Assembly (NCBI GenBank): GCA_018400955.1
Contig: JAGYLH010000001.1
Coordinates: forward strand, 1 to 64,000
Direction: 5' to 3'
DNA length: 64,000 bases
From: Bacteroidales bacterium
GTDB taxonomy: Bacteria > Bacteroidota > Bacteroidia > Bacteroidales > F082
The notes below the pieces were generated by a model that ran no database searches, was not told the origin of the DNA, and saw only the letters and a list, made by a program, of their open reading frames with translations. Both the position numbers and the translations under genes were made by a program. The number at the start of each line of letters is the position of its first letter. Within the stretch, counting starts at the first letter, position 1. This document shows, in pieces, positions 1 to 64,000 of the stretch.

Positions 1-562
1 AAATCCGGTCGATATACATCCTGAATACTGATGCTACAGGGCGTGCCTCAACAATAGAAATGCCATCAGCAATGGCCTGAACAAGTTCATCCTTGCCCAT
101 TCCGGTGGTTGCCGAAACTTTAACTATGGGAGCATCTTTCAGCTGGGTATTTGATAAAAAATCAGCCACTTCCAACTCAGCCATTTCAAGCAATTCCTCA
201 TCCACCAGATCGGATTTGGTAAGGGCAACAACGCCTCTCTTAATACCAAGGGCCGAAATAATATTGAGGTGCTCAACAGTTTGCGGCATGATACCGCTGT
301 CCGCAGCCACTACCAGCAAAACCATATCAATACCACAGGCGCCGCCTATCATGGTATTGATAAAATCTTTGTGCCCGGGCACATCGATAATCCCAACCGA
401 TTCGCCAGCAGGTAGTTTCAGGTATGAAAAACCTAGATTAATGGTTATACCCCTTTGCTTCTCTTCTTTGTGTGTGTCGCAATCAATACCCGTTAACATC
501 CTGATCAGTGATGTTTTACCATGATCGATATGGCCGGCAGTACCAATGATTAGGTGTTTCAT
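1..562 (-). CDS. selB: Selenocysteine-specific elongation factor SelB, N-terminal part (runs off the window)
   Basis: This GTPase carries Sec-tRNA to the ribosome at UGA codons. The first 187 codons are visible. The G1 P-loop reads AGHIDHGKTSL, a switch region RGITINLGF follows, then the G3 motif DVPGHKDF and the G4 motif TKSD. The short effector region and IDVPGH wording fit SelB rather than EF-Tu. Its ATG overlaps the selA stop (ATGA at 559-562), so the two are probably translationally coupled. The C-terminal winged-helix domains that bind SECIS RNA lie outside the window. The neighbours selA and tRNA-Sec make the assignment firm. Confidence 0.95.
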   Translation of the reverse strand, partial: MKHLIIGTAGHIDHGKTSLIRMLTGIDCDTHKEEKQRGITINLGFSYLKLPAGESVGIIDVPGHKDFINTMIGGACGIDMVLLVVAADSGIMPQTVEHLNIISALGIKRGVVALTKSDLVDEELLEMAELEVADFLSNTQLKDAPIVKVSATTGMGKDELVQAIADGISIVEARPVASVFRMYIDRI

Positions 563-1977
563 TTCTTTTCTAAAACCAGTTGATAGGTTTCCACAATGGT
601 GTTGGCTATTGTTTCCAGGTCATTGTCATCCAAGGTAAGCATATCAAACAATAGCTGTCCCTGTTTCAGGATGGCGAGCACAGGCTTTTTATTCAAAAGC
701 AGATGCTGGTGCATCCGGGCAGCAAAGCTTGCCTTTTCCTTGTTAGATTTACCATAATGCAACTTTAGTGCAAAGCTATCAATAGCCTCATCGGGCAGTG
801 TACCCCCGCCGCATTGGCCTTCTGAGGGCTGCACTTCAGATGCTATACCATTTGATTGAAGCAGGGACTGCAATTTTTCAGCCAATTGCCGGATGTGTGC
901 TTTATCGCGATTAAATGCTTTGAATATCAAGTTCTTTTCATTCAAATCCTCATCTTTCAGGTAGTAAGAACAGGCCGTTTCGAGCAATGCCAGGGTTGTT
1001 TTGCAAACCCTCAGTGCCCGCATCATAGGTTCCTTTTTGAGTTTTTCAATCAAAATTTTCTTGCCTGCAATAATTCCCGCTTGCGGGCCGCCAAGGAGCT
1101 TATCGCCGCTAAAACAAACAAGTTCAACACCCGAAGCCAGGGCCTGGCGAACATCGGGTTCGCTGGACAAGGCGGGGTGGTCAATCTTTCGAAGCAGGCC
1201 CGAGCCCAAGTCGTAGAGCACAGGTATATCATGCTTTTTGCCCAGTCTTGCCAGTTCACCGGGACTGACTTCCTCCGTAAACCCCTTAATAATATAGTTT
1301 GATTTGTGGGCTTTGAACAAAAGGCCAGTTTGTGTAGAAATGGCCTTTTCAAAATCATCCAGCCTTGTTTTGTTGGTTGTCCCCACCTCCACCATCTGGC
1401 AATCGGATGCAGCCATGATGTCAGGAATCCTGAACGAGCCTCCTATTTCGATCAATTCTCCGCGCGAAACAATTACCTCGCGGTTTTTGGCAAAGGCACG
1501 CAAAACCATCATTACCGCAGCAGCAGCATTGTTTACCACCAAAATATCTTCAGCCCCTGTCAGAAAACGTAACAAATCGGCAGCATGATCGTTTCGGCTA
1601 CCTCGTTTAGCCGTTTCCAAATCAAATTCAAGGTTATTGTAACCCTGCAACACATCAAAAGAATCTCGCAGCATTTGTGCACTAAAAGGTGCCCTGCCCA
1701 AATTGGTATGAATAATTATTCCACTGGCATTAAATACTTTACGCAAATGTCGATGGCCCAGCAACTGAATGGTATGGGTGATTCTTTCAGCAATTTCAGA
1801 ATACTCAAAAGTTTGTGATTGATGGCTGATTTGATTCCTGAAATAAGCAAGGCTTTGCCTTATGGCATAAGTAAGCAGTTCCTTGCCATATTGCATTTGC
1901 AAGGGGCGCAGCTCGGCTGAGGCGAGCAGGGTATCAACTCCTGGAAGGCTTTTGTAGGCCTCCTTGTGATTATTCAT
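559..1977 (-). CDS. selA: L-seryl-tRNA(Sec) selenium transferase
   Basis: SelA is a PLP enzyme that turns Ser-tRNA(Sec) into Sec-tRNA(Sec) using selenophosphate. At 472 aa it matches the family length (about 460-470). An N-terminal helical domain with the LPGVD segment is followed by the fold-type I PLP core. The PLP lysine sits in the motif FSGDKLLGGPQAG (around residue 290). A HTNLGRAP motif (around residue 90) is also typical. It lies 36 nt downstream of tRNA-Sec and overlaps selB by 4 nt, so tRNA, selA and selB form one transcription unit. No selD is present in the window. Confidence 0.97.
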   Translation of the reverse strand: MNNHKEAYKSLPGVDTLLASAELRPLQMQYGKELLTYAIRQSLAYFRNQISHQSQTFEYSEIAERITHTIQLLGHRHLRKVFNASGIIIHTNLGRAPFSAQMLRDSFDVLQGYNNLEFDLETAKRGSRNDHAADLLRFLTGAEDILVVNNAAAAVMMVLRAFAKNREVIVSRGELIEIGGSFRIPDIMAASDCQMVEVGTTNKTRLDDFEKAISTQTGLLFKAHKSNYIIKGFTEEVSPGELARLGKKHDIPVLYDLGSGLLRKIDHPALSSEPDVRQALASGVELVCFSGDKLLGGPQAGIIAGKKILIEKLKKEPMMRALRVCKTTLALLETACSYYLKDEDLNEKNLIFKAFNRDKAHIRQLAEKLQSLLQSNGIASEVQPSEGQCGGGTLPDEAIDSFALKLHYGKSNKEKASFAARMHQHLLLNKKPVLAILKQGQLLFDMLTLDDNDLETIANTIVETYQLVLEKK

Positions 1978-2013
1978 AGCCTGTGGGCTGTATGGTTCAT
2001 TTCTTATATATTT

Positions 2014-2107
2014 GCAGAGAGAGCAGGAATCGAACCTGCCACAGCCGGTTTTATCCGTCTGCTACCGGTTTTGAAGACCGGGTGAAACACCAGTTCCGTT
2101 CTCTCTG
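2014..2107 (-). tRNA. selC: tRNA-Sec (anticodon TCA)
   Basis: Read on the minus strand, the RNA has an 8-bp acceptor stem (CAGAGAGA at 2107-2100 with TCTCTCTG at 2022-2015), a 5-bp T stem (GCAGG/CCTGC around TTCGATT), an anticodon stem CCGGT/ACCGG enclosing the loop CTTCAAA with anticodon TCA, and a long variable arm. The 8+5 acceptor/T helix and the long variable arm are hallmarks of bacterial tRNA-Sec. CCA is not encoded. It lies directly upstream of selA. Confidence 0.95.
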
Positions 2108-2151
2108 TTTCTGTTTGAAGGACCATTTTTCCATTACCTCCAAAATCAATG

Positions 2152-2182
2152 CAAATCTAACAAGAAGTTTTAATTGGGCAAA
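2152..2182 (-). promoter_or_regulatory. Promoter of the tRNA-Sec-selA-selB unit
   Basis: On the minus strand TTTG (2182-2179), a 19-nt spacer and TAGATTTG (2159-2152) match the Bacteroidota promoter pattern TTTG-N19-21-TAnnTTTG. The expected start of transcription is about 2145, leaving a leader of roughly 38 nt before the tRNA. Confidence 0.65.
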
Positions 2183-2504
2183 CATTTATTGTACTGTAAA
2201 ATATCATATCCAATACCATTATCATTTAAGCAATCTCATAATTATAAAAACCAAATAAAGCTGTAAACCTCTTGTAAACAAACAGATCTAACCCTTCTCC
2301 TTATAATATTCCAATACTATTTACCAACATAACAAAATACCATGCCGATAGAATAGTTTAGTATTGTGAATTATTTAACAAAAAACCATATGGCATCGAT
2401 AAATTTATCAACAATTTGATAAGTTTTATGTTCATATATATCTGTTATTCATTTAATTAAATTCATCAGCACAACTACACAGGCGTCAAAGATGGCAATA
2501 ACTG
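2183..2504. other. Non-coding gap between divergent units
   Basis: This is AT-rich sequence between the selenocysteine operon promoter and the promoter of the DAK2-DegV gene. No convincing coding frame, tRNA or strong hairpin was seen. Confidence 0.5.
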
Positions 2505-2532
2505 TTGACCAAATGATATTTTACTATCTTTG
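2505..2532 (+). promoter_or_regulatory. Promoter of the DAK2-DegV gene
   Basis: A TAtcTTTG box (2525-2532) has TTGAC (from 2505) upstream with a 17-nt gap. The predicted transcription start near 2539 gives a leader of about 33 nt before the TTG start codon at 2573. Confidence 0.55.
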
Positions 2533-2572
2533 CCGTGGTTAAAAGGATTAGTATTTACTAAAATTTACGATT

Positions 2573-4366
2573 TTGGAAATAATTAAAATCACTGAAATAA
2601 ATGGAATTCAGCTATATAACAGCTTTATTTCAGGCGCTCAGCGTATTTTCGAAAACCAAAAACACTTGAATAAAATCAATGTGTTTCCGGTAGCCGATGC
2701 CGACACTGGTACCAACTTGGCATCTACCATGCGAAGCATTGTAAATGCAGCCGAGCCGCAACATAACCTGAAACTAACAGCAGTTGCTTTAGCAGATGCG
2801 GCCCTCATAGGAGCCCGCGGTAACTCAGGTATAATATTTGCTCAATTCCTTTATGGATTCAGCAACGAAATCAAGGACGAAGAAACCCTCACCCCTGCAG
2901 CCTTTGCCATGTATATGAAAAATGCTGTGAGGTACGCCTACGAAGCCATTGCCAACCCCAAAGAGGGCACAATGATATCCGTTATCAAGGATTGGGCAGA
3001 GTATATTTACCTGCTCAAAGATTCGCTTGATGATTTTTTGAAATTATTAATGGACGGGCTAAAGAAAGCCATGGAATCGCTTAGCCTGACCACTTCACAA
3101 ATGGCTGTTTTGGCCAAGAACAATGTGGTTGATGCCGGAGCCAAGGGCTTTGTTGTTTTCCTTGAAGGGATGTTCGACTATTTTAAAGGTGGTGAAGTGG
3201 CCGTAAATATTGACACATCTAAAATTGAAATCGCTGAGTCGATGGAGACGATAGACCACGAAGAACTGACCTATCGGTTTTGCACGGAAGCCCTGATTAC
3301 CGGCCAAAACCTGAGCCGCGAAAAATTGGCCGGCATCATAGGCGACTTTGGCGATTCTATGGTAATTGCAGGATCGCCTGCCAAAATGCGTATTCACATC
3401 CACACCGATGAACCCTGGAAATTGTTTGAAGATATCTCCACTGTTGGTACAATCGCTTACAAAAAGGTGGATGATATGGTGTTGCAAAATGATGTGGCAT
3501 CCAACCGCAAACACGATATTGCTCTTGTAACCGACTCCACCTGCGACATCCCCATCGAGTTGCTTAAGAAACACCAAATTCAGGTGGTGCCGCTGACGGT
3601 TCACTTCGGCGAAGATTTTTACCTGGACAGGATAACGATGCAACCGGAGCAGTTTTTCAAAAAACTTCAGACATCATCAGTGTATCCATCCACAGCCCAA
3701 CCAGCATTCCCCGAGTTTGTAAACAGGTATAATTACCTCTCATCACACTATAAGTCAATCATTAGCGCACACATTAGTGCCGGCATGAGTGGCACTTGGC
3801 AGAACAGCTTGAATGCAGCCCGCAAAATGGCAGAGGAAACCGGCAAGCAAATTTCTGTAGTTGACACCAAGCGGATAACATCCGCCCTGGGCCTGGTAGT
3901 TTTGCGTGCTGCCGAAGCCATTGAGGCAGGCATGGGGCATGATGAAATTGTAGCAAAAATTTCCAAATGGTCCGAAGAAACCCGTATCCTGGTTACCTCA
4001 CGTACCATGAAATATATGGTAAAGAGTGGCCGGGTGAGTTATTCCAAAGGCCTGATGGGCAAATTGCTTGGTATCAAGCCCATTGTTGAAGTGAAGAACC
4101 ACGGAAAAACCGAAGTTTTTGGAAAACCTTTCTCAGAAAAGGCCAGTATGAAAATGGTAATGAAAGAAATGACACGCTTTGTTGGCGAAAATAAAATATG
4201 GGGTTATGCCATATCACATGCCGATAACGAGGCCAATGCCAGCTGGTATGCCGAGCAAATGGAAGCTTTAACTGGTAAAAAACCGGTCTTTATCCAACAG
4301 GCCTCCCCTGTTCTGGTTACCAATACCGGACCTGGCGTAGTTGCCCTTTCCGTAATGCTGGAATAA
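2573..4366 (+). CDS. Fused DAK2 (FakA-like) and DegV (FakB-like) protein, probable fatty acid kinase
   Basis: The protein has 597 aa. Residues about 10-190 form a DAK2 kinase domain (NVFPVADADTGTN, then GARGNSG), about 190-310 resemble the middle/C-terminal part of FakA, and about 315-597 form a DegV lipid-binding fold (VTDSTCDIP, then SAGMSGTWQNS). In Firmicutes FakA phosphorylates a fatty acid held by a separate FakB (DegV) protein; here both are in one chain. The usual PDGDTGTN metal motif reads ADADTGTN. No in-frame ATG exists before 2728, so the TTG at 2573 is the best start, consistent with the promoter just upstream. A terminator follows. That it acts on fatty acids is inferred from the family. 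Confidence 0.88.
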   Translation: MEIIKITEINGIQLYNSFISGAQRIFENQKHLNKINVFPVADADTGTNLASTMRSIVNAAEPQHNLKLTAVALADAALIGARGNSGIIFAQFLYGFSNEIKDEETLTPAAFAMYMKNAVRYAYEAIANPKEGTMISVIKDWAEYIYLLKDSLDDFLKLLMDGLKKAMESLSLTTSQMAVLAKNNVVDAGAKGFVVFLEGMFDYFKGGEVAVNIDTSKIEIAESMETIDHEELTYRFCTEALITGQNLSREKLAGIIGDFGDSMVIAGSPAKMRIHIHTDEPWKLFEDISTVGTIAYKKVDDMVLQNDVASNRKHDIALVTDSTCDIPIELLKKHQIQVVPLTVHFGEDFYLDRITMQPEQFFKKLQTSSVYPSTAQPAFPEFVNRYNYLSSHYKSIISAHISAGMSGTWQNSLNAARKMAEETGKQISVVDTKRITSALGLVVLRAAEAIEAGMGHDEIVAKISKWSEETRILVTSRTMKYMVKSGRVSYSKGLMGKLLGIKPIVEVKNHGKTEVFGKPFSEKASMKMVMKEMTRFVGENKIWGYAISHADNEANASWYAEQMEALTGKKPVFIQQASPVLVTNTGPGVVALSVMLE

Positions 4367-4395
4367 AAAGACACTTAAAGATTAATTGGAAAAGG

Positions 4396-4428
4396 AAGCT
4401 GCTGTTGATTATGGCAGCTTTTTTTTTT
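4396..4428 (+). terminator. Rho-independent terminator after the DAK2-DegV gene
   Basis: The stem AAGCTGC/GCAGCTT (7 bp, 11-nt loop) is followed by a run of ten T. Confidence 0.85.
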
Positions 4429-4649
4429 GCCACTGTGGCTAACCTGTATTATTCATGAACATCTGCAATGTTTTCGAATTTGAACGTGGATGACCACAGT
4501 ACGTTTCGCTGCGAGGCATGTGCGGGTTTAACAGATGATATAAAGCAAAAAACAAAAGGTTCTAAATTGCATTGATTTTATGCGAATTAACTAAGTTCAT
4601 GAATTAATCAGGCTAAACATTTATTGAACGGGATTTGGTAAAAATGCTT
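4429..4649. other. Non-coding gap
   Basis: No gene or RNA was seen between the terminator at 4428 and the -7 box at 4650. Confidence 0.4.
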
Positions 4650-4657
4650 TACCTTTG
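4650..4657 (+). promoter_or_regulatory. Promoter -7 box of the TPR-HTH regulator
   Basis: TAccTTTG matches the Bacteroidota -7 consensus. An ATTG lies about 23 nt upstream. The box covers the TTG at 4655, so that codon is unlikely to be the translation start. Confidence 0.5.
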
Positions 4658-4684
4658 AACTGTATCAACCAAAACCCAAAGGGT

Positions 4685-6358
4685 GTGCATTCAAACTGGC
4701 CTATAAAAATTTCATTATTTGCAATTGTTTGGTTCCTCTCGTATTTGGCAAACTTTGCCAATGAAACCAATATTAGCGACTCGCTGAATTTTCAGCTGGA
4801 AACAAGCACATCGGATACAGCGCGGGTGAAAATTTTGATCGCCCTTTCGAGAAATTACAGCAACAACAATACGGCTGCCTCAATGACACATGCCAAAGAG
4901 GCCCTTGAACTGGCAAACAAAACAGGGCAAAACGAATTGATTAGGCTAAGCCTGCTAAACCTTGGAAACGAATCATTTACAGTCGGACTCTTTGAGCATG
5001 CCACAAGGCATTATTACCGCTACCTCGAAATAAGTAAAAAGCTGAATGATGACAAAGGGATTGCTACAGCACTTATTAATATAGGTGGTCTGAAATTGCA
5101 AAGCAGAAGTTTTAAGGAAGCACTTTCCAACTTTGAAAAAGTGCTTGAAATGCGCGATTTAAATCCGGAAAAGGAGATTATTTCCAACGAAAACCTACCC
5201 TTGATTTACAACAATATCGGTATTTCTTACGAAAATATGGGAGATTACGATCAAGCCATTGCCTTTTACAACAAAGCCCTTACCATAGCCAGTGGTTTGA
5301 GCAATTTGGAGCAGGTGATCAGCATGATTTACAATAATCTGGGCAAAACATACACCATAAAAGAAATGCCTGACGAAGCCCTGCATGCACTTAGTAAAGC
5401 ATTGGAAATTAGGGAAACTACGGGCAATAAATGGGGTCAGGCTGCTTCATACCGCAACTTGGGTTCATTTTATGAAGGACAAGAACAATATGATGAAGCA
5501 CTCACCAACCTTTACAAGGGCCTGAAATTGGCAAATGAAATTGAAAATACACCATTACTTGGGCAGTTGTGCGAAAGGATTTATACAATTTATAGCCTAT
5601 TGAACCGCCCTGATTCGGCTTTGAAATATCATGTATTGTATATGCAGTTCAACGATGCCATCCAAATGAACGAAACAATGAAGGAGTTAACCCGGCTGGA
5701 ACTTACAAGTCAGTTTAATGAAAAGGAAAAACAAAGGGAAGTAGCCGTAATACGCATGCAGCAGCAATACCTTTTTCTTGGCATTATTCTCGTAATGTTG
5801 CTGGTTATTCTGGGGTTGTTCTATTATCTGTCGCTAAGCAGGTTGCGCCGCCTGAAGCTGGAAAAGGAAAATACCACCCTGCTGACATCAAATTTGCAAC
5901 TGGCGAATGCAAATCTTGAAAAAGAACTGGAGCTGAAGAACAAAGAGCTCACAACCAATATCATGTATCAAATCAACAAGAATGAGCTCATCAATGATAT
6001 TGCACAGCGATTGCTTAGCCACAGCCACAATTTCAAAAAAGAAAACCAGGAACTGATTCACAGTATTATCAACGATTTGGCAAAAACACAGAATGATACT
6101 GTTTGGCATGAATTTGAAACGCGTTTTCAACAGGTTTACGAAGATTTTTACGACCGACTGAACCAAATCAATCCCGATTTGTCAACAAACGAAAGACGGT
6201 TGTGTGCTTTTCTCAGGCTCAATATGACCACCAAGGAAATAGCTGCAATCACCAACCAAAGCATCAGAAGCATCGAAGTAGCCCGCACCCGATTGCGCAG
6301 AAAACTCCATCTCACCAATTCTGAAACTGGATTAATTGAATTTCTTGTTTCAGTGTAG
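4685..6358 (+). CDS. TPR-repeat membrane protein with C-terminal LuxR-type HTH
   Basis: An N-terminal hydrophobic signal/anchor (ISLFAIVWFLSYL) is followed by about six TPR repeats (residues ~40-320; e.g. YNNIGISYENMGDYDQAIAFY), one membrane helix (~355-380, LFLGIILVMLLVILGLFYYL), a coiled coil, and a C-terminal HTH (STNERRLCAFLRLNMTTKEIAAI). This layout places TPRs in the periplasm and the DNA-binding part in the cytoplasm. It is a common Bacteroidota one-component regulator type. The GTG at 4685 is preferred over the TTG at 4655, which lies inside the promoter box. The target genes are unknown; the 52-aa gene and T9SS cargo directly downstream are candidates. Confidence 0.8.
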   Translation: MHSNWPIKISLFAIVWFLSYLANFANETNISDSLNFQLETSTSDTARVKILIALSRNYSNNNTAASMTHAKEALELANKTGQNELIRLSLLNLGNESFTVGLFEHATRHYYRYLEISKKLNDDKGIATALINIGGLKLQSRSFKEALSNFEKVLEMRDLNPEKEIISNENLPLIYNNIGISYENMGDYDQAIAFYNKALTIASGLSNLEQVISMIYNNLGKTYTIKEMPDEALHALSKALEIRETTGNKWGQAASYRNLGSFYEGQEQYDEALTNLYKGLKLANEIENTPLLGQLCERIYTIYSLLNRPDSALKYHVLYMQFNDAIQMNETMKELTRLELTSQFNEKEKQREVAVIRMQQQYLFLGIILVMLLVILGLFYYLSLSRLRRLKLEKENTTLLTSNLQLANANLEKELELKNKELTTNIMYQINKNELINDIAQRLLSHSHNFKKENQELIHSIINDLAKTQNDTVWHEFETRFQQVYEDFYDRLNQINPDLSTNERRLCAFLRLNMTTKEIAAITNQSIRSIEVARTRLRRKLHLTNSETGLIEFLVSV

Positions 6359-6447
6359 AATATTCATTTACAGTTACTTATTTGTTTGTGTAGTAGCAAT
6401 GTAGCAGTATTTCATGCCAAATGGTGCATAATTGTGCCAGTATATTA

Positions 6448-6480
6448 TTTGGTATGAAAGCGTTAGGAAAAGTATTTTTG
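6448..6480 (+). promoter_or_regulatory. Promoter of the 52-aa gene and T9SS cargo
   Basis: TTTG (6448-6451), a 21-nt spacer and TATTTTTG (6473-6480) are a full match to the Bacteroidota promoter pattern. Confidence 0.7.
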
Positions 6481-6506
6481 CCTTGTCAATTAAAAATGTT
6501 TACGAT

Positions 6507-6665
6507 ATGTCAAAAGCAAATAAAAAAGATCCAAGCTTGAAAGATATTGTTGAGTACAACAAAGCCCAGACCAAGGCACTTAAGAAATTACTCAAATCCA
6601 TCGAAGCGCAAAAAGAAAAAAAGATTGAAAAACAAAATCAGGTAGTTAATCATAAATTCTATTAA
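6507..6665 (+). CDS. Small lysine-rich protein, 52 aa, function unknown
   Basis: The ATG at 6507 lies about 20 nt after the expected transcription start of a full-consensus promoter. The product is highly charged and probably helical (KDIVEYNKAQTKALKKLLKS), with no signal peptide or Cys pair. It ends 16 nt before the T9SS cargo gene, so the two are likely co-transcribed. No family is recognised. It could be a real small protein or a translated leader that controls the downstream gene. Confidence 0.55.
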   Translation: MSKANKKDPSLKDIVEYNKAQTKALKKLLKSIEAQKEKKIEKQNQVVNHKFY

Positions 6666-6681
6666 TCAACACCTTATACAT

Positions 6682-8697
6682 ATGAAAATTACATTTACAA
6701 AATTATTTACCCTTTTAACCCTATTTGTTTTCCTTTCCGGAAATCACTTTTCAGCCATCGGGCAGCAAATCGACCCCTCATTCGACAGCCGGTTTTCTAC
6801 ACCATTGCAAACGAAAGTGCAAAATCAACCTGACGCATTAAAATCAGGCGAAACCATACGCTCTGGTGATGTTACCATCGTCATCATGGCGAATGAATAC
6901 CTTTTCCCATATGGCATATCACCTGATGGTGAGCATATTGTAATATCCGGATTTGGTGAAGGTGGTGGTTATTATTACTCCCAGTCAGGAGGTTTACAAT
7001 CAGTTCCGGGAACTTTGTATGGCATATCTGCTGACGCGCTGATTGCCGGCAGCTTTGACAATCCTGAAATCCTATACAATGGCAACCCGGTTGAAACAGC
7101 CGGCACCTATGATCTTGATGAAGCCTCCTGGACATTTCTCGGCATGAATCCGGCTGCACCCAACATTACCATACCCGATTACAATTCGGGATGGGGCATT
7201 GATGATGCTGGCAACAAAGTTGTTGGCCTGCAATACGTTAACGGCTATGCTTTGTATCAGGCCTATGCCTGGACCGAAGCCGGAGGATATGAAATGATTG
7301 GCAATCAACATCCGCTGGGCTCAAGAGCCAGTGGCATCAGCCGCGATGGAAGCCTTGTCTTCGGTTGGGTTCAACCCCCCACTACATCACGCTCGCCAGC
7401 TGTGTGGAAGGATGGTGAATTGCACTATGTATCAGAAAATGAAGCAGGTGAAGCCTTTGCCGCCTCACCCAACGGAACCTATGCGGCAGGAACAGCAGGA
7501 ACAAACGCTTTTATATGGTCCCTGTCTGAAGGCACTGAGGTTGTGCCTAATACATTGAATCCCGGCGACATTTCGCCTACAATTATCTTAGAGGACAAAA
7601 CCATGTTTGGCTACACCAACGAAGCATGGCCGCCATTCCCCGATTCACGCAGGGCCTTTGCACGCTATAGCGATGGCACAATGGTTACATTTAATGAATA
7701 TGCTGAAGCCCGTGGCCTGGCCGATGCTGATGACTGGATTTTTTTCAGTGTGAATGCTGTGACTCCAGATGAAAATCAATTTATCGGGGCAGCCACAAAT
7801 CCACAAGGCGATTGGGTTTCGTTCCTAATGATTTTCCAGGCTGGGGAATCAGCTATTGAAATTATGCCCGAATCGCTTAACGAAACCCTGGATGAGGGCG
7901 AAACTGCTGTTCAAGAAATTACCGTTACCAACAATGGCACGGCTAGTCTTACTTATAGCGCTGTTGTGAACTATGGCGAAGGTTCAGGATGGCTATCAGT
8001 TGCTCCTGCCTTTGGTTCAGTGCCTGTTGGCGAAAGCAGTATTGTTAATGCTACATTCAATGCTATGGGTCTGGAATCAGGTATTTATACAGCTACAATC
8101 AATTTCAACAGCAACGACCCCAACAATCCTGTGGTGGGCATACCGGTAGAGCTTATTGTGAACGAAATATGCATAAGCCCTGAAAACCTTGAAGCACAAT
8201 TAGATGACAACGACCCTAACCTTATCCACCTCAACTGGGAACATCCTGAAACAACAGCAAAAGCTTTTCTTGGCTTCAATATTTACAAGAATGGAGAGCT
8301 TTTTGAAGAACTCTTGCCAACAAATAGCTTTTCCTATACCGAAATGCAAATAAACCTTCATTGCTTCGAGATTACCGCGGTATATAGTATTTGTGGCGAA
8401 AGCGAACCTTCCGACGAAGCATGTGCTGATGTGCAAGTGAATTTAGTGGAATCGTCAGTTGAAAATCAACTGTATGTTTACCCAAATCCTGCCACGGATA
8501 AAGTGCTTATTGAATCTGAAAAAGAACTTGCCATTTTGCAAATTTATGACCAAACAGGCAGGATCATAACACAAACAAAACCATCAAACCCAAACAAACA
8601 TACAATTGAGCTTCATGCTTACAGTAAAGGTTTGTATTATTTAAGGGCCATCACAACTGAAGGATCGGTCATACACGAAATTTTAATTTTAAAATAG
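6682..8697 (+). CDS. Secreted T9SS cargo protein with HAF-like repeats and Ig-like domain
   Basis: The protein has 671 aa. A Sec signal peptide (ending near residue 28, FSAIGQQ) precedes a repeat region rich in GxSxDG motifs (about 60-385) that resembles 'HAF' extracellular repeats. An Ig/BACON-like domain with the ITVTNNGTASL type motif (about 390-490), a fibronectin-III-like domain (about 495-585) and a C-terminal T9SS type A sorting domain (VYPNPATDKVLIE to the end) follow. The sorting domain predicts outer-membrane translocation by the Por machinery and surface attachment or release. No catalytic motif was recognised, so its role (adhesion, binding) is open. A weak terminator follows. Confidence 0.85.
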   Translation: MKITFTKLFTLLTLFVFLSGNHFSAIGQQIDPSFDSRFSTPLQTKVQNQPDALKSGETIRSGDVTIVIMANEYLFPYGISPDGEHIVISGFGEGGGYYYSQSGGLQSVPGTLYGISADALIAGSFDNPEILYNGNPVETAGTYDLDEASWTFLGMNPAAPNITIPDYNSGWGIDDAGNKVVGLQYVNGYALYQAYAWTEAGGYEMIGNQHPLGSRASGISRDGSLVFGWVQPPTTSRSPAVWKDGELHYVSENEAGEAFAASPNGTYAAGTAGTNAFIWSLSEGTEVVPNTLNPGDISPTIILEDKTMFGYTNEAWPPFPDSRRAFARYSDGTMVTFNEYAEARGLADADDWIFFSVNAVTPDENQFIGAATNPQGDWVSFLMIFQAGESAIEIMPESLNETLDEGETAVQEITVTNNGTASLTYSAVVNYGEGSGWLSVAPAFGSVPVGESSIVNATFNAMGLESGIYTATINFNSNDPNNPVVGIPVELIVNEICISPENLEAQLDDNDPNLIHLNWEHPETTAKAFLGFNIYKNGELFEELLPTNSFSYTEMQINLHCFEITAVYSICGESEPSDEACADVQVNLVESSVENQLYVYPNPATDKVLIESEKELAILQIYDQTGRIITQTKPSNPNKHTIELHAYSKGLYYLRAITTEGSVIHEILILK

Positions 8698-8724
8698 GTA
8701 GCTGCATTGCTATAATGATGGATA

Positions 8725-8760
8725 AAAGGTCGGGAGTAAGCCTTCCGGCCTTTATTCTTT
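8725..8760 (+). terminator. Probable terminator after the T9SS cargo gene
   Basis: AAAGG.CGG pairs with CCG.CCTTT (one bulge on each side) and is followed by the T-rich tail ATTCTTT. The tract is weaker than usual. Confidence 0.5.
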
Positions 8761-8855
8761 AAGTATTAGCTGAAATTGTTGATCTGTTTTTTAGGATGCA
8801 AACAGGCAAACTGAAATCGACCTTTTTTACAAAAAACCAACTTAATAAAAATAAC

Positions 8856-8863
8856 TACCTTTG
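8856..8863 (+). promoter_or_regulatory. Promoter -7 box of the FKBP gene
   Basis: TAccTTTG lies 54 nt before the ATG. The upstream element is poor (only a T-run around 8823-8828). Confidence 0.5.
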
Positions 8864-8916
8864 CACCGAAAATTAAAGCTGATTTTCAGCTACTAATAAC
8901 TCAAAACACCCATACA

Positions 8917-9423
8917 ATGAAAGTTGGAAACCAAAAAGTAGTTACACTTACGTATGAGCTCAGGCAGAAAGATGCCCAAGGGCAAATGATTCAAAAAGTA
9001 GATAAGGACAAACCATTCGTTTACCTGTTTGGCGTTGGTAGTTTGCTGCCAAAGTTTGAAAATAGTCTCAGTGGACTTGAAAGCGGTGAGAAGTTCAGTT
9101 TTGAACTCACCTCAGAGGAAGCTTATGGCGAGCCAACCAAAGAGGCCCTTATCGATCTGGAGAAGAGTATTTTTGAAGTGGATGGAAAAATTGAAGATGA
9201 TTTACTTATTGTAGGAAATCAAATTACCATGCAAGATCAAAATGGCAATCCACTCGATGGAATTGTTGTGGAAGTAACTGATAAAACTGTAAAAATGGAC
9301 TTCAACCATCCCCTTGCAGGCGAAGACCTCCATTTTTCAGGCGAAATTATCGATGTGCGCGAAGCTTCAGAAGAAGAAATCTCACACGGACATGTGCATG
9401 GACCTCATGGACACCAGCATTAA
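8917..9423 (+). CDS. FKBP-type peptidyl-prolyl isomerase, SlyD-like
   Basis: The 168-aa protein begins directly with the FKBP fold, with no signal peptide, so it is cytoplasmic. The motifs YLFGVGSLLPKFENSL and EEAYGEP are typical of SlyD, which has an inserted chaperone flap (residues about 70-125). The C-terminus is His-rich (HGHVHGPHGHQH), as in metal-binding SlyD proteins involved in nickel handling and protein folding. The gene appears monocistronic, with its own promoter and terminator. Confidence 0.92.
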   Translation: MKVGNQKVVTLTYELRQKDAQGQMIQKVDKDKPFVYLFGVGSLLPKFENSLSGLESGEKFSFELTSEEAYGEPTKEALIDLEKSIFEVDGKIEDDLLIVGNQITMQDQNGNPLDGIVVEVTDKTVKMDFNHPLAGEDLHFSGEIIDVREASEEEISHGHVHGPHGHQH

Positions 9424-9446
9424 ACAATATTTTTTAAAAAGAAAAG

Positions 9447-9479
9447 AAGCCGCAACTTAACTGTTTGTGGCTTTTTTTT
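9447..9479 (+). terminator. Bidirectional terminator shared by FKBP and the methyltransferase
   Basis: A 9-bp stem, AAGCCGCAA with TTGTGGCTT (one G-U pair), has T8 on the plus side and a T-rich tail on the minus side. The last codons of the converging methyltransferase gene (stop at 9457-9459) lie inside the hairpin. Confidence 0.8.
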
Positions 9480-10197
9480 GGCCCAATAAAAAAACTGCCG
9501 GTTTCTTGTGCAAATCTATTTGATGCTTCTTCCACTGACCAATACTGCGGGTAATAATTGATTCGCCAGGCATCGTGATATTTGCTGCTATGCACAAGCG
9601 TGTTTCGGGCGAGCAGTTTTGAAGCAGAGCTTCGAGCAATTGGTTATTCCTGAATGGGGTTTCGATAAAAATCTGGGTTTGGTTTTGTGTTTGACTCAAA
9701 CGTTCAAGCGTTTTTATCGCTTTACTTCGCTCTGCAGCAGGAATTGGCAAATAACCGTGGAATGCAAACTGTTGGCCATTCAGACCCGACGCCATCAAAG
9801 CCAGCAAAATGGAATTGGGACCTGTTAAGGGAACCACTTTGATACCGGCATCTTGCGCCATTTCAACAATTAATGCACCAGGGTCGGCAACGCAAGGGGT
9901 GCCGGCTTCCGACATCAAACCCATATGATGCCCATGCAGCGCAGGTTGCAGATAAGTCTGCAACTCAAATGTCTTGGTGTGCTTATTCAGTTCGAAAAAA
10001 GTAATGTCGTCGATGGGTTTGGCAATTCCTGTTTTGCTCAAAAAACGTCTTGCGGTACGCAATTGTTCAACAATAAAATAATCCAGGCTGTGCATCAGTT
10101 GGATGGTAGCTGGTGGCAACACCTTGTCCACAGCTGATTCGCCAAGCAAGGTTGGAATCAGATACAGATGTCCTTTGGTGGTTTTACTGCTCATCAC
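9457..10197 (-). CDS. SAM-dependent methyltransferase of the tetrapyrrole methylase/RsmI fold
   Basis: At 246 aa it has the tetrapyrrole-methylase (TP_methylase) fold. It starts with LYLIPTLLGE, then carries SEAGTPCVADPG and VVPLTGPNSILLALMASGL, the signature blocks of RsmI (16S rRNA 2'-O-methyltransferase). The opening LIPTLLGE differs from the classical VATPIGN, which marks the second RsmI-like paralogue common in Bacteroidota whose substrate is not certain. Its ATG overlaps the stop of the upstream dehydratase (ATGA), so the two are coupled. It lies at the end of the dnaA-phosphatase-dehydratase-methyltransferase row. Confidence 0.85.
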   Translation of the reverse strand: MMSSKTTKGHLYLIPTLLGESAVDKVLPPATIQLMHSLDYFIVEQLRTARRFLSKTGIAKPIDDITFFELNKHTKTFELQTYLQPALHGHHMGLMSEAGTPCVADPGALIVEMAQDAGIKVVPLTGPNSILLALMASGLNGQQFAFHGYLPIPAAERSKAIKTLERLSQTQNQTQIFIETPFRNNQLLEALLQNCSPETRLCIAANITMPGESIITRSIGQWKKHQIDLHKKPAVFLLGQKKATNS

Positions 10198-11144
10198 CAG
10201 GGAAGTTTATTCAGGTCAACATTGCCTCCGGAAAGGATAATCCCAACGCGTTTGCCGGTTACATCCAGTTTGTTAGCAAGAATTGCTGCCAAACAAACGG
10301 CCGCACTGGGTTCGATTACAATTTTCATTCTTTCCCAAACCAGTTTCATGGCATGGATAATGGCATCGTCAGCAACAGTCACGATATCGTTGGCATAATT
10401 AAGGATAATGGGAAAGGTAATGCTGCCTAGCGATGTAAGCAAGCCGTCGGCTATGGTATCCGGGTTTACTGAAGGGATAAGTTTTCCGGCTTTGTATGAT
10501 TGCCAGGCATCATTGGCCCCTTCGGGTTCGCAAGCAATAACCGCTGTATTGGGCGAGAAATAGTTCCGCGAAAGCAAGGTGCCACTCAATAAACCACCTC
10601 CGCCAACAGGACAAAGCACAACATCAAGTGGCGGGGCTTGCTCAAATAACTCAAGGCATGCCGTAGCTTGGCCAGTTATTACTTCCAGGTTGTTATAGGG
10701 GTGAATTGTTATTGCCCCGGTCTGGTCAATCACCTCGTCCAAAGTTTGTTCCCTTGCTTGCAAGGTGGGTTCGCAAAAAATTATATTCCCTTCGTAGTTT
10801 TTTACGCCGTTCACTTTGACTTCAGGTGCTGTCTTGGGCATTACAATCCATGATTTAGTTCCTGTAATCAGGGCAGCACGGGCCAGTGCCTGGGCATGGT
10901 TTCCGCTGGAATGTGTTGCAACCCCCTTTTCATGTTCAGCTTTGCCAAGCCTGAGCACAGCATGCATAGCACCACGGGATTTGAAGGCACCTGCTTTTTG
11001 CAAGTTTTCACATTTAAAAAAAAGCTCGCCACCGGTCAGATTGTTCAGTTGTGCTGAGCTTAATAAGGGGGTCCTGTGGATATAGGGCTTGATCAGCCTG
11101 GCTGCTTCACGGATAGATTCAACCGTGGGTAAGGTAGTTTCCAA
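10194..11144 (-). CDS. PLP-dependent threonine/serine dehydratase or serine racemase family protein
   Basis: This is a 316-aa fold-type II PLP enzyme. The PLP lysine sits in KAGAFKSRGA (residue about 53), the substrate loop is SSGNHAQALA, and the phosphate-binding loop is PVGGGGLLSG. There is no C-terminal ACT domain, so this is the short catabolic type (TdcB, serine racemase or threo-3-hydroxyaspartate dehydratase), not biosynthetic IlvA. The stop overlaps the methyltransferase start, and the start lies 3 nt after the phosphatase stop. Substrate cannot be settled from sequence. Confidence 0.88.
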   Translation of the reverse strand: METTLPTVESIREAARLIKPYIHRTPLLSSAQLNNLTGGELFFKCENLQKAGAFKSRGAMHAVLRLGKAEHEKGVATHSSGNHAQALARAALITGTKSWIVMPKTAPEVKVNGVKNYEGNIIFCEPTLQAREQTLDEVIDQTGAITIHPYNNLEVITGQATACLELFEQAPPLDVVLCPVGGGGLLSGTLLSRNYFSPNTAVIACEPEGANDAWQSYKAGKLIPSVNPDTIADGLLTSLGSITFPIILNYANDIVTVADDAIIHAMKLVWERMKIVIEPSAAVCLAAILANKLDVTGKRVGIILSGGNVDLNKLPW

Positions 11145-11147
11145 ATG

Positions 11148-11612
11148 CTATTGTTTTTCTTTTGCCAGTTCAACAATTTTTTCACAGGCTGTTAACATCA
11201 GTTCAAACACATTTTTGCAATCTTCAATCCCACTGTGATATGGGTCAGGAACAGTTTTGTTGACGCCTACCCCCAATACATTCAACAGATAATCAACCTT
11301 TTTCGTATCAGAGTCATTGCGACTGACATCCCGTACATCCCGCATATTCTGCGTGTCCATCACATAAATTCTGTCGAAAGCATCAAAATCATCAGCAGTA
11401 AACAGGCGTGCTTTCTTTTTACTGATATCAATACCTGCTTTTTTTGCCACCGAAATGGCGCGTTCATCAGGTGGTTCATTGATGTGAAAACTCTCAAAGC
11501 CAGCTGAATCAACACGTCCAGCGATATTGTTTTCAGCAAACAGCTTTTTCAACATACCTTCCGCCATAGGCGACCGGCAGATATTCCCTAAGCAAACAAA
11601 AAGTACATTCAT
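11148..11612 (-). CDS. Low-molecular-weight protein tyrosine phosphatase
   Basis: The 154-aa protein begins with VLFVCLGNICRSPMAEG, the CX5R(S/T) nucleophile loop of the LMW-PTP family, and carries the acid/base DPYH motif near residue 120 (VPDPYHSG). An ATG one codon upstream (11615) is also possible. It may dephosphorylate tyrosine or arginine residues; the substrate is unknown. The neighbourhood dnaA-LMW-PTP-methyltransferase is recurrent in Bacteroidota. Confidence 0.93.
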   Translation of the reverse strand: MNVLFVCLGNICRSPMAEGMLKKLFAENNIAGRVDSAGFESFHINEPPDERAISVAKKAGIDISKKKARLFTADDFDAFDRIYVMDTQNMRDVRDVSRNDSDTKKVDYLLNVLGVGVNKTVPDPYHSGIEDCKNVFELMLTACEKIVELAKEKQ

Positions 11613-11719
11613 CATTTTTTGTTTTGGTTAATAGAAATGATACTTGATGAGCAATTCGAAAAAAGCTGTCCCAAGAGCAACCCAAAACTACAAAATAAAT
11701 CGCAAAAAGTAAAGTGATG

Positions 11720-13159
11720 CTAATAATGAATCTTCTTTTCGATTTCACTCACATAGCTACGGAACTGTTTGTCAGTATCCATAAGGTTAGAAACTGTTTT
11801 GCAGGCATGTAAAACAGTGGCATGGTCCTTATTTCCGCAATGCAAGCCGATGGTTGCCAGGGAGGATTTGGTGTGCTTTTTTGAAAAATACATGGCGAGC
11901 TGGCGTGCCTGAACAATTTCGCGCTTACGCGTTTTTGCATTGATCTGCTCCACAGGCATTCCGAAATAATCGCACACAATTTTCTGTATAAAATCGATAG
12001 AAACTTCCCTTGATGTGTTTTTAACGAACTTATCAATCATTTGCCTGGCCAGATCAATGGTGATGGCTTTTTTGTTAAGGCTCGACTGGGCGATGAGGGA
12101 AATCAGGGCCCCTTCCATCTCACGCACATTTGTATTGATGGCATAAGCCAGGTAATCAATCACCTCCTCAGGCACTTCAATACCGTCATTGTATAATTTT
12201 CTTTTCAGGATGGCGATGCGTGTTTCAAGGTCAGGCACCTGCAAATCAGCTGATAAGCCCCATTTAAAGCGGGAAAGTAAACGGGGTTCCATGCCCTTTA
12301 ATTCAACCGGTGGCTTGTCGGAGGTAATTACCAATTGCTTGCCATTCTGGTGCAAATGGTTGAATATATGGAAGAAAACATCCTGTGTTTTTTCTTTACC
12401 CGCCAAAAACTGCACATCATCGATCAACAATACATCTATCATTTGGTAAAAATGCACAAAATCGTTCTGGTTGTTATTGCGTACCGATTCGATATATTGG
12501 TTTATAAATTGCTCAGTTTGAATATACAATACAGTTTTTTCAGGAAAACTATGCTTTACCTGAAGACCGATGGCATGGGCCAGGTGGGTTTTGCCCAAAC
12601 CTGTGGCACTATATACAAGGAGGGGGTTAAAGGCGGTTTTACCCGGGTTTTCGGCCACGGCAAAGCCTGCTGAACGTGCCAGGCGGTTGCACTCACCTTC
12701 AATAAAACTATCGAAGGAGTAACTTTCAACAAGCTGCGACGACACTTTTATTTTCTTAAGGCCCGGAATAATAAAAGGATTGGGAATATCTTTTGAGGTG
12801 CCTTTATTTAAATCAAGCGGCATGGATACATAAGGGTTTTTGGTTGCGTTGATATGGCTGGTCGGGAATTTGATGGCATAGGGGCTTGCATTCTCAAAGG
12901 AATTGTCCATGATTATGCTGTACTCAAGCCTGCCCTCCTGCCCTATTTCTTTTTTTATGGTTTTTTTAAGCAGGTTGATGTAATGTTCCTCTAACCATTC
13001 ATAAAAGAACTGACTGGGAACCTGAATGGTTAAAACATTGTTCTCCAATTTTAAAGGAACGATTGGTTCGAACCAGGTTTTAAAACTTTGCAGGTGAACA
13101 TTGTCCTTAATCACATTCAGACAATTTTCCCAAACTTGGGAGTGACGACTCTTCATCAT
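11720..13159 (-). CDS. dnaA: Chromosomal replication initiator DnaA
   Basis: DnaA binds origin boxes and melts the origin. The 479-aa protein has domain I (residues 1-90, WENCLNVIKDN and TWFEPIVPL), a variable linker, the AAA+ domain (about 145-355) with Walker A YSATGLGKTHLAHAIG and Walker B VLLIDDVQFL, and the domain IV HTH with the box-recognition signature DHATVLHACKTV (about 440). All key residues are present. No cluster of TTATCCACA-type boxes is visible in the 235 bp upstream, so the origin is probably elsewhere. Confidence 0.98.
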   Translation of the reverse strand: MMKSRHSQVWENCLNVIKDNVHLQSFKTWFEPIVPLKLENNVLTIQVPSQFFYEWLEEHYINLLKKTIKKEIGQEGRLEYSIIMDNSFENASPYAIKFPTSHINATKNPYVSMPLDLNKGTSKDIPNPFIIPGLKKIKVSSQLVESYSFDSFIEGECNRLARSAGFAVAENPGKTAFNPLLVYSATGLGKTHLAHAIGLQVKHSFPEKTVLYIQTEQFINQYIESVRNNNQNDFVHFYQMIDVLLIDDVQFLAGKEKTQDVFFHIFNHLHQNGKQLVITSDKPPVELKGMEPRLLSRFKWGLSADLQVPDLETRIAILKRKLYNDGIEVPEEVIDYLAYAINTNVREMEGALISLIAQSSLNKKAITIDLARQMIDKFVKNTSREVSIDFIQKIVCDYFGMPVEQINAKTRKREIVQARQLAMYFSKKHTKSSLATIGLHCGNKDHATVLHACKTVSNLMDTDKQFRSYVSEIEKKIHY

Positions 13160-13394
13160 AAATCTTGATATTCAAACAGTTAATTAAAAATTAACACCCG
13201 TACACGACAATACACCCATATTCAGGGCCGTAAGTACTTAAAAACTACTACGTTTGAGGAACAGTTGTTTTGTGAACAAATATGCATTAAAAAAAGTTAA
13301 AAAAAAGTTTTTTTTTCACTTGACTTCTTGCTTTTTTATTCGTAGATAGAGTATCGTGAAAAAATGAGCTTTAAGACTCTAAACAATCTAATAA
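13160..13394. other. Intergenic region upstream of dnaA
   Basis: AT-rich sequence with long A and T runs around 13288-13317. No DnaA boxes or clear consensus promoter were seen. Confidence 0.4.
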
Positions 13395-14009
13395 CTAAGT
13401 CGTTCGCAAAAAAGTTAGTTTTAATCCATAAAGATTTTTAAACTTTTCAACCACCCTGTCTGCTTCCGATTTTCTGATGCTGAATTCGAGGTAGCAGCTC
13501 AATTCAAATTTTGGGTTTAATTGGTCAAGATTTTCCTCCTTCATGATGCGCATGACTTCGTTCATCAAAGGGTACTCAAATTGAAGGCTATACACCTCAT
13601 TGGTGGTTTTTGTCAGTTGAGGTGCATTGGCAATGGCTTCACGGGCGGCAGTTTTGTAGGCATTGATCAAGCCACTCACACCCAGCTTTGTACCCCCAAA
13701 ATACCGCACTACGACAATTCCGATATTGGTCAGGTCAGCCGACAGGATTTGATTCAGAATCGGTTTGCCGGCCGTGCCCGAAGGTTCACCATCATCGTTG
13801 GCCCGGAAGCTCGATTTATCAGCGCCAATCATATAAGCGTAACAATGATGGCGCGCATCATGATAGGATTTTTTGATCTCAAGCAGTTTCTCCTGAAATG
13901 CTTTTTCATCAAGGACAGGAAATGCGATAGCGATAAACTTGCTTCCTTTATCTTTAAACAAGCCCTCCCCTTCGGCGGTTATCGTATGGTAGGTATCTTC
14001 AAACATCAT
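13395..14009 (-). CDS. YigZ/IMPACT family protein
   Basis: At 204 aa this is the usual size for YigZ. The UPF0029 domain shows SKFIAIAFPV, HHCYAYMIG, DDGEPSGTAGKPIL and VVRYFGGTKLGVSGL, all diagnostic. A C-terminal DUF1949 region (about 135-204) is present. The family is linked to translation regulation through the eukaryotic homologue IMPACT, but the bacterial role is not settled. Its start overlaps the stop of the DMT transporter by 4 nt, so the two are co-transcribed. Confidence 0.93.
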   Translation of the reverse strand: MMFEDTYHTITAEGEGLFKDKGSKFIAIAFPVLDEKAFQEKLLEIKKSYHDARHHCYAYMIGADKSSFRANDDGEPSGTAGKPILNQILSADLTNIGIVVVRYFGGTKLGVSGLINAYKTAAREAIANAPQLTKTTNEVYSLQFEYPLMNEVMRIMKEENLDQLNPKFELSCYLEFSIRKSEADRVVEKFKNLYGLKLTFLRTT

Positions 14010-14860
14010 CCTGCAGCAATTAAAATGATAGCCAAAATGGCCAATGCGATACCAATCCAGTTGGTACGGTTCAGATTTTCCTTGAAAAGCAGTAAACCGG
14101 CAAATGCCGAAAGGGCAACCACACCTGTATTGCGTATAGGAAACAACAAGGATGTATCGAAATACTCCATGCTTCTGAACAAGGTATAGGTGGTTGCAAA
14201 ATTTACAAATCCCAGAAAAAACCCAAAAAGAAAATTCCTGAAACGCAGTTGCACCTGGCCACGAATATACTTGATCAATAATACCAGAGACCCCACGACA
14301 AGCGACACCATAAAAATAGTTGATATCTTTAACAGCAGATCATCACCAATAAATTGGAATTCAGTATATTTCATCAACAAATCATTGGTGCCTGTGCCAA
14401 AAAAAAGCAGAATTGGGAGCATCATGGCCCTATAATTTACATGCATTTTGCCTTTCTTTTTAAACGTAAAATAGAAAGCCAGCAGCGCAGCAAGAATTCC
14501 CGCAATTTTAAGCAAACTCAGTTGGTCACCGAATAGTAAAAATCCACCAGCAGCCGGAATCACAACAGACATCTTGCTTGAAACGGCTGTGATGGCAACG
14601 CCTGCTTTTTGGGTGGACAGCGCAAATAAAAAGAAAACCGCAATAAAAAAAACACCAATCAGCAAAACAAGCGGCAGCCAAGGAGCTTCGATGATGGTGG
14701 ATGCCCCAAATGGTTTGTCGTAAGCGATGAAACCAATTGTACCAGCCACCACATAGTTGGCTGTAATGGCCTGCAGATTGTCCACTTCAAACCTCTTGAA
14801 ATACCTGAATATGATAAAAATAAATGTAGCCAGTAGTGTTGTGGCCAATAAATAAAACAT
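14006..14860 (-). CDS. DMT superfamily (EamA-like) transporter
   Basis: The 284-aa inner-membrane protein has about ten predicted helices, arranged as two EamA-type halves. The second half ends with PIRNTGVVALSAFAGLLLF and WIGIALAILAIILIAAG. The start chosen is the ATG at 14860 (MFYLLATTLL), which lies just after a consensus -7 box at 14885-14878 and opens directly into the first helix; a more upstream ATG at 14980 would put codons across that promoter. The substrate is unknown; members export amino acids, nucleobases or other metabolites. Confidence 0.82.
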   Translation of the reverse strand: MFYLLATTLLATFIFIIFRYFKRFEVDNLQAITANYVVAGTIGFIAYDKPFGASTIIEAPWLPLVLLIGVFFIAVFFLFALSTQKAGVAITAVSSKMSVVIPAAGGFLLFGDQLSLLKIAGILAALLAFYFTFKKKGKMHVNYRAMMLPILLFFGTGTNDLLMKYTEFQFIGDDLLLKISTIFMVSLVVGSLVLLIKYIRGQVQLRFRNFLFGFFLGFVNFATTYTLFRSMEYFDTSLLFPIRNTGVVALSAFAGLLLFKENLNRTNWIGIALAILAIILIAAG

Positions 14861-14877
14861 AGCGGTTGAATAAGCCA

Positions 14878-14885
14878 CAAAAGTA
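14878..14885 (-). promoter_or_regulatory. Promoter -7 box of the DMT-YigZ pair
   Basis: TACTTTTG on the minus strand, with TTG about 23 nt upstream (14911-14909). It supports translation starting at 14860. Confidence 0.5.
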
Positions 14886-15040
14886 AGACAATTGACCCTT
14901 TCGATTGTCAATTTGTTCCTGTTGTTGAGAATACGCACAGTAATATTTTGACAACCAACAATTTCAAAAATAATTGCCATGTCTTTTGTTATCGCTCAGT
15001 GTAGAAAACCCGAACATCAAAATGACATTAGGAAAAAGAG

Positions 15041-15048
15041 TAAATTTG
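15041..15048 (+). promoter_or_regulatory. Promoter -7 box of the AlbA/HATPase gene
   Basis: TAAATTTG lies 28 nt upstream of the GTG start at 15076. Confidence 0.45.
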
Positions 15049-15075
15049 TAACTTATAATCTATCAACTATCGGTA

Positions 15076-16398
15076 GTGACATCAGAATCGCAAAATATTG
15101 AGTTCAAAGTAACTTGGAGAGACGAATATCTAAAATGGATTTGTGGTTTTGCAAATGCATATGGTGGAACTATTTTTATCGGAAAAGACGATACGGGAAA
15201 TGTAGCCGACTTGAAAGAGGTTAAATAACTAATGGAAGAAATCCCTAACAAGGTCAGAGATACTTTGGGGATTTTGGTTGATGTTAATCTGCACCAAAGC
15301 GACCAAGGGAAATTTATTGAAATTCTTGTTGAGCAATACCCTTATCCAGTCAATTACAAGGGACAATATCATTACAGAAGCGGAAGCACCAAACAGGAAT
15401 TAAAAGGGGCAGCACTTGACAAGTTTCTCCTTCAGAAAAAAGGTAAAAGATGGGATGGAGTTCCCGTTCCGAATGTTTCAACCAATGACCTAAAGCAAGA
15501 AACATTTGATTTTTTTCACAAACGAGCTTTAAGAAGCCAAAGAATTGATGAAGAAAGTATAGCCCACAGCAACGAACATCTTATTGAAAATCTTCAACTC
15601 AAGGAGGGTAAATTTCTTAAACGTGCGTCTATCCTGCTTTTTCATACAAACCCAGAGAAATTTATCACAGGGGCTTTTATTAAAATTGGCTATTTTGAAA
15701 CCGATGATGATTTGAAATTTCAAGATGAAATACACGGCAACTTGTTTGAGCAAATAGAGAAAACAATGGATTTACTTTTTACCAAATATATTAAAGCTCC
15801 AATTAGTTACGAAGGAATCAACAGAGTAGAAACGTATGAATACCCTAAAGATGCAGTTCGTGAAGCCTTGTTAAATGCCATTGGACATAAAGATTATTCT
15901 GGAGGTGTACCTATTCAAATAAGCGTTTACACAGACAAAATTATTATTTGGAACGAAGGTCAATTACCCGAAAACTGGACAGTTAAAAACCTATTGGAAA
16001 AACACGCCTCCCGACCATATAACCCCGACATTGCAAATGCTTTGTTTCGCAGTGGTTACATTGAATCTTGGGGACGAGGAACTATTAAAATCATCAATGA
16101 ATGTAAAAAAGCAGGAATCCCCGAACCAGTTTTTACTTACGATTCAAGCGATATTTCCGTAGAGTTCAGAAAAGACATTTACAATGAAAAACATTTGCAA
16201 TCACTTGACTTGAATGAACGACAAGTTAAAGCAGTATTATATGTAAAAACGAAAGGTAGAATCACTAACAAAGAATATCAGGAAATAAACAATACAACAG
16301 ACAGGACTGCATTAAGAGATTTAGAAACACTGATTGAATTGAATATCATTAAGCGAATAGGTATAAAAAAAGGTTCTTATTATGAATTAGCTTCTTAG
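15076..16398 (+). pseudogene. AlbA_2 domain / divergent HATPase / winged-helix regulator interrupted by an in-frame TAA
   Basis: From the GTG at 15076 the frame reads an AlbA_2-type DNA-binding domain (NIEFKVTWRDEYLKWICGFA, then GGTIFIGKDD). An in-frame TAA stands at 15226-15228, exactly where homologues would continue into the KLMEEIPNK segment. After it, the same frame stays open for 388 codons: the rest of AlbA_2, a divergent GHKL/HATPase (REALLNAIGHKDYS and ESWGRGTIKII) and a C-terminal winged helix (LNERQVKAVLYVKTKGRITN). Either it is a recent pseudogene, or the ATG at 15232 gives a shortened product lacking the N-terminal 50 residues. The family is often found on mobile or defence islands. 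Confidence 0.75.
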
Positions 16399-16725
16399 AT
16401 GTCGGATATGTCGGATAAATGTCGGATAAGGCAACCTATATTATGATTGGCTCATAATTAGCTCATAAGACAAAACTAACAGACAAGTTAATGGACAAAG
16501 AAGAAGAACGCCGAAGCGATAACAGCGTGTATGTGGTCTCGTCAGAAAACGTGACGTGTGAAGTGGTAAGTCATGGTCTGTGCTAAACAGAAAGGAAAGC
16601 GCTTCAAATCCGCCACTGCAAATACACGCAAAACGTTGTAAACAATCCTTCTGAATACCTGTAAAGTGCCGGACTCTGTGCAATTTACCATAGATAAGCA
16701 AAGAAATTTTGTGTAATTTTCAGCC
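16399..16725. other. Gap with a short triple repeat
   Basis: ATGTCGGATA-type units occur three times right after the stop (16399-16429). The rest of the 327 bp up to prmC shows no gene. Confidence 0.5.
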
Positions 16726-17595
16726 ATGAAAGTGCCTACGAATTTACTAAAAGATGCTGTGAATCATTACATTAATGAATTAAAGCCTTTGTATAGAAAC
16801 AGGGAAGCCAGCCAGTTACTCTTTCAGCTTACGGATTTTTATTTTGGGATGGACAGGCTGAAAATGGCCCTGAATACGGACTTTCGCCTTTCAGAATCCG
16901 AAATGCTTAAACTTCATTTTGCCGTTAAGGAACTGAAGCAATTCAAACCGATACAGTATATCACAGGGCGGGCCTGGTTTTGTGGAAATTGGCTACAGGT
17001 TGGTCCAGAAGTACTTATCCCACGGCCCGAAACCGAACAATTGGTTGAGTTGGCCCTTGACCTGATCAAAGGATTGAAAGTTCCTGTTCGCGTAATTGAT
17101 TTAGGCACCGGATCGGGCTGCATTGCCATAGGCATCAAGCAAGCATTTCCGCAAGCAGAAGTGCACGCCCTGGATATTAGTGCTGAGGCATTGGGCATTG
17201 CCGGTGAAAACGCACGCCTGTTGAACCTTGATATTATTTTCCATCAGCTTGATATGGGCCAGGCCAGCAAGGCTTTCGAAGGAACTGCTTTTGATTTGGT
17301 GGTCAGCAACCCGCCCTATGTAACGCAGGCAGACAAGGAAAAAATGCAAAAGAATGTGCTCGATTGGGAACCTGCCCTGGCCTTGTTTGCTCCCGAAAAT
17401 GACCCGCTTTACTTTTTCAGGCACATCGCACATTTCTCACTCAGCCATTTGAAAATCAATGGAAATTGCCTGGTCGAACTGAATGAGGGCTTAGGCAACC
17501 AAACAGCAAACCTTTTCAATGCATTGGTTTTCAATACAAAACTAACCAATGATATGCATGGCAAAACACGTTTCCTTTGCGCCATGCGAAAGTGA
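16726..17595 (+). CDS. prmC: Peptide chain release factor N5-glutamine methyltransferase
   Basis: PrmC methylates the GGQ glutamine of release factors RF1 and RF2. The 289-aa protein has an N-terminal helical domain (1-85), the Rossmann SAM motif VIDLGTGSGCIAIGI (about residue 123), and the catalytic NPPYV motif (residue about 192). GRAWFCG and PRPETEQLV match PrmC exactly. Its start follows a 130-bp stretch without other features, and it converges with the PiT permease gene. Confidence 0.96.
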   Translation: MKVPTNLLKDAVNHYINELKPLYRNREASQLLFQLTDFYFGMDRLKMALNTDFRLSESEMLKLHFAVKELKQFKPIQYITGRAWFCGNWLQVGPEVLIPRPETEQLVELALDLIKGLKVPVRVIDLGTGSGCIAIGIKQAFPQAEVHALDISAEALGIAGENARLLNLDIIFHQLDMGQASKAFEGTAFDLVVSNPPYVTQADKEKMQKNVLDWEPALALFAPENDPLYFFRHIAHFSLSHLKINGNCLVELNEGLGNQTANLFNALVFNTKLTNDMHGKTRFLCAMRK

Positions 17596-17698
17596 TTGCC
17601 TTTGGCCACTAAATCCCTTATATCGTAAGCAACAATTCATTAGCAAATCAAAAGATTGGATTCAGCACTTTGATTATCAGCGAAATAAACTATTCCGT

Positions 17699-19951
17699 TC
17701 AGGTTTTCTTCGGGAAATTATTATTCCGGTAAACCACGAAATCACGCTGGGCCTTATAAAGATTGAGCGCAAACAGGCAGAGGTTTTTGGTTTCCTGCAA
17801 GGTGTTCATAAACAAGAGGCTGTTGCGTGTGCTGGCAGCTTCTTTCTTGATTCGTTTCACCTCATTCTTTCGGAACAGGTCGATAAGGTTTAGCAACTTT
17901 TGCTGCTCGGCCATTACATTGTCAATATTGTTGAAGTTGCTGCTGGTAATATCCGTCGAAATGTGAGCGAAATAATTACCAAGCAGATTGCTTAACGTTT
18001 TCAGTTCAGCTTGTTGCGCCTGCCCAAGGCCTTTATGGTTGTTTTCCACATGCTCGCAAGCAGGCGTAATGGTAAAGTTAAGGCTATGCAATATCTCCCG
18101 CAAATAATCCAGTACCTGCACATAAAAATGTCCAGACTCAATGGATTCTTCCTGTAGCTTGGCAATAATATGCGTAACGTTATTCTTTCTTGATTTTGCA
18201 GATTTTGTAAGCTTGTGGACTGTTTTCTGGATTTTACGCAATTCTTTTACGTTTTCTTCATTAAGCGCAGCAATTGCCTTTTTATAAGTTAGTTGGGAAC
18301 TATTGAGTATAGAAGTTACGCTATCAATGCATGAACTGAGAATATTTTCATCAGTAACCAATTCCGATTCGTGGCTGGCTTTTTCGGCAGAAGATTCATT
18401 TCTAAGGTGAATTTTGTGGGTGCGGTAAATGATGAAAACTGACAGCAAGACCATACCGGCAATGGCATACAACTCTCCATAATAAAACAACAGCGCGATC
18501 AGGAAGGCCACGGTGAATGCAGAAAGAGCTGTAAAAAACCAGCCACCTATAACTGAAAACACACCGGTAACACGGTAAACAGCACTTTCGCGATCCCAGG
18601 CACCATCCGACAAAGAAGCTCCCATGGCAACCATAAATGTAACGTAAGTGGTTGAAAGTGGCAGCTTGAGCGATGTGCCAAAAGCGATCAAGATGCTGGC
18701 AACCACTAAATTTACTGATGCCCTCACCAAATCGAACGAAGGATAATTTTTATCTGATCTGTCATGTTTAATGGGTTCAAATTGCTTTCTTATGCGTGAT
18801 TGAACTGTATTGGGAATGAACTTGTTTATTTGATTCGATAAGTTAACTGATGCACGCACAATTGAACGGCTAAGTGGAGTGGATGCAAAGCGTTCCTCTC
18901 CGTCATCCTGGCGGCCAAGGTCAACCGAAGTTTTGACCACACTGCGTGCTTTCCTTGAAGTGTATAAAGCAATTACCATCACGAGGCCAGCAAGAAGTAA
19001 AAAGGTTGGTGGAGTTACGATAGCACCGCTCAGCGAATGCATCATCAACTGGGTAGGGTCACCACCGGCTGATTGATTGAATGCCAGGAAGGAATCATAC
19101 CCAGCTAAGGGGACCCCTATAAAGTTTACCAGGTCGTTTCCGGCAAAAGCCATGGCCAGTGCAAATGTCCCAATCAATACAATTACTTTTAAGATACTGA
19201 TTCTGAATATCCAATAAAGCAACTGAAAGATAATTGTAAAGCCAAGAAATGAGCTGATAATTAATAAGGTAATATTGGAGCTAATCCAGTCAACTGTTTC
19301 AGCAGTCATAAATGAAGCCCCTTTCACACCTTTGATAAGCATGAAATAGACGATGGAGGTTACAGCAAAACCACCCCATAAGGCACCAAAATAGCGCATA
19401 CGCTTATGGTAATTAAACGAAAACAATAAGCGGGTAAAATACTGAACTATAGCACCAAAGGAAAAAGCAATCACCACCGACAACAAAATACCGGAGATAA
19501 TGGCAAGGGCTTTAGACGAATTGATAAATTCGCTGATATTTTGTGGGTTGTCGCTGTGTGTAATTTTCATCAGCGCAATAGCTACAGATGCACCAAGCAA
19601 CTCAAAAACAATGGATACCGTGGTTGATGTTGGCATCCCAAAGGTATTGAAGGTGTCGAGCAGTATCACATCCGTAATCATCACCGCCAGGAAGATGATC
19701 ATGATCTCGGCAAAATTAAACTGACCGGGGTGAAAAATCCCGCTACGGGCAATTTCCATCATGCCACTCGAAAAAGTAGCTCCTACTATGACGCCTGCCG
19801 CAGCAATGGCCATTATCACTTTAAAGGGGGCCACTTTGGCACCGATTGCGGAGTTTAAAAAATTGACCGCATCATTGCTAACGCCCACTACCAGGTCGGA
19901 TATAGCCAGAATAAAAAGAACAATTACAAGAACTAAGTATATGTGCTCCAC
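17699..19951 (-). CDS. PiT-family inorganic phosphate permease with C-terminal PhoU-like domain
   Basis: A large inner-membrane protein (750 aa from the GTG at 19951) imports phosphate with a cation. Two PHO4 signature blocks are visible: GVSNDAVNFLNSAIG (residue about 20) and LKLPLSTTYVTFMVAMGASL (about 440). About ten helices are followed by a soluble helical C-terminal region (about 545-750) rich in Lys/Glu that resembles PhoU, probably a cytoplasmic regulatory domain. This long form is typical of Bacteroidota. The GTG is favoured because family members begin with a sequence like VEHIYLVLV; an ATG at 20005 gives 18 more residues. Confidence 0.9.
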   Translation of the reverse strand: MEHIYLVLVIVLFILAISDLVVGVSNDAVNFLNSAIGAKVAPFKVIMAIAAAGVIVGATFSSGMMEIARSGIFHPGQFNFAEIMIIFLAVMITDVILLDTFNTFGMPTSTTVSIVFELLGASVAIALMKITHSDNPQNISEFINSSKALAIISGILLSVVIAFSFGAIVQYFTRLLFSFNYHKRMRYFGALWGGFAVTSIVYFMLIKGVKGASFMTAETVDWISSNITLLIISSFLGFTIIFQLLYWIFRISILKVIVLIGTFALAMAFAGNDLVNFIGVPLAGYDSFLAFNQSAGGDPTQLMMHSLSGAIVTPPTFLLLAGLVMVIALYTSRKARSVVKTSVDLGRQDDGEERFASTPLSRSIVRASVNLSNQINKFIPNTVQSRIRKQFEPIKHDRSDKNYPSFDLVRASVNLVVASILIAFGTSLKLPLSTTYVTFMVAMGASLSDGAWDRESAVYRVTGVFSVIGGWFFTALSAFTVAFLIALLFYYGELYAIAGMVLLSVFIIYRTHKIHLRNESSAEKASHESELVTDENILSSCIDSVTSILNSSQLTYKKAIAALNEENVKELRKIQKTVHKLTKSAKSRKNNVTHIIAKLQEESIESGHFYVQVLDYLREILHSLNFTITPACEHVENNHKGLGQAQQAELKTLSNLLGNYFAHISTDITSSNFNNIDNVMAEQQKLLNLIDLFRKNEVKRIKKEAASTRNSLLFMNTLQETKNLCLFALNLYKAQRDFVVYRNNNFPKKT

Positions 19952-20391
19952 AGTGTTGGGATTTATAGTTTCCGTAAGGCAATAATAAGTATTTCCAACA
20001 TACACCGCAACACCCTATGTTAAGAAATTATTAAGAAAGGAACTTAGCCCGCAATTTCAGAGGGATTCAGGGATGCTATTCTTGATTTTAAAAATTAAAG
20101 GCTGTTACAAACTGATGTTTCGCGCTATGTGCAGCGACTTGGCGATATATGGTAAGAGAATCCACGATTTTTGATAAAACACTAATAATCTGCATTATAA
20201 ATTTGCCCATATTCACTATTAGCTTGAATTGATTGATTACAAGGTTCTTGTTGTTTTTGTTGTTTTTGTTGCCCAACCAACATGATTAATTTGAAGCAGA
20301 AATAGTTACTTAATAAACTGACTGTTACTACAGATCATATTTGTTTAAATCTTCTGCGAAACGTCATTTATAAAATTTAAAGCGCCGGTCA
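19952..20391. other. Gap with a TTGTTTTT microsatellite
   Basis: The only pattern is a short direct repeat of TTGTTTTTG (20249-20271). No gene or clear promoter was seen between the permease and the pseudogene. Confidence 0.4.
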
Positions 20392-22292
20392 ACTATTCAA
20401 CTTTTTTCAGCACAACTTGCCTGTTATCAGCCGACACAACAGCGCCTACAAAATCAACAAAGCGGTCATAGTCTCAGCAGCAAAACTACCCGAAAACAAT
20501 AGCAGTTTCCGATTATAAATCAATTTGTTATCAATGTGCTCAACCTTCGCTTCATAACTTCCTAAAATCAACATTGAGTGCAATCCCATCCATGCCTGAT
20601 CTTAATACGAAACCTTCAGGCAAGCTATACACAATGGTAAGCCAAGTATAATTGTAGGCATTGTGAATACAAAAGGATTCAGCCTTGTTTTTATACGTTC
20701 GGGTTGCTTCATGCTGCCCTTGGTTGCTGAGGAACAAAAGCTGAAGTTGGAACTGCTACAGCGCTATGCCCTGGCAAATTGACGTCAAGGTTCAGGCCAA
20801 AAAGCAGGCAGAATATCTTTTTGATTATCACCTCTATGCTTATTGATATGGTAATTGGGGAAACTAAAAATTCGGTAAATCCACCTTCCTGATCGGTGGC
20901 CGGCAACGATTCTGAGTCCGTATATATCACTCGCGAAAAAGGCCTTTTTGCTTACTATTTCGATTTGAGCTGCCCATTGCCGTTGGCATCCAGCTGAACG
21001 CCGTTGTAGTTTTCACATTTTCATCCAGTCCATAATACGGTGTTCTGGCAAGTATACCGCCTTCTTCGGTAATAAGTAAACGGCTCGTTGTGGTTGCTAC
21101 GGTCAACGTAACCAAAGGGAATTTGCTGGGCCCGTACATTCAAGCCAAAGGGTATCACTTTCAGGAACACACAGTATCGCATGATTAAATTGCGAACCGG
21201 GCAAATCCTTATGCAGCCTGTATTTGTTGTTGCCGCTGTTGATAAGTGTATAATATGAATCGTAACACCCACTGGCCTTGAGCATGGAATGCATATAGTT
21301 GGAAAGTGCCTTGCAATCGCCGTAGCTGACCGTCAATGGTGTTGGCTGGTATGGGTTGCTGTCCGCCACGCCTAATGTGATGTTTACATAACGTGTACGC
21401 TTGTACATATTCATGCCAAGATGGCTGGCTTTTTTCGCGGTCTGTTTCGCATCAGCTAAGCGTATGCCCAGGTAACGGACGGTTTCGTCCGGTAATTCCT
21501 GTCTGCTCCTATTCACCATACAGCAATCCAATTTCCAAAATCCTCCCCAGGACGCATTGTTGCCAGTATAATAATCGTAAGCAAAATGACGCGGCATAAA
21601 ATATACACGGAAAACATCCTCAATGCTCGGGCTATAGGCTTCACTTTAAAGGCATCCAGCGTCAAATTCCCACGCAACTTGCCATTTTCGAGTGTTTCCT
21701 GCTGTGACCTCTACATTGAAGGCTTTATAATTTATGTCATAACCATCATGAAGTATGATGAAGGCTGGCAGATTCCACAGATTGACGGTATTGGTCTATC
21801 GGCGCAAAACGGGACTGATGGCAGTGTGGTAGATCACGAGCTCATAACTATAGCTCACCGTATGCAGGGTATTGACCGTTGGCTGGTCGGTACATTTTCA
21901 CCCGGCTGTCTTCATACAAGAATAACCGGCTACATTGCTCCGGTCGTACAGGTCGCTGTTCTTCAGCCGTTTGTCTGCTTGCCGGCGTTTATCGTACATG
22001 GCACCTTTGAATTTGCCCACTTTGATTGCTCAAAGGTCAAGGCAATGTATTACCAGCCCGCAGCGTCGTCCGCTTTGTCGTTTAATACAGTTAATAATAA
22101 ACCCTATCTGCACGGATCACCTTGTCCGCACTTACAAATTCATAGGTTTTGTGTTTTTGCCTCTGATAACGCTGTGGGCATCTTTGAGCAGGTCGGGGGC
22201 GATGTTTTTCACATCCAATCCAAAGCATGCAAAGGGATGATTAAGAACAAACAACTGACGAATAAAATCAAATCCTGGGATTTCGCCATCAT
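20392..22292 (-). pseudogene. DUF3857/transglutaminase-like protein, second of a tandem pair, frameshifted
   Basis: Stitching minus-strand frames together gives a protein of about 630 aa. It starts at ATGATG (22292) with a signal peptide (ILFVSCLFLIIPLHALD); after a frameshift near 22205 comes the DUF3857 N-terminus (NIAPDLLKDAHSVI). The transglutaminase core lies in 21597-21103 (GDCKALSNYMHSML with the Cys, FNHAILCVP with the His). It ends with VVSADNRQVVLKKVE and a TAG at 20392-20394. At least five single-base shifts separate these blocks. Intact relatives are periplasmic proteins of unknown role. Confidence 0.8.
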
Positions 22293-24313
22293 TCAGCGCT
22301 TTACGCACGACGATCATTTCGGCCTGCTTTCGACCAACAAAATATTCCCGAAGGTACGGGTATTCCCCAAAACTGAAGAAAGGTTTAAATTCACTCTTAA
22401 TATCAACGATAATTTGTAACTTGCTGCCCGCTACATCACACGTAGCTAAAAAAGCAGCTGCGGTCTTCAGCGGCTAGTGGCCATTGCTCGGGCAGTTCTT
22501 CCACCACATAGCCAAATGGAATGGCAATGTGGTAGGTATAGGTTTCTGCGGGGATAAGTGAAATTAACAGGAAACAGACGCTCGGGTAAACGAAAAGGAT
22601 TGATCTCCACCTGACTGTAAATATTGGGGTTCAGATAATCAACTCTTCTCGGTATCGTCATCAGCCCCACCCGACATACGTATGCGTTTTTGCACAGGCT
22701 GTGTAGGGTCATCCTGTTTGTTGATGGTGAGTCTGTGAAATAGCGACTCCGGACTTTTTCGCTTCACTGCTGCAATTAATTCTTCATCCGTATCATATTC
22801 CTTGGCAGTATTCAGTAAATCGAAAGCTGCATAATTATCCAAGTGCTGACCGCCAATGAGGCATCCCAGGCACCATTGCTTTTACCATAATGGTGGTTGT
22901 TTCGTTAATGGTGGTAAGAGGAGTATTTTCCGGTTTTACCCAACCGGTTTTGGCTATGCTGTTGCTTATTAGCCTGCCCCATTGACTACGCGCTCAGGTA
23001 AAAGATGCCAGGGTTTATTTTCTCCGCTGCATCAAGCAAATACACCTCATCACCAATTTGCACATGGGCAATTACATAATTGAATTTGCTCAGGTAGTTT
23101 GCCACTCGAATACTTTTCCGAAATTGCGCGTACCAAGATAACCGGGTCGGAATCAAGCTCAAGTTCACGCAGTAGCAACACACCCAGTATCATATTGATA
23201 TCAGCAGCATTACCTGTTTTTTTGTCCCAGGCCTGCCTCAGCGAGTTGCTAATATAGATGCTGTGCATATTATTCCAAAACATTTTTTCCTGTATGAGGA
23301 ATAGGCAGCCATTTTCATGCGTTCCTTGGGATCGCTGCTGGCATCCATAATCGCCTTTGCTTCATCTTGATCAGGCCTGATCGCTTTAACTGCTCGCCAA
23401 ATAAACACCCGCTCACAAGGTTTTGATTTATCTGTTGCCAACTCGAAGTAAAATCCGTTATAGGCGCATGGGGAAAATTTACTGAGTTCAACTCGAACTC
23501 AACATGGGATACATAATTTACAGGATGATCCATATAGGGTTCACGGCGAAAAGCCGGGATATTCTCAATACGGAACAACTCATTATCCTGTCTGTAATTT
23601 ATCCGGTGTGTTTCATTCATCGGGCGGTTCATGGCACCACGCTGGGTTGTTATTATCGTAATCGCCTCGGGTGAATCGCTTGTTTTATGCTCGGTCATAT
23701 CCAGGAAGCCCCTTATCTGACGCGAATAATTAAAATATTCAGGATAGCCAATACGAAACTCGCTGAATACAGCGGGGATATCATGCTGAAATTCCCACTT
23801 AGGCAAATGCCTGTAGAAATCAGAAATAATGGTGTATTCAACCTCAAACACGCACCCTTCGCGCAATCCTGGTACCGAGAAATTTGTGCTGTTGTAACGG
23901 GCATTCACTTCTTCATTAAAAATATCACGTCGAGACAATTCTGTTTTTTCGACCTTATTATCTTCTAGATAGTAGGAAGTTGCGTTGATTTTGGATGCCC
24001 TTTCTTCGGAGAAATCCCCTTTGTAGAGCAGCAGTTTAAAATTGCCATGATCAAAGCCGGGCGTCTTAAACACTTTTATGCGCAGATGCCTTGTAAATTG
24101 GTACTCAAAATTATTGTTGGTTGAATTCCAGATAATTCTGAGGTTGCCAAAATCGCCTAATATTAATGCATTGGCCGCCGAATCGGCTTCATAATATTGC
24201 AACTCAAGATCGGCTTTGTCAATACGCCCATAACGCATAGGATCGCGTTGCGAAAACACTGTAGTTGTGACCAATAGAATTACAATCAGTAAAAGGGGGC
24301 ACTTAAAATTCAT
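22293..24313 (-). pseudogene. DUF3857/transglutaminase-like protein, first of a tandem pair, frameshifted
   Basis: The ATG at 24313 opens a signal peptide (LLLIVILLVTTTVFSQ) and the DUF3857 domain (about 300 residues, intact to about 23430; motif VPGLREGCVFEVEYTI). A frameshift near 23420 leads into the transglutaminase region (KTGNAADINMILGVLLRELEL, then HVQIGDEVYLLDAAEKINPG at about 23090), and further shifts lead to the C-terminal sheet region (EINPFRLPERLFPVNF, FFSFGEYPYLREYF). At least four frameshifts are needed. It ends against the start of the second copy (TGA at 22295-22293 before ATGATG), so the pair once formed an operon. Confidence 0.8.
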
Positions 24314-24497
24314 GATGTCTGATTTTTGGAAATGGGTAAAAAAAATAGTTCTGTATGGTTTTTCGGGGCTAAAATATGAATTAAGTTTTGATGACAAATG
24401 CGATTAATAAATAAATGCAGCATTTAAAATCAATCTAAATAAAACAAATTCCGAATGCCTGACGGAAATATATGCTCCTGACTTCGCATCAGATTCC

Positions 24498-24505
24498 TAC
24501 ATTTG
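24498..24505 (+). promoter_or_regulatory. Promoter -7 box of the porin/lipoprotein operon
   Basis: TACATTTG covers a TTG at 24503 that could be mistaken for a start codon. The expected transcription start is near 24512, before the GTG at 24530. Confidence 0.5.
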
Positions 24506-24529
24506 CACTTTTCCTATTCAAAAGCTGGC

Positions 24530-25534
24530 GTGAAATTGCATTTAAAATTCTTACTTATACTTGTGGCCTTGCCGCTTTTATTATGGCCGCAACAGCCTGA
24601 CAGCATAATTTTCAGGCCATCGGGAGAAGCTGTTTTACGTGTTTTTTCCAACTTCAGCAGATCAATTGGTGAAGAGCCTACCAAAACTTCATTTGAAGTG
24701 CGACGGGCCTACCTGGGGTATAATTACCATATTCACCCGCATTACAGCATCAAGATTTTGCTTGATATCGGCAGCCCGTTGGATGATTCCCCCTTTTCGC
24801 TGCTTAAAAGATACGCCTACTTCAAAACTGCCTCGCTTACCTATTCCAGGAATGCCCTTACTGTAAGGGCCGGCATTATCGACTTGATGAATGTCGGGCT
24901 TCAAGAAAAATATTGGGACAGACGCTATATTTTTAAAAGCTTTATGGATGAATACCGCTTTGGGCCCAGGGCAGATATTGGCATCAACCTTGCCTATGAA
25001 TTAAGCAACAGACTCAACATCGATTTTATGCTAATGAATGGTGAAGGCTACGACCAACTGCAAACCGACAACAACTACAAAATAGCTTCCGGTCTGACAT
25101 ACAAACCTTTACCATGGTTAACATCGCGCATTTATGGCGAATACTCCAAAAAAGAAGTGGCCGAAACATTGCTGGCTTTTTTTGCAGGGGTACACATCAA
25201 TGAGAAATTAAAAGTTGGAACCGAAGCCAATTTTCGGTTTTCAGAGGATTTTATTGAAAATCACAACCGATTTGGTTATTCGGCCTACGCCTCGCTGTTA
25301 GTCTGGAAAAAAACAAAAGCTTTTGCCCGCTATGATTGGGTTTCATCAAATATTCCGGACGATTTGCAACGCCCATGGAATCTGGGTCGTGATGGTTCGG
25401 CACTTATCTTTGGTGTGGAATACGAACTAATTGAAAAGGTACGCCTGGCCCTTAACTATCAGGATTGGTTCCCGGCTGCAAACAACCTGGCCAATAAGCG
25501 CGGTATATACTTAAATCTGGAGTTTATGTTATGA
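24530..25534 (+). CDS. Outer-membrane porin-like protein (OprP/O-type)
   Basis: The 334-aa protein starts at a GTG giving a clean signal peptide (VKLHLKFLLILVALPLLLWPQ). The mature part has the alternating pattern of a beta-barrel and the motif FEVRRAYLGYNYHIHPHYSIK, typical of phosphate-selective porin O/P-like proteins, and ends with Leu-Met after NLEFML. No substrate can be read from the sequence. The downstream lipoprotein gene overlaps it by 4 nt (ATGA at 25531), so the two proteins are probably made together and may form an outer-membrane pair. Confidence 0.8.
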   Translation: MKLHLKFLLILVALPLLLWPQQPDSIIFRPSGEAVLRVFSNFSRSIGEEPTKTSFEVRRAYLGYNYHIHPHYSIKILLDIGSPLDDSPFSLLKRYAYFKTASLTYSRNALTVRAGIIDLMNVGLQEKYWDRRYIFKSFMDEYRFGPRADIGINLAYELSNRLNIDFMLMNGEGYDQLQTDNNYKIASGLTYKPLPWLTSRIYGEYSKKEVAETLLAFFAGVHINEKLKVGTEANFRFSEDFIENHNRFGYSAYASLLVWKKTKAFARYDWVSSNIPDDLQRPWNLGRDGSALIFGVEYELIEKVRLALNYQDWFPAANNLANKRGIYLNLEFML

Positions 25535-26883
25535 GAACATACCAATTTCTTTACCTTGCGGGGCTGCTCCTGTTTATTACATCTTGCCGCAAATCAGATT
25601 ACAGCCTCGATGGAAATTTCACAGTTATTAATGATCAGGGATATGGCATCGGAACACGTACCTTGAAAAAAGACATCCCTTACCTGATCGACGGTTTCGT
25701 ATTTGTAAACGACGGCCAAACACTAACAATTGAACCCGGCACCGTCCTGAGGTTTAAGCCAGGACAAGCCGATAATGCCTCAGCCCTCATTGTTGCCCGT
25801 GGAGGCAAAATCCTGGCCGAAGGAACATCAGAAAGCCCGATAATCTTTACCGCCGAAGCAGACGATTTAAAAGGCTCGGTACCCTTATTTTCACAGGGAC
25901 TTTGGGGTGGGCTCATCATCCTTGGGCAAGCCCCGGTGAACGCCACAGGAGGGGAAGCACAAATTGAGGGCTTACCGTTGAGTGAGCCACGCGGCTATTA
26001 TGGCGGGCCAATACCCAACGACAATTCCGGGATATTGCGGTATGTTAGCATTCGCCACGGAGGAACCAATATTGGGATGGGCAATGAGATTAATGGGCTT
26101 ACACTGGCCGGCGTTGGTGATGAAACTACCATAGAATTTATTGAAGTTGTGAGCAATAAGGATGATGGGGTTGAGTTTTTTGGTGGCACGGTAAATACGC
26201 GATATATGCTGGTAGCATATTGTGGTGACGATGCCTTTGACTATGATATGGGTTATCAGGGCAAGGGACAATTTTGGTGCGCCATACAATCACCTGCCAG
26301 TGGCGACAGGCTGATTGAGGCAGATGGCAACAGCTATGGCAACCCGGAAGCGACGCCCTATTCCAATCCCGTTATTTATAATGCCACTTTAATAGGTAAG
26401 CGCGGAAACACAGGGGCCCAGGCCATAAGTTTCAGCACCCATGCAGCCGGCAAAATATACAATAGCATCCTGATAAATGAAGACAACGGGGTTTTGATCG
26501 AATATTCCGATTTCCGGGACAATAGCTATACGCAACTTCAGGAAGGCAAATTGCAATTGGAAAACAATCTTTTTTATAATATCAGCGACAATACAGCCAC
26601 TGGTATTTTCCGGGTGGTAGGCATCAATGGTGAAAATGTTATGTCGCAACAGAGCTGGTTTGAAAATTATTTCGCCGAAAAAGGAAATCAAATATCCGAT
26701 CCGGGCTTTGTGATTACAAATGATCGCTACCAGCTTGAACCAAGCCATTCAAATAGCTTTGAGAACCTGAAACCTTATGATGATACCTGGTTTATTCCTG
26801 TTCCATATAAAGGGGCCTTCTATGGCAATAGCTGGACAAAAAACTGGACGCTGATGAGCCAATCAGGGATTTTGGTGGAATGA
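25531..26883 (+). CDS. Surface/periplasmic lipoprotein with right-handed beta-helix
   Basis: A 450-aa lipoprotein; the signal peptide ends in the lipobox ITSC (Cys 20). After a short N-terminal strand region (LTIEPGTVLRFKPG, a motif common before beta-helix domains), repeats such as LWGGLIILGQAPVN, LRYVSIRHGG and DGVEFFGGTVN suggest a right-handed parallel beta-helix to about residue 400. Such folds bind or cut polysaccharides, but no catalytic set was recognised. It is translationally coupled to the porin gene upstream, which suggests uptake of a glycan or anion. Confidence 0.75.
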   Translation: MRTYQFLYLAGLLLFITSCRKSDYSLDGNFTVINDQGYGIGTRTLKKDIPYLIDGFVFVNDGQTLTIEPGTVLRFKPGQADNASALIVARGGKILAEGTSESPIIFTAEADDLKGSVPLFSQGLWGGLIILGQAPVNATGGEAQIEGLPLSEPRGYYGGPIPNDNSGILRYVSIRHGGTNIGMGNEINGLTLAGVGDETTIEFIEVVSNKDDGVEFFGGTVNTRYMLVAYCGDDAFDYDMGYQGKGQFWCAIQSPASGDRLIEADGNSYGNPEATPYSNPVIYNATLIGKRGNTGAQAISFSTHAAGKIYNSILINEDNGVLIEYSDFRDNSYTQLQEGKLQLENNLFYNISDNTATGIFRVVGINGENVMSQQSWFENYFAEKGNQISDPGFVITNDRYQLEPSHSNSFENLKPYDDTWFIPVPYKGAFYGNSWTKNWTLMSQSGILVE

Positions 26884-26884
26884 G

Positions 26885-27087
26885 AGTGTATGATTGTGAG
26901 TCAGTGAGGCTGTGAGTCTGTGATTCAGTGCGCGAGGCGCGGTTTGATTTTACAAGCTCGTAGCTTCAACGTAAATCCAATGATTGCTGAAGTGCCGACT
27001 CAAGACATCCTGACTCACAACTCAAGACTATTGACTCTCTGACTCACAAAACACGTTCCCTCAAACACACTGACTCACAGCATCACA
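26885..27087. repeat. Inverted cluster of TGTGAGTCA motifs
   Basis: TGTGAGTC(A/T) occurs at least twice on the plus strand (about 26895-26920). Its complement TGACTCACA recurs three times at 27009, 27041 and 27071, about 30 nt apart. The two clusters flank about 90 nt and could fold as a long imperfect hairpin between the lipoprotein gene and the converging peptidase gene. Confidence 0.6.
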
Positions 27088-27094
27088 AATAAAA

Positions 27095-29218
27095 CTAAAA
27101 CCCCGGCTTCATTCCCAAATTATACATGATAAAGCTATACATATCAGCACTTTCATCAATCATTTTTGATGTTGGCTTGCCTGCGCCATGTCCTGCTTGT
27201 GTTTCTATGCGCACCATCACAGGATTGGCACCTTTGTGTTTGGCCTGCAATTCCGACATAAACTTAAATGTATGCGCCGGAACCACCCGGTCGTCGTGAT
27301 CAGCTGTAATGGCCAGCGTTGCAGGATACTCTACGCCTTCCTTTACATTATGCAATGGTGAATAACCAAGCAAATAGCGGAACATCTCTTCGCTTTCTTC
27401 ACTTGTACCATAATCGCGGGCCCAGGCCCATCCGATAGTAAAATACTGGTAGCGAAGCATATCAAGCACTCCGACAATGGGAATAGCTACTTTGAACAAA
27501 TCAGGCCGCTGCGTCATGACCGCACCAACAAGCAATCCGCCATTGGAGCCACCCAGGATGGCAATTTTCTCGGGATTGGTGTACTTTGTCTCAACCAGGT
27601 ATTCAGCAGCAGCGATAAAATCATCAAAAACATTTTGCTTTTGCAATTTGGTGCCTGCTTCATGCCATTTTACACCATATTCACCTCCTCCACGCAGGTT
27701 TACAGTGACATACACACCACCTTGTTCCAGAAATGGCAGGCGCGAAATACTAAACGATGGTGTCAGACTGGAATTAAATCCGCCATATCCGTAAAGTAAA
27801 ACCGGGTTTGTACCATTTAGTTTCAGGCCTTTTTTATGCACCAAAAACATGGGTACGCGCTCACCATCCTTGCTATTGAAGAAAATCTGGTGGGTTTCAT
27901 AGTCTTCGGGATTAAAATCCACTTCGCTGGTGGTGTAAACTTCAGATTGATGCGAAGCAAGGTCGTAGCGGTAAACGCTTGAAGGAAAAGTAAAGGACGT
28001 AAACCCATAAAAGGCTTCACTATCATCCTTTTCGCCCCTGAAGCCAGTAAGCGTACCCAAGGTAGGCAATTCCATTTTTTGGATCAAATTGCCTTCATAA
28101 TCATAAAAATAAGCTTGCGAATTGGCATCCTCCAGGTATTGGGCCAGAATAAAGTCGCCGGCAAGGCCTACTGAACGCATCACATGCTCCTTTTCGGGAA
28201 TGATGGTCTGCCAGTTCTCATTGGCTGGATTTGCCGGATCGATCAGGACCAACCGCTGCATAGGTGCATCATCATTGGTTTTTACCAATAATTTCCCATC
28301 CAGGTGGTCAACTACTGAATAGTCATATGTAAAGCCTGCAGCAATTTTCACGAAACCGGCATTTGGCAAACTATTGTCTTTCACATACAAGGCATTGCCG
28401 CTGGTGGATTCAGATTCGGAAACAATCAGGAAACGCTCATCGTCGGTGAGGCCGGCATAAAAGTTCCGTTGTGGATTTTCTGTATCCTGAAAAATAAGCT
28501 GGTCTGCTGATTGCGGCGTGCCCAACTCATGGTAATAAATTTTATGAAAACTATTGGCCCCCGAAAGTGCTTCGCCTGGTTTAGGGGGATCGTAAGAGCT
28601 GTAATAGAAACCGTTTTCAAACCAACTGATGCCGGAAAACTTCACCCATTTTACCGTATCAGACAGCATGGAACGGTCTTCAATCTGCATGATCACGATT
28701 TCGGTCCAGTCGCTGCCACCCCGGCTGATGCCATAAGCAAGGAATTGTCCGTTGTTCGACAGGCTCATATTGCTGAGCGCAATGGTGCCATCATCCGAAA
28801 ACGAATTGGGATCGAGTAATACCTCCGGTTCGGCATCCAGGCTTGTTTGCATATACAATACACTTTGATTTTGCAAACCGTCATTTTTAAAATAAAAATA
28901 CTTACCCCCTTTTTTAAAGGGCACACCAATGCGTGGATAGTTCCAGATGGTTTCGAGGCGGTTGCGCAATGCATCCCTGAAAGGAATGCGGTTCAGGTAA
29001 TCCTGCGTAATGGCATTTTGTGCGGCAACCCATTCAGCTGTTTCTTCTGAATTATCGTCCTCAAGCCAGCGATAGGGATCAGACACTTCGGTTTCAAAAT
29101 AAACATCCACAACATCTGATTTTTTGGTTTCAGGATATTCACCGTCGAAACCGCTGTTTTCGCATGAAAGCATCATCATTAATCCAATCATTAGACTGAT
29201 AATCAATAGGTTTTTCAT
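27095..29218 (-). CDS. Prolyl oligopeptidase (S9A), lipoprotein
   Basis: This serine peptidase cuts after proline in short peptides. The 707-aa protein carries a lipoprotein signal (LMMMLSC, Cys 19), then an N-terminal seven-bladed propeller (about 75-430) opened by DPYRWLEDDNSEETAEW. The C-terminal alpha/beta hydrolase has the nucleophile in ILGGSNGGLLVG (Ser, residue about 550), Asp in TADHDDRVVP and His in ETQAGHGAGKP, all three present. The lipobox places it in the periplasm or on the outer membrane. The gene stands alone. Confidence 0.96.
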   Translation of the reverse strand: MKNLLIISLMIGLMMMLSCENSGFDGEYPETKKSDVVDVYFETEVSDPYRWLEDDNSEETAEWVAAQNAITQDYLNRIPFRDALRNRLETIWNYPRIGVPFKKGGKYFYFKNDGLQNQSVLYMQTSLDAEPEVLLDPNSFSDDGTIALSNMSLSNNGQFLAYGISRGGSDWTEIVIMQIEDRSMLSDTVKWVKFSGISWFENGFYYSSYDPPKPGEALSGANSFHKIYYHELGTPQSADQLIFQDTENPQRNFYAGLTDDERFLIVSESESTSGNALYVKDNSLPNAGFVKIAAGFTYDYSVVDHLDGKLLVKTNDDAPMQRLVLIDPANPANENWQTIIPEKEHVMRSVGLAGDFILAQYLEDANSQAYFYDYEGNLIQKMELPTLGTLTGFRGEKDDSEAFYGFTSFTFPSSVYRYDLASHQSEVYTTSEVDFNPEDYETHQIFFNSKDGERVPMFLVHKKGLKLNGTNPVLLYGYGGFNSSLTPSFSISRLPFLEQGGVYVTVNLRGGGEYGVKWHEAGTKLQKQNVFDDFIAAAEYLVETKYTNPEKIAILGGSNGGLLVGAVMTQRPDLFKVAIPIVGVLDMLRYQYFTIGWAWARDYGTSEESEEMFRYLLGYSPLHNVKEGVEYPATLAITADHDDRVVPAHTFKFMSELQAKHKGANPVMVRIETQAGHGAGKPTSKMIDESADMYSFIMYNLGMKPGF

Positions 29219-29691
29219 AATATTTGTTAATTTGGTTTAAAGGGTAAATGTAATAATTTTATGTTTCTATTTGATGAATCCCCTCTTGTGCAAGCAAAGT
29301 GTCAATCGCCATGCTTTCACAATGAAAGGCACCAGAGAAACAGACGGGCCAACCGAACAAACGTTTACACTGAACCTAAGGGCCTTAAAATTTCTATGTG
29401 GGCACCTATCCTGAAAAATTCATCTCGCATACCTGCCCCATCCTTCTGGAGACGCACAGGCGCATAGCTTTGAAAAGAAATAAAATAGATATCAAACAAG
29501 CTTAACCCAAAAAATAAAATTGATGTTTTTTACATTAACCTAGCAGAGCTGCCTTTTAATTCCACACTGTCTTCAACTTAAATACACATATATTTGATTT
29601 ACAAAACTTTTACCTTTCTGCTGTTGTCTTTCTACTTTTGTCTTAACCCCTTAAATCTTGAATTTGGAATTTTGAATCTCAATACTTTTGT
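29219..29691. other. Gap left of the BREX remnant
   Basis: No supported gene. The end (29640-29690) is simple AT-rich sequence with tttgaat-like motifs. The BREX homology starts abruptly at 29692, so the left junction of the island lies here. No insertion-sequence ends were recognised. Confidence 0.45.
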
Positions 29692-29844
29692 CTCAACAAC
29701 CTCCAAAACATAGCCAAAGAAGCACCTACTGTAGCCTTCTTTCCTGGCGAATACAATGGCCATTCCCTTAACCTTTTTGGCCTGCTAAAAGATGATAATT
29801 ATTACCGCGCATTCAATATCGAAAACATAGAAGTACGATCATGA
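29692..29844 (+). pseudogene. C-terminal fragment of BrxB (DUF1788)
   Basis: About 50 codons are left. They read VAFFPGEYNGHSLNLFGLL and DDNYYRAFNI, the typical end of the BREX protein BrxB. The stop overlaps the brxC start (ATGA at 29841-29844), the native operon spacing. Everything upstream (the rest of brxB, and brxA) is missing, so this is a deletion remnant. Confidence 0.8.
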
Positions 29845-32800
29845 CCATCAAAAACCTCTTCGTAAAAAACATTAACCGCAATATTGAAACGGTTATAAAA
29901 GCCGACGACCGCGATCACATCTCCGATGAAGTGGCTGAATACGTGATAACAAAAGAAATTGCGACCAAAATTCAACCCCTCTTTAATTCCTACAACAATT
30001 ACCAGGGCGCCAACGGGGTCTGGATATCTGGTTTCTTCGGTAGTGGCAAATCCCACTTGCTTAAAATACTGTCCTATGTGTTTGAAAACAAAAATCATGA
30101 CGGCTACAGTTGCGGCGAACTCTTTGCCGAAAAGGTGGAAAACGATGCCATGCTCAAAGGGGATATCATGGCCGCAACGCGCATACCTTCAGAATCCATC
30201 CTGTTCAACATCGACCAACAAGCGCAAATAACCAGCAAAACAGATCCCAATGCCATCCTGTCTGTCTTCTACAAGGTGTTTTTCGATCACCTTGGGATAC
30301 TATGGCTTTCAACCGCATGTGGCTGAATTTGAAATGTGGCTCGATAAGCAACGAAAATATGCGGATTTTAAGGCACGTTTCGAACAAAAGCACGGGAATA
30401 GCTGGGAAAAAGCACGCATTGATTATTTTGACCCCATGGTTACCGATAATCTTGCCGAAACCCTTGCCGAAATGAATGATCATGCTGCAGAAAAATATGA
30501 AAACATACTGGACGATATCGAAAACCGACAAAAGCAGTCCATCGAAGATTGCTGCAGCCGCGTTGATGATTATATCAAAACCAAAGCCAGTAGTTTCCGA
30601 CTCAATTTTTACGTGGACGAAGTAGGACAATACATCAGTGGCGACAGCAAACTCATGCTCAATATTCAAACCCTCGCCGAAACGCTGGCCACGCGCACAC
30701 GCGGGCAGTCATGGATTTTTGTCACCTCACAGGAGGATATGGAAAAAATTGTTGGCGATATGACAAAAAACCAACAAAACGACTTTTCTCGCATTCAGGC
30801 CCGGTTCAAGCACAAAATCCCACTCACATCTGCCAACGTGGACGAGGTTATTGAAAAACGCCTCCTCCAAAAAGATGAGCCTGCCGTTAAGCTGCTTCAG
30901 GATGTGTGGAAACAGGAACATGCCAACCTCAGCACACTGCTCTCTTTTTCAGATGTCGGTGTGCAGTTTCGCAAATACCAGAACCAGGATGATTTTACCA
31001 ACAAATATCCCTTCGTAGCTTACCAGTTTAGCTTGTTCCAGGAATGCCGCCGTGCACTCTCTTCCCACAATGCATTCCAGGGCCGCCACCAGAGTGTTGG
31101 TGAACGCTCCATGTTGGGTGTATTCCAGCAGGTGGTAACTGGTATTGAGCATCAAAAAGAAAACACCCTCGTCAGCTTTGATAAAATGTTCGAAGGCATC
31201 CGCAATGAGCTCAGGGGCGAAATACAAAAATCCATCATCCTGGCCGAACGCAACATCGACAATACCTTCGCCGTGCAAATCCTCAAAACACTCTTCATGG
31301 TGAAGTACTTCAGCAACTTCAAAACCACGCGAAGAAACATCTCTGTCCTGATGATTGATAATATGCACATCGACCTGAAAGCACATGAGAAAAAAGTGGA
31401 CGAAGCCCTCAACCTGCTCGAAAACCAAAGCTATGTGCAGCGTAATGGTGATATGTACGAGTTCCTTACCGATGATGAAAAAGACATCGAAACAAGCATC
31501 AAAGCAACCGATATAGAGGATTCAGCTGTTACACAGATGCTAAAGGAAATCTTTTTTGACGAAATTATCCGTGACAGCAAAATCAGGTTCCTCGAAAACA
31601 AGCAAGATTATGACTTCACCAGCAAGATTGACGGCGTAATGCTTGGACGGGAAAAAGAACTTGAAATCGAAATCATTACACCCAACTACCGCGACTACGA
31701 AAACAACACCCATCACCAGGCACATACAATGGGTAGCACCTGCATGAAAATTATTCTGCCACAGGATCCCGTCTTTATCAAAGACCTCAAACTGTACCTG
31801 CGCACAATCAAGTTCATACGCCATAACCAAAACACCAGCAACCGTCCGGAAGTAAAGCGTATCTTATCCCAAAAAGGACAAATGAATGCCGCCCGAAGGA
31901 AAACACTCATTGATTTGGCCAACAAGATGCTCACAACTTCCACCGTTTATATGAACGGTAGCAAACTCGAAATGAATACCTCTTCCGACGGCAAAACATT
32001 TGTCATCAATGCTTTTCAACATCTTATTCGGATTGTTTACCCAAGCTTGATAATGATCGGCGCAACCATCTATTCCGAAGATACGGTGAAGCAAGTTATG
32101 CGCAAACAGCAGCCTGCTATGTTTGGTGCTGATGAACAGCCTCCATCAGAAGCTGAAAGCGAGATTCTTACCCTTGTAAACAGGCGCAAATCCATGTCGG
32201 ACCGTACCTCCCTGAACGACATCCGCGAACACTTTGCCCGAAAACCAGACGGTTGGTACCCAAATGCTGTTTGGACACTTATTGCCATGCTTTGTAAACG
32301 TGAAAGCCTGAACCTTTTGCAGGATGGCGCCCCCCTTAATGATGAAGCTGTTGTAACTGCCCTGCTCAATGTAAGGCACCACCCCAATACATTGGCCGAA
32401 ATCAAAGCTGGCGACAGGCCTGAAGATATACGTGCATTGAAAAAACTGTATGCAGAATTGTTTGATGAAACAACCACAGCCAGCACCGGAAAGGAAATTG
32501 GAAACGCCTTCAAGGATAAGTTGAATGATATGGCCATCCAGGTGGAAAAACTATTGGTCAACCAGAAAGAGTACCCTTTTATGAACCTCCTCATCCCGCT
32601 TAGTGATGAACTCGTGAAAATTGGCAAAAAAGACTAAAGCTTTTTCCTGCTCAACCAGAATGAATTTGGCGAAAAGCTCCTCGATGCCAAGGAGGACTTG
32701 CTTGATCCCATCCGCAAATTTTACCATGGCGAGCAAAGAAAAATTTACGACGCCATCAACAAAGTTATCCAGGGCGATACCTCAAACCTGGATTATATCG

Positions 32801-33336
32801 AAGGCGCTGAATTGCTTACACTAAGCGAAGTGGTTAACAGCCCGGCACCTTTCCGCGGAAACATGATCAAACAGGCAAAAACAGCGCTGGACGGCCTGCG
32901 CGATAAAGTAGCAGACCGCATCGCCCACGAAAGGAACGATGCCCTCGTAGAGGTTAATAGCGCTTTACAGGAACTACAGCAGAAAGCAGAGTTTGCCAGC
33001 GTGGATAACCCCCTGCAAAAGCAACTTACCAAAACCTTTACCGACGAAATTGACCGGCTCGAAAAGCAGCGCTAAATTGCCAACATCCGCGACATCAAAA
33101 ATGGGTGCAGACAACTGCTTACCAACCAGCTCAACGAATTGATGCGTCTTGTAGCCCCTAAAAGCAGCGAAAACAACGTGAAAGAACCCCTTCCACGATA
33201 TGTGAGCCGTGCCTCCATCCACGTGAACTACCCCAAATCTGAACTCAACACCCCCGAAGACGTCGAAGCTTACGCCGAAGCCCTCAAAAAAGCCCTGCTC
33301 AACGAAATCAAAAACAACCGCCGCATCAAGCTTTGA
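29841..33336 (+). pseudogene. BREX ATPase BrxC, broken by a frameshift and two stop codons
   Basis: BrxC is the large P-loop protein of the BREX phage-defence complex. The reading starts with TIKNLFVKNINRNIETVIK and has a Walker A motif GFFGSGKSHLLK (about residue 65). A single-base shift occurs near 30290 (the frame then continues as YYGFQPHVAEFEMW). The second frame runs to an in-frame TAA at 32635-32637, continues as SFFLLNQNEFGEKLLDAKED, meets another TAA at 33073-33075 and ends at 33336. The full length (about 1165 codons) matches intact BrxC, so nearly all the sequence is kept and the damage looks recent. No pglX, pglZ or brxL follows. Confidence 0.88.
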
Positions 33337-33406
33337 TGCAATATTGAATGCTTGCCTCGCTAATATAAAAAAACGATAGAAACACGAAAAAGTAATTTCT
33401 TTTAGC

Positions 33407-33414
33407 TATTTTTG
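33407..33414 (+). promoter_or_regulatory. Promoter -7 box of rloA
   Basis: TATTTTTG lies 31 nt before the rloA ATG; no good upstream element was seen. It suggests that rloA-rloB is not simply part of the BREX transcript. Confidence 0.4.
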
Positions 33415-33445
33415 CAAATATTTTACAATTTAAGACAAAAGAATC

Positions 33446-34729
33446 ATGATACACGAATTTAAAGTTCAAAATTTCCTCTCTATCAAGGAAGAACAAGTAC
33501 TCAGTTTTGAAGCGACTACTGATGAAACCTTGCAGGATATTTATATTGTGAAAAAGGGGAAAATCAACCTGCTCAAAATGGGGGTGATCTTTGGTGCAAA
33601 TGCCTCAGGTAAAACAAACCTGATAAAGTCTATTGAATTTCTCCGTGACTTCACGCTTTCTGACAAAGCAGACAAAGACAGGGGGACCGGCCATACATCC
33701 TTTGCTTTCGACAACAATTTCAGGGAAGGAAACGGGCTCTTTGATCTTTCATTCTTTGTTGATCAATTACGCTTTCGATACACTGTTGAGTTAAACAATG
33801 TATTTGTTGTGAAAGAGCAGCTGGTTTATTATCCCGGCTCGCAACCTGCAATGATCTTTTCAAGGCTGCACAACGAAACCAAAGACATTGCAGAAGTTGA
33901 ATTTGGAAGCACCATGAAATTGAAGACAACTGAAAAATCTATCATCGAAACCAATACGCTTATCAACATGAGCGTAATTGCTGCCTTTTCAAAACTTAAT
34001 ATTGATTTTCCTTTACTTAAAGCCGCTACTTCTTTTTTCAAAAATCACCTCACACCGCTTATAAAACCTGGCACAAGCTTGCGCAAATTTACAATTGACA
34101 GGCTTGAAAAATCCGCACAAACAAAACAATTCTTATTAGATCTGCTTAACAATGCCGACATAAGCATTGATGATATGAAGGTTGAAAAAACACCTATAAC
34201 AACGGAAGCCAAAGAAAAGCTGTTGAGAATGCTCCCCCTAAACGAAGCCGATGCTGCCAAATTTTTAGCTGATGACAAGGTCTTATCAAAAAATCTGATC
34301 TTTTACCACAAACTAAGCGAAAAAGGAAGCATTGGGCTGTCAATTGACGCTGAATCAATGGGTACCAATCGTCTTTTCGATCTGGGAGGCTTACTTTTTG
34401 AGGCCATCAGCAGCAAGAGTGTTTTATTGATTGATGAACTTGAAAATTCACTACACCCCGACCTTTTAATCCATTTTATCAATACCTTTCTTGTTAATGC
34501 CAATGAAGCCCAGCTTATATTTACAACCCATGATATAAATATCCTTAGTGAACAGGACAACCTGCGCAAGGATATCATATGGTTTACCCAAAAGTCTGCC
34601 GAAGGAGCCACAGAACTGTATTCAATGGCTGACTTTAATCACCGCAAAGAGCTTTCATTTCTAAATGCTTATAAAGCTGGAAAATTCGGCGCCAAACCAA
34701 AACTCGGAAGCATTTACCTCAAAAACTAA
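33446..34729 (+). CDS. RloA-type AAA ATPase (COG1106, AAA15), defence-associated
   Basis: An intact 427-aa ABC/SMC-like ATPase. It starts with IHEFKVQNFLSIKEEQ, has Walker A IFGANASGKTNLIKSI (residue about 48), Walker B VLLIDELENSLHPDLL (about 330) and the switch His in FTTHDINIL (about 362). COG1106-type ATPases pair with TOPRIM nucleases in OLD-like, RloA/RloB and PARIS systems. Here it precedes an RloB gene by 5 nt, which supports a two-component pair. It is the only intact gene of the island. Confidence 0.88.
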   Translation: MIHEFKVQNFLSIKEEQVLSFEATTDETLQDIYIVKKGKINLLKMGVIFGANASGKTNLIKSIEFLRDFTLSDKADKDRGTGHTSFAFDNNFREGNGLFDLSFFVDQLRFRYTVELNNVFVVKEQLVYYPGSQPAMIFSRLHNETKDIAEVEFGSTMKLKTTEKSIIETNTLINMSVIAAFSKLNIDFPLLKAATSFFKNHLTPLIKPGTSLRKFTIDRLEKSAQTKQFLLDLLNNADISIDDMKVEKTPITTEAKEKLLRMLPLNEADAAKFLADDKVLSKNLIFYHKLSEKGSIGLSIDAESMGTNRLFDLGGLLFEAISSKSVLLIDELENSLHPDLLIHFINTFLVNANEAQLIFTTHDINILSEQDNLRKDIIWFTQKSAEGATELYSMADFNHRKELSFLNAYKAGKFGAKPKLGSIYLKN

Positions 34730-34734
34730 ACCCC

Positions 34735-35319
34735 ATGGCCCGACACATAAAAGCCCAAAAATTATATCCGGCCATTGCCATTGTTGGTGAAGGTATTGTG
34801 GAGCAAATTTACTTCACCCAGCTCAAGCAGTTCGAAAAAGTAAACTTTAATGTAAAGCCTGATTTACCAAAACACCCAAATGCACAAAGCATCGTTGATA
34901 AAGCCAATGCACTGCTCAGTAAAGAATATGATATGGTTTTTTGCATCATTGATATGGATCAAATCAATGAAAACCGGTAATCACAAGTGCAGTATGCGCA
35001 ACTCAAAAAAGCGCACCAAAGCCACAATCTGATCTTTATCGAAAACAATCCCTGCATCGAGCTATGGTTTCTGCTGCATTTTGTGCAAACGACAAGGAAA
35101 TTTGTTGACTTCACACAACCAACTAAAAGCTTGAACACTTACATAGCTGACTATGAAAAAAGCAGAAAATTCCTCGAAAGCAGGCAAATTTACAGCTTAC
35201 TCAAACCCTGTCAAATTGTTGCTTGTCAAAATGCAGCCAGCACTGATGTAGTGCACAACAATGGCGCTCGCTCCCAAGTCTATAAAGTTTTGCAATTTCT
35301 CAATATCACAAATCAATAA
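34735..35319 (+). pseudogene. RloB-like protein with in-frame stop
   Basis: The frame encodes IAIVGEGIVEQIYFTQLK (a TOPRIM-like Glu motif) and FCIIDMDQINEN (a DxD motif), then an in-frame TAA at 34978-34980, then about 113 more codons (SQVQYAQLKKAHQSHNLIF, ENNPCIELWFLLHF) ending at 35319. Together the 195 codons match the size of RloB. As read, the product is an 81-aa fragment that keeps the TOPRIM core but loses the C-terminal half. It follows rloA by 5 nt. In PARIS the analogous TOPRIM partner is a toxic nuclease; that role is inferred here. Confidence 0.8.
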
Positions 35320-35555
35320 ACCATAAACGTTTACAGTGAGCGGGTCGGGCTGAGTGAAGTCGAAGTCAGGGAGTGCCAAACACCAAATAAATCCTAAACG
35401 CTATCCCCTTTAGCCTCAACCTTAATCTCAACTGGACTGCAACGGCAATCCGGGATACAATCAGTTCCTCACTTTATATCTCAATTAAGCGCAAAAAAGT
35501 CTGGATGGAAGTTCGCAACTATCTTTGCTCAAATTAAGTTATCAACAGCTGCAAT
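35320..35555. other. Gap at the right border of the defence island
   Basis: Contains a palindrome-like stretch (GAGTGAAGTCGAAGTCAGGGAG, 35352-35373) of the sort scattered in Bacteroidota intergenic regions. No gene was seen. Confidence 0.4.
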
Positions 35556-36032
35556 TTACACTTCATCTTCAGCCAGAACATAAACGTCAAAAAACTGATC
35601 AATGACCGTGGAACGATAATCAAAAATGCCGTTTAACTGCCTCTCAACAAAAAGGCTGTGGGCAATGCGTCCCAGAATGCCTAATGGAAGCACATAACTC
35701 ACAATGTCAATCATTTCAACACCTTCGTCAACAACTTTGAAATGGTGCTCATGGTGCCACATACTATATGGCCCGAACCGCTGCTCGTCCACAAAATATT
35801 TATGAGGTTCCACATGGGTGATTTCGGTAACCCATGTTAGCGGAATACCGGCAATAGGTTTCACCTTATAAGATATCATTTGTCCTGGATACATCTTTAC
35901 TTCCCCACCCGTAACAATCTGAAATCCCATATGAGGTGGGGTGATTTTCTTAAGATTATCAGGCGAACTGAAGAAATCCCAAACATTCTCAATTTCTGCC
36001 TTCAGAATTATTTTCTTTTTGAATACGTACAT
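35556..36032 (-). CDS. SRPBCC-family ligand-binding protein
   Basis: At 158 aa this is a single START/Bet v1-like domain: KKKIILKAEIENVWDFFSSPDNLKKITPP at the start, a beta-sheet region (MISYKVKPIAGIPLTWVTEI), DEQRFGPYSMWHHEHHF, and a C-terminal helix (GRIAHSLFVERQLNGIFDYR). Cytoplasmic. Homologues are annotated cyclase/dehydrase-like; the ligand is unknown. It lies alone between the defence island and the transporter pseudogene. Confidence 0.85.
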   Translation of the reverse strand: MYVFKKKIILKAEIENVWDFFSSPDNLKKITPPHMGFQIVTGGEVKMYPGQMISYKVKPIAGIPLTWVTEITHVEPHKYFVDEQRFGPYSMWHHEHHFKVVDEGVEMIDIVSYVLPLGILGRIAHSLFVERQLNGIFDYRSTVIDQFFDVYVLAEDEV

Positions 36033-36333
36033 AGCTTTCCGTTTTGCTATATAACAAGCAATCCGTAAAAAGGTTTACGGATCTTTCAAATCCTGCTTAA
36101 CAGGCTATTGCAAACGTTTGCAGTTATACCTAAATGAAACTTCTTGCTACTCCCTTTATTAAATGGCTGATCTAACTATTAATAAATCTGATATTTATGT
36201 ACAAAACAAACATTGCTTTAGCATCTTGTTAATTTAAAATTCAGTGAATGTTGTCAAATCATTTTCAGATTTACTTAATTTTAGCCTTCTTTTCAGCACA
36301 ATTGCAACACACATACACTAACCAAAAAAGATT
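36033..36333. other. Gap between divergent genes
   Basis: No gene, hairpin or full-consensus promoter was identified. Confidence 0.35.
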
Positions 36334-38070
36334 ATGATCAAACAGCCTCGACTTTCATTTTGGCAAATCTGGAACATGAGTTTCGGGTTTTTGGGTATCC
36401 AGTTCGGTTACGCATTGCAAAACGCGAATGTCAGCCGAATTTTTCAAACCCTCGGCGGCGACACAGACAAATTGGCCTTGTATTGGCTTGCGGCGCCGGT
36501 TACCGGATTGCTGGTGCAGCCCATAGTTGGCTACTTCAGCGACCGCACCTGGAACCGTTTGGGCAGGCGCAGGCCCTATTTTCTTGTAGGTGCCCTATTG
36601 GCAAGTATTGCCCTTGTTATCATGCCCAATTCACCCCATTTATGGATTGCAGTCGGTATGTTGTGGATAATGGATGCCTCCATCAACATCAGCATGGAAC
36701 CTTTCAGGGCTTATGTTGGCGATATGCTTCCCAGCGAACAGCGCACCAAAGGATTCGTTATGCAAAGCTTTTTTATTGGTGTAAGTTCTGTTGTAGCTTC
36801 TGCCCTGCCCTATATTTTGGCCAATTGGGTCGGCATTGCCAATACAGCTCCAGAAGGCATGATTCCACCTTCCGTTAAGTTCTCCTTTTACCTGGGAGCT
36901 TTTGCTTTTATAACCGCAGTGATGTGGACCGTATTCCGCTCGCACGAATACCCGCCGGAGCAATACAACCAATACCATCCGCCTTCAGAAGATGCACACA
37001 GCAAGGAATTCTGGTTGATTCAGATTTTTAAGGACTTCGGTACCATGCCTAAAACAATGATTCAATTAGCTTTTGTGCAGTTTTTTTCCTGGTTTGCCCT
37101 GTTTGCCATGTGGGTTTATTCTGTTCCGGCGGTAACCACACATATTTATGATATGAAACTGGATAAGAACCAGGTTGAATTAATGATTGATATTGGTGAT
37201 GAAAGAAAGGATGCGAGCAGCGACAAAGCGGACGAAGTGGACCGACTATCACCTGTGTTGCGCGACCTGGAAATATTCAATGCTAAGCTTGATAATGCTG
37301 ACAGGGTGAGCATCAATATCAATGTGGCCAATTATTTTGCAAATGATCGTATTCTTAGCAATACAGAATTGGTGAAAACTTTTGCCCAAACACGACCTGT
37401 TTCATCAGCACCCAAGGCTTCGAAACTGTGCTCAGCGAAATAGCGGCGTTGAACACCCAAATTGCTGCAGGCGAAATTCCAACATTGTCCGCCGAAACCA
37501 TTCAGTATTTTATGGATAATATGGATGCCTTTATGTTCGACGAGGCTTTAAAGCCCGACTGGCCTTGCTGCGTGATGTGTCGCAGTGCAAGCTGAATATA
37601 ATAATGGTGCCGACTGGGTGGGCGTTGGCTTTGGGGCCTATAACTTTTTGCAGCTGCAATTGCATTTTTGTTGCCTGTTATTGCTCGTATGACAAGCCGC
37701 AAAACAACCCATATGATTTCCTTTGTTTGGTGCCGCAGGGCTTTTATCTATTTATTTCCTACCTAGTCCCAATTGGCTAATCCTTTCGATGGTAGGCGTA
37801 GGGATTGCATGGTCGAGCATCCTCAGTATGCCCTATGCCATCCTAACAGGAAGTATTCCAGGTGGTAAGCTTGGAATTTATATGGGTATATTTAATTTCT
37901 TCATCGTTATTCCACAAATTTTGGCTGCGACCATACTTGGTTTTTTATTGAAAAGCTTTTTCTGGAACGAAAGCATCTTTGCGCTCGTTATTGGAGGCGT
38001 TTCGTTCATTATTGCAGCAGCCCTGGTACCTATTGTTGACGATGTGGATGATGTTTATGCTAAAAAATGA
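36334..38070 (+). pseudogene. MFS sugar transporter (SLC45/GPH-like) with several frameshifts
   Basis: The first 350 codons read well: MSFGFLGIQFGYALQNANVS and the MFS loop GYFSDRTWNRLGRRRP. A large soluble insertion follows the helix LFAMWVYSVPAVT (acidic, DERKDASSDKADEVD to AETIQYFMDNMDAFM). At least four single-base shifts (near 37400, 37555, 37655 and 37725, two in T-runs) are needed to continue to the last helices, ending LVPIVDDVDDVYAKK at 38070. Intact relatives import disaccharides with protons. The open frames left code for neither a full pore nor half of a normal protein. Confidence 0.75.
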
Positions 38071-38091
38071 TCTTAGCTGCATTTATTTGAC

Positions 38092-38125
38092 AAAAAAAAA
38101 GGGAACCGATTGGCTCCCTTTTTTT
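38092..38125. terminator. Bidirectional terminator between the MFS pseudogene and pckA
   Basis: GGGA.CC pairs with GG.TCCC and is flanked by A9 on the left and T7 on the right, so it works for both strands. Confidence 0.75.
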
Positions 38126-38144
38126 ATGAATTTATAACGCACGA

Positions 38145-39767
38145 TCAATCAGGCTTTTTAGGGCCGGCAGCTACCAATCGCTTGCCTTCGTCATTATCAG
38201 TATACTTTTCGAAATTTTCAATAAAACGACGGGCCAGATCTTCTGCTTTTGCATCAAACTCCTCAGGATTTTTATAGGTGTTGCGTGTGAACAAAATATT
38301 TGAATCCACACCCGGCAATTCCGTTGGCACTTCCAGTTGGAACCGCGGGGAAATGCGTGTTGGTGCATTTTCGATGCTTCCATCAAGAATTGAATCGATG
38401 ATAGCGCGGGTATCTTTGATGGATATCCGTTTCCCGGTTCCATTCCAACCTGTATTTACCAGATAAGCCTTGGCACCAACAGCTTCCATGCGCTTTACAA
38501 GCTCAACGGCATACTTGGTAGGATGCAAGGCCAAAAAGGCATTGCCGAAACAGGCTGAAAAAGTTGGCTGGGGCGAAGTAACACCTCGCTCGGTCCCGGC
38601 CAGTTTAGCCGTAAAACCTGACAAAAAGTGGTATTTCGTTTGATCACTCGACAACTTGGCAACCGGAGGCAACACCCCAAAAGCATCAGCTGTCAGGAAA
38701 ATAACTTTGGTAGCATGACCACCTTTTGAAACCGGTTTAACAATGTTTTCGATGTGATAAATAGGATAGGAAACACGGGTGTTTTCAGTTTTTGAACCAT
38801 CAGCAAAATCAATGCTGCCATCTTTGCGTACCACAAGGTTTTCGAGCAAGGCATCTCGTTTGATGGCGTTGAAAATATCAGGTTCGTTTTCCTTACTCAG
38901 GTTGATGCACTTGGCATAGCAGCCGCCTTCAAAATTGAAAACACCGTCATCGTCCCAGCCATGTTCATCATCCCCGATAAGCATGCGCTTGGGGTCGGCC
39001 GAAAGCGTTGTCTTTCCTGTACCTGAAAGGCCAAAAAAGATGGCAACATCCCCGTCTTTGCCCATATTGGCAGAACAATGCATAGCTGCAATTCCTTTCA
39101 GGGGCAGGTAATAGTTCATCATGGTGAAAATTCCTTTTTTCATTTCGCCCCCATACCAGGAGCCGCCAATGAGTTGCATGCGTTCCTTTAGGTTAAAGAC
39201 CACAAAATTTTCGGAATTCATACCCATTTCTTTCCACTTTGGATTGGTGGCTTTTGATGCATTGAGCGAAATAAAATCAGGTTCAAACGATGCCAACTCT
39301 TCCTCCGAAGGCCTGATAAACATATTCTTTACAAAATGGGCTTGCCAGGCAACCTCCATAATAAACCTTACCTTAAGTCTCGAATCTTTGTTTGCACCTG
39401 CAAAACAATCAACTACATATAGCTTTTTAGCAGAAAGCTGTTGGGCAGCCATGGATTTCAAGGTTTCCCACTTTTCCTGCTCAAGTGGCCGGTTATCATT
39501 TTTACCAATAGTTGACCACCATACGGTATCGCGCGACACATCGTCCATAACGATGTATTTGTCTTTGGGTGAACGACCAGTAAAAATTCCGGTATCAACC
39601 GAAACAGCACCTGTATCAGTAACCACACCGCGAGCATATCCTTCGAGTTTGGGATCAGTTTCGTGCTCAAAAAGCAGTTCATAGGAAGGGTTGTAAAAAA
39701 TTTCTTGTGTGGCGTCAATACCATATCGAGCCAAATCAGAATTGAGTTTTGTTAGATCTTTAGCCAT
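38145..39767 (-). CDS. pckA: Phosphoenolpyruvate carboxykinase (ATP)
   Basis: PEPCK interconverts oxaloacetate + ATP and PEP + CO2 + ADP. The 540-aa length from the ATG at 39767 ([18 protein letters not shown]) fits the ATP-type family. [10 protein letters not shown], the kinase-1a loop [18 protein letters not shown] and the metal motif [20 protein letters not shown] are all present, and RISPRF gives the adenine-binding end. An upstream extension (to 39851) would cross a promoter. It sits next to ppdK on the same strand, each with its own promoter, an anaplerotic/gluconeogenic pair. Confidence 0.97.
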
Positions 39768-39808
39768 ACTGTTTTTTTTGATTTGAAAAATGAATAGCAA
39801 TGAAGCGG

Positions 39809-39816
39809 CAAATTTA
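39809..39816 (-). promoter_or_regulatory. Promoter -7 box of pckA
   Basis: TAAATTTG on the minus strand, 42 nt upstream of the ATG at 39767, with TTG about 22 nt upstream. Confidence 0.5.
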
Positions 39817-39879
39817 AAAAAATACCTCCTGCATTCCACAATCGATTGCAATGACTTGAATCAATTTTTCAACTGGCAT

Positions 39880-39914
39880 AAAAAAAAGCGCCACCTCATA
39901 AGAAGTGACGCTTT
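39880..39914 (-). terminator. Terminator of ppdK
   Basis: On the minus strand, AAAGCGTCAC pairs with GTGGCGCTTT (10 bp, one G-U) and is followed by a T-run. Confidence 0.85.
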
Positions 39915-39932
39915 GATTGTTAAGGAAATAGC

Positions 39933-42707
39933 CTATTTTTTAGATTTCTTTCCTTTCTTGGTTTTTTTGACTTTATTAGCCAATTTTTTAGCAGCAACTG
40001 CTTGGGCAGCAGCCAAACGTGCAATTGGAACCCTGTAGGGCGAACAGCTAACATAATCCAAACCAGCGTCATGACAGAATATCACTGAGCTTGGCTCGCC
40101 ACCATGTTCGCCACAAATACCCAACTTGATATTTTTGCGGGTTTTGCGGCCTTTTTTTACTGCCATTTTCACCAATTGGCCAACGCCTGTTTGGTCAAGC
40201 ACTTCAAAAGGATCGTGTTTGAGAATTCCTTTTTGTTTGTAAACTTCAAGGAACTTTCCGGCATCGTCGCGCGAATAACCGAAAGTCATCTGCGTAAGGT
40301 CGTTGGTTCCAAACGAGAAAAACTCGGCCGATTTGGCAATGTCATCAGCAGTAAGCGCAGCGCGTGGCACTTCTATCATGGTTCCAACAAGATATTTGAT
40401 GCTGTCTTTGCGTTCGGCAAATACTGATTCGATGGTGTTGCGCACAATTTCTTCCTGCATACGCATTTCTTCCAATGTTCCTGTTAGCGGAATCATGATT
40501 TCTGGTAAGGCAGTTATACCCTTGGCTTTGAGGTTGAGGGCCGCTTCGATGATGGCGCGGGCTTGCATCTCTGTAATTTCAGGATAGGTATTTCCCAAAC
40601 GGCATCCACGGTGTCCGAGCATCGGGTTAAACTCATGCAAATCTTCAATTTTCGATTTAATGGTTTCAACCGGTACACCCATTACTTTGGCCATTTCTTT
40701 CTGGCCTTTTTCGTCGTGGGGAACAAATTCATGCAAGGGTGGATCGAGCAAACGTACTGTTACTGGTAATCCGTGCATAGCAGCAAATATACCCTCAAAG
40801 TCCTCGCGCTGAATGGGAAGCAATCTGTCAAGTGCTTCACGGCGTCCAGCTTCATCTTTGGCAAGAATCATTTCGCGCATGGCGATAATCTTGTTATCCC
40901 CAAAAAACATATGCTCAGTGCGACACAAGCCAATGCCCTGTGCACCAAAATCACGGGCCACCTGGGCATCGTTTGGTGTGTCGGCATTCGTTCTTACCAG
41001 CATCCTTGCTTTTTTGTCGGCCAGCTTCATCAGCTTACCAAAATCGCCACTCAATTCAGGATCTTTTGTCAGGATACGGCCATCGAATACTTCACCCGTA
41101 CTGCCGTTCAACGAAATGAAATCACCTTCCTTAAATTGCTTGCCACCCATTGTAATGGTGCGGCCTTTATAGTCTATCTTGATTGTTCCGGCACCTGAAA
41201 CACAACATTTTCCCATACCACGGGCAACAACTGCTGCATGTGAAGTCATTCCGCCGCGGGCAGTTAAAATACCCTCAGCCACATTCATTCCTTTTAAGTC
41301 TTCCGGAGAAGTCTCAATACGCACAAGAATTACTTTCTTTCCTTCTGCTGCCCATGTCTCTGCTTCGTCGGCATGAAACACAATTTGTCCGGTTGCGGCA
41401 CCGGGTGATGCCGGCAAACCTTTGGCCATCAGGCTGGCTTCGGCAAGGGCTGTAAGATCAAACACAGGATGCAACAATTCATCAAGCTTGTTAGGCTCCA
41501 CACGCATCAATGCTTCATCTTTAGTCAAAATGCCCTGTTCGAGCATTTCCATGGCAATGCGCACCATAGCAGCACCTGTGCGCTTACCATTACGGGTTTG
41601 CAAAATCCAAAGCTTGCCTTCTTGTATGGTGAATTCAAGGTCCTGCATATCGCGGTAATGGTCTTCCATTTTTTGCTGCAAGGCATTGAGTTCCTGATAG
41701 ATTTCTGGCATGGCTTCTTCGAGCGAAGGATATTTGCTAGAACGCTCTTCTTCACTGATGTTCTGAAGTTTGGCCCAGCGGTATGATCCTTCCAGGGTAA
41801 TTTCCTGCGGCGTACGGATACCCGCAACCACGTCTTCGCCTTGTGCATTGAGCAGGTATTCGCCGTTGAAAATATCTTCGCCTGTTCCGGCATCACGGGT
41901 AAAGGCAACACCTGTTCCCGAGTTGTTTCCCATATTGCCAAAAACCATGGCCTGAACATTTACGGCTGTACCCCATTCTTCAGGAATATCGTTAAGCTTG
42001 CGGTAATATACAGCACGTTCGTTCATCCAACTGTCAAATACTGACATGACCGATCCCCAAAGTTGCTCCCATGGGTCAGAAGGAAAGTCTTTACCGGTTA
42101 CATTTTTTACAGCTTCTTTAAAGCGGCGTACCATTTCTTTTAGGTCATCTGTAGTAAGCTCTGTATCAAGCGTAACACCTTTTTCCTCTTTCATCTTATC
42201 GATGATTTCCTCAAAGGGGTCATGGTCTTCCTTGCTGTGGGGTTTCATACCCAAAACAACGTCACCAAACATTTGAACGAAACGACGGTACGAATCCCAG
42301 GCAAAACGTTCGTTGCCTGTTTTGCGGGCAATACCTTCAACAGCTTCATCATTCAATCCAAGGTTCAATACTGTGTCCATCATACCGGGCATGGAAGCGC
42401 GGGAGCCTGAACGAACAGAAAGCAGGCATGGGTTTTGGCTGTCGCCAAATTTGGAACCCATTATTTTTTCAACTGTTTTTACTGCATCTTCAACCTCTTT
42501 TTTAATAAGTTGAATAACAAAATCACTGCCCTTTTGGTTGTAAAGAGTACAAACTTCGGTAGTGATAGTAAATCCGGGAGGTCCCGGAATTCCAAAAAGG
42601 TTCATCTCGGCCAGGTTGGCTCCTTTGCCACCCAACAAATCTTTCATCGAGGCATTACCGTCGGCTTTCATGTCGCCAAACGAATAAACATACTTGGTCT
42701 TTGCCAT
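39933..42707 (-). CDS. ppdK: Pyruvate, phosphate dikinase
   Basis: PPDK makes PEP from pyruvate, ATP and Pi (or the reverse, giving ATP from PPi). The 924-aa protein has the N-terminal ATP-grasp domain (KYVYSFGD, GGKGANLAEMN), the phosphohistidine domain with the catalytic His in GGMTSHAAVVARGMGK (residue about 455) and the C-terminal TIM barrel (GLCRTEHMFF, FSFGTNDLTQM, and the Cys motif GICGEHGGEPSS). The tail is unusually Lys-rich (KKTKKGKKSKK). Terminated by a strong hairpin. With pckA next door it suggests a PEP-centred, perhaps PPi-linked energy metabolism. Confidence 0.98.
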   Translation of the reverse strand: MAKTKYVYSFGDMKADGNASMKDLLGGKGANLAEMNLFGIPGPPGFTITTEVCTLYNQKGSDFVIQLIKKEVEDAVKTVEKIMGSKFGDSQNPCLLSVRSGSRASMPGMMDTVLNLGLNDEAVEGIARKTGNERFAWDSYRRFVQMFGDVVLGMKPHSKEDHDPFEEIIDKMKEEKGVTLDTELTTDDLKEMVRRFKEAVKNVTGKDFPSDPWEQLWGSVMSVFDSWMNERAVYYRKLNDIPEEWGTAVNVQAMVFGNMGNNSGTGVAFTRDAGTGEDIFNGEYLLNAQGEDVVAGIRTPQEITLEGSYRWAKLQNISEEERSSKYPSLEEAMPEIYQELNALQQKMEDHYRDMQDLEFTIQEGKLWILQTRNGKRTGAAMVRIAMEMLEQGILTKDEALMRVEPNKLDELLHPVFDLTALAEASLMAKGLPASPGAATGQIVFHADEAETWAAEGKKVILVRIETSPEDLKGMNVAEGILTARGGMTSHAAVVARGMGKCCVSGAGTIKIDYKGRTITMGGKQFKEGDFISLNGSTGEVFDGRILTKDPELSGDFGKLMKLADKKARMLVRTNADTPNDAQVARDFGAQGIGLCRTEHMFFGDNKIIAMREMILAKDEAGRREALDRLLPIQREDFEGIFAAMHGLPVTVRLLDPPLHEFVPHDEKGQKEMAKVMGVPVETIKSKIEDLHEFNPMLGHRGCRLGNTYPEITEMQARAIIEAALNLKAKGITALPEIMIPLTGTLEEMRMQEEIVRNTIESVFAERKDSIKYLVGTMIEVPRAALTADDIAKSAEFFSFGTNDLTQMTFGYSRDDAGKFLEVYKQKGILKHDPFEVLDQTGVGQLVKMAVKKGRKTRKNIKLGICGEHGGEPSSVIFCHDAGLDYVSCSPYRVPIARLAAAQAVAAKKLANKVKKTKKGKKSKK

Positions 42708-42782
42708 TGTTTAAGGTTTAATTATAATTGTTTTATACTGACTATCAACATTATGATTCAATAATCATTCTCTTAAGGCACA

Positions 42783-42790
42783 CAAAAGTA
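42783..42790 (-). promoter_or_regulatory. Promoter -7 box of ppdK
   Basis: TACTTTTG on the minus strand, giving a leader of about 70 nt. No clear upstream element. Confidence 0.4.
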
Positions 42791-43031
42791 CGAAAAATGA
42801 AGACAATTTTTCGCATCATCTTGCTTTAAGTTTATGTTTTGTCTTTGCAAACGGTTGTGCTTAAGCCAGATTGAATAAATAAACACATACATATCGGTAG
42901 TCAGATTATTTAAAGTACTTCTAAATAGGTGCTATGGTCTTGCAGAATGTGTAAAACATGGCTTTCAATCCGAAAAAAAGTAAGAAATTCGTAGCCAATT
43001 TCATAATTAGTAAAAATCGAAATTTGTTAGC
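42791..43031. other. Gap between divergent ppdK and lysine genes
   Basis: No lysine riboswitch or other RNA motif was recognised. A GAAATTTG just before 43032 is a poor -7 match. Confidence 0.35.
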
Positions 43032-44333
43032 ATGCAAAAAACCATTGGCATACGCCACGAAGACAAATATGTGATGGAAAGAAGGGTTGCCATAACCCCT
43101 ACCCACTTAAAAAAGCTTGCAGAGCAAGACCTTAAATTTCAAGTTCAAAGCTCACCAAAGCGTATTTTTAGCGATGCAGAATTTGAACAAGCCGGTGCCG
43201 AAATCGTTTCCGATCTATCAAAAGCAACTGTTATTTTTGGTGTTAAGGAAATGCCTTCCTCCTTTTTTAAAACCGACAAGACGTATGTATTCTTTTCGCA
43301 CGTAATCAAAGGACAGGCTTACAATATGCCCATGCTAAAAGCCATGATGCAACAGAAATGCCAACTAATTGATTACGAAAAGATTGAAAATGAAGAAAAT
43401 AAGCGACTCATCTTTTTTGGCAAATACGCCGGCTTGGCGGGCATGATCAATTCGTTGTGGTCGCTTGGCCAAAGGCTTCAAGAGCAAGGCGTGGATACAC
43501 CCTTCTTGGGCATTCGCCAGGCCTACACCTACAATTCGCTGGACGAAGCAAAAGCAGCCGTTGCTGAAGCAGGTGCAGCCATTGCTACTGAAGGTCTGCC
43601 AGCTCATTTAAGCCCCATGGTCATTGGTTTTACAGGATACGGCAATGTGTCGATTGGCGCACAGGAAATTGCCAATCTATTGCCCTCCATAGAGATCACG
43701 CCTGAACAATTGCTTCTCTTGGATGAACAAAAAGCTGTACGCAATGTGATTTACAAAGTTGTTTTTAAGGAAAAAGACTTATCAGAGCCATTGGATCAAA
43801 ATGCTGAGTTTGATCTGCAACATTATTACAGGCATCCAGAAGCATACAGAAGTCAATTTGAGAAGTATATTCCCAAAATAACTGTTCTGATGAATTGCAT
43901 GTATTGGGACGATCGCTATCCCCGCATCGTAACAAAAGACTATCTCAGCATGCTCTACCGCCAAGGTGAGCCCAAGCTGAAAGTTATCGGCGATGTGACC
44001 TGCGATCCTGACGGATCAATTGAATGCACGCATAAAGGAACTGAAATTGAAGACCCTGTGTTTGTATATAATCCATTTGAACGCAAACACTATATGGGAT
44101 TCGAAGGGGAAGGGCTGCTTGTAATGGCGGTTGACATTTTACCAAGTGAGTTGCCCCGCGAAGCATCCATGACCTTTGGTGATGCCCTTTTCCCATTTGT
44201 TAAAGCCATTGCTGAAGCTGATTACAAAAACAGCTTTGAGGACCTGGTCTTGCCATCCGCGATCAAGAAAGCCCTTATTTTACACAAAGGTGAATTGACT
44301 CCGGCATACAAATACATTGAAAAATTCTTATAG
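43032..44333 (+). CDS. Lysine-ketoglutarate reductase (saccharopine-forming), AASS N-terminal-like
   Basis: The enzyme joins lysine and 2-oxoglutarate to saccharopine (NADPH) as the first step of lysine breakdown. The 433-aa chain aligns by eye with the N-terminal half of animal AASS: an opening RHEDKYVMERRVAITPTHLKKL, YVFFSHVIKGQ, LIDYEKI, KYAGLAGMINSLW, GFTGYGNVSIGAQEI and GDVTCDPDGSIECT all match family landmarks. It precedes the saccharopine dehydrogenase gene by 82 nt on the same strand. The alternative, a biosynthetic (Lys1) direction, is less likely because these motifs are AASS-type. Confidence 0.88.
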   Translation: MQKTIGIRHEDKYVMERRVAITPTHLKKLAEQDLKFQVQSSPKRIFSDAEFEQAGAEIVSDLSKATVIFGVKEMPSSFFKTDKTYVFFSHVIKGQAYNMPMLKAMMQQKCQLIDYEKIENEENKRLIFFGKYAGLAGMINSLWSLGQRLQEQGVDTPFLGIRQAYTYNSLDEAKAAVAEAGAAIATEGLPAHLSPMVIGFTGYGNVSIGAQEIANLLPSIEITPEQLLLLDEQKAVRNVIYKVVFKEKDLSEPLDQNAEFDLQHYYRHPEAYRSQFEKYIPKITVLMNCMYWDDRYPRIVTKDYLSMLYRQGEPKLKVIGDVTCDPDGSIECTHKGTEIEDPVFVYNPFERKHYMGFEGEGLLVMAVDILPSELPREASMTFGDALFPFVKAIAEADYKNSFEDLVLPSAIKKALILHKGELTPAYKYIEKFL

Positions 44334-44415
44334 TTTTATCATATTTTCAGACTTCCAGCGATGGATTTCTGATGCTAACTTCAAACCTAATTAATAAATT
44401 TTTTAAACAAATCTT

Positions 44416-45750
44416 ATGAAGAAAGTATTGATTCTGGGAGCAGGAATGGTAGTAAAACCTATCGTTACCTATCTGTTATCCAAGGGTTATCATGTTACAG
44501 TGGCTACACGCACCAAGTCAAAAGCCGACACCATGATCGATGGCCATGCCAATGGCACAGCAGTTGCCTGGACTGTGGAAGATGAGCAAACTTTGGCTGC
44601 AATGATTGCGTCGCACGACCTGACGGTGAGCTTGCTGCCCTGGACTTACCATATCATGGTGGCAAAAAACTGTATTGCCCACAAAAAGAATATGGTGACC
44701 ACTTCCTACGTGAAACCAGAAATGAAAGCGCTTGATAGCCAGGCACGCGAAGCAGGAATCATTATCCTGAATGAGTTGGGGCTCGACCCGGGTATCGACC
44801 ATATGTCGGCTATGCGCATCATTGATACCGTACATGAAAAAGGAGGCAAAATTGATGAGTTTTATTCCATTTGTGGTGCGCTGCCTGCACCTGAAGCAGC
44901 TACCAATCCATTTAAATATAAGTTTTCATGGAGCCCGAAAGGGGTAGTTATGGCCGGTAACAACGACGGCAATTACCTGCGCAGGGGCGAAAAAGTCTAT
45001 ATCCCCACTGAAGATTTGTTCAAAAACCCGCTTTCGGTTGATTTCCCAAAAGTTGGAAAGCTTGAGATCTATCCCAATCGCGATTCAATGCCCTATATTG
45101 AATTGTATGGCATTCCAGAAACCAGGACCATGGTACGCGGTACATTCCGCTTCCCGGGCTGGTGCGAAAGCATCGATGCCATGAAAGCCCTGAAACTCAT
45201 CAGCAGCGAAGAACACGACTTTACTGGAAAAACTTACGCTGAATTTATGGCCATGATGATTGGTTCCGAAAATGCAGGCAATATCCGCAATCAAGTAGCT
45301 GATTATTTAAAAATTGAACCTAAAGCCTATGCACTTGATGCTATGGAATGGCTGGGTTTGTTCAGCGATGAGCAGATGAATGCAGGCAAAACATCAGCCT
45401 TCGAAATCACCTCCGACCTAATGATTGCAAAAATGGAACTGGGTCGTGAAGAACGGGATATGGTGGTTATGCAACATATCTTTGCCGCATCCTATCCTGA
45501 TGGTAAAAGGGAAGTAATCAAATCGTCCATGCTCGACTTTGGCACATTGGCCAAAGATACTGCTGTTGCCCGCACAGTTGCGCTACCAGCAGCTATTGGC
45601 GTGGAAATGATCTTGAAAAATGAAATTACCGAAACAGGGGTACACATCCCTGTGTTGCCGGGCATTTACAATCCTATCCTCGATCATTTGGAACACCTGA
45701 ATATCCGCATGGTTGAAGAATATGGCCTGCCAATGTCGCAAATGATCTAA
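44416..45750 (+). CDS. Saccharopine dehydrogenase (glutamate-forming), AASS C-terminal-like
   Basis: It splits saccharopine into glutamate and aminoadipate semialdehyde. The 444-aa protein begins with a Rossmann fold (KVLILGAGMVVKPIVTYL) and has the family motifs SLLPWTYHIMVAKNCI, NELGLDPGIDHMSAM, YKFSWSPKGVVMAG, YPNRDSMPYIELYGI and EWLGLFSDEQ. These match the second half of animal AASS in order. Together with the upstream reductase it forms a complete, two-gene saccharopine route. Confidence 0.9.
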   Translation: MKKVLILGAGMVVKPIVTYLLSKGYHVTVATRTKSKADTMIDGHANGTAVAWTVEDEQTLAAMIASHDLTVSLLPWTYHIMVAKNCIAHKKNMVTTSYVKPEMKALDSQAREAGIIILNELGLDPGIDHMSAMRIIDTVHEKGGKIDEFYSICGALPAPEAATNPFKYKFSWSPKGVVMAGNNDGNYLRRGEKVYIPTEDLFKNPLSVDFPKVGKLEIYPNRDSMPYIELYGIPETRTMVRGTFRFPGWCESIDAMKALKLISSEEHDFTGKTYAEFMAMMIGSENAGNIRNQVADYLKIEPKAYALDAMEWLGLFSDEQMNAGKTSAFEITSDLMIAKMELGREERDMVVMQHIFAASYPDGKREVIKSSMLDFGTLAKDTAVARTVALPAAIGVEMILKNEITETGVHIPVLPGIYNPILDHLEHLNIRMVEEYGLPMSQMI

Positions 45751-45824
45751 CCTGAATAATTCATAAAACCATTTTCCCAACCAAAATTAGGTATGTTGAG
45801 GTTCATATAAGTGCTGTACGCTCA

Positions 45825-46130
45825 TCAAAAACTGTTTACACACAGATAGTCAGCATAATACGCAAACAATCGGACATAATTTTCCCTGTCAGTTTTTGTT
45901 TTTAAAAACTTGGTGGGATTGTGAAAATTTGTCAACATGTTTAAGAACTGGCGGTTATCGTTTTGTGGTTTATATCCGTAAAACTGTGCGACTGGCTCCT
46001 TGTCATTGATTGCACCTTAAGATTGGCTAGATTCTTTTACCCAGATTGTAATTACAATGCTACCGCTTTCAGGATTGCGGTAGTGATAACAAACATCGAT
46101 TTTGACATCTGGCTTTCTGCTTGATAACAT
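45825..46130 (-). pseudogene. Unrecognised small gene of about 102 codons with an internal TAA
   Basis: From ATG 46130 the frame reads MLSSRKPDVKIDVCYHYRN and SIVITIWVKESSQS, then TAA at 46019-46017, then GAINDKEPVAQFYGYKPQ and NFHNPTKFLKTKTD to a TGA at 45825-45827. The length is a multiple of three, and a TATCTTTG promoter box stands 38 nt upstream, so it may be a real gene with one stop mutation, as seen elsewhere in this window. No family is recognised. It could also be chance. Confidence 0.4.
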
Positions 46131-46167
46131 TTTAATAAATTGGTTGTTTGGTTGAGTTTATCGTAGG

Positions 46168-46175
46168 CAAAGATA
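46168..46175 (-). promoter_or_regulatory. Promoter -7 box of the small broken gene
   Basis: TATCTTTG on the minus strand; no clear upstream element. Confidence 0.4.
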
Positions 46176-46240
46176 CTTTTAAAAAATAGAAAAAGTACTT
46201 CATTGCATAAATTTAATATTAAGCCTACTTAATTCACAAA

Positions 46241-46380
46241 ATCTCTCGCCAAGCCGCTAAGTCGCAAAGAATAAGCATTTTCACCTGAAAATCATGGGAA
46301 TTTATTTTCTTGATTTTAAGCTTGTTTAATATATATTTTATTTCTTTTCAACGCTTAGCGCCTTTGCGTCTTCGCGAGAT
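46241..46380. repeat. Inverted repeat with GACGCAAAG/GCGCTAAG modules
   Basis: The left arm (46241-46269) reads CTCTCGCCAAGCCGCTAAGT and then CGCAAAG. The right arm (46351-46380), on the complement, begins ATCTCGCGAAGACGCAAAGG and then CGCTAAG. Both arms start with the same CTCGC core and contain the modules CGCTAAG and CGCAAAG in swapped order. Such elements are scattered in Bacteroidota intergenic regions. Confidence 0.65.
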
Positions 46381-46474
46381 GAATTTTTCGGGTAAGATCT
46401 TTTTTTACATTTACACCCAATCTTAGTTACTTTCAAATACTGGAGATGCAGTCATCACAAATTTCAAAAATGAC

Positions 46475-46508
46475 TTTGGGCTGCCTCCAAAAGAATAAAC
46501 TATTTTTG
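46475..46508 (+). promoter_or_regulatory. Promoter of the TerB-DnaJ gene
   Basis: TTTG (46475-46478), a 22-nt spacer and TATTTTTG (46501-46508), 16 nt before the ATG. Confidence 0.6.
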
Positions 46509-46524
46509 CCGCTAAAATTGATGC

Positions 46525-47352
46525 ATGAAATATTTATTCTTTATCCTGCTAATCGCCCTGATTATCTATTTTTTATTTTATCGCAAAAAAGCGGCCAGCA
46601 CAAAATCTGCTAATAAACCCGGATCGGAGGCTAACAATAAAAGTTATGCTAAATGGATAGGCGGTACACTTGGATGGGCTTTTGGCGGCCCCATAGGCGC
46701 GCTGCTTGGTTTTGCTTTTGGCAAGATGTATGAAGATATGGACAAGGGCACTTTTGCCATGAAAGGCACAGCCCAGGGCGATTTCAACCTAAGTTTATTG
46801 GTGCTTACTGCCGCTGTCATGAAAGCTGATGGAGCGGTAAAGCGCTCAGAACTCGATTATGTAAAACGGTTTTTTCTGCAAAATTTTGGTTCTGAAATTG
46901 CTGAGCGATACATACTGATGCTGCGGGAGATTTTAAAACAGGAGATCAATCTGGCAGAAGTATGCCAACAAATTGGTCATCATATGGATTATCCGGCACG
47001 CCTGCAACTGATGCATTATCTTTTTGGGGTAGCCCGTGCTGACACCCATGTAGCTGATTCAGAGTTACATATTTTAAATACAATTGGCGCTTATCTCGGC
47101 TTGAACCCAGCCGATTTCAACTCGATTAAAGCCATGTTTGTAAAGGAAATCAACAGTGCCTACAAAATTCTTGAGGTGGAGCCAGAGGCATCGAATGACG
47201 AAATCAAAAAAGCTTACCGAGAAATAGCTTTTAAATACCATCCTGATAAAGTGAGTCATTTGGGGGAGGATGTGCACAAAGCTGCTGAAGAAAAATTCCA
47301 AAAAGTAACCGCAGCTTATGACCAAATCAAAAAACAAAGGGGCATCAAATAA
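46525..47352 (+). CDS. Membrane-anchored TerB and DnaJ domain protein (DjlA-like)
   Basis: A 275-aa co-chaperone. An N-terminal membrane helix (YLFFILLIALIIYFLFY) is followed by a Gly-rich hydrophobic segment (GGTLGWAFGGPIGALLGFAFG) that may be a second membrane segment, a TerB domain (about 85-190, TAAVMKADGAVKRSELDYVK) and a C-terminal J domain (about 208-275) with the HPD motif in FKYHPDKVSHLG. This is the DjlA layout. The J domain should stimulate DnaK at the membrane. The stop lies 11 nt from the converging porin gene. Confidence 0.9.
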   Translation: MKYLFFILLIALIIYFLFYRKKAASTKSANKPGSEANNKSYAKWIGGTLGWAFGGPIGALLGFAFGKMYEDMDKGTFAMKGTAQGDFNLSLLVLTAAVMKADGAVKRSELDYVKRFFLQNFGSEIAERYILMLREILKQEINLAEVCQQIGHHMDYPARLQLMHYLFGVARADTHVADSELHILNTIGAYLGLNPADFNSIKAMFVKEINSAYKILEVEPEASNDEIKKAYREIAFKYHPDKVSHLGEDVHKAAEEKFQKVTAAYDQIKKQRGIK

Positions 47353-47363
47353 TCTTTCAACAC

Positions 47364-49499
47364 CTATTGGTAGAAGCGCCAACTCAGGCCAAAATAGAAA
47401 AATGGGTCGCGCTGCGGATAACCAGGAGTTGTATAATAGTTATACTCGCCCATCAGGGCATATAAATTGGTGTATTTTATGTACAAATTGGTGCGTTTTA
47501 CTTTCAGCCCTAAGAATACATCCAAATAAGGGTAACCCCCGATTTTCTTTTCATTCTGCAAATAAAAACTACGCAAGGCAGGCATATAAGCATTGGCATA
47601 ATAGGGTGTATTGTAGCTTATGCTAAAACCAGGCAATATGGTTGCCGCACTATTGAAAAGCGATTGTGTAAATGTAAACTTCATGCGGCCTGAAAAATCG
47701 GGCAATGCCAAAAGGCTATCCCTATCACTTTTTTGGTAATTCAGGGAGCCGGCAATATCAAATTTACCAAGCTTCAGTTTTATTGCTGTAAAAAGATGCA
47801 AAACATTGATCGTTACTGTTGCTTGCTCAGGAAGCGCCTGATAGTTAAGATAAACATGACGGTCGAGCACATTCAGGTTTGCGCCCGCACTAAAGCCTTT
47901 CAATTCGTAGCTTCCAGTAAAGGAAACATAGCGCGATTTGTCAAAACTATTGTCCCAATTAAAATAATTTGAATGCAATCGCTGATACAACCACGAGGGG
48001 CTTTGGTTGATTATACTAAGTTCGAAATGCAGGCTTCCGATATTACGTCCGGTTGTACCCAGGTATTGCCGCCAGCGTGCATCTAATTTTAAGTCGCCTT
48101 CTGCATAATCACCTCTGATATATTCCAAACGCCCATCCAGATAGGACGAACGAAACAAGCCTATCCGGATGCCTGCATAAGGCTTATATTGAGAATAACT
48201 ATTTCTGTTTTCGTCTCTTATCAGTGTGTCAAATCCGGGGTAGAGTTGGTGCTTTATAAATTGATGCTCAATCCCTCCATAAAGATAAAAAGGAATTTCT
48301 TCTGTATGTTTTTGATAACCAAGTGTACTCCACTGCAAACTGTTACGAAAGCTATCCTGAAAAATGGAATCGTGGGTTCCCACCGTATCGATTGGAGGAC
48401 CGAAGCGCTGATAAAAAGCCACCTGTGGGCTTTCATCCGTATAAAGCATTTGGTTTCGGGCGTAAACCATACGATGGGTAATGCGTCCAATACTTATGCG
48501 TTGCTTTTGTCCGGTAAAATCAATCCCCCCCTTCAAAGGGCGCGAAAGATTAACATATTGTTCAATACCGAAGCCTGAATGCTTTAAAACATTATTGGCA
48601 TTCATCAAATTCACTGAGATGATGCGACGATCATCCTCAATATTGTTTTCGAAAATGCTGTCAGCAACCAAACCTCCATTTTCTTGCATTTGCAGCTTAT
48701 TGTAAAGGTAATAGGCAGATATAGCATAGCGTTCATTTTTCGTGCTATATCGCCCACTAAGGTAAACCCCATTATTATCACTTTTACTTCTTGTATATGG
48801 ACCTGGTGCATTTACCAGAAAAAACTCCAAACCGGCATATAGGCGTGGGGCAAGTGCCCGCGAAAAGCTCAGGTTCAAATGCTGTTCTTTTTTAGAACCC
48901 ATCGTATAATTAATCCTTGTATATGGTTGATGAGGCATCAGCTGGCGTATTTGACCATCACGCATAATATATTTTTGGAACACATGGGCTTTCATATCAA
49001 AGCCGTTATAAAACGGAATATCAAGCAGATGACTTTGGTGCGCCAATCCGGTATTGCTCAAAGTGGCATAATTGTGAATTCCTTTTGTAAGCAAATCAAA
49101 ATCAACTGACTCAATCTGCGATGTATCTACTGTATAGATAGCCCCAAGGTAAAGGCTATCAAAATGTTGAACAAAATAATCTACCCGGTTCGAATCTACT
49201 ACAATTTGGGGCAAAACCGGCTTGACTGCCACCCGCTTTTGAAGGCTGTCCTTTATAAGTGTATCATTTACAGTGAAAAGAGAATCCAGCACAACATCAA
49301 CAAGGGTGTCTCCATCAAATTGAAACAGGGTATCCGACCTGGATATTAACAATGAATCAGGTTGCTCTGTAAGGATCGTATCCGGCTTAGGAAGATACCC
49401 TACATCCAAGCTATCTGATTGGGCATGAACTAACTTACCCATCAAGCCAAAAAAAATAACAGAAATGAATAAAAAGAGAAAGCGTTGCATAAGCCGCAA
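47364..49499 (-). CDS. Putative porin, large outer-membrane beta-barrel
   Basis: The 711-aa protein has a signal peptide (LFLFISVIFFGLMGKLVHAQS), a disordered Asp/Ser-rich stretch (about 25-110), and then a long set of amphipathic beta-strands to the C-terminus, which ends in WRFYQ. The pattern fits the Bacteroidota 'putative porin' family (PF14121-like). Met1 at 49499 or Met4 at 49490 could be the start. Substrate unknown. Confidence 0.8.
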   Translation of the reverse strand: MRLMQRFLFLFISVIFFGLMGKLVHAQSDSLDVGYLPKPDTILTEQPDSLLISRSDTLFQFDGDTLVDVVLDSLFTVNDTLIKDSLQKRVAVKPVLPQIVVDSNRVDYFVQHFDSLYLGAIYTVDTSQIESVDFDLLTKGIHNYATLSNTGLAHQSHLLDIPFYNGFDMKAHVFQKYIMRDGQIRQLMPHQPYTRINYTMGSKKEQHLNLSFSRALAPRLYAGLEFFLVNAPGPYTRSKSDNNGVYLSGRYSTKNERYAISAYYLYNKLQMQENGGLVADSIFENNIEDDRRIISVNLMNANNVLKHSGFGIEQYVNLSRPLKGGIDFTGQKQRISIGRITHRMVYARNQMLYTDESPQVAFYQRFGPPIDTVGTHDSIFQDSFRNSLQWSTLGYQKHTEEIPFYLYGGIEHQFIKHQLYPGFDTLIRDENRNSYSQYKPYAGIRIGLFRSSYLDGRLEYIRGDYAEGDLKLDARWRQYLGTTGRNIGSLHFELSIINQSPSWLYQRLHSNYFNWDNSFDKSRYVSFTGSYELKGFSAGANLNVLDRHVYLNYQALPEQATVTINVLHLFTAIKLKLGKFDIAGSLNYQKSDRDSLLALPDFSGRMKFTFTQSLFNSAATILPGFSISYNTPYYANAYMPALRSFYLQNEKKIGGYPYLDVFLGLKVKRTNLYIKYTNLYALMGEYNYYTTPGYPQRDPFFYFGLSWRFYQ

Positions 49500-49757
49500 A
49501 ATTAAAGATAATAACGGTTAACAGCCTATTGTATTTGATTTGAACGAAAGAAATCCAAACCATGATCAGAACTCCGCAAGAAAATACTATTTCAAAGCTT
49601 TTATAGTTTATAAAGAAAACAGCACGATATTTGCAAAAAAGAAGCCAATTATTAACCTTTACAAGTCACAAAAAAACAAACTGACATGAATGCAACCTTT
49701 GCTTATGCTGTAGCGTCTCAGAATTGCATGCTGCCCGTTTGTGCATTTGATAGCTAA

Positions 49758-50306
49758 ATGGACGAAAAGCAACTCCTTAAGGATTGCCTGAAAGGTGATG
49801 TAAAAGCTCAAAAGCATTTTTATGAGCAGTTTGCCCCCAAAATGTATGGGGTTTGTTTGCGCTATGCTAAGGATAGAAGCACAGCAGAGGACTACTTGCA
49901 AGAAGCTTTTGTGAAGGTATTTACCAGGTTAAAAAGCTATCGCAGTGAGGGTTCGCTCGAAGGCTGGGTACGCAGAGTGGTTGTTAACTGCTGTCTTGAA
50001 CAGTTGCGCAAATCAGACATACTGAAATACAGTATTGAACTAAATTACGCACACCAAATAACTGACACAGATGCAAACATATCAGAACAAATACACGCAA
50101 CCCAATTGCTGGAACATATACGCTCGCTCCCACCGGGTTTCAGGACAGTTTTTAACCTCTTCGCCATTGAAGGATATTCTCACAAAGAGATTGCCGGATT
50201 ACTCCAAATTAGCGAAGGTACGTCGAAATCGCAATACGCGCGGGCGCGTGTTTGGCTTCAACATAAGTTGGAAAAAGAATCATCAATAGAAAATGACAGA
50301 GCATAA
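49758..50306 (+). CDS. ECF-type RNA polymerase sigma factor
   Basis: The 182-aa protein has sigma region 2 (YEQFAPKMYGVCLRYAKDRS, DYLQEAFVKVFTRLKSY) and region 4 (LPPGFRTVFNLFAIEGYSHKEIAGLLQ, then SKSQYARARVWLQ), with no other domain. This is a standard extracytoplasmic-function sigma factor. Its last 14 nt overlap the next gene, whose membrane-spanning product is the likely regulator. Confidence 0.95.
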   Translation: MDEKQLLKDCLKGDVKAQKHFYEQFAPKMYGVCLRYAKDRSTAEDYLQEAFVKVFTRLKSYRSEGSLEGWVRRVVVNCCLEQLRKSDILKYSIELNYAHQITDTDANISEQIHATQLLEHIRSLPPGFRTVFNLFAIEGYSHKEIAGLLQISEGTSKSQYARARVWLQHKLEKESSIENDRA

Positions 50307-51561
50307 AGATCGTATTAAGGACCTTTTTAAAGCAGGGCTGGAGCACTATGAAGTTACTCCCCCACCCCATATCTGGCATGGAATAGTGCAGCAGAAGAAT
50401 CACCGAAAAACAGTGATGTGGAAATGGTCAGCTGCTGCTGCCGCTGCATTGCTGCTGCTTAGTCTTGGCACTTGGTTTATACTTAATCAGGAGGAATACG
50501 ATAACTATGCTGAAAAACCAGTAGAAGCAAGCACAGAATCAACAAGCGTTGTTGAAGCGGAAACCACAAAACCATCAGAATCAGTGCGTTTTGCTAAAGA
50601 AGAAATTTTGGCCGATCTTAAGCAAAAAGCTGCTGATAAACCCAAACCTAAGACATTAGCTACAGTTAATAAAACTGATGAGAAACAATTTACAGAGCTA
50701 ACGCCAACAGAATCAACAACGATAGAAGTATCAGCCCTAATAGCCGATGAATCCAGCGGGGTTGAGCCAATAGAGACATCTGCAGATACAGAAACAGCTA
50801 TTTCAAATACCCAACTGCTGTCGAAATATCTGGCTGAACTTGAAGAGCTTTCAGATATCCATCGCGATCTGATGGAAGCACGCAAAACAGACAATAAGTG
50901 GAACCTGGCTATGGCTTATGGCACGAACCCTAATTTCTCGATGCCAGCCGAAGAATATGCAATCGCACCTGAAAGGGCTACTTTTGAAGTGGATGATTTT
51001 ACGAATGATATGGCGGAGGAAACTGGCTATTATGCTCAAATAGAAAGCACCCAGCACCGACACCCACTCAGCTTTGGCCTTTTAACCGGCTTACCCTTGA
51101 GCACACGCTTGCAATTTGAAAGTGGATTGGTATATACCCGTCTTTCAACCATCAGCCTCACTTATGTGATGAATGGATGGCAAAATGAATACGAAAGCAA
51201 CCTTCATTATGTGGGCATCCCCATAGGATTGCGTTTTGAATTTTTGCAACGGCGCCTGTTCAGCTTATTTATCAGCCAGGCAGCGATTTTTGAAAAAGGG
51301 ATTCGGGCTTCGAATACAACCACGAATTTTCAAGATGGTGTGCTTACAAGCAGTGAAACTACTTTTGGCGAAGTAAAGGGATTTCAATTATCATCACTCA
51401 GCAGCATTGGTGCTGACTTAGCCATAACCAAGCAATTCAGCCTGTATGCCCAAGGGGGGGTGCAGTTTTTCTTCCTGAACGAAAAACAGCCATACAACAT
51501 CCGTAGCACACGCACAGCATGGCCGTCCATGCAAACAGGATTGCGTTACCGCTTCAAATAG
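50293..51561 (+). CDS. Probable sigma regulator: cytoplasmic segment, single TM helix and C-terminal beta-barrel
   Basis: A 422-aa protein. Residues 1-43 are cytoplasmic (FKAGLEHYEVTPPPHIWHGI), 44-64 form one strong membrane helix (SAAAAAALLLLSLGTWFIL), 65-235 are low-complexity acidic/Ser/Thr (periplasmic linker), and 250-422 show PorT-like outer-membrane beta-strands (LSFGLLTGLPLSTRLQFESG, ending MQTGLRYRFK). No cleavable signal peptide is present. The gene overlaps the sigma gene by 14 nt. An anti-sigma role for the N-terminus is inferred from position, not from a recognised domain. Confidence 0.75.
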   Translation: MTEHKDRIKDLFKAGLEHYEVTPPPHIWHGIVQQKNHRKTVMWKWSAAAAAALLLLSLGTWFILNQEEYDNYAEKPVEASTESTSVVEAETTKPSESVRFAKEEILADLKQKAADKPKPKTLATVNKTDEKQFTELTPTESTTIEVSALIADESSGVEPIETSADTETAISNTQLLSKYLAELEELSDIHRDLMEARKTDNKWNLAMAYGTNPNFSMPAEEYAIAPERATFEVDDFTNDMAEETGYYAQIESTQHRHPLSFGLLTGLPLSTRLQFESGLVYTRLSTISLTYVMNGWQNEYESNLHYVGIPIGLRFEFLQRRLFSLFISQAAIFEKGIRASNTTTNFQDGVLTSSETTFGEVKGFQLSSLSSIGADLAITKQFSLYAQGGVQFFFLNEKQPYNIRSTRTAWPSMQTGLRYRFK

Positions 51562-51628
51562 CCGAAATTAAAAATGTGTGCAACCGCTGCTACATTTCAT
51601 GCATCTTAGGCGCAAAGAATCACACATC

Positions 51629-52921
51629 ATGAAAACAAAATCAAACCAAAAGATTTTATTGGCATTGAGTCTTATCGCTTTGCTTTTCCTGAATGCTTGC
51701 CGCGACAAGATTTACGAAAAAGTAACCTACACTGCCAATGTTCCTGTTTATATGGAATTCGATACGTTTCGCCAGGCAGTGCTCAAAAGCGATGCCCAGG
51801 AAATGGTAAACCCAGGAAAAATATATTTTAAAGACAATGTGATCTTTATCAATGAGGTTCATGAAGGAATTCATTTGATCAACAACAGTAATCCTGCTTC
51901 TCCAGAATTCATTGCATTTATCGAGATTCCTGGCAATGTGGACATCGCTATCAAAGGCAATATTTTATATGCCGACAGCTATATCGACCTCGTTGCCTTG
52001 GATATCAGCGACCCATTCAACCCGGTTGAAATTGACAGGCTTGCAGACGCATTCCCCAATGTGCTGCCACCCTTTAATATTAACTATCCGGTTTATGGCC
52101 TCGATTTCAAAAAAGGCGTAGTAGTAGGTTGGGAAACGAAAGAAATAACCGAAATGATTGAGCGCGGATCATATTACCGTGGCGATATGGCACACTTTGA
52201 TGGCATCGCAGCCCCAAATCTCGGTTCATCCGAAATAAGTATCAGCCAGGGAAATACCGGAACAGGAGGATCAATGGCACGGTTTACTTTAACAAATAAC
52301 CACCTCTACGCCGTCCACAACGAAAACCTTAAAGTGTTCAATATAACTGCTACACCTGGGATTTTTAAGGAAAACGAAATATTTCTTGAGCGATTGGTTG
52401 AGACCATCTTTCCATACGACAATAAATTGTTTTTAGGCACCACCACAGGGATGCTTGTGTATGGTCTTTCAAACCCTGCCCTACCCAATTTCATTTCAGT
52501 TTTTGAACATATCAGTTCATGTGATCCTGTTGTGGTTGAGGGCAATCTTGCATATGTTACCCTGCGCTCGGGGACAATGTGTGGCGGCTTTACCAACCAA
52601 TTGGACGTAGTGGATATTTCCTCCATCGAAAATCCTTTTCTGGTAAAAACCTACCCCATGTTTAACCCGCACGGTTTGGGCATCGACAATGGCACGCTTT
52701 TTATATGCGACGGTGATGCCGGGCTGAAGGTTTACAGCACCGAAGACCCGATGACCATCCACCAGAACCAACTGGCCCATTTTAATGATATTAAAACATT
52801 TGATGTAATTCCTTTGAATGGCCTGCTCGTACTTATTGGTGCCGACGGGCTTTACCAATACGATTATACTGACCTGGAAAACCTCATTCTGCTTAGTCAC
52901 ATGCCCGTTACACGTCCTTAA
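51629..52921 (+). CDS. LVIVD-repeat beta-propeller lipoprotein
   Basis: A 430-aa lipoprotein with signal ILLALSLIALLFLNAC (lipobox Cys about 23). The body has the ALDISDPFNPVEI and VVDISSIENPFLV motifs of LVIVD repeats, which form beta-propellers. Likely at the outer membrane. It follows the barrel gene by 67 nt and precedes the OMP gene by 17 nt, so it belongs to the sigma operon. The ATG at 51629 is chosen because it opens the signal peptide; an upstream ATG at 51578 adds a poor leader. Confidence 0.82.
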   Translation: MKTKSNQKILLALSLIALLFLNACRDKIYEKVTYTANVPVYMEFDTFRQAVLKSDAQEMVNPGKIYFKDNVIFINEVHEGIHLINNSNPASPEFIAFIEIPGNVDIAIKGNILYADSYIDLVALDISDPFNPVEIDRLADAFPNVLPPFNINYPVYGLDFKKGVVVGWETKEITEMIERGSYYRGDMAHFDGIAAPNLGSSEISISQGNTGTGGSMARFTLTNNHLYAVHNENLKVFNITATPGIFKENEIFLERLVETIFPYDNKLFLGTTTGMLVYGLSNPALPNFISVFEHISSCDPVVVEGNLAYVTLRSGTMCGGFTNQLDVVDISSIENPFLVKTYPMFNPHGLGIDNGTLFICDGDAGLKVYSTEDPMTIHQNQLAHFNDIKTFDVIPLNGLLVLIGADGLYQYDYTDLENLILLSHMPVTRP

Positions 52922-52938
52922 TTTATTATTGAAAATTG

Positions 52939-53691
52939 ATGAAAACACCCATTTTTTATTTTGTTCTTGTGTTAATGGGCGGGCTGCTGTCTCAAAAGGC
53001 AGCAGCCCAAACTTTTGTTCCGGATACAGTTTACCTGCAATCAGGGTCAGCGGTTTTTGGAAAAATAACAGAGGCTGACAGCGTTCAGGGTATTACTATT
53101 GTGAATTCATGTGGAATTGAAAAAATACATCCACAGTCAATCGAGCGGATAGCCCGCTTTGCCCCAAAAGAAAAACCTGCCAGGCCTCCTATTGGTTATT
53201 TTAACCTTAGTTCAGCAGGTCTGCTGGCAGGCTACGGTGATAATGGTTTTATACCCATTCCATCGCTCACAACCATCAATGGAATATATTTCAATGAAAA
53301 GTTTTTTATCGGCTTGGGAATAGGTTTTGAATACTACAATTGGAGCACGATGCCCCTTTTCGCATCAGGAACCTATTTGATGCGTCCGGATGTATTTAGC
53401 CCTTATGTTTCAGTGAAACTTGGCTATAGCTTTGCCCTTGAAAAATATAGTCGTGTAAATTATAATGGTTTCGATATGCGCAATTTTGGCGGTGTATTGC
53501 TCAGTCCCGAAGCCGGAATCAGCATACCCATTGGCGAGTTCAGTAATATATTGCTCGGACTGGGTTATCATTTTCAGGAATTATCGGAAGAGAAGCCGCA
53601 ATACTGGAGCAGCCAAAGTGACGCCCCGCCAAGCCGGGTTTACACCAATTATAACCGCATATCTTTGCGGGTTGGATTTTTGTTCAGGTAA
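52939..53691 (+). CDS. Outer-membrane beta-barrel protein, function unknown
   Basis: The 250-aa protein has a signal peptide (FYFVLVLMGGLLSQKAAAQ), a short N-terminal region with a small domain (DTVYLQSGSAVFGKITEADS), and then about eight amphipathic strands with Tyr/Gly pairs (FFIGLGIGFEYYNWST, YVSVKLGYSFALEKY, LLGLGYHFQEL), ending RVGFLFR. Not assigned to a family. Same strand and 17 nt after the LVIVD lipoprotein. Confidence 0.7.
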   Translation: MKTPIFYFVLVLMGGLLSQKAAAQTFVPDTVYLQSGSAVFGKITEADSVQGITIVNSCGIEKIHPQSIERIARFAPKEKPARPPIGYFNLSSAGLLAGYGDNGFIPIPSLTTINGIYFNEKFFIGLGIGFEYYNWSTMPLFASGTYLMRPDVFSPYVSVKLGYSFALEKYSRVNYNGFDMRNFGGVLLSPEAGISIPIGEFSNILLGLGYHFQELSEEKPQYWSSQSDAPPSRVYTNYNRISLRVGFLFR

Positions 53692-53710
53692 CAACCAATT
53701 CTTTAAAGCG

Positions 53711-54115
53711 ATGAAGCAAATATTATAGATCAGCCTGGTGTTTCTTATGTTTACGCAGTGCAAAAAAGGAGATGAAAAAGCGTGTACCGATGTATTCTGG
53801 CTTATTACGGTAAGTTTGAAAAATCTAGCGGGGCAAGCCATTGTCCCGGATAGCTATTACGTTGTTGTTCATCAGCCTTTCCATGACACTGTAATCACAC
53901 ATGAAAATAATTACGGGACAGGGCCATTAAGTTCAGAAATCATCCTGTTGACCGACAATGAGATGACCTTCACAACCGAAAGCGGGATTTTATTCAATCT
54001 CACGGCCTATTTCGATGGGGAAAAACGGGTAAACGAAAGCTACCTGATTCGCAACGATGGGTGCCATATCGAGCTGGTAATCGGTAATACTACCATTATT
54101 GTAAGTGAGCCCTAA
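53711..54115 (+). pseudogene. Small lipoprotein with a TAG stop inside its signal peptide
   Basis: The frame MKQIL, TAG (53726-53728), ISLVFLMFTQCKKGDEK restores a typical lipoprotein signal (FTQC lipobox) if the TAG is read through. After it comes a 120-aa body (LTDNEMTFTTESGILFNLTAYFDG and others) ending at 54115. Either the lipoprotein is lost, or translation restarts at the GTG at 53738, which would remove half of the signal. It lies 19 nt after the OMP gene. Confidence 0.6.
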
Positions 54116-54214
54116 ATATTAATTGTGTGTTTCCTCATTTTCATGACATTAATGGATACAAATTAATTGATCAATAATGCATACTTTTTGTATCGATCAT
54201 GTCATATAGTTGGA

Positions 54215-54243
54215 TTGCTGTTGGTAAAAATGTTGTAAATTTG
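54215..54243 (+). promoter_or_regulatory. Promoter of the DUF1028 gene
   Basis: TTG (54215-54217), an 18-nt spacer and TAAATTTG (54236-54243), 22 nt before the ATG. Confidence 0.5.
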
Positions 54244-54265
54244 ACCAAAACAAATAACCAAAGCC

Positions 54266-55267
54266 ATGAAAACAGTTCCATTTCTTATTCTATTGGGCTT
54301 GTTAATTACTTCTTCATCAATTACAGGCCAGGACACTTTTAGTATTGTTGCCGTTGATACAATCACCGGCGAATTGGGCAGTGCCGGTGCCAGTTGCATT
54401 GGCGCACCGCAAATTCCGCAGGGATGTTATATCCTGAGTGATGTTATTCCGGGCATTGGCGTTATTCACACCCAGGCGTCCTACAATGCAGCCAATCAAA
54501 GCTACGCACGCAGCCTTATGCTGGATGGGATACCGCCAGAGGAAATGATTGAACTGCTGGTGCAAAACGATGTGGGCAACAACCCAAACATCAGGCAGTA
54601 CGGCATCGTTGATTTTTATACCGATTCACCGAGAACAGCAGCATATACTGGAGCCAATTGCCTCAACTATAAGAACCACATCGTTGGGCCTAACTATACC
54701 ATTCAGGGCAATATTCTGCTTGGGCAGCAAATACTTGACTCTATGGAAGCTCGTTTTTTGGCCACAGAGGGCGAACTGGCCTGCAAATTGATGGCAGCCA
54801 TGCAAGGCGCAAAAGTTGTTGGAGCCGACACACGTTGCATCAATGCAGGCATTTCAAGTCTTTCGGCATTTATTCGTGTGGCAAAACCAGATGACCCCAC
54901 TAACGAATTGTATCTTGACATCAATATTCCCTCAACCACCACTGGAGTAGATCCAATAGACTCCCTTCAGGTTTTGTTTGATTTGGAAATTAATTGCATT
55001 ATAACAGGCATGAGCAAGTCAACCCAAACAGAAAAATTCAGACTTTTTCCAAATCCGGCCGGTGATTTAATCCACATCGAATTTGAGCAGTTACCTGCCA
55101 GTCCATATGATATTGAAATTTTCGATGTGGCCGGAAACAAAGTAATAAGCCGTCGGGAAGAAAAGGGTCAACTGCAAATAAAGCATCAGTTGCCTCCCGG
55201 GATTTACAGCTTTCAAATCAGGGAAGCTGATGGCAGCACATTCAATAAAAAATTGATTGTTTATTGA
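54266..55267 (+). CDS. Secreted DUF1028 protein with T9SS sorting domain
   Basis: The 333-aa protein has a signal peptide (FLILLGLLITSSSITGQ), a DUF1028 domain (about 20-235; DTFSIVAVDTITGELGSAGA, VIHTQASYNAANQSYA, GANCLNYKNHIVG), and a C-terminal type A sorting domain (about 255-333; FRLFPNPAGDLIHIEF). DUF1028 is an Ntn-hydrolase-like fold of unknown substrate. The Thr after GELGSAGAS may act as a nucleophile region, not proven. Exported by the Por system. Confidence 0.85.
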   Translation: MKTVPFLILLGLLITSSSITGQDTFSIVAVDTITGELGSAGASCIGAPQIPQGCYILSDVIPGIGVIHTQASYNAANQSYARSLMLDGIPPEEMIELLVQNDVGNNPNIRQYGIVDFYTDSPRTAAYTGANCLNYKNHIVGPNYTIQGNILLGQQILDSMEARFLATEGELACKLMAAMQGAKVVGADTRCINAGISSLSAFIRVAKPDDPTNELYLDINIPSTTTGVDPIDSLQVLFDLEINCIITGMSKSTQTEKFRLFPNPAGDLIHIEFEQLPASPYDIEIFDVAGNKVISRREEKGQLQIKHQLPPGIYSFQIREADGSTFNKKLIVY

Positions 55268-55456
55268 TTGCCCTCTGTTACTGCATCCCTGCTATATTTC
55301 GGTATGGGAGTTTATTTTTGCTAGGGCGGAATCTACAGCATTTGGCGCAAGGAACAATTTGACATTTCACTAAAATGCTGCGCTGAAAACCTGGAAAACA
55401 GATAATTTATAACCAGGTTTCACGTTGTAATTACAATCATTATTTTCTAAATATTT

Positions 55457-57115
55457 ATGACGCTACCCAACAACCGCTTGGTCCAGGAGAAGAAAATCAG
55501 AACAAGCTTTATCTATTTGATTTTATGTAGCATAACAGCGGTTTTGTTACTCAATTCGTGCGAAGCACCTCCTCCTAAAGGCATTTCGCGCAACTCCTGG
55601 TACATCTGTGAAGAACTAAACCTTGCATTTCGGTTTCAAACAAGCAAACATGGCGAATATATCGGACTGAATAAAGCACTTGCCAAACCCAAATCGTTCA
55701 GGCTGAAACACTACAGAAAAGCATCCAGGTTCAAATTCAACGACAGGAAAAACCTAAAAGGAGAGTTGATAGTAAAAAACGACAGTTTGATATTTATTAT
55801 GGATGACCGACCCTATGTATTCATTCCTGAAGCAAGAATTCCCTTACCAAAGTCGCCTCATCGTTATGAAAATGAACTTTTTGAAGAAGTATCAGTTACT
55901 GAAACCATATATGGACATGCCCGTGGTTTTTATTCTTCAAAACAGATAGAAAAGCGCGAAAACAAAAGCTATGGGCAGGTAATTTTTGATGTTGCCGAAG
56001 AGCTCGGTTCAAACCTGCTGAAAAGCGAAATACCCCTGCAAATGGATATTTATCAAGCCATTGGCGATGAGGAACCAAACCGGCCCCTGATAGTCTTGAT
56101 GCATGGCGGTGCCTTTATTGCCGGTGACAAGAGAGATGAATTGGTTTCAACACTCGCCATGCACTATGCCAGAAGGGGGTTTGTAGTGGCATCGGTAAAT
56201 TACAGATTGGGATACCTATTTTTGCCCGGCCGTTATGCCAATCTTGAGCGGGCTATTTACAGTGCTATTCAAGATATAAGAGCAGCTTTGCGGTACTTAT
56301 CGCATCACAGCAATCAATACCGTATCGACCCTGATTACATATATCTGGGAGGCAATAGTGCTGGTGGAATTTTATCCCTCAGTACGGCATTTATGAAAGA
56401 ATCGGATGTGTGGCCTAGTGCGGATGCCGGGGCTTTGGGACTGAGTCGCGATTTAGGCTGCCTCGATTGCTCAACCAATGATTTGTACGGTCCCTTTACC
56501 ATTCAGGCGGTTATCAATATGTGGGGGGCTGTTCATAGTCTGGACATACTTGATTCATGTAACATCCCTATTCTTTCTATTCATGGTGATAAAGATTTTG
56601 TTGTTCCTTATGGCCATGATTATCCTTTTACAGATGTAAGCCCAAAAGTATCTTCCTTTTTCAGCAGGAAATTACATGGCTCCTTCAGTATCCATAACTA
56701 TGCCGACACCACTGATTTGAACCACACACTTTATACTTTTGAAGGTCTGAAGCATGAGCCCCATTTTGATGAAGAACACCAGATGATTGCCAAAAACTAT
56801 CACATTATTCACGATCAGATACTCCACTTTATTAACAAACAACTTATTGACAAAACAATACGCCCTTTAGGCACTGACACCATAGTGCCAACTGATGCAC
56901 CTGCCATTTACAAGGCTGAACATCCATTTTATGAGCAGGTATCTTTTGATTGCAACCATTGCCTTATCCATAAACAGTCCTCAAATACAGCCGAAATCAT
57001 CTGGCTGGATGACAAAAAGGATTACACTTTGTATTTCGCAGCTACAGGTCCTCATGGACAGGTTTATGCAGACAGCATGTCTATTTTGGTCAATAATAAT
57101 TTGAAAAACAATTAG
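55457..57115 (+). CDS. Alpha/beta-hydrolase esterase lipoprotein
   Basis: A 552-aa lipoprotein (lipobox LLNSC, Cys about 35). The N-terminal about 170 residues are unassigned beta-rich sequence (possibly carbohydrate- or membrane-facing). The esterase domain (about 185-460) has the oxyanion motif LMHGGAFIAGDKRD, the nucleophile elbow GGNSAGGILS (Ser), the Asp motif IHGDKDFVVP, and the His in LKHEPHFDEEH. The layout matches carboxylesterase/feruloyl-esterase-like enzymes. Substrate not known. Confidence 0.85.
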   Translation: MTLPNNRLVQEKKIRTSFIYLILCSITAVLLLNSCEAPPPKGISRNSWYICEELNLAFRFQTSKHGEYIGLNKALAKPKSFRLKHYRKASRFKFNDRKNLKGELIVKNDSLIFIMDDRPYVFIPEARIPLPKSPHRYENELFEEVSVTETIYGHARGFYSSKQIEKRENKSYGQVIFDVAEELGSNLLKSEIPLQMDIYQAIGDEEPNRPLIVLMHGGAFIAGDKRDELVSTLAMHYARRGFVVASVNYRLGYLFLPGRYANLERAIYSAIQDIRAALRYLSHHSNQYRIDPDYIYLGGNSAGGILSLSTAFMKESDVWPSADAGALGLSRDLGCLDCSTNDLYGPFTIQAVINMWGAVHSLDILDSCNIPILSIHGDKDFVVPYGHDYPFTDVSPKVSSFFSRKLHGSFSIHNYADTTDLNHTLYTFEGLKHEPHFDEEHQMIAKNYHIIHDQILHFINKQLIDKTIRPLGTDTIVPTDAPAIYKAEHPFYEQVSFDCNHCLIHKQSSNTAEIIWLDDKKDYTLYFAATGPHGQVYADSMSILVNNNLKNN

Positions 57116-57144
57116 TTGCCTGCATAAATAGCAGTATTACTTAA

Positions 57145-57179
57145 TAAAAAAAAGAGCTGCCAAACATCGACAACTCTTT
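57145..57179 (-). terminator. Terminator of tRNA-Arg
   Basis: On the minus strand, AAAGAGTTG pairs with CAGCTCTTT (one G-U) and is followed by a T-run. It can also serve the esterase gene on the other strand. Confidence 0.7.
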
Positions 57180-57187
57180 ATTCTACG

Positions 57188-57261
57188 TGAACCCGAAGGG
57201 ATTCGAACCCCTAACCTTCTGATCCGTAGTCAGATGCACTATCCAATTATGCTACGGGTCC
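57188..57261 (-). tRNA. tRNA-Arg (anticodon ACG)
   Basis: 74 nt on the minus strand. The acceptor stem GGACCCG/CGGGTTC, the anticodon stem TCTGA/TCAGA with loop CTACGGA (anticodon ACG) and the T arm with GGTTCGAATCC are all present. CCA is not encoded. Confidence 0.95.
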
Positions 57262-57431
57262 ATTTTTTTTTAAAATGTCTGTCAAACGTCACAATCACCT
57301 TAAAAACGGCTGCAAAGTTAACAATTATTCATTTCAACTACCTACTCTTGTTCCCTAAAAATTTGTATTTTTTATTTCGCCGATATATTGAATCAATATA
57401 GGTGACAAAAACAGCAATTTATTGCATTCTA

Positions 57432-58685
57432 TTAGCTGAAATCGAACAGTCCAAGTTGTTTGAGTTGCTTCCAATAGTTTGGATAGGATTTTGATACAAC
57501 AGCAGGATCGGCAACAGCAGCAGCTCCTGTTTTTAACGCCAGTGGAGCCAGCGCCATAGCCATGCGATGATCACCGTAAGTTTTGAACAATTGTGAGTAA
57601 GATATTATCTGTTTGGGAGCTTCAAGCAAAAGCGTATCATTATCAGGCTGCTCAAATAAGCAACCAATTTTTTTAAGCTCAGCAACAATTGCCAACGCCC
57701 GATCCGATTCCTTGTGCTTTAGGTTGGCAATGCCGGTGAATCTGGCATGAACACCCAAGCCACAACAAGCAGCAGCAACAGCAGGTAGTAAATCGGGGCA
57801 ATTGCTAAAATCTAAATCCAATGTATCCGCAATTTGATCACCTTTGGTTATTCTGAGACCATTATGCTCAAAATTGCTGACAATGCCCAATTTTGCAAAA
57901 ATATCAACCAATACACGATCCCCTTGCATGCTCTTATGAGCTAATCCTTTTAAAAACAAAGTGCCCGATTCGCTCAATGCCAACAACTCGTACCAAAAAG
58001 CTGCACTGCTCCAGTCAAGTGCCATTTCAAACCGTCTTTTTTTATAAGCTTGAGGCTCAACTTCAATACTTTGTTCATGGCGCTTTACTGAAACACCAAA
58101 ATATTGCATCATTTCCAGTGTCATATCCAGATAGGGCCGCGACTTTATTTCCTGCTCCATTTCCAACGCCAGGCCATTCGGCCAAGTGGGGGCAGCCATC
58201 AACAAGGAAGAAGCAAATTGACTGCTCAGGTTCATTCCAAGCTTCACCTTACCTCCCTGCAAGGTTTTCCCCTGAATCAGTAACGGTGGGAAACCTTCTT
58301 TTTCACTATAGCGAATATCGGCCCCAAGCTGTCTCAGCCCATTTACAAGGTCTGCAATTGGCCTCTGCTTCATCCTGTTACTCCCAATAAGCATCCATTT
58401 TCCGCTGAGCCCAGCCAAATATGTCAGCAAAAAACGATAAGCAGTGCCGGCATTATTGCAATCGATAACAGCAGGAATACCGGATACATGGCAATTTCTA
58501 ATCAACTCCAATTTATCCTGCAATAAACGGGTGTCATCAGCATCGGACAACTTTGCTGTGTTGTGCTCAAATCCTCCATAAGCAGAAATCATCAGGACTC
58601 TGTTGCTTTCGCTTTTACTTCCGGGCAGCGATATTTCCCCGCTAATGATAGCTTTTTTTCTTTTCAGGATAATTTGTTGGCTCAT
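57432..58685 (-). CDS. aroA: 3-phosphoshikimate 1-carboxyvinyltransferase (EPSP synthase)
   Basis: AroA adds PEP to shikimate 3-phosphate. From the ATG at 58685 it has 417 aa. SLPGSKSESNRVLMISA (residues about 18-33) is the shikimate/PEP-binding start, followed by NAGTAYRFLLTYLA, NRMKQRPIADLVNGLRQLG and KTYGDHRMAMALAPLAL. Four residues upstream of the ATG is aroB, so they are an operon. The gene order aroB-aroA fits shikimate-pathway synthesis of aromatic amino acids. Confidence 0.96.
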   Translation of the reverse strand: MSQQIILKRKKAIISGEISLPGSKSESNRVLMISAYGGFEHNTAKLSDADDTRLLQDKLELIRNCHVSGIPAVIDCNNAGTAYRFLLTYLAGLSGKWMLIGSNRMKQRPIADLVNGLRQLGADIRYSEKEGFPPLLIQGKTLQGGKVKLGMNLSSQFASSLLMAAPTWPNGLALEMEQEIKSRPYLDMTLEMMQYFGVSVKRHEQSIEVEPQAYKKRRFEMALDWSSAAFWYELLALSESGTLFLKGLAHKSMQGDRVLVDIFAKLGIVSNFEHNGLRITKGDQIADTLDLDFSNCPDLLPAVAAACCGLGVHARFTGIANLKHKESDRALAIVAELKKIGCLFEQPDNDTLLLEAPKQIISYSQLFKTYGDHRMAMALAPLALKTGAAAVADPAVVSKSYPNYWKQLKQLGLFDFS

Positions 58686-58689
58686 AAAC

Positions 58690-59784
58690 TCAGGTATTTT
58701 CTTGCAGATCAACTTGTCTTACCCAATCCATATAAGCGAAAAGGCTTTCTTTCACCCTTTCATCAGGTACCCCCACATCATAACGGGGCTTGCCAGCATA
58801 CTCAAGCAATACAAAACGTAGGTCGTTTCCTTTGTTTTTCTTATCCTGACGCATCAACTCCATCAACCTGGCCGTATCAGCAGGCTTGATCGGATATGGT
58901 ATAAAATGCGCCCTGTACCAATGATTATAGCTTTTAAGCAAACCGAATGCCTTTTGTGAATACTGCCCAGACAGCCAAAGAGCGCAAAACATACCAATGG
59001 CCACTGCTTCCCCATGCAACAGCGTGTCTTTTCTTTCCATTGCAAGAGACTCAAAAGCATGGCCAATTGTATGGCCAAAATTCAAAATTTTACGTAAGTC
59101 CTGTTCCTTGGGATCAGCAGAGACGATACGTTGCTTGGCATCAATGCAATACCTGATTATTATTTCTGAATGCTCCGGATTCATTTGGTCAATATGTGCC
59201 AGGTCAATCAATTTCGGATTGGCAATATAGCCATATTTGATCACTTCGGCCAGCCCCGAAACCAATTGATTTTTGGGCAAAGTGGTAAGAAAATCTGTCA
59301 TGATTAGTACCGCTTCAGCAGCATAAAAGCTTCCAATCGGATTTTTAACACCCATAAAATCAATGGCTGTTTTGTGCCCTATGGCAGCGTCCACCATGCC
59401 AAGTAAGGTAGTGGGGATGTGAATAGTGCGAATGCCTCTTTTGTAAACTGAGGCGGCAAAACCACCCAAATCTGTCACCATACCACCTCCGAGGTTGAAC
59501 AAAACAGCATCACGCCCGGCCTCTGCTTTCAAAAGTTCTTTCCAGATATGTTGACAACTGCTAAGGCTTTTGGATGCTTCACCGGCATCAAGCACAATAG
59601 TATGCATTTGATCACCAAGACCTTCAAAGCAACTTTTGATTTTTGGATAACACAATTGGTAGGTATTGGTGTCAGCCAGCAAAAAAACAGGTGTAACGCC
59701 ATCTGCCAATGACTCCAATCGCTGATGGAGCCAAGTGATTGCATCCTTTTGAAACAATATCTGTGTGGAAGGGTTTTTGTTCAT
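58690..59784 (-). CDS. aroB: 3-dehydroquinate synthase
   Basis: AroB cyclises DAHP to 3-dehydroquinate using NAD and a metal. 364 aa from the ATG at 59784 (MNKNPSTQILF). The motifs DAGEASKSLSSCQHIWKELL, NLGGGMVTDLGGFAASVYKRG, GHKTAIDFMGVKNPIGSFY, and the metal ligands ILNFGHTIGHAFE and LLHGEAVAIGM are present. An upstream ATG (59871) would add 29 residues with no homology, so it was not used. Separated from ald by 170 nt. Confidence 0.95.
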   Translation of the reverse strand: MNKNPSTQILFQKDAITWLHQRLESLADGVTPVFLLADTNTYQLCYPKIKSCFEGLGDQMHTIVLDAGEASKSLSSCQHIWKELLKAEAGRDAVLFNLGGGMVTDLGGFAASVYKRGIRTIHIPTTLLGMVDAAIGHKTAIDFMGVKNPIGSFYAAEAVLIMTDFLTTLPKNQLVSGLAEVIKYGYIANPKLIDLAHIDQMNPEHSEIIIRYCIDAKQRIVSADPKEQDLRKILNFGHTIGHAFESLAMERKDTLLHGEAVAIGMFCALWLSGQYSQKAFGLLKSYNHWYRAHFIPYPIKPADTARLMELMRQDKKNKGNDLRFVLLEYAGKPRYDVGVPDERVKESLFAYMDWVRQVDLQENT

Positions 59785-59954
59785 CAGGGCAAATTTAGGC
59801 TTTTCTATCGAAATTTTATGCTGCTTCTGACTCAAATGTGCAGTACCTAAATATAGGGCATCATCCCACATTGAACTACCAACAAAACGAATGTATAAAC
59901 TAAACTAAAGAAGAAATCAGGCGATTAAAAACCACGATTCGAACAACACGAAAA

Positions 59955-61175
59955 TTAAAAATACGCCGCCATCAACAAATCCAAATGCTGAAAGGGAAGA
60001 TCGTGCATGGCACTGATCTGGTGGTTGGTAATCTTTCCATTGAAAGCATAAACCCCTTTGCTGAGGGCCCTGTCCATGCGAAGCAAGTTCTCCACCCCTC
60101 CCATTTCACCAATTTGCTGCAAAATAGGGCCAAAAAAATTACTGAGTGAATAGCTTGCCGTGCGGGGAACTTTTGAAGCAATATTGGGCACACAATAATG
60201 CGTGACATCATACATTTTGTAAACCGGATTTTGGTGAGTAGTTGGTTTTGAAGTTTCAAAACAACCTCCTTGGTCAATGCTTACGTCAATGATAACCGAG
60301 CCGGCTTTCATTTTCTTAACCATATCTCCACCAATCATAAACGGGATTAGCCCATCACCGGCATGCTTGGCAGCTATCACTACATCAGCTGTACTAAGCG
60401 CATTTTCAAGCAACTGTGACTGTAGCACCGAGGTGAAAATCCGGTTTCCCAAATGGGTTTGCAGGCTGCGCAATTTATACATTGAATTGTCAAAAACCTT
60501 TACGAGCGCGCCCATACCAAGTGCTGTGCGGGCTGCATATTCGGTAACAGTGCCTGCACCAATAATCACAACTTCGGTTGGTGCAATCCCGGGAAATCCG
60601 CCCAACATAACACCTTTGCCATATTCAGGATGGCAGAGGTATTCGGCAGCTATCATGATTGAGGCATTGCCAATTATTTCACTCATAGAGCGCTTTAATG
60701 GCATAGTGCCTGTTTTATCCTGTATGTTTTCAAAAGCAATCGCGATAACCTTACGTGCCATCAGGTTTTCGAAATACTCCTTGTTGCGCGAAGGTGCCTG
60801 AACTGTGGACATAATCGTGCGGTTCTTCTGAAGCATTTCGATCTCGTCGGGTAAGGGGGGTGCAATCTTGAGCACGATATCAGCACCAAAAACGCTCGCC
60901 CTTTCATTGGTAATTTCAGCCCCGGCTTCGGCATACTCATAATCTGTGAAATCAGCTTTCAAGCCAGCGGAAGTTTCAACCAATATCCGGTGGCCAAGAT
61001 CAACTAGTGGCTTTATGGCTTCAGGTACCAAACCAATACGATTTTCGTTTTTCGATTGTTCGCGGGGTATCCCAATTGTCAGATTGTTTTTTTTGGTAGC
61101 GGTTTCAAGTGTTTCCTCTTTAGGAAGCATTGAAGCAGCTGAAGAAAACCGTAAATATTGCTTGTCCTCAACCAT
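59955..61175 (-). CDS. ald: Alanine dehydrogenase
   Basis: Interconverts alanine and pyruvate + ammonia with NAD. The 406-aa protein has an AlaDH/PNT N-terminal domain (IGIPREQSKNENRIGLVPEAI, AGAEITNER, MSTVQAPSRN) and the NAD-binding Rossmann domain (APTEVVIIGAGTVTEYAARTALG). The catalytic Lys (VLKIAPP) and the His (APSRNKEYF region) areas are in place. An N-terminal extension of 30 residues is a Bacteroidota feature. It lies in the row porX-tsaE-ald. Confidence 0.92.
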   Translation of the reverse strand: MVEDKQYLRFSSAASMLPKEETLETATKKNNLTIGIPREQSKNENRIGLVPEAIKPLVDLGHRILVETSAGLKADFTDYEYAEAGAEITNERASVFGADIVLKIAPPLPDEIEMLQKNRTIMSTVQAPSRNKEYFENLMARKVIAIAFENIQDKTGTMPLKRSMSEIIGNASIMIAAEYLCHPEYGKGVMLGGFPGIAPTEVVIIGAGTVTEYAARTALGMGALVKVFDNSMYKLRSLQTHLGNRIFTSVLQSQLLENALSTADVVIAAKHAGDGLIPFMIGGDMVKKMKAGSVIIDVSIDQGGCFETSKPTTHQNPVYKMYDVTHYCVPNIASKVPRTASYSLSNFFGPILQQIGEMGGVENLLRMDRALSKGVYAFNGKITNHQISAMHDLPFQHLDLLMAAYF

Positions 61176-61207
61176 GCCTGGTGTTCATTAATCAGAATAT
61201 AATCTAC

Positions 61208-61624
61208 TTATTCACAACGTATTATCCTGGTCTCTGTGTCAGGAATTATATCGATGAACACTTTTACGCAATTTTCAGGCAATAGTTGCTCAATTTTTTC
61301 AGGCCATTCTATAAAACAGTATGAGGGGCTATAAAAGTAGTTTTCATAACCAATGTCAAAAGCCTCCTCAATTTTGTTGATGCGGTAAAAGTCAAAATGA
61401 AAAACAGACTCCCCATTTTCTGTTTTGTATTCATTTACAATTGAAAATGTGGGACTGTTCACTTCATCTTTTACCATTAGTTTGCGACAAATTGCTTTGA
61501 TCAGTGTGGTTTTGCCTGCACCCATCTGACCATAAAAGGCAAACACATTGCTTTTTTGCTTTAGCTTAAGTAATTCGGGCACCGTTTTGTTAAGTGCATC
61601 TAAGCTTTCAACAATAAATTCCAT
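61208..61624 (-). CDS. tsaE: tRNA threonylcarbamoyladenosine biosynthesis ATPase TsaE
   Basis: TsaE helps the TsaB/TsaD complex make t6A on tRNA. 138 aa, with the P-loop YGQMGAGKTTLIKAICR (residue about 30) and SPTFSIVNEY, HFDFYRI and CFIEWPEKIEQLLP motifs, all diagnostic. Its ATG overlaps the porX stop by one base (TAATG), so it is coupled to porX. Confidence 0.96.
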   Translation of the reverse strand: MEFIVESLDALNKTVPELLKLKQKSNVFAFYGQMGAGKTTLIKAICRKLMVKDEVNSPTFSIVNEYKTENGESVFHFDFYRINKIEEAFDIGYENYFYSPSYCFIEWPEKIEQLLPENCVKVFIDIIPDTETRIIRCE

Positions 61625-63186
61625 TAAGCTTTGGGTTTAAGTGTTATTACCGGAACCATAATTTCCTGCATGGATATACCACCATGTTGAAAAGTATTGC
61701 GGTAGTAGTTCACATAATGGTTGTAGTTGTTCGGGTATGCAAAAAAGTCGGTGGAACGTGCGAACACCCATGCTGTACTTACATTCGCCCTCGGCAGGAA
61801 GGCTTCTTCAGGGTTTTTCACCTCAAACACTTCTTTGGCATTGTATTTCAAACTGCGGCCGTATTTGTACCTGAGATTGGTATTTACAGTGCGGTCGCCC
61901 AATATTTTCACCGGGTCTTTCACATAAACCGAACCATGATCGGTGGTGATGATAAGCTGCTGCTTCTTTTGCGCTATGTAACGGATTATGTCAAAAAGGG
62001 ATGAATGTTCAAACCATGACAGCATTAGCGAACGGTATGCCGCCTCATCCTCAGCCAGTTCGCGTATCATATCCATTTCAGTACGTGCATGCGACAACAT
62101 ATCAATAAAATTATAAACAATTATGTTTAATCTGTTTTCCAGTAGATTTGGTAGATTTTCCACCAATCTTTTTCCTGCATTCAGGTTTAGGATTTTATTG
62201 TAGGAAAAGCGGATGTTTTTCCCAAAACGCTTTAGTTGTTCACCTAACAGTTCTGATTCAAATTGATTTTTCGTACCTTCCTCTTCCTCGTCTGTCCAGT
62301 AGCTGGGATATTTTTTTCTTATTTCGCCGGGCATTAGTCCGGCAAATAAGGCATTTCGTGCATATTGGGTGGTCGTTGGCAATATGCTGTAGTAGATTTC
62401 ATCCTGTTCCACCCGATAGTATTCTTCAATCAAAGGCTGAATGGCTTTCCATTGGTCGTAGCGCAAATTGTCGATCACCAGCACAAAAAGGGAATTATCC
62501 CCATTTTTATCAAGATACGGCAACACCTTGTCCCTGAACAATGTATGCGACATAATGGGTTTTGAATCGGATTTCCCACCCACCCAATCCAGGTAATTCT
62601 TCTCAATAAACTTCGAAAAAACCGTATTGGCCTCATCTTTTTGCATCTGCAAAACCTGAATGATGCCGTCATCTTTCGATTTCTCCAACTCTGTCTCCCA
62701 CCGCACCAATTTCTTATATACTTCTGTCCATTCCTGGAAATTCATCCGATTGCTGAGTTCCATACCAATATTGCGGAACTCTTGCTGATAGGAAAGGGTA
62801 CTTTTTTCGCTGACCAGTTTTTTATTCTCCAGGTTTCGCTTTAACGAAAGCAATATTTGGTTGGGCTTTACAGGTTTTATCAAATAATCGGCAATATTGG
62901 AGCCAATGGCATCCTCCATGATCGACTCCTCCTCGCTTTTTGTAATCATGACAACAGGGAGGTTGGGAAAGTCGATTTTAATCTTTTCGAGTGTTTCAAT
63001 CCCCGAAAGCCCGGGCATATTTTCATCCAGAAAAACTATATCAAAATGGCGCGAAACAACCAGGTCAAGCGCTTCATCACCGTTGTTTGTTGTGACTACT
63101 TCATAACCTTTTTGTTCGAGAAAAATAACATGGGGCTTCAGGATATCGATTTCATCATCGGCCCAAAGAATACTAACTTTTTCCAT
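61624..63186 (-). CDS. porX: PorX: response regulator with PglZ domain, T9SS regulator
   Basis: PorX is the response regulator of PorXY, which controls type IX secretion genes. The 520-aa protein has an N-terminal REC domain (1-120) with Asp in IVFLDENMPGLSG (residue about 53) and KP in LIKPVKPN, a helical linker (about 125-200), and a C-terminal PglZ phosphatase-like domain (about 205-510; FVLVIDNLRYDQWKAI, LPTTTQYARNALFAGLMP, ITTDHGSVYV). It is first in the row with tsaE and ald. Two T9SS cargoes in the window fit. Confidence 0.95.
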   Translation of the reverse strand: MEKVSILWADDEIDILKPHVIFLEQKGYEVVTTNNGDEALDLVVSRHFDIVFLDENMPGLSGIETLEKIKIDFPNLPVVMITKSEEESIMEDAIGSNIADYLIKPVKPNQILLSLKRNLENKKLVSEKSTLSYQQEFRNIGMELSNRMNFQEWTEVYKKLVRWETELEKSKDDGIIQVLQMQKDEANTVFSKFIEKNYLDWVGGKSDSKPIMSHTLFRDKVLPYLDKNGDNSLFVLVIDNLRYDQWKAIQPLIEEYYRVEQDEIYYSILPTTTQYARNALFAGLMPGEIRKKYPSYWTDEEEEGTKNQFESELLGEQLKRFGKNIRFSYNKILNLNAGKRLVENLPNLLENRLNIIVYNFIDMLSHARTEMDMIRELAEDEAAYRSLMLSWFEHSSLFDIIRYIAQKKQQLIITTDHGSVYVKDPVKILGDRTVNTNLRYKYGRSLKYNAKEVFEVKNPEEAFLPRANVSTAWVFARSTDFFAYPNNYNHYVNYYRNTFQHGGISMQEIMVPVITLKPKA

Positions 63187-63237
63187 AATTCACATTTTAA
63201 AGGGGTTTAATGAGCGTAGAGACGAACCGATAAGTAT

Positions 63238-63245
63238 TACTTTTG
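63238..63245 (+). promoter_or_regulatory. Promoter -7 box of the HD phosphohydrolase
   Basis: TACTTTTG, about 73 nt before the ATG. The leader holds a small hairpin (GGGCAA/TTGCCC at 63265-63281). Confidence 0.45.
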
Positions 63246-63317
63246 TAACATTAAATGTATAAATGGGCAAATATATTGCCCGTCGTTAAAACTATTGATA
63301 CAAATTTAACAAAATTT

Positions 63318-64000
63318 ATGCCCAGCACGAAGCCCAACAAAAAGAAAATCTTCAATGATCCGGTATATGGCTTTGTGAGCATTCCAGATGAGTTGCATTT
63401 TGATATTATCGAGCACCCTTATTTTCAGCGGCTAAGGCGAATAAAGCAATTGGGACTTACCCATTTGGTTTATCCCGGTGCTTTGCACACACGCTTTCAG
63501 CATAGTCTGGGGGCCATGCACCTTATGCAATACGCCATTGGAGTGCTCAAGGCAAAAGGCCAGGTCATCTCTGCCGAAGAAGCACAAGCAGCTTCGCTGG
63601 CAATCTTGTTGCACGACCTGGGCCACGCACCTTATTCGCACACCCTGGAAAAAGCCATTGCCCATCATATTTCTCACGAGGAATTGTCCATTTTGTTTAT
63701 GCGACGATTGAATAAATATTTTAACGGACGCCTGGAAATGGCCAATGCCATATTCAATGGAAGTTATCCGAAAAAGTTTCTGCATCAATTGGTTTCAAGC
63801 CAGTTGGATATGGATCGCATCGATTACCTGAAACGTGACAGCTTTTTTTCTGGTGTTTCGGATGGCACCATCAGCGATGAACGGCTTATCAGTATGCTGG
63901 ATGTGGCTGACGACAGATTGGTTGTTGAAGCAAAAGGCATTTACTCGGTCGAAAAGTTCATCATTGCACGCCGCCTGATGTATTGGCAGGTATATTTGCA
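63318..64000 (+). CDS. HD-domain phosphohydrolase (dNTPase/SAMHD1-like), partial
   Basis: 227 codons are seen; the gene runs off the right edge. It starts with KKIFNDPVYGFVSIPDELHFDIIEHP, then PYFQRLRRIKQLGL, the metal motif RFQHSLGAMHL, and the HD motif LLHDLGHAPYSHTLE, followed by DMDRIDYLKRDSFFSG. This is the YdhJ/SAMHD1-like family, whose members hydrolyse dNTPs or (p)ppGpp-like nucleotides. Substrate unknown. Divergent from porX. Confidence 0.93.
   Translation, partial: MPSTKPNKKKIFNDPVYGFVSIPDELHFDIIEHPYFQRLRRIKQLGLTHLVYPGALHTRFQHSLGAMHLMQYAIGVLKAKGQVISAEEAQAASLAILLHDLGHAPYSHTLEKAIAHHISHEELSILFMRRLNKYFNGRLEMANAIFNGSYPKKFLHQLVSSQLDMDRIDYLKRDSFFSGVSDGTISDERLISMLDVADDRLVVEAKGIYSVEKFIIARRLMYWQVYL

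Follow-up and report, generated by a model that had tools for sequence, protein, structure and literature searches.

A probable Dma-type trans-envelope anti-sigma factor and its predicted LVIVD-OMP regulon module in a Bacteroidales genome

How might an ECF sigma factor be controlled from the outer membrane by a single polypeptide, and which genes would such a switch control? Both questions are raised by a locus in a 64,000-nucleotide stretch of a Bacteroidales genome (the window), in which a sigma gene and a 422-aa ORF, both intact and on the same strand, overlap by 14 nt (table 1). We computed the architecture of the encoded protein, its pairing with the sigma factor, the conservation of the associated promoters and the synteny of the downstream genes. 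The original prediction was of a one-chain trans-envelope protein in a candidate undescribed signalling system; the architecture has held up, but the class has been published as Dma (PMC13088901; PMC9308784), and what appears to be new is the predicted LVIVD-OMP regulon module. We favor, with a probability of roughly 0.8, the hypothesis that the sigma factor and a Dma-type anti-sigma factor form a switch in which the sigma factor drives both the promoter of its own operon (P1) and a second promoter for the LVIVD lipoprotein and OMP genes (P2). Dma proteins, recently described and still little understood, connect the outer membrane with transcription through one chain, and LVIVD-OMP offers a concrete candidate for the genes under the control of a Dma switch.

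Table 1. Coordinates of the features of the locus within the window
Feature	Position	Strand	Basis
Predicted ECF promoter P1 of the sigma-Dma operon, TGCAAC-N17-CGTCT	49691..49718	+	Conserved in 16/16 loci
ECF-type sigma factor, 182 aa	49758..50306	+	Pfam Sigma70_r2, Sigma70_r4_2; NCBIfam sigma70-ECF
Dma-type anti-sigma factor, 422 aa, whole gene	50293..51561	+	Overlap, homologues, AlphaFold, Foldseek
Predicted cytoplasmic segment for sigma binding, Dma residues 1-43 (PP..xW..I motif)	50293..50421	+	W28 nearly invariant in 39 sequences
Dma residues 44-64, inner-membrane helix	50422..50484	+	Hydropathy; AlphaFold helix 25-72
Dma residues 66-203, periplasmic tether, mostly disordered	50488..50901	+	AlphaFold pLDDT
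Dma residues 204-420, predicted C-terminal outer-membrane barrel	50902..51552	+	AlphaFold, Foldseek, weak Pfam match
Predicted second ECF promoter P2 for LVIVD-OMP, TGCAAC-N17-CATCT	51579..51606	+	Conserved in 14/16 loci
LVIVD-repeat lipoprotein, 430 aa	51629..52921	+	Pfam LVIVD, E 4e-6
Small outer-membrane-type protein, 250 aa, LVIVD partner	52939..53691	+	Homologue near LVIVD in 69/80 loci

The identity of the sigma gene is clear from its Pfam matches (Sigma70_r2, E 9e-15; r4_2, E 1e-13). Dma matches are present in 18 of 41 genomes of near relatives and, at the level of the order, in 155 of 247; the window's own genome encodes one clear full-length Dma, and the closest named loci belong to Bacteroidales/Bacteroidetes MAGs and Lentimicrobium. 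A sigma gene precedes 44 of the 46 non-redundant long Dma-like ORFs within 150 bp. Because the pair recurs in this form across many Bacteroidota genomes, the pairing is not due to chance. Pairing without the usual TonB receptor/FecR relay, as had been proposed, is likewise borne out: neither Pfam nor NCBIfam matches a FecR domain in the 422-aa protein, Pfam detects no TonB receptor in the neighbouring proteins that were scanned, and the protein does not qualify as a FecR-type anti-sigma factor, which would have a FecR domain and a partner TonB receptor. At one related locus the sigma ORF appears to be frameshifted in region 4, through assembly error or decay (L034:2836-3381). Directly upstream of the operon, the opposite strand encodes a putative porin of the Porin_10 family (47364-49499), and the protein encoded at 54266-55267 combines DUF1028 with a C-terminal sorting domain for type IX secretion.

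The promoter evidence concerns what the sigma factor would transcribe. A search of both strands of the window with the pattern GCAAC-N15-18-C(A/G)TC(T/A), which was chosen after viewing these sequences, gives only two matches, one before the sigma gene (49692) and one before the LVIVD gene (51580). Among the 16 loci with the order sigma-Dma-LVIVD-OMP, the motif TGCAAC-N16/17-C(A/G)TCT is located 60-68 bp ahead of the sigma gene in every case, and the same ECF-type motif lies 44-56 bp before the LVIVD start in 14. These positions are fixed although the Dma proteins of the same loci are only about 30% identical; as background, there are four other sites in 437 kb, with 0.2% in dinucleotide shuffles and an expectation of 0.0018 per 200 nt. 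Given that the motif precedes both the sigma and the LVIVD genes, the sigma factor is predicted to drive its own operon as well as LVIVD-OMP, that is, autoregulation plus a second promoter. The original prediction placed the LVIVD lipoprotein and the OMP in the same operon, and they do lie downstream on the same strand; the LVIVD gene probably also has a sigma-dependent promoter of its own and would then be more than a downstream cistron. Where OMP and LVIVD are divergent and no sigma gene is close by, the same motif often stands between the two genes. Related variants of the motif precede sigma genes in other Dma branches. Counting against the favored hypothesis, the motif is missing ahead of the sigma gene in some branches with the order LVIVD-OMP-sigma-Dma. 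In the branch comprising L009, L010, L011, L017 and L018, most sigma genes are preceded by the variant GCAACC...TGTCA and a secreted (PKD-type) protein is often encoded 3' of Dma.

A scan of the window's own genome yields 17 promoter sites. P1 and P2 account for two of these, five others lie ahead of genes whose products are predicted to be exported (a serpin-like lipoprotein, a lipoprotein, a secreted protein, an OMP-like protein and a TonB-receptor-like protein), and the remaining ten are inside ORFs. Since counts above the reversed-pattern control also occur in genomes that lack the locus, we treat a wider regulon as unproven. Locally, the conserved double promoter could serve directly as a reporter and predicts a regulon in a branch that lies outside gut Bacteroides.

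The two genes behind P2 form a recurrent module. The LVIVD protein starts with ATG, has the lipobox LNAC, is 64-68% identical to its syntenic relatives and has no match by sequence to solved structures; the 250-aa OMP has no match in Pfam. In a scan that gave 80 loci with an LVIVD protein, a homologue of the OMP is found near it in 69, in the orders LVIVD-OMP, OMP-LVIVD or divergent, and a sigma gene is nearby in 27. The order sigma-Dma-LVIVD-OMP is found in 15 loci in addition to the window, and the other orders are LVIVD-OMP-sigma-Dma (6), sigma-Dma-OMP-LVIVD (3), LVIVD-sigma-Dma (2) and OMP-LVIVD-sigma-Dma (1). On the LVIVD tree, sigma-linked arrangements appear in several places, and sigma-Dma-LVIVD-OMP is nearly one clade, within which L022 and L030-L032 have lost sigma-Dma. 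A literature search on LVIVD returned nothing on its pairing as found here. Elsewhere, the gene after Dma is of a different kind: it is NigD-like and passes Pfam NigD_C in L006, similar-looking lipoproteins (judged by eye) follow Dma in L109-L113, and other Dma branches have a secreted protein in this place, PKD-type in L010. As NigD1 is the published mediator of Dma1, LVIVD may, by analogy, occupy the slot that NigD1 holds in the Dma1 system. On a broader and more speculative view, to which we assign a low probability, Dma systems would be modular, combining the same trans-envelope switch with an exported protein particular to each branch, be it NigD, a PKD-type protein or LVIVD plus OMP, and LVIVD-OMP would be a conserved outer-membrane device, made by the sigma factor and gating the Dma barrel, that closes a feedback loop on outer-membrane state.

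If LVIVD-OMP were more than regulon output, the lipoprotein and the OMP could be sensor parts that act on the Dma barrel or tether, binding it and determining its state. The frequent association of the two genes, their adjacency to sigma-Dma in several arrangements and the presence of other exported proteins in the same slot in other Dma branches are consistent with such a role; yet many pairs have no sigma-Dma nearby and hence work without being encoded beside one, and the vesicle phenotype of B. thetaiotaomicron does not require the genes that follow dma2 (PMC13088901), so that we consider a sensor role possible but unlikely. It is less probable again that LVIVD-OMP sits beside sigma-Dma as a passenger, the two having been inherited together from a single ancestral cluster without being linked in function. 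The near-monophyly of the sigma-Dma-LVIVD-OMP order on the LVIVD tree would be expected from such descent, but the separate sigma-type promoter before LVIVD in 14 of 16 diverged loci, and its presence in divergent OMP/LVIVD loci that have no sigma gene, argue against a passenger role.

The favored hypothesis of a sigma-Dma switch with LVIVD-OMP as its output also depends on the architecture of the 422-aa protein. Its sequence comprises a basic cytoplasmic N-terminus and a single hydrophobic helix (about residues 44-64), the hydropathy peak of which is also present in Dma relatives, and it contains no signal peptide, as originally stated. In an AlphaFold2 model built with 39 family sequences, pLDDT is below 50 at residues 75-101 and 115-167 of the tether and about 95 across residues 250-420 of the barrel, and residues 204-211 probably form a first strand. 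The 170-residue linker of the original prediction is thus recovered as a disordered tether, the length of which would be about 138 residues if strand 204-211 is part of the barrel and about 185 otherwise. By our own reading of the model, the barrel is probably eight-stranded (204-211, 250-268, 273-290, 296-319, 323-347, 350-377, 382-394 and 409-420), the turns at one end being short and the loops at the opposite end longer. Foldseek against the PDB returns OmpA transmembrane domains as the best matches (E 1e-8), followed by OmpT, Ail, OmpW and OmpX; the Pfam OMP_b-brl_2 match is weak (E 2e-4) and under its cut-off, and the C-terminus, GLRYRF-K, is compatible with a BAM beta-signal. The C-terminal domain is accordingly modelled as a barrel predicted to be inserted in the outer membrane, and the alternative of a single-membrane anti-sigma factor with a soluble periplasmic beta domain, despite an N-terminal half like that of short anti-sigma factors such as a barrel-less 185-aa protein of the same genome and a Pfam match that alone is under the cut-off, is very improbable in view of the high barrel pLDDT, the OmpA-like fold matches, the similar beta-signal-like ending of 32 of 39 members and the three other members scanned that pass the Pfam cut-off. 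Checked by computation, the first refuting condition named with the original prediction, a barrel domain that folds as a soluble sheet, did not refute it.

At the other end of the chain, W28 is nearly invariant across the 39 aligned Dma sequences. We modelled a sigma/N-terminus fusion from the relative L033, in which both genes are in one frame and the stop was read as Gln, and much of the anti-sigma part of this model is of low confidence. Unpaired N-terminal rows that MAFFT misplaced were dropped. The Dma protein very probably holds the ECF sigma factor in check, and we infer that it does so by binding. Beside another ECF sigma factor on contig C190 of the window's own genome lies the 185-aa anti-sigma (L134:1201-1758), which has a Dma-like W-motif N-terminus and a membrane helix without a barrel, and the N-terminal module is therefore not confined to barrel proteins. 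Copy number varies as well: a 669-aa Dma-like protein (L016:868-2877) repeats the sigma-binding-like N-terminal motif in tandem, about five times, ahead of its membrane helix, and that of L092 has two copies. A protein of the L016 type could possibly hold several sigma molecules.

We propose that the N-terminal 43 residues of Dma would keep the sigma factor at the inner membrane, while the tether would connect this end of the protein to the barrel in the outer membrane. A change in the outer membrane, which might be in barrel assembly, in spacing or through envelope damage, would end the inhibition, and the released sigma factor would act at P1 to transcribe its own operon and at P2 to transcribe the genes for the LVIVD lipoprotein and the OMP. 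The LVIVD-OMP module would then be the local output of the switch and possibly feed back on it; its function, like the signal, we infer. Sigma repression and induction by envelope stress have been shown for relatives by others (PMC13088901; PMC9308784).

The published Dma family, which is found solely in Bacteroidota adjoining ECF21 sigma factors, consists of an anti-sigma domain, a membrane helix, a disordered tether and a C-terminal barrel (PMC13088901; the class also figures in Pardue 2024 PNAS, as cited there). Likened by description, Dma1/Das1 and Dma2/Das2 of B. thetaiotaomicron and the window's pair have this four-part layout and an adjacent ECF sigma factor in common. Sigma repression by Dma-type proteins has been shown genetically in Bacteroides and Phocaeicola (Evans 2022; Pardue 2026; Pardue 2024, as cited in the latter). 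The phenotypes of Dma1 and Dma2 depend on the cognate sigma factor, and the vesicle phenotype of dma2 loss requires das2 (PMC13088901). When dma2 is lost in Bacteroides thetaiotaomicron, expression of das2 and of three genes that belong to the dma2 operon or adjoin it goes up by 2.5-6 log2 units (PMC13088901), which fits what autoregulation would give; for both published pairs the own operon is induced upon loss of the anti-sigma factor, whereas in the window autoregulation is predicted. The downstream genes differ, being an LVIVD lipoprotein and an OMP in the window and BT_1557/1556/1555 for Dma2 (BT_1558), while Dma1 acts via nigD1. The P. vulgatus system M0N98_03760/03761 also resembles the window, with a sigma gene upstream of an "unusual" anti-sigma factor predicted to span the periplasm and to end in an outer-membrane barrel (Evans 2022; PMC9308784). 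It is induced by a membrane-attacking, envelope-damaging toxin (PMC9308784), and its response involves NigD orthologues and longer O-antigen, whereas LVIVD-OMP is the predicted response in the window. FecI/FecR/TonB-receptor signalling, finally, would share with the window the control of an ECF sigma factor from the outer membrane, but it needs a separate TonB-dependent transducer and FecR, whereas in the window one chain would do the work of both.
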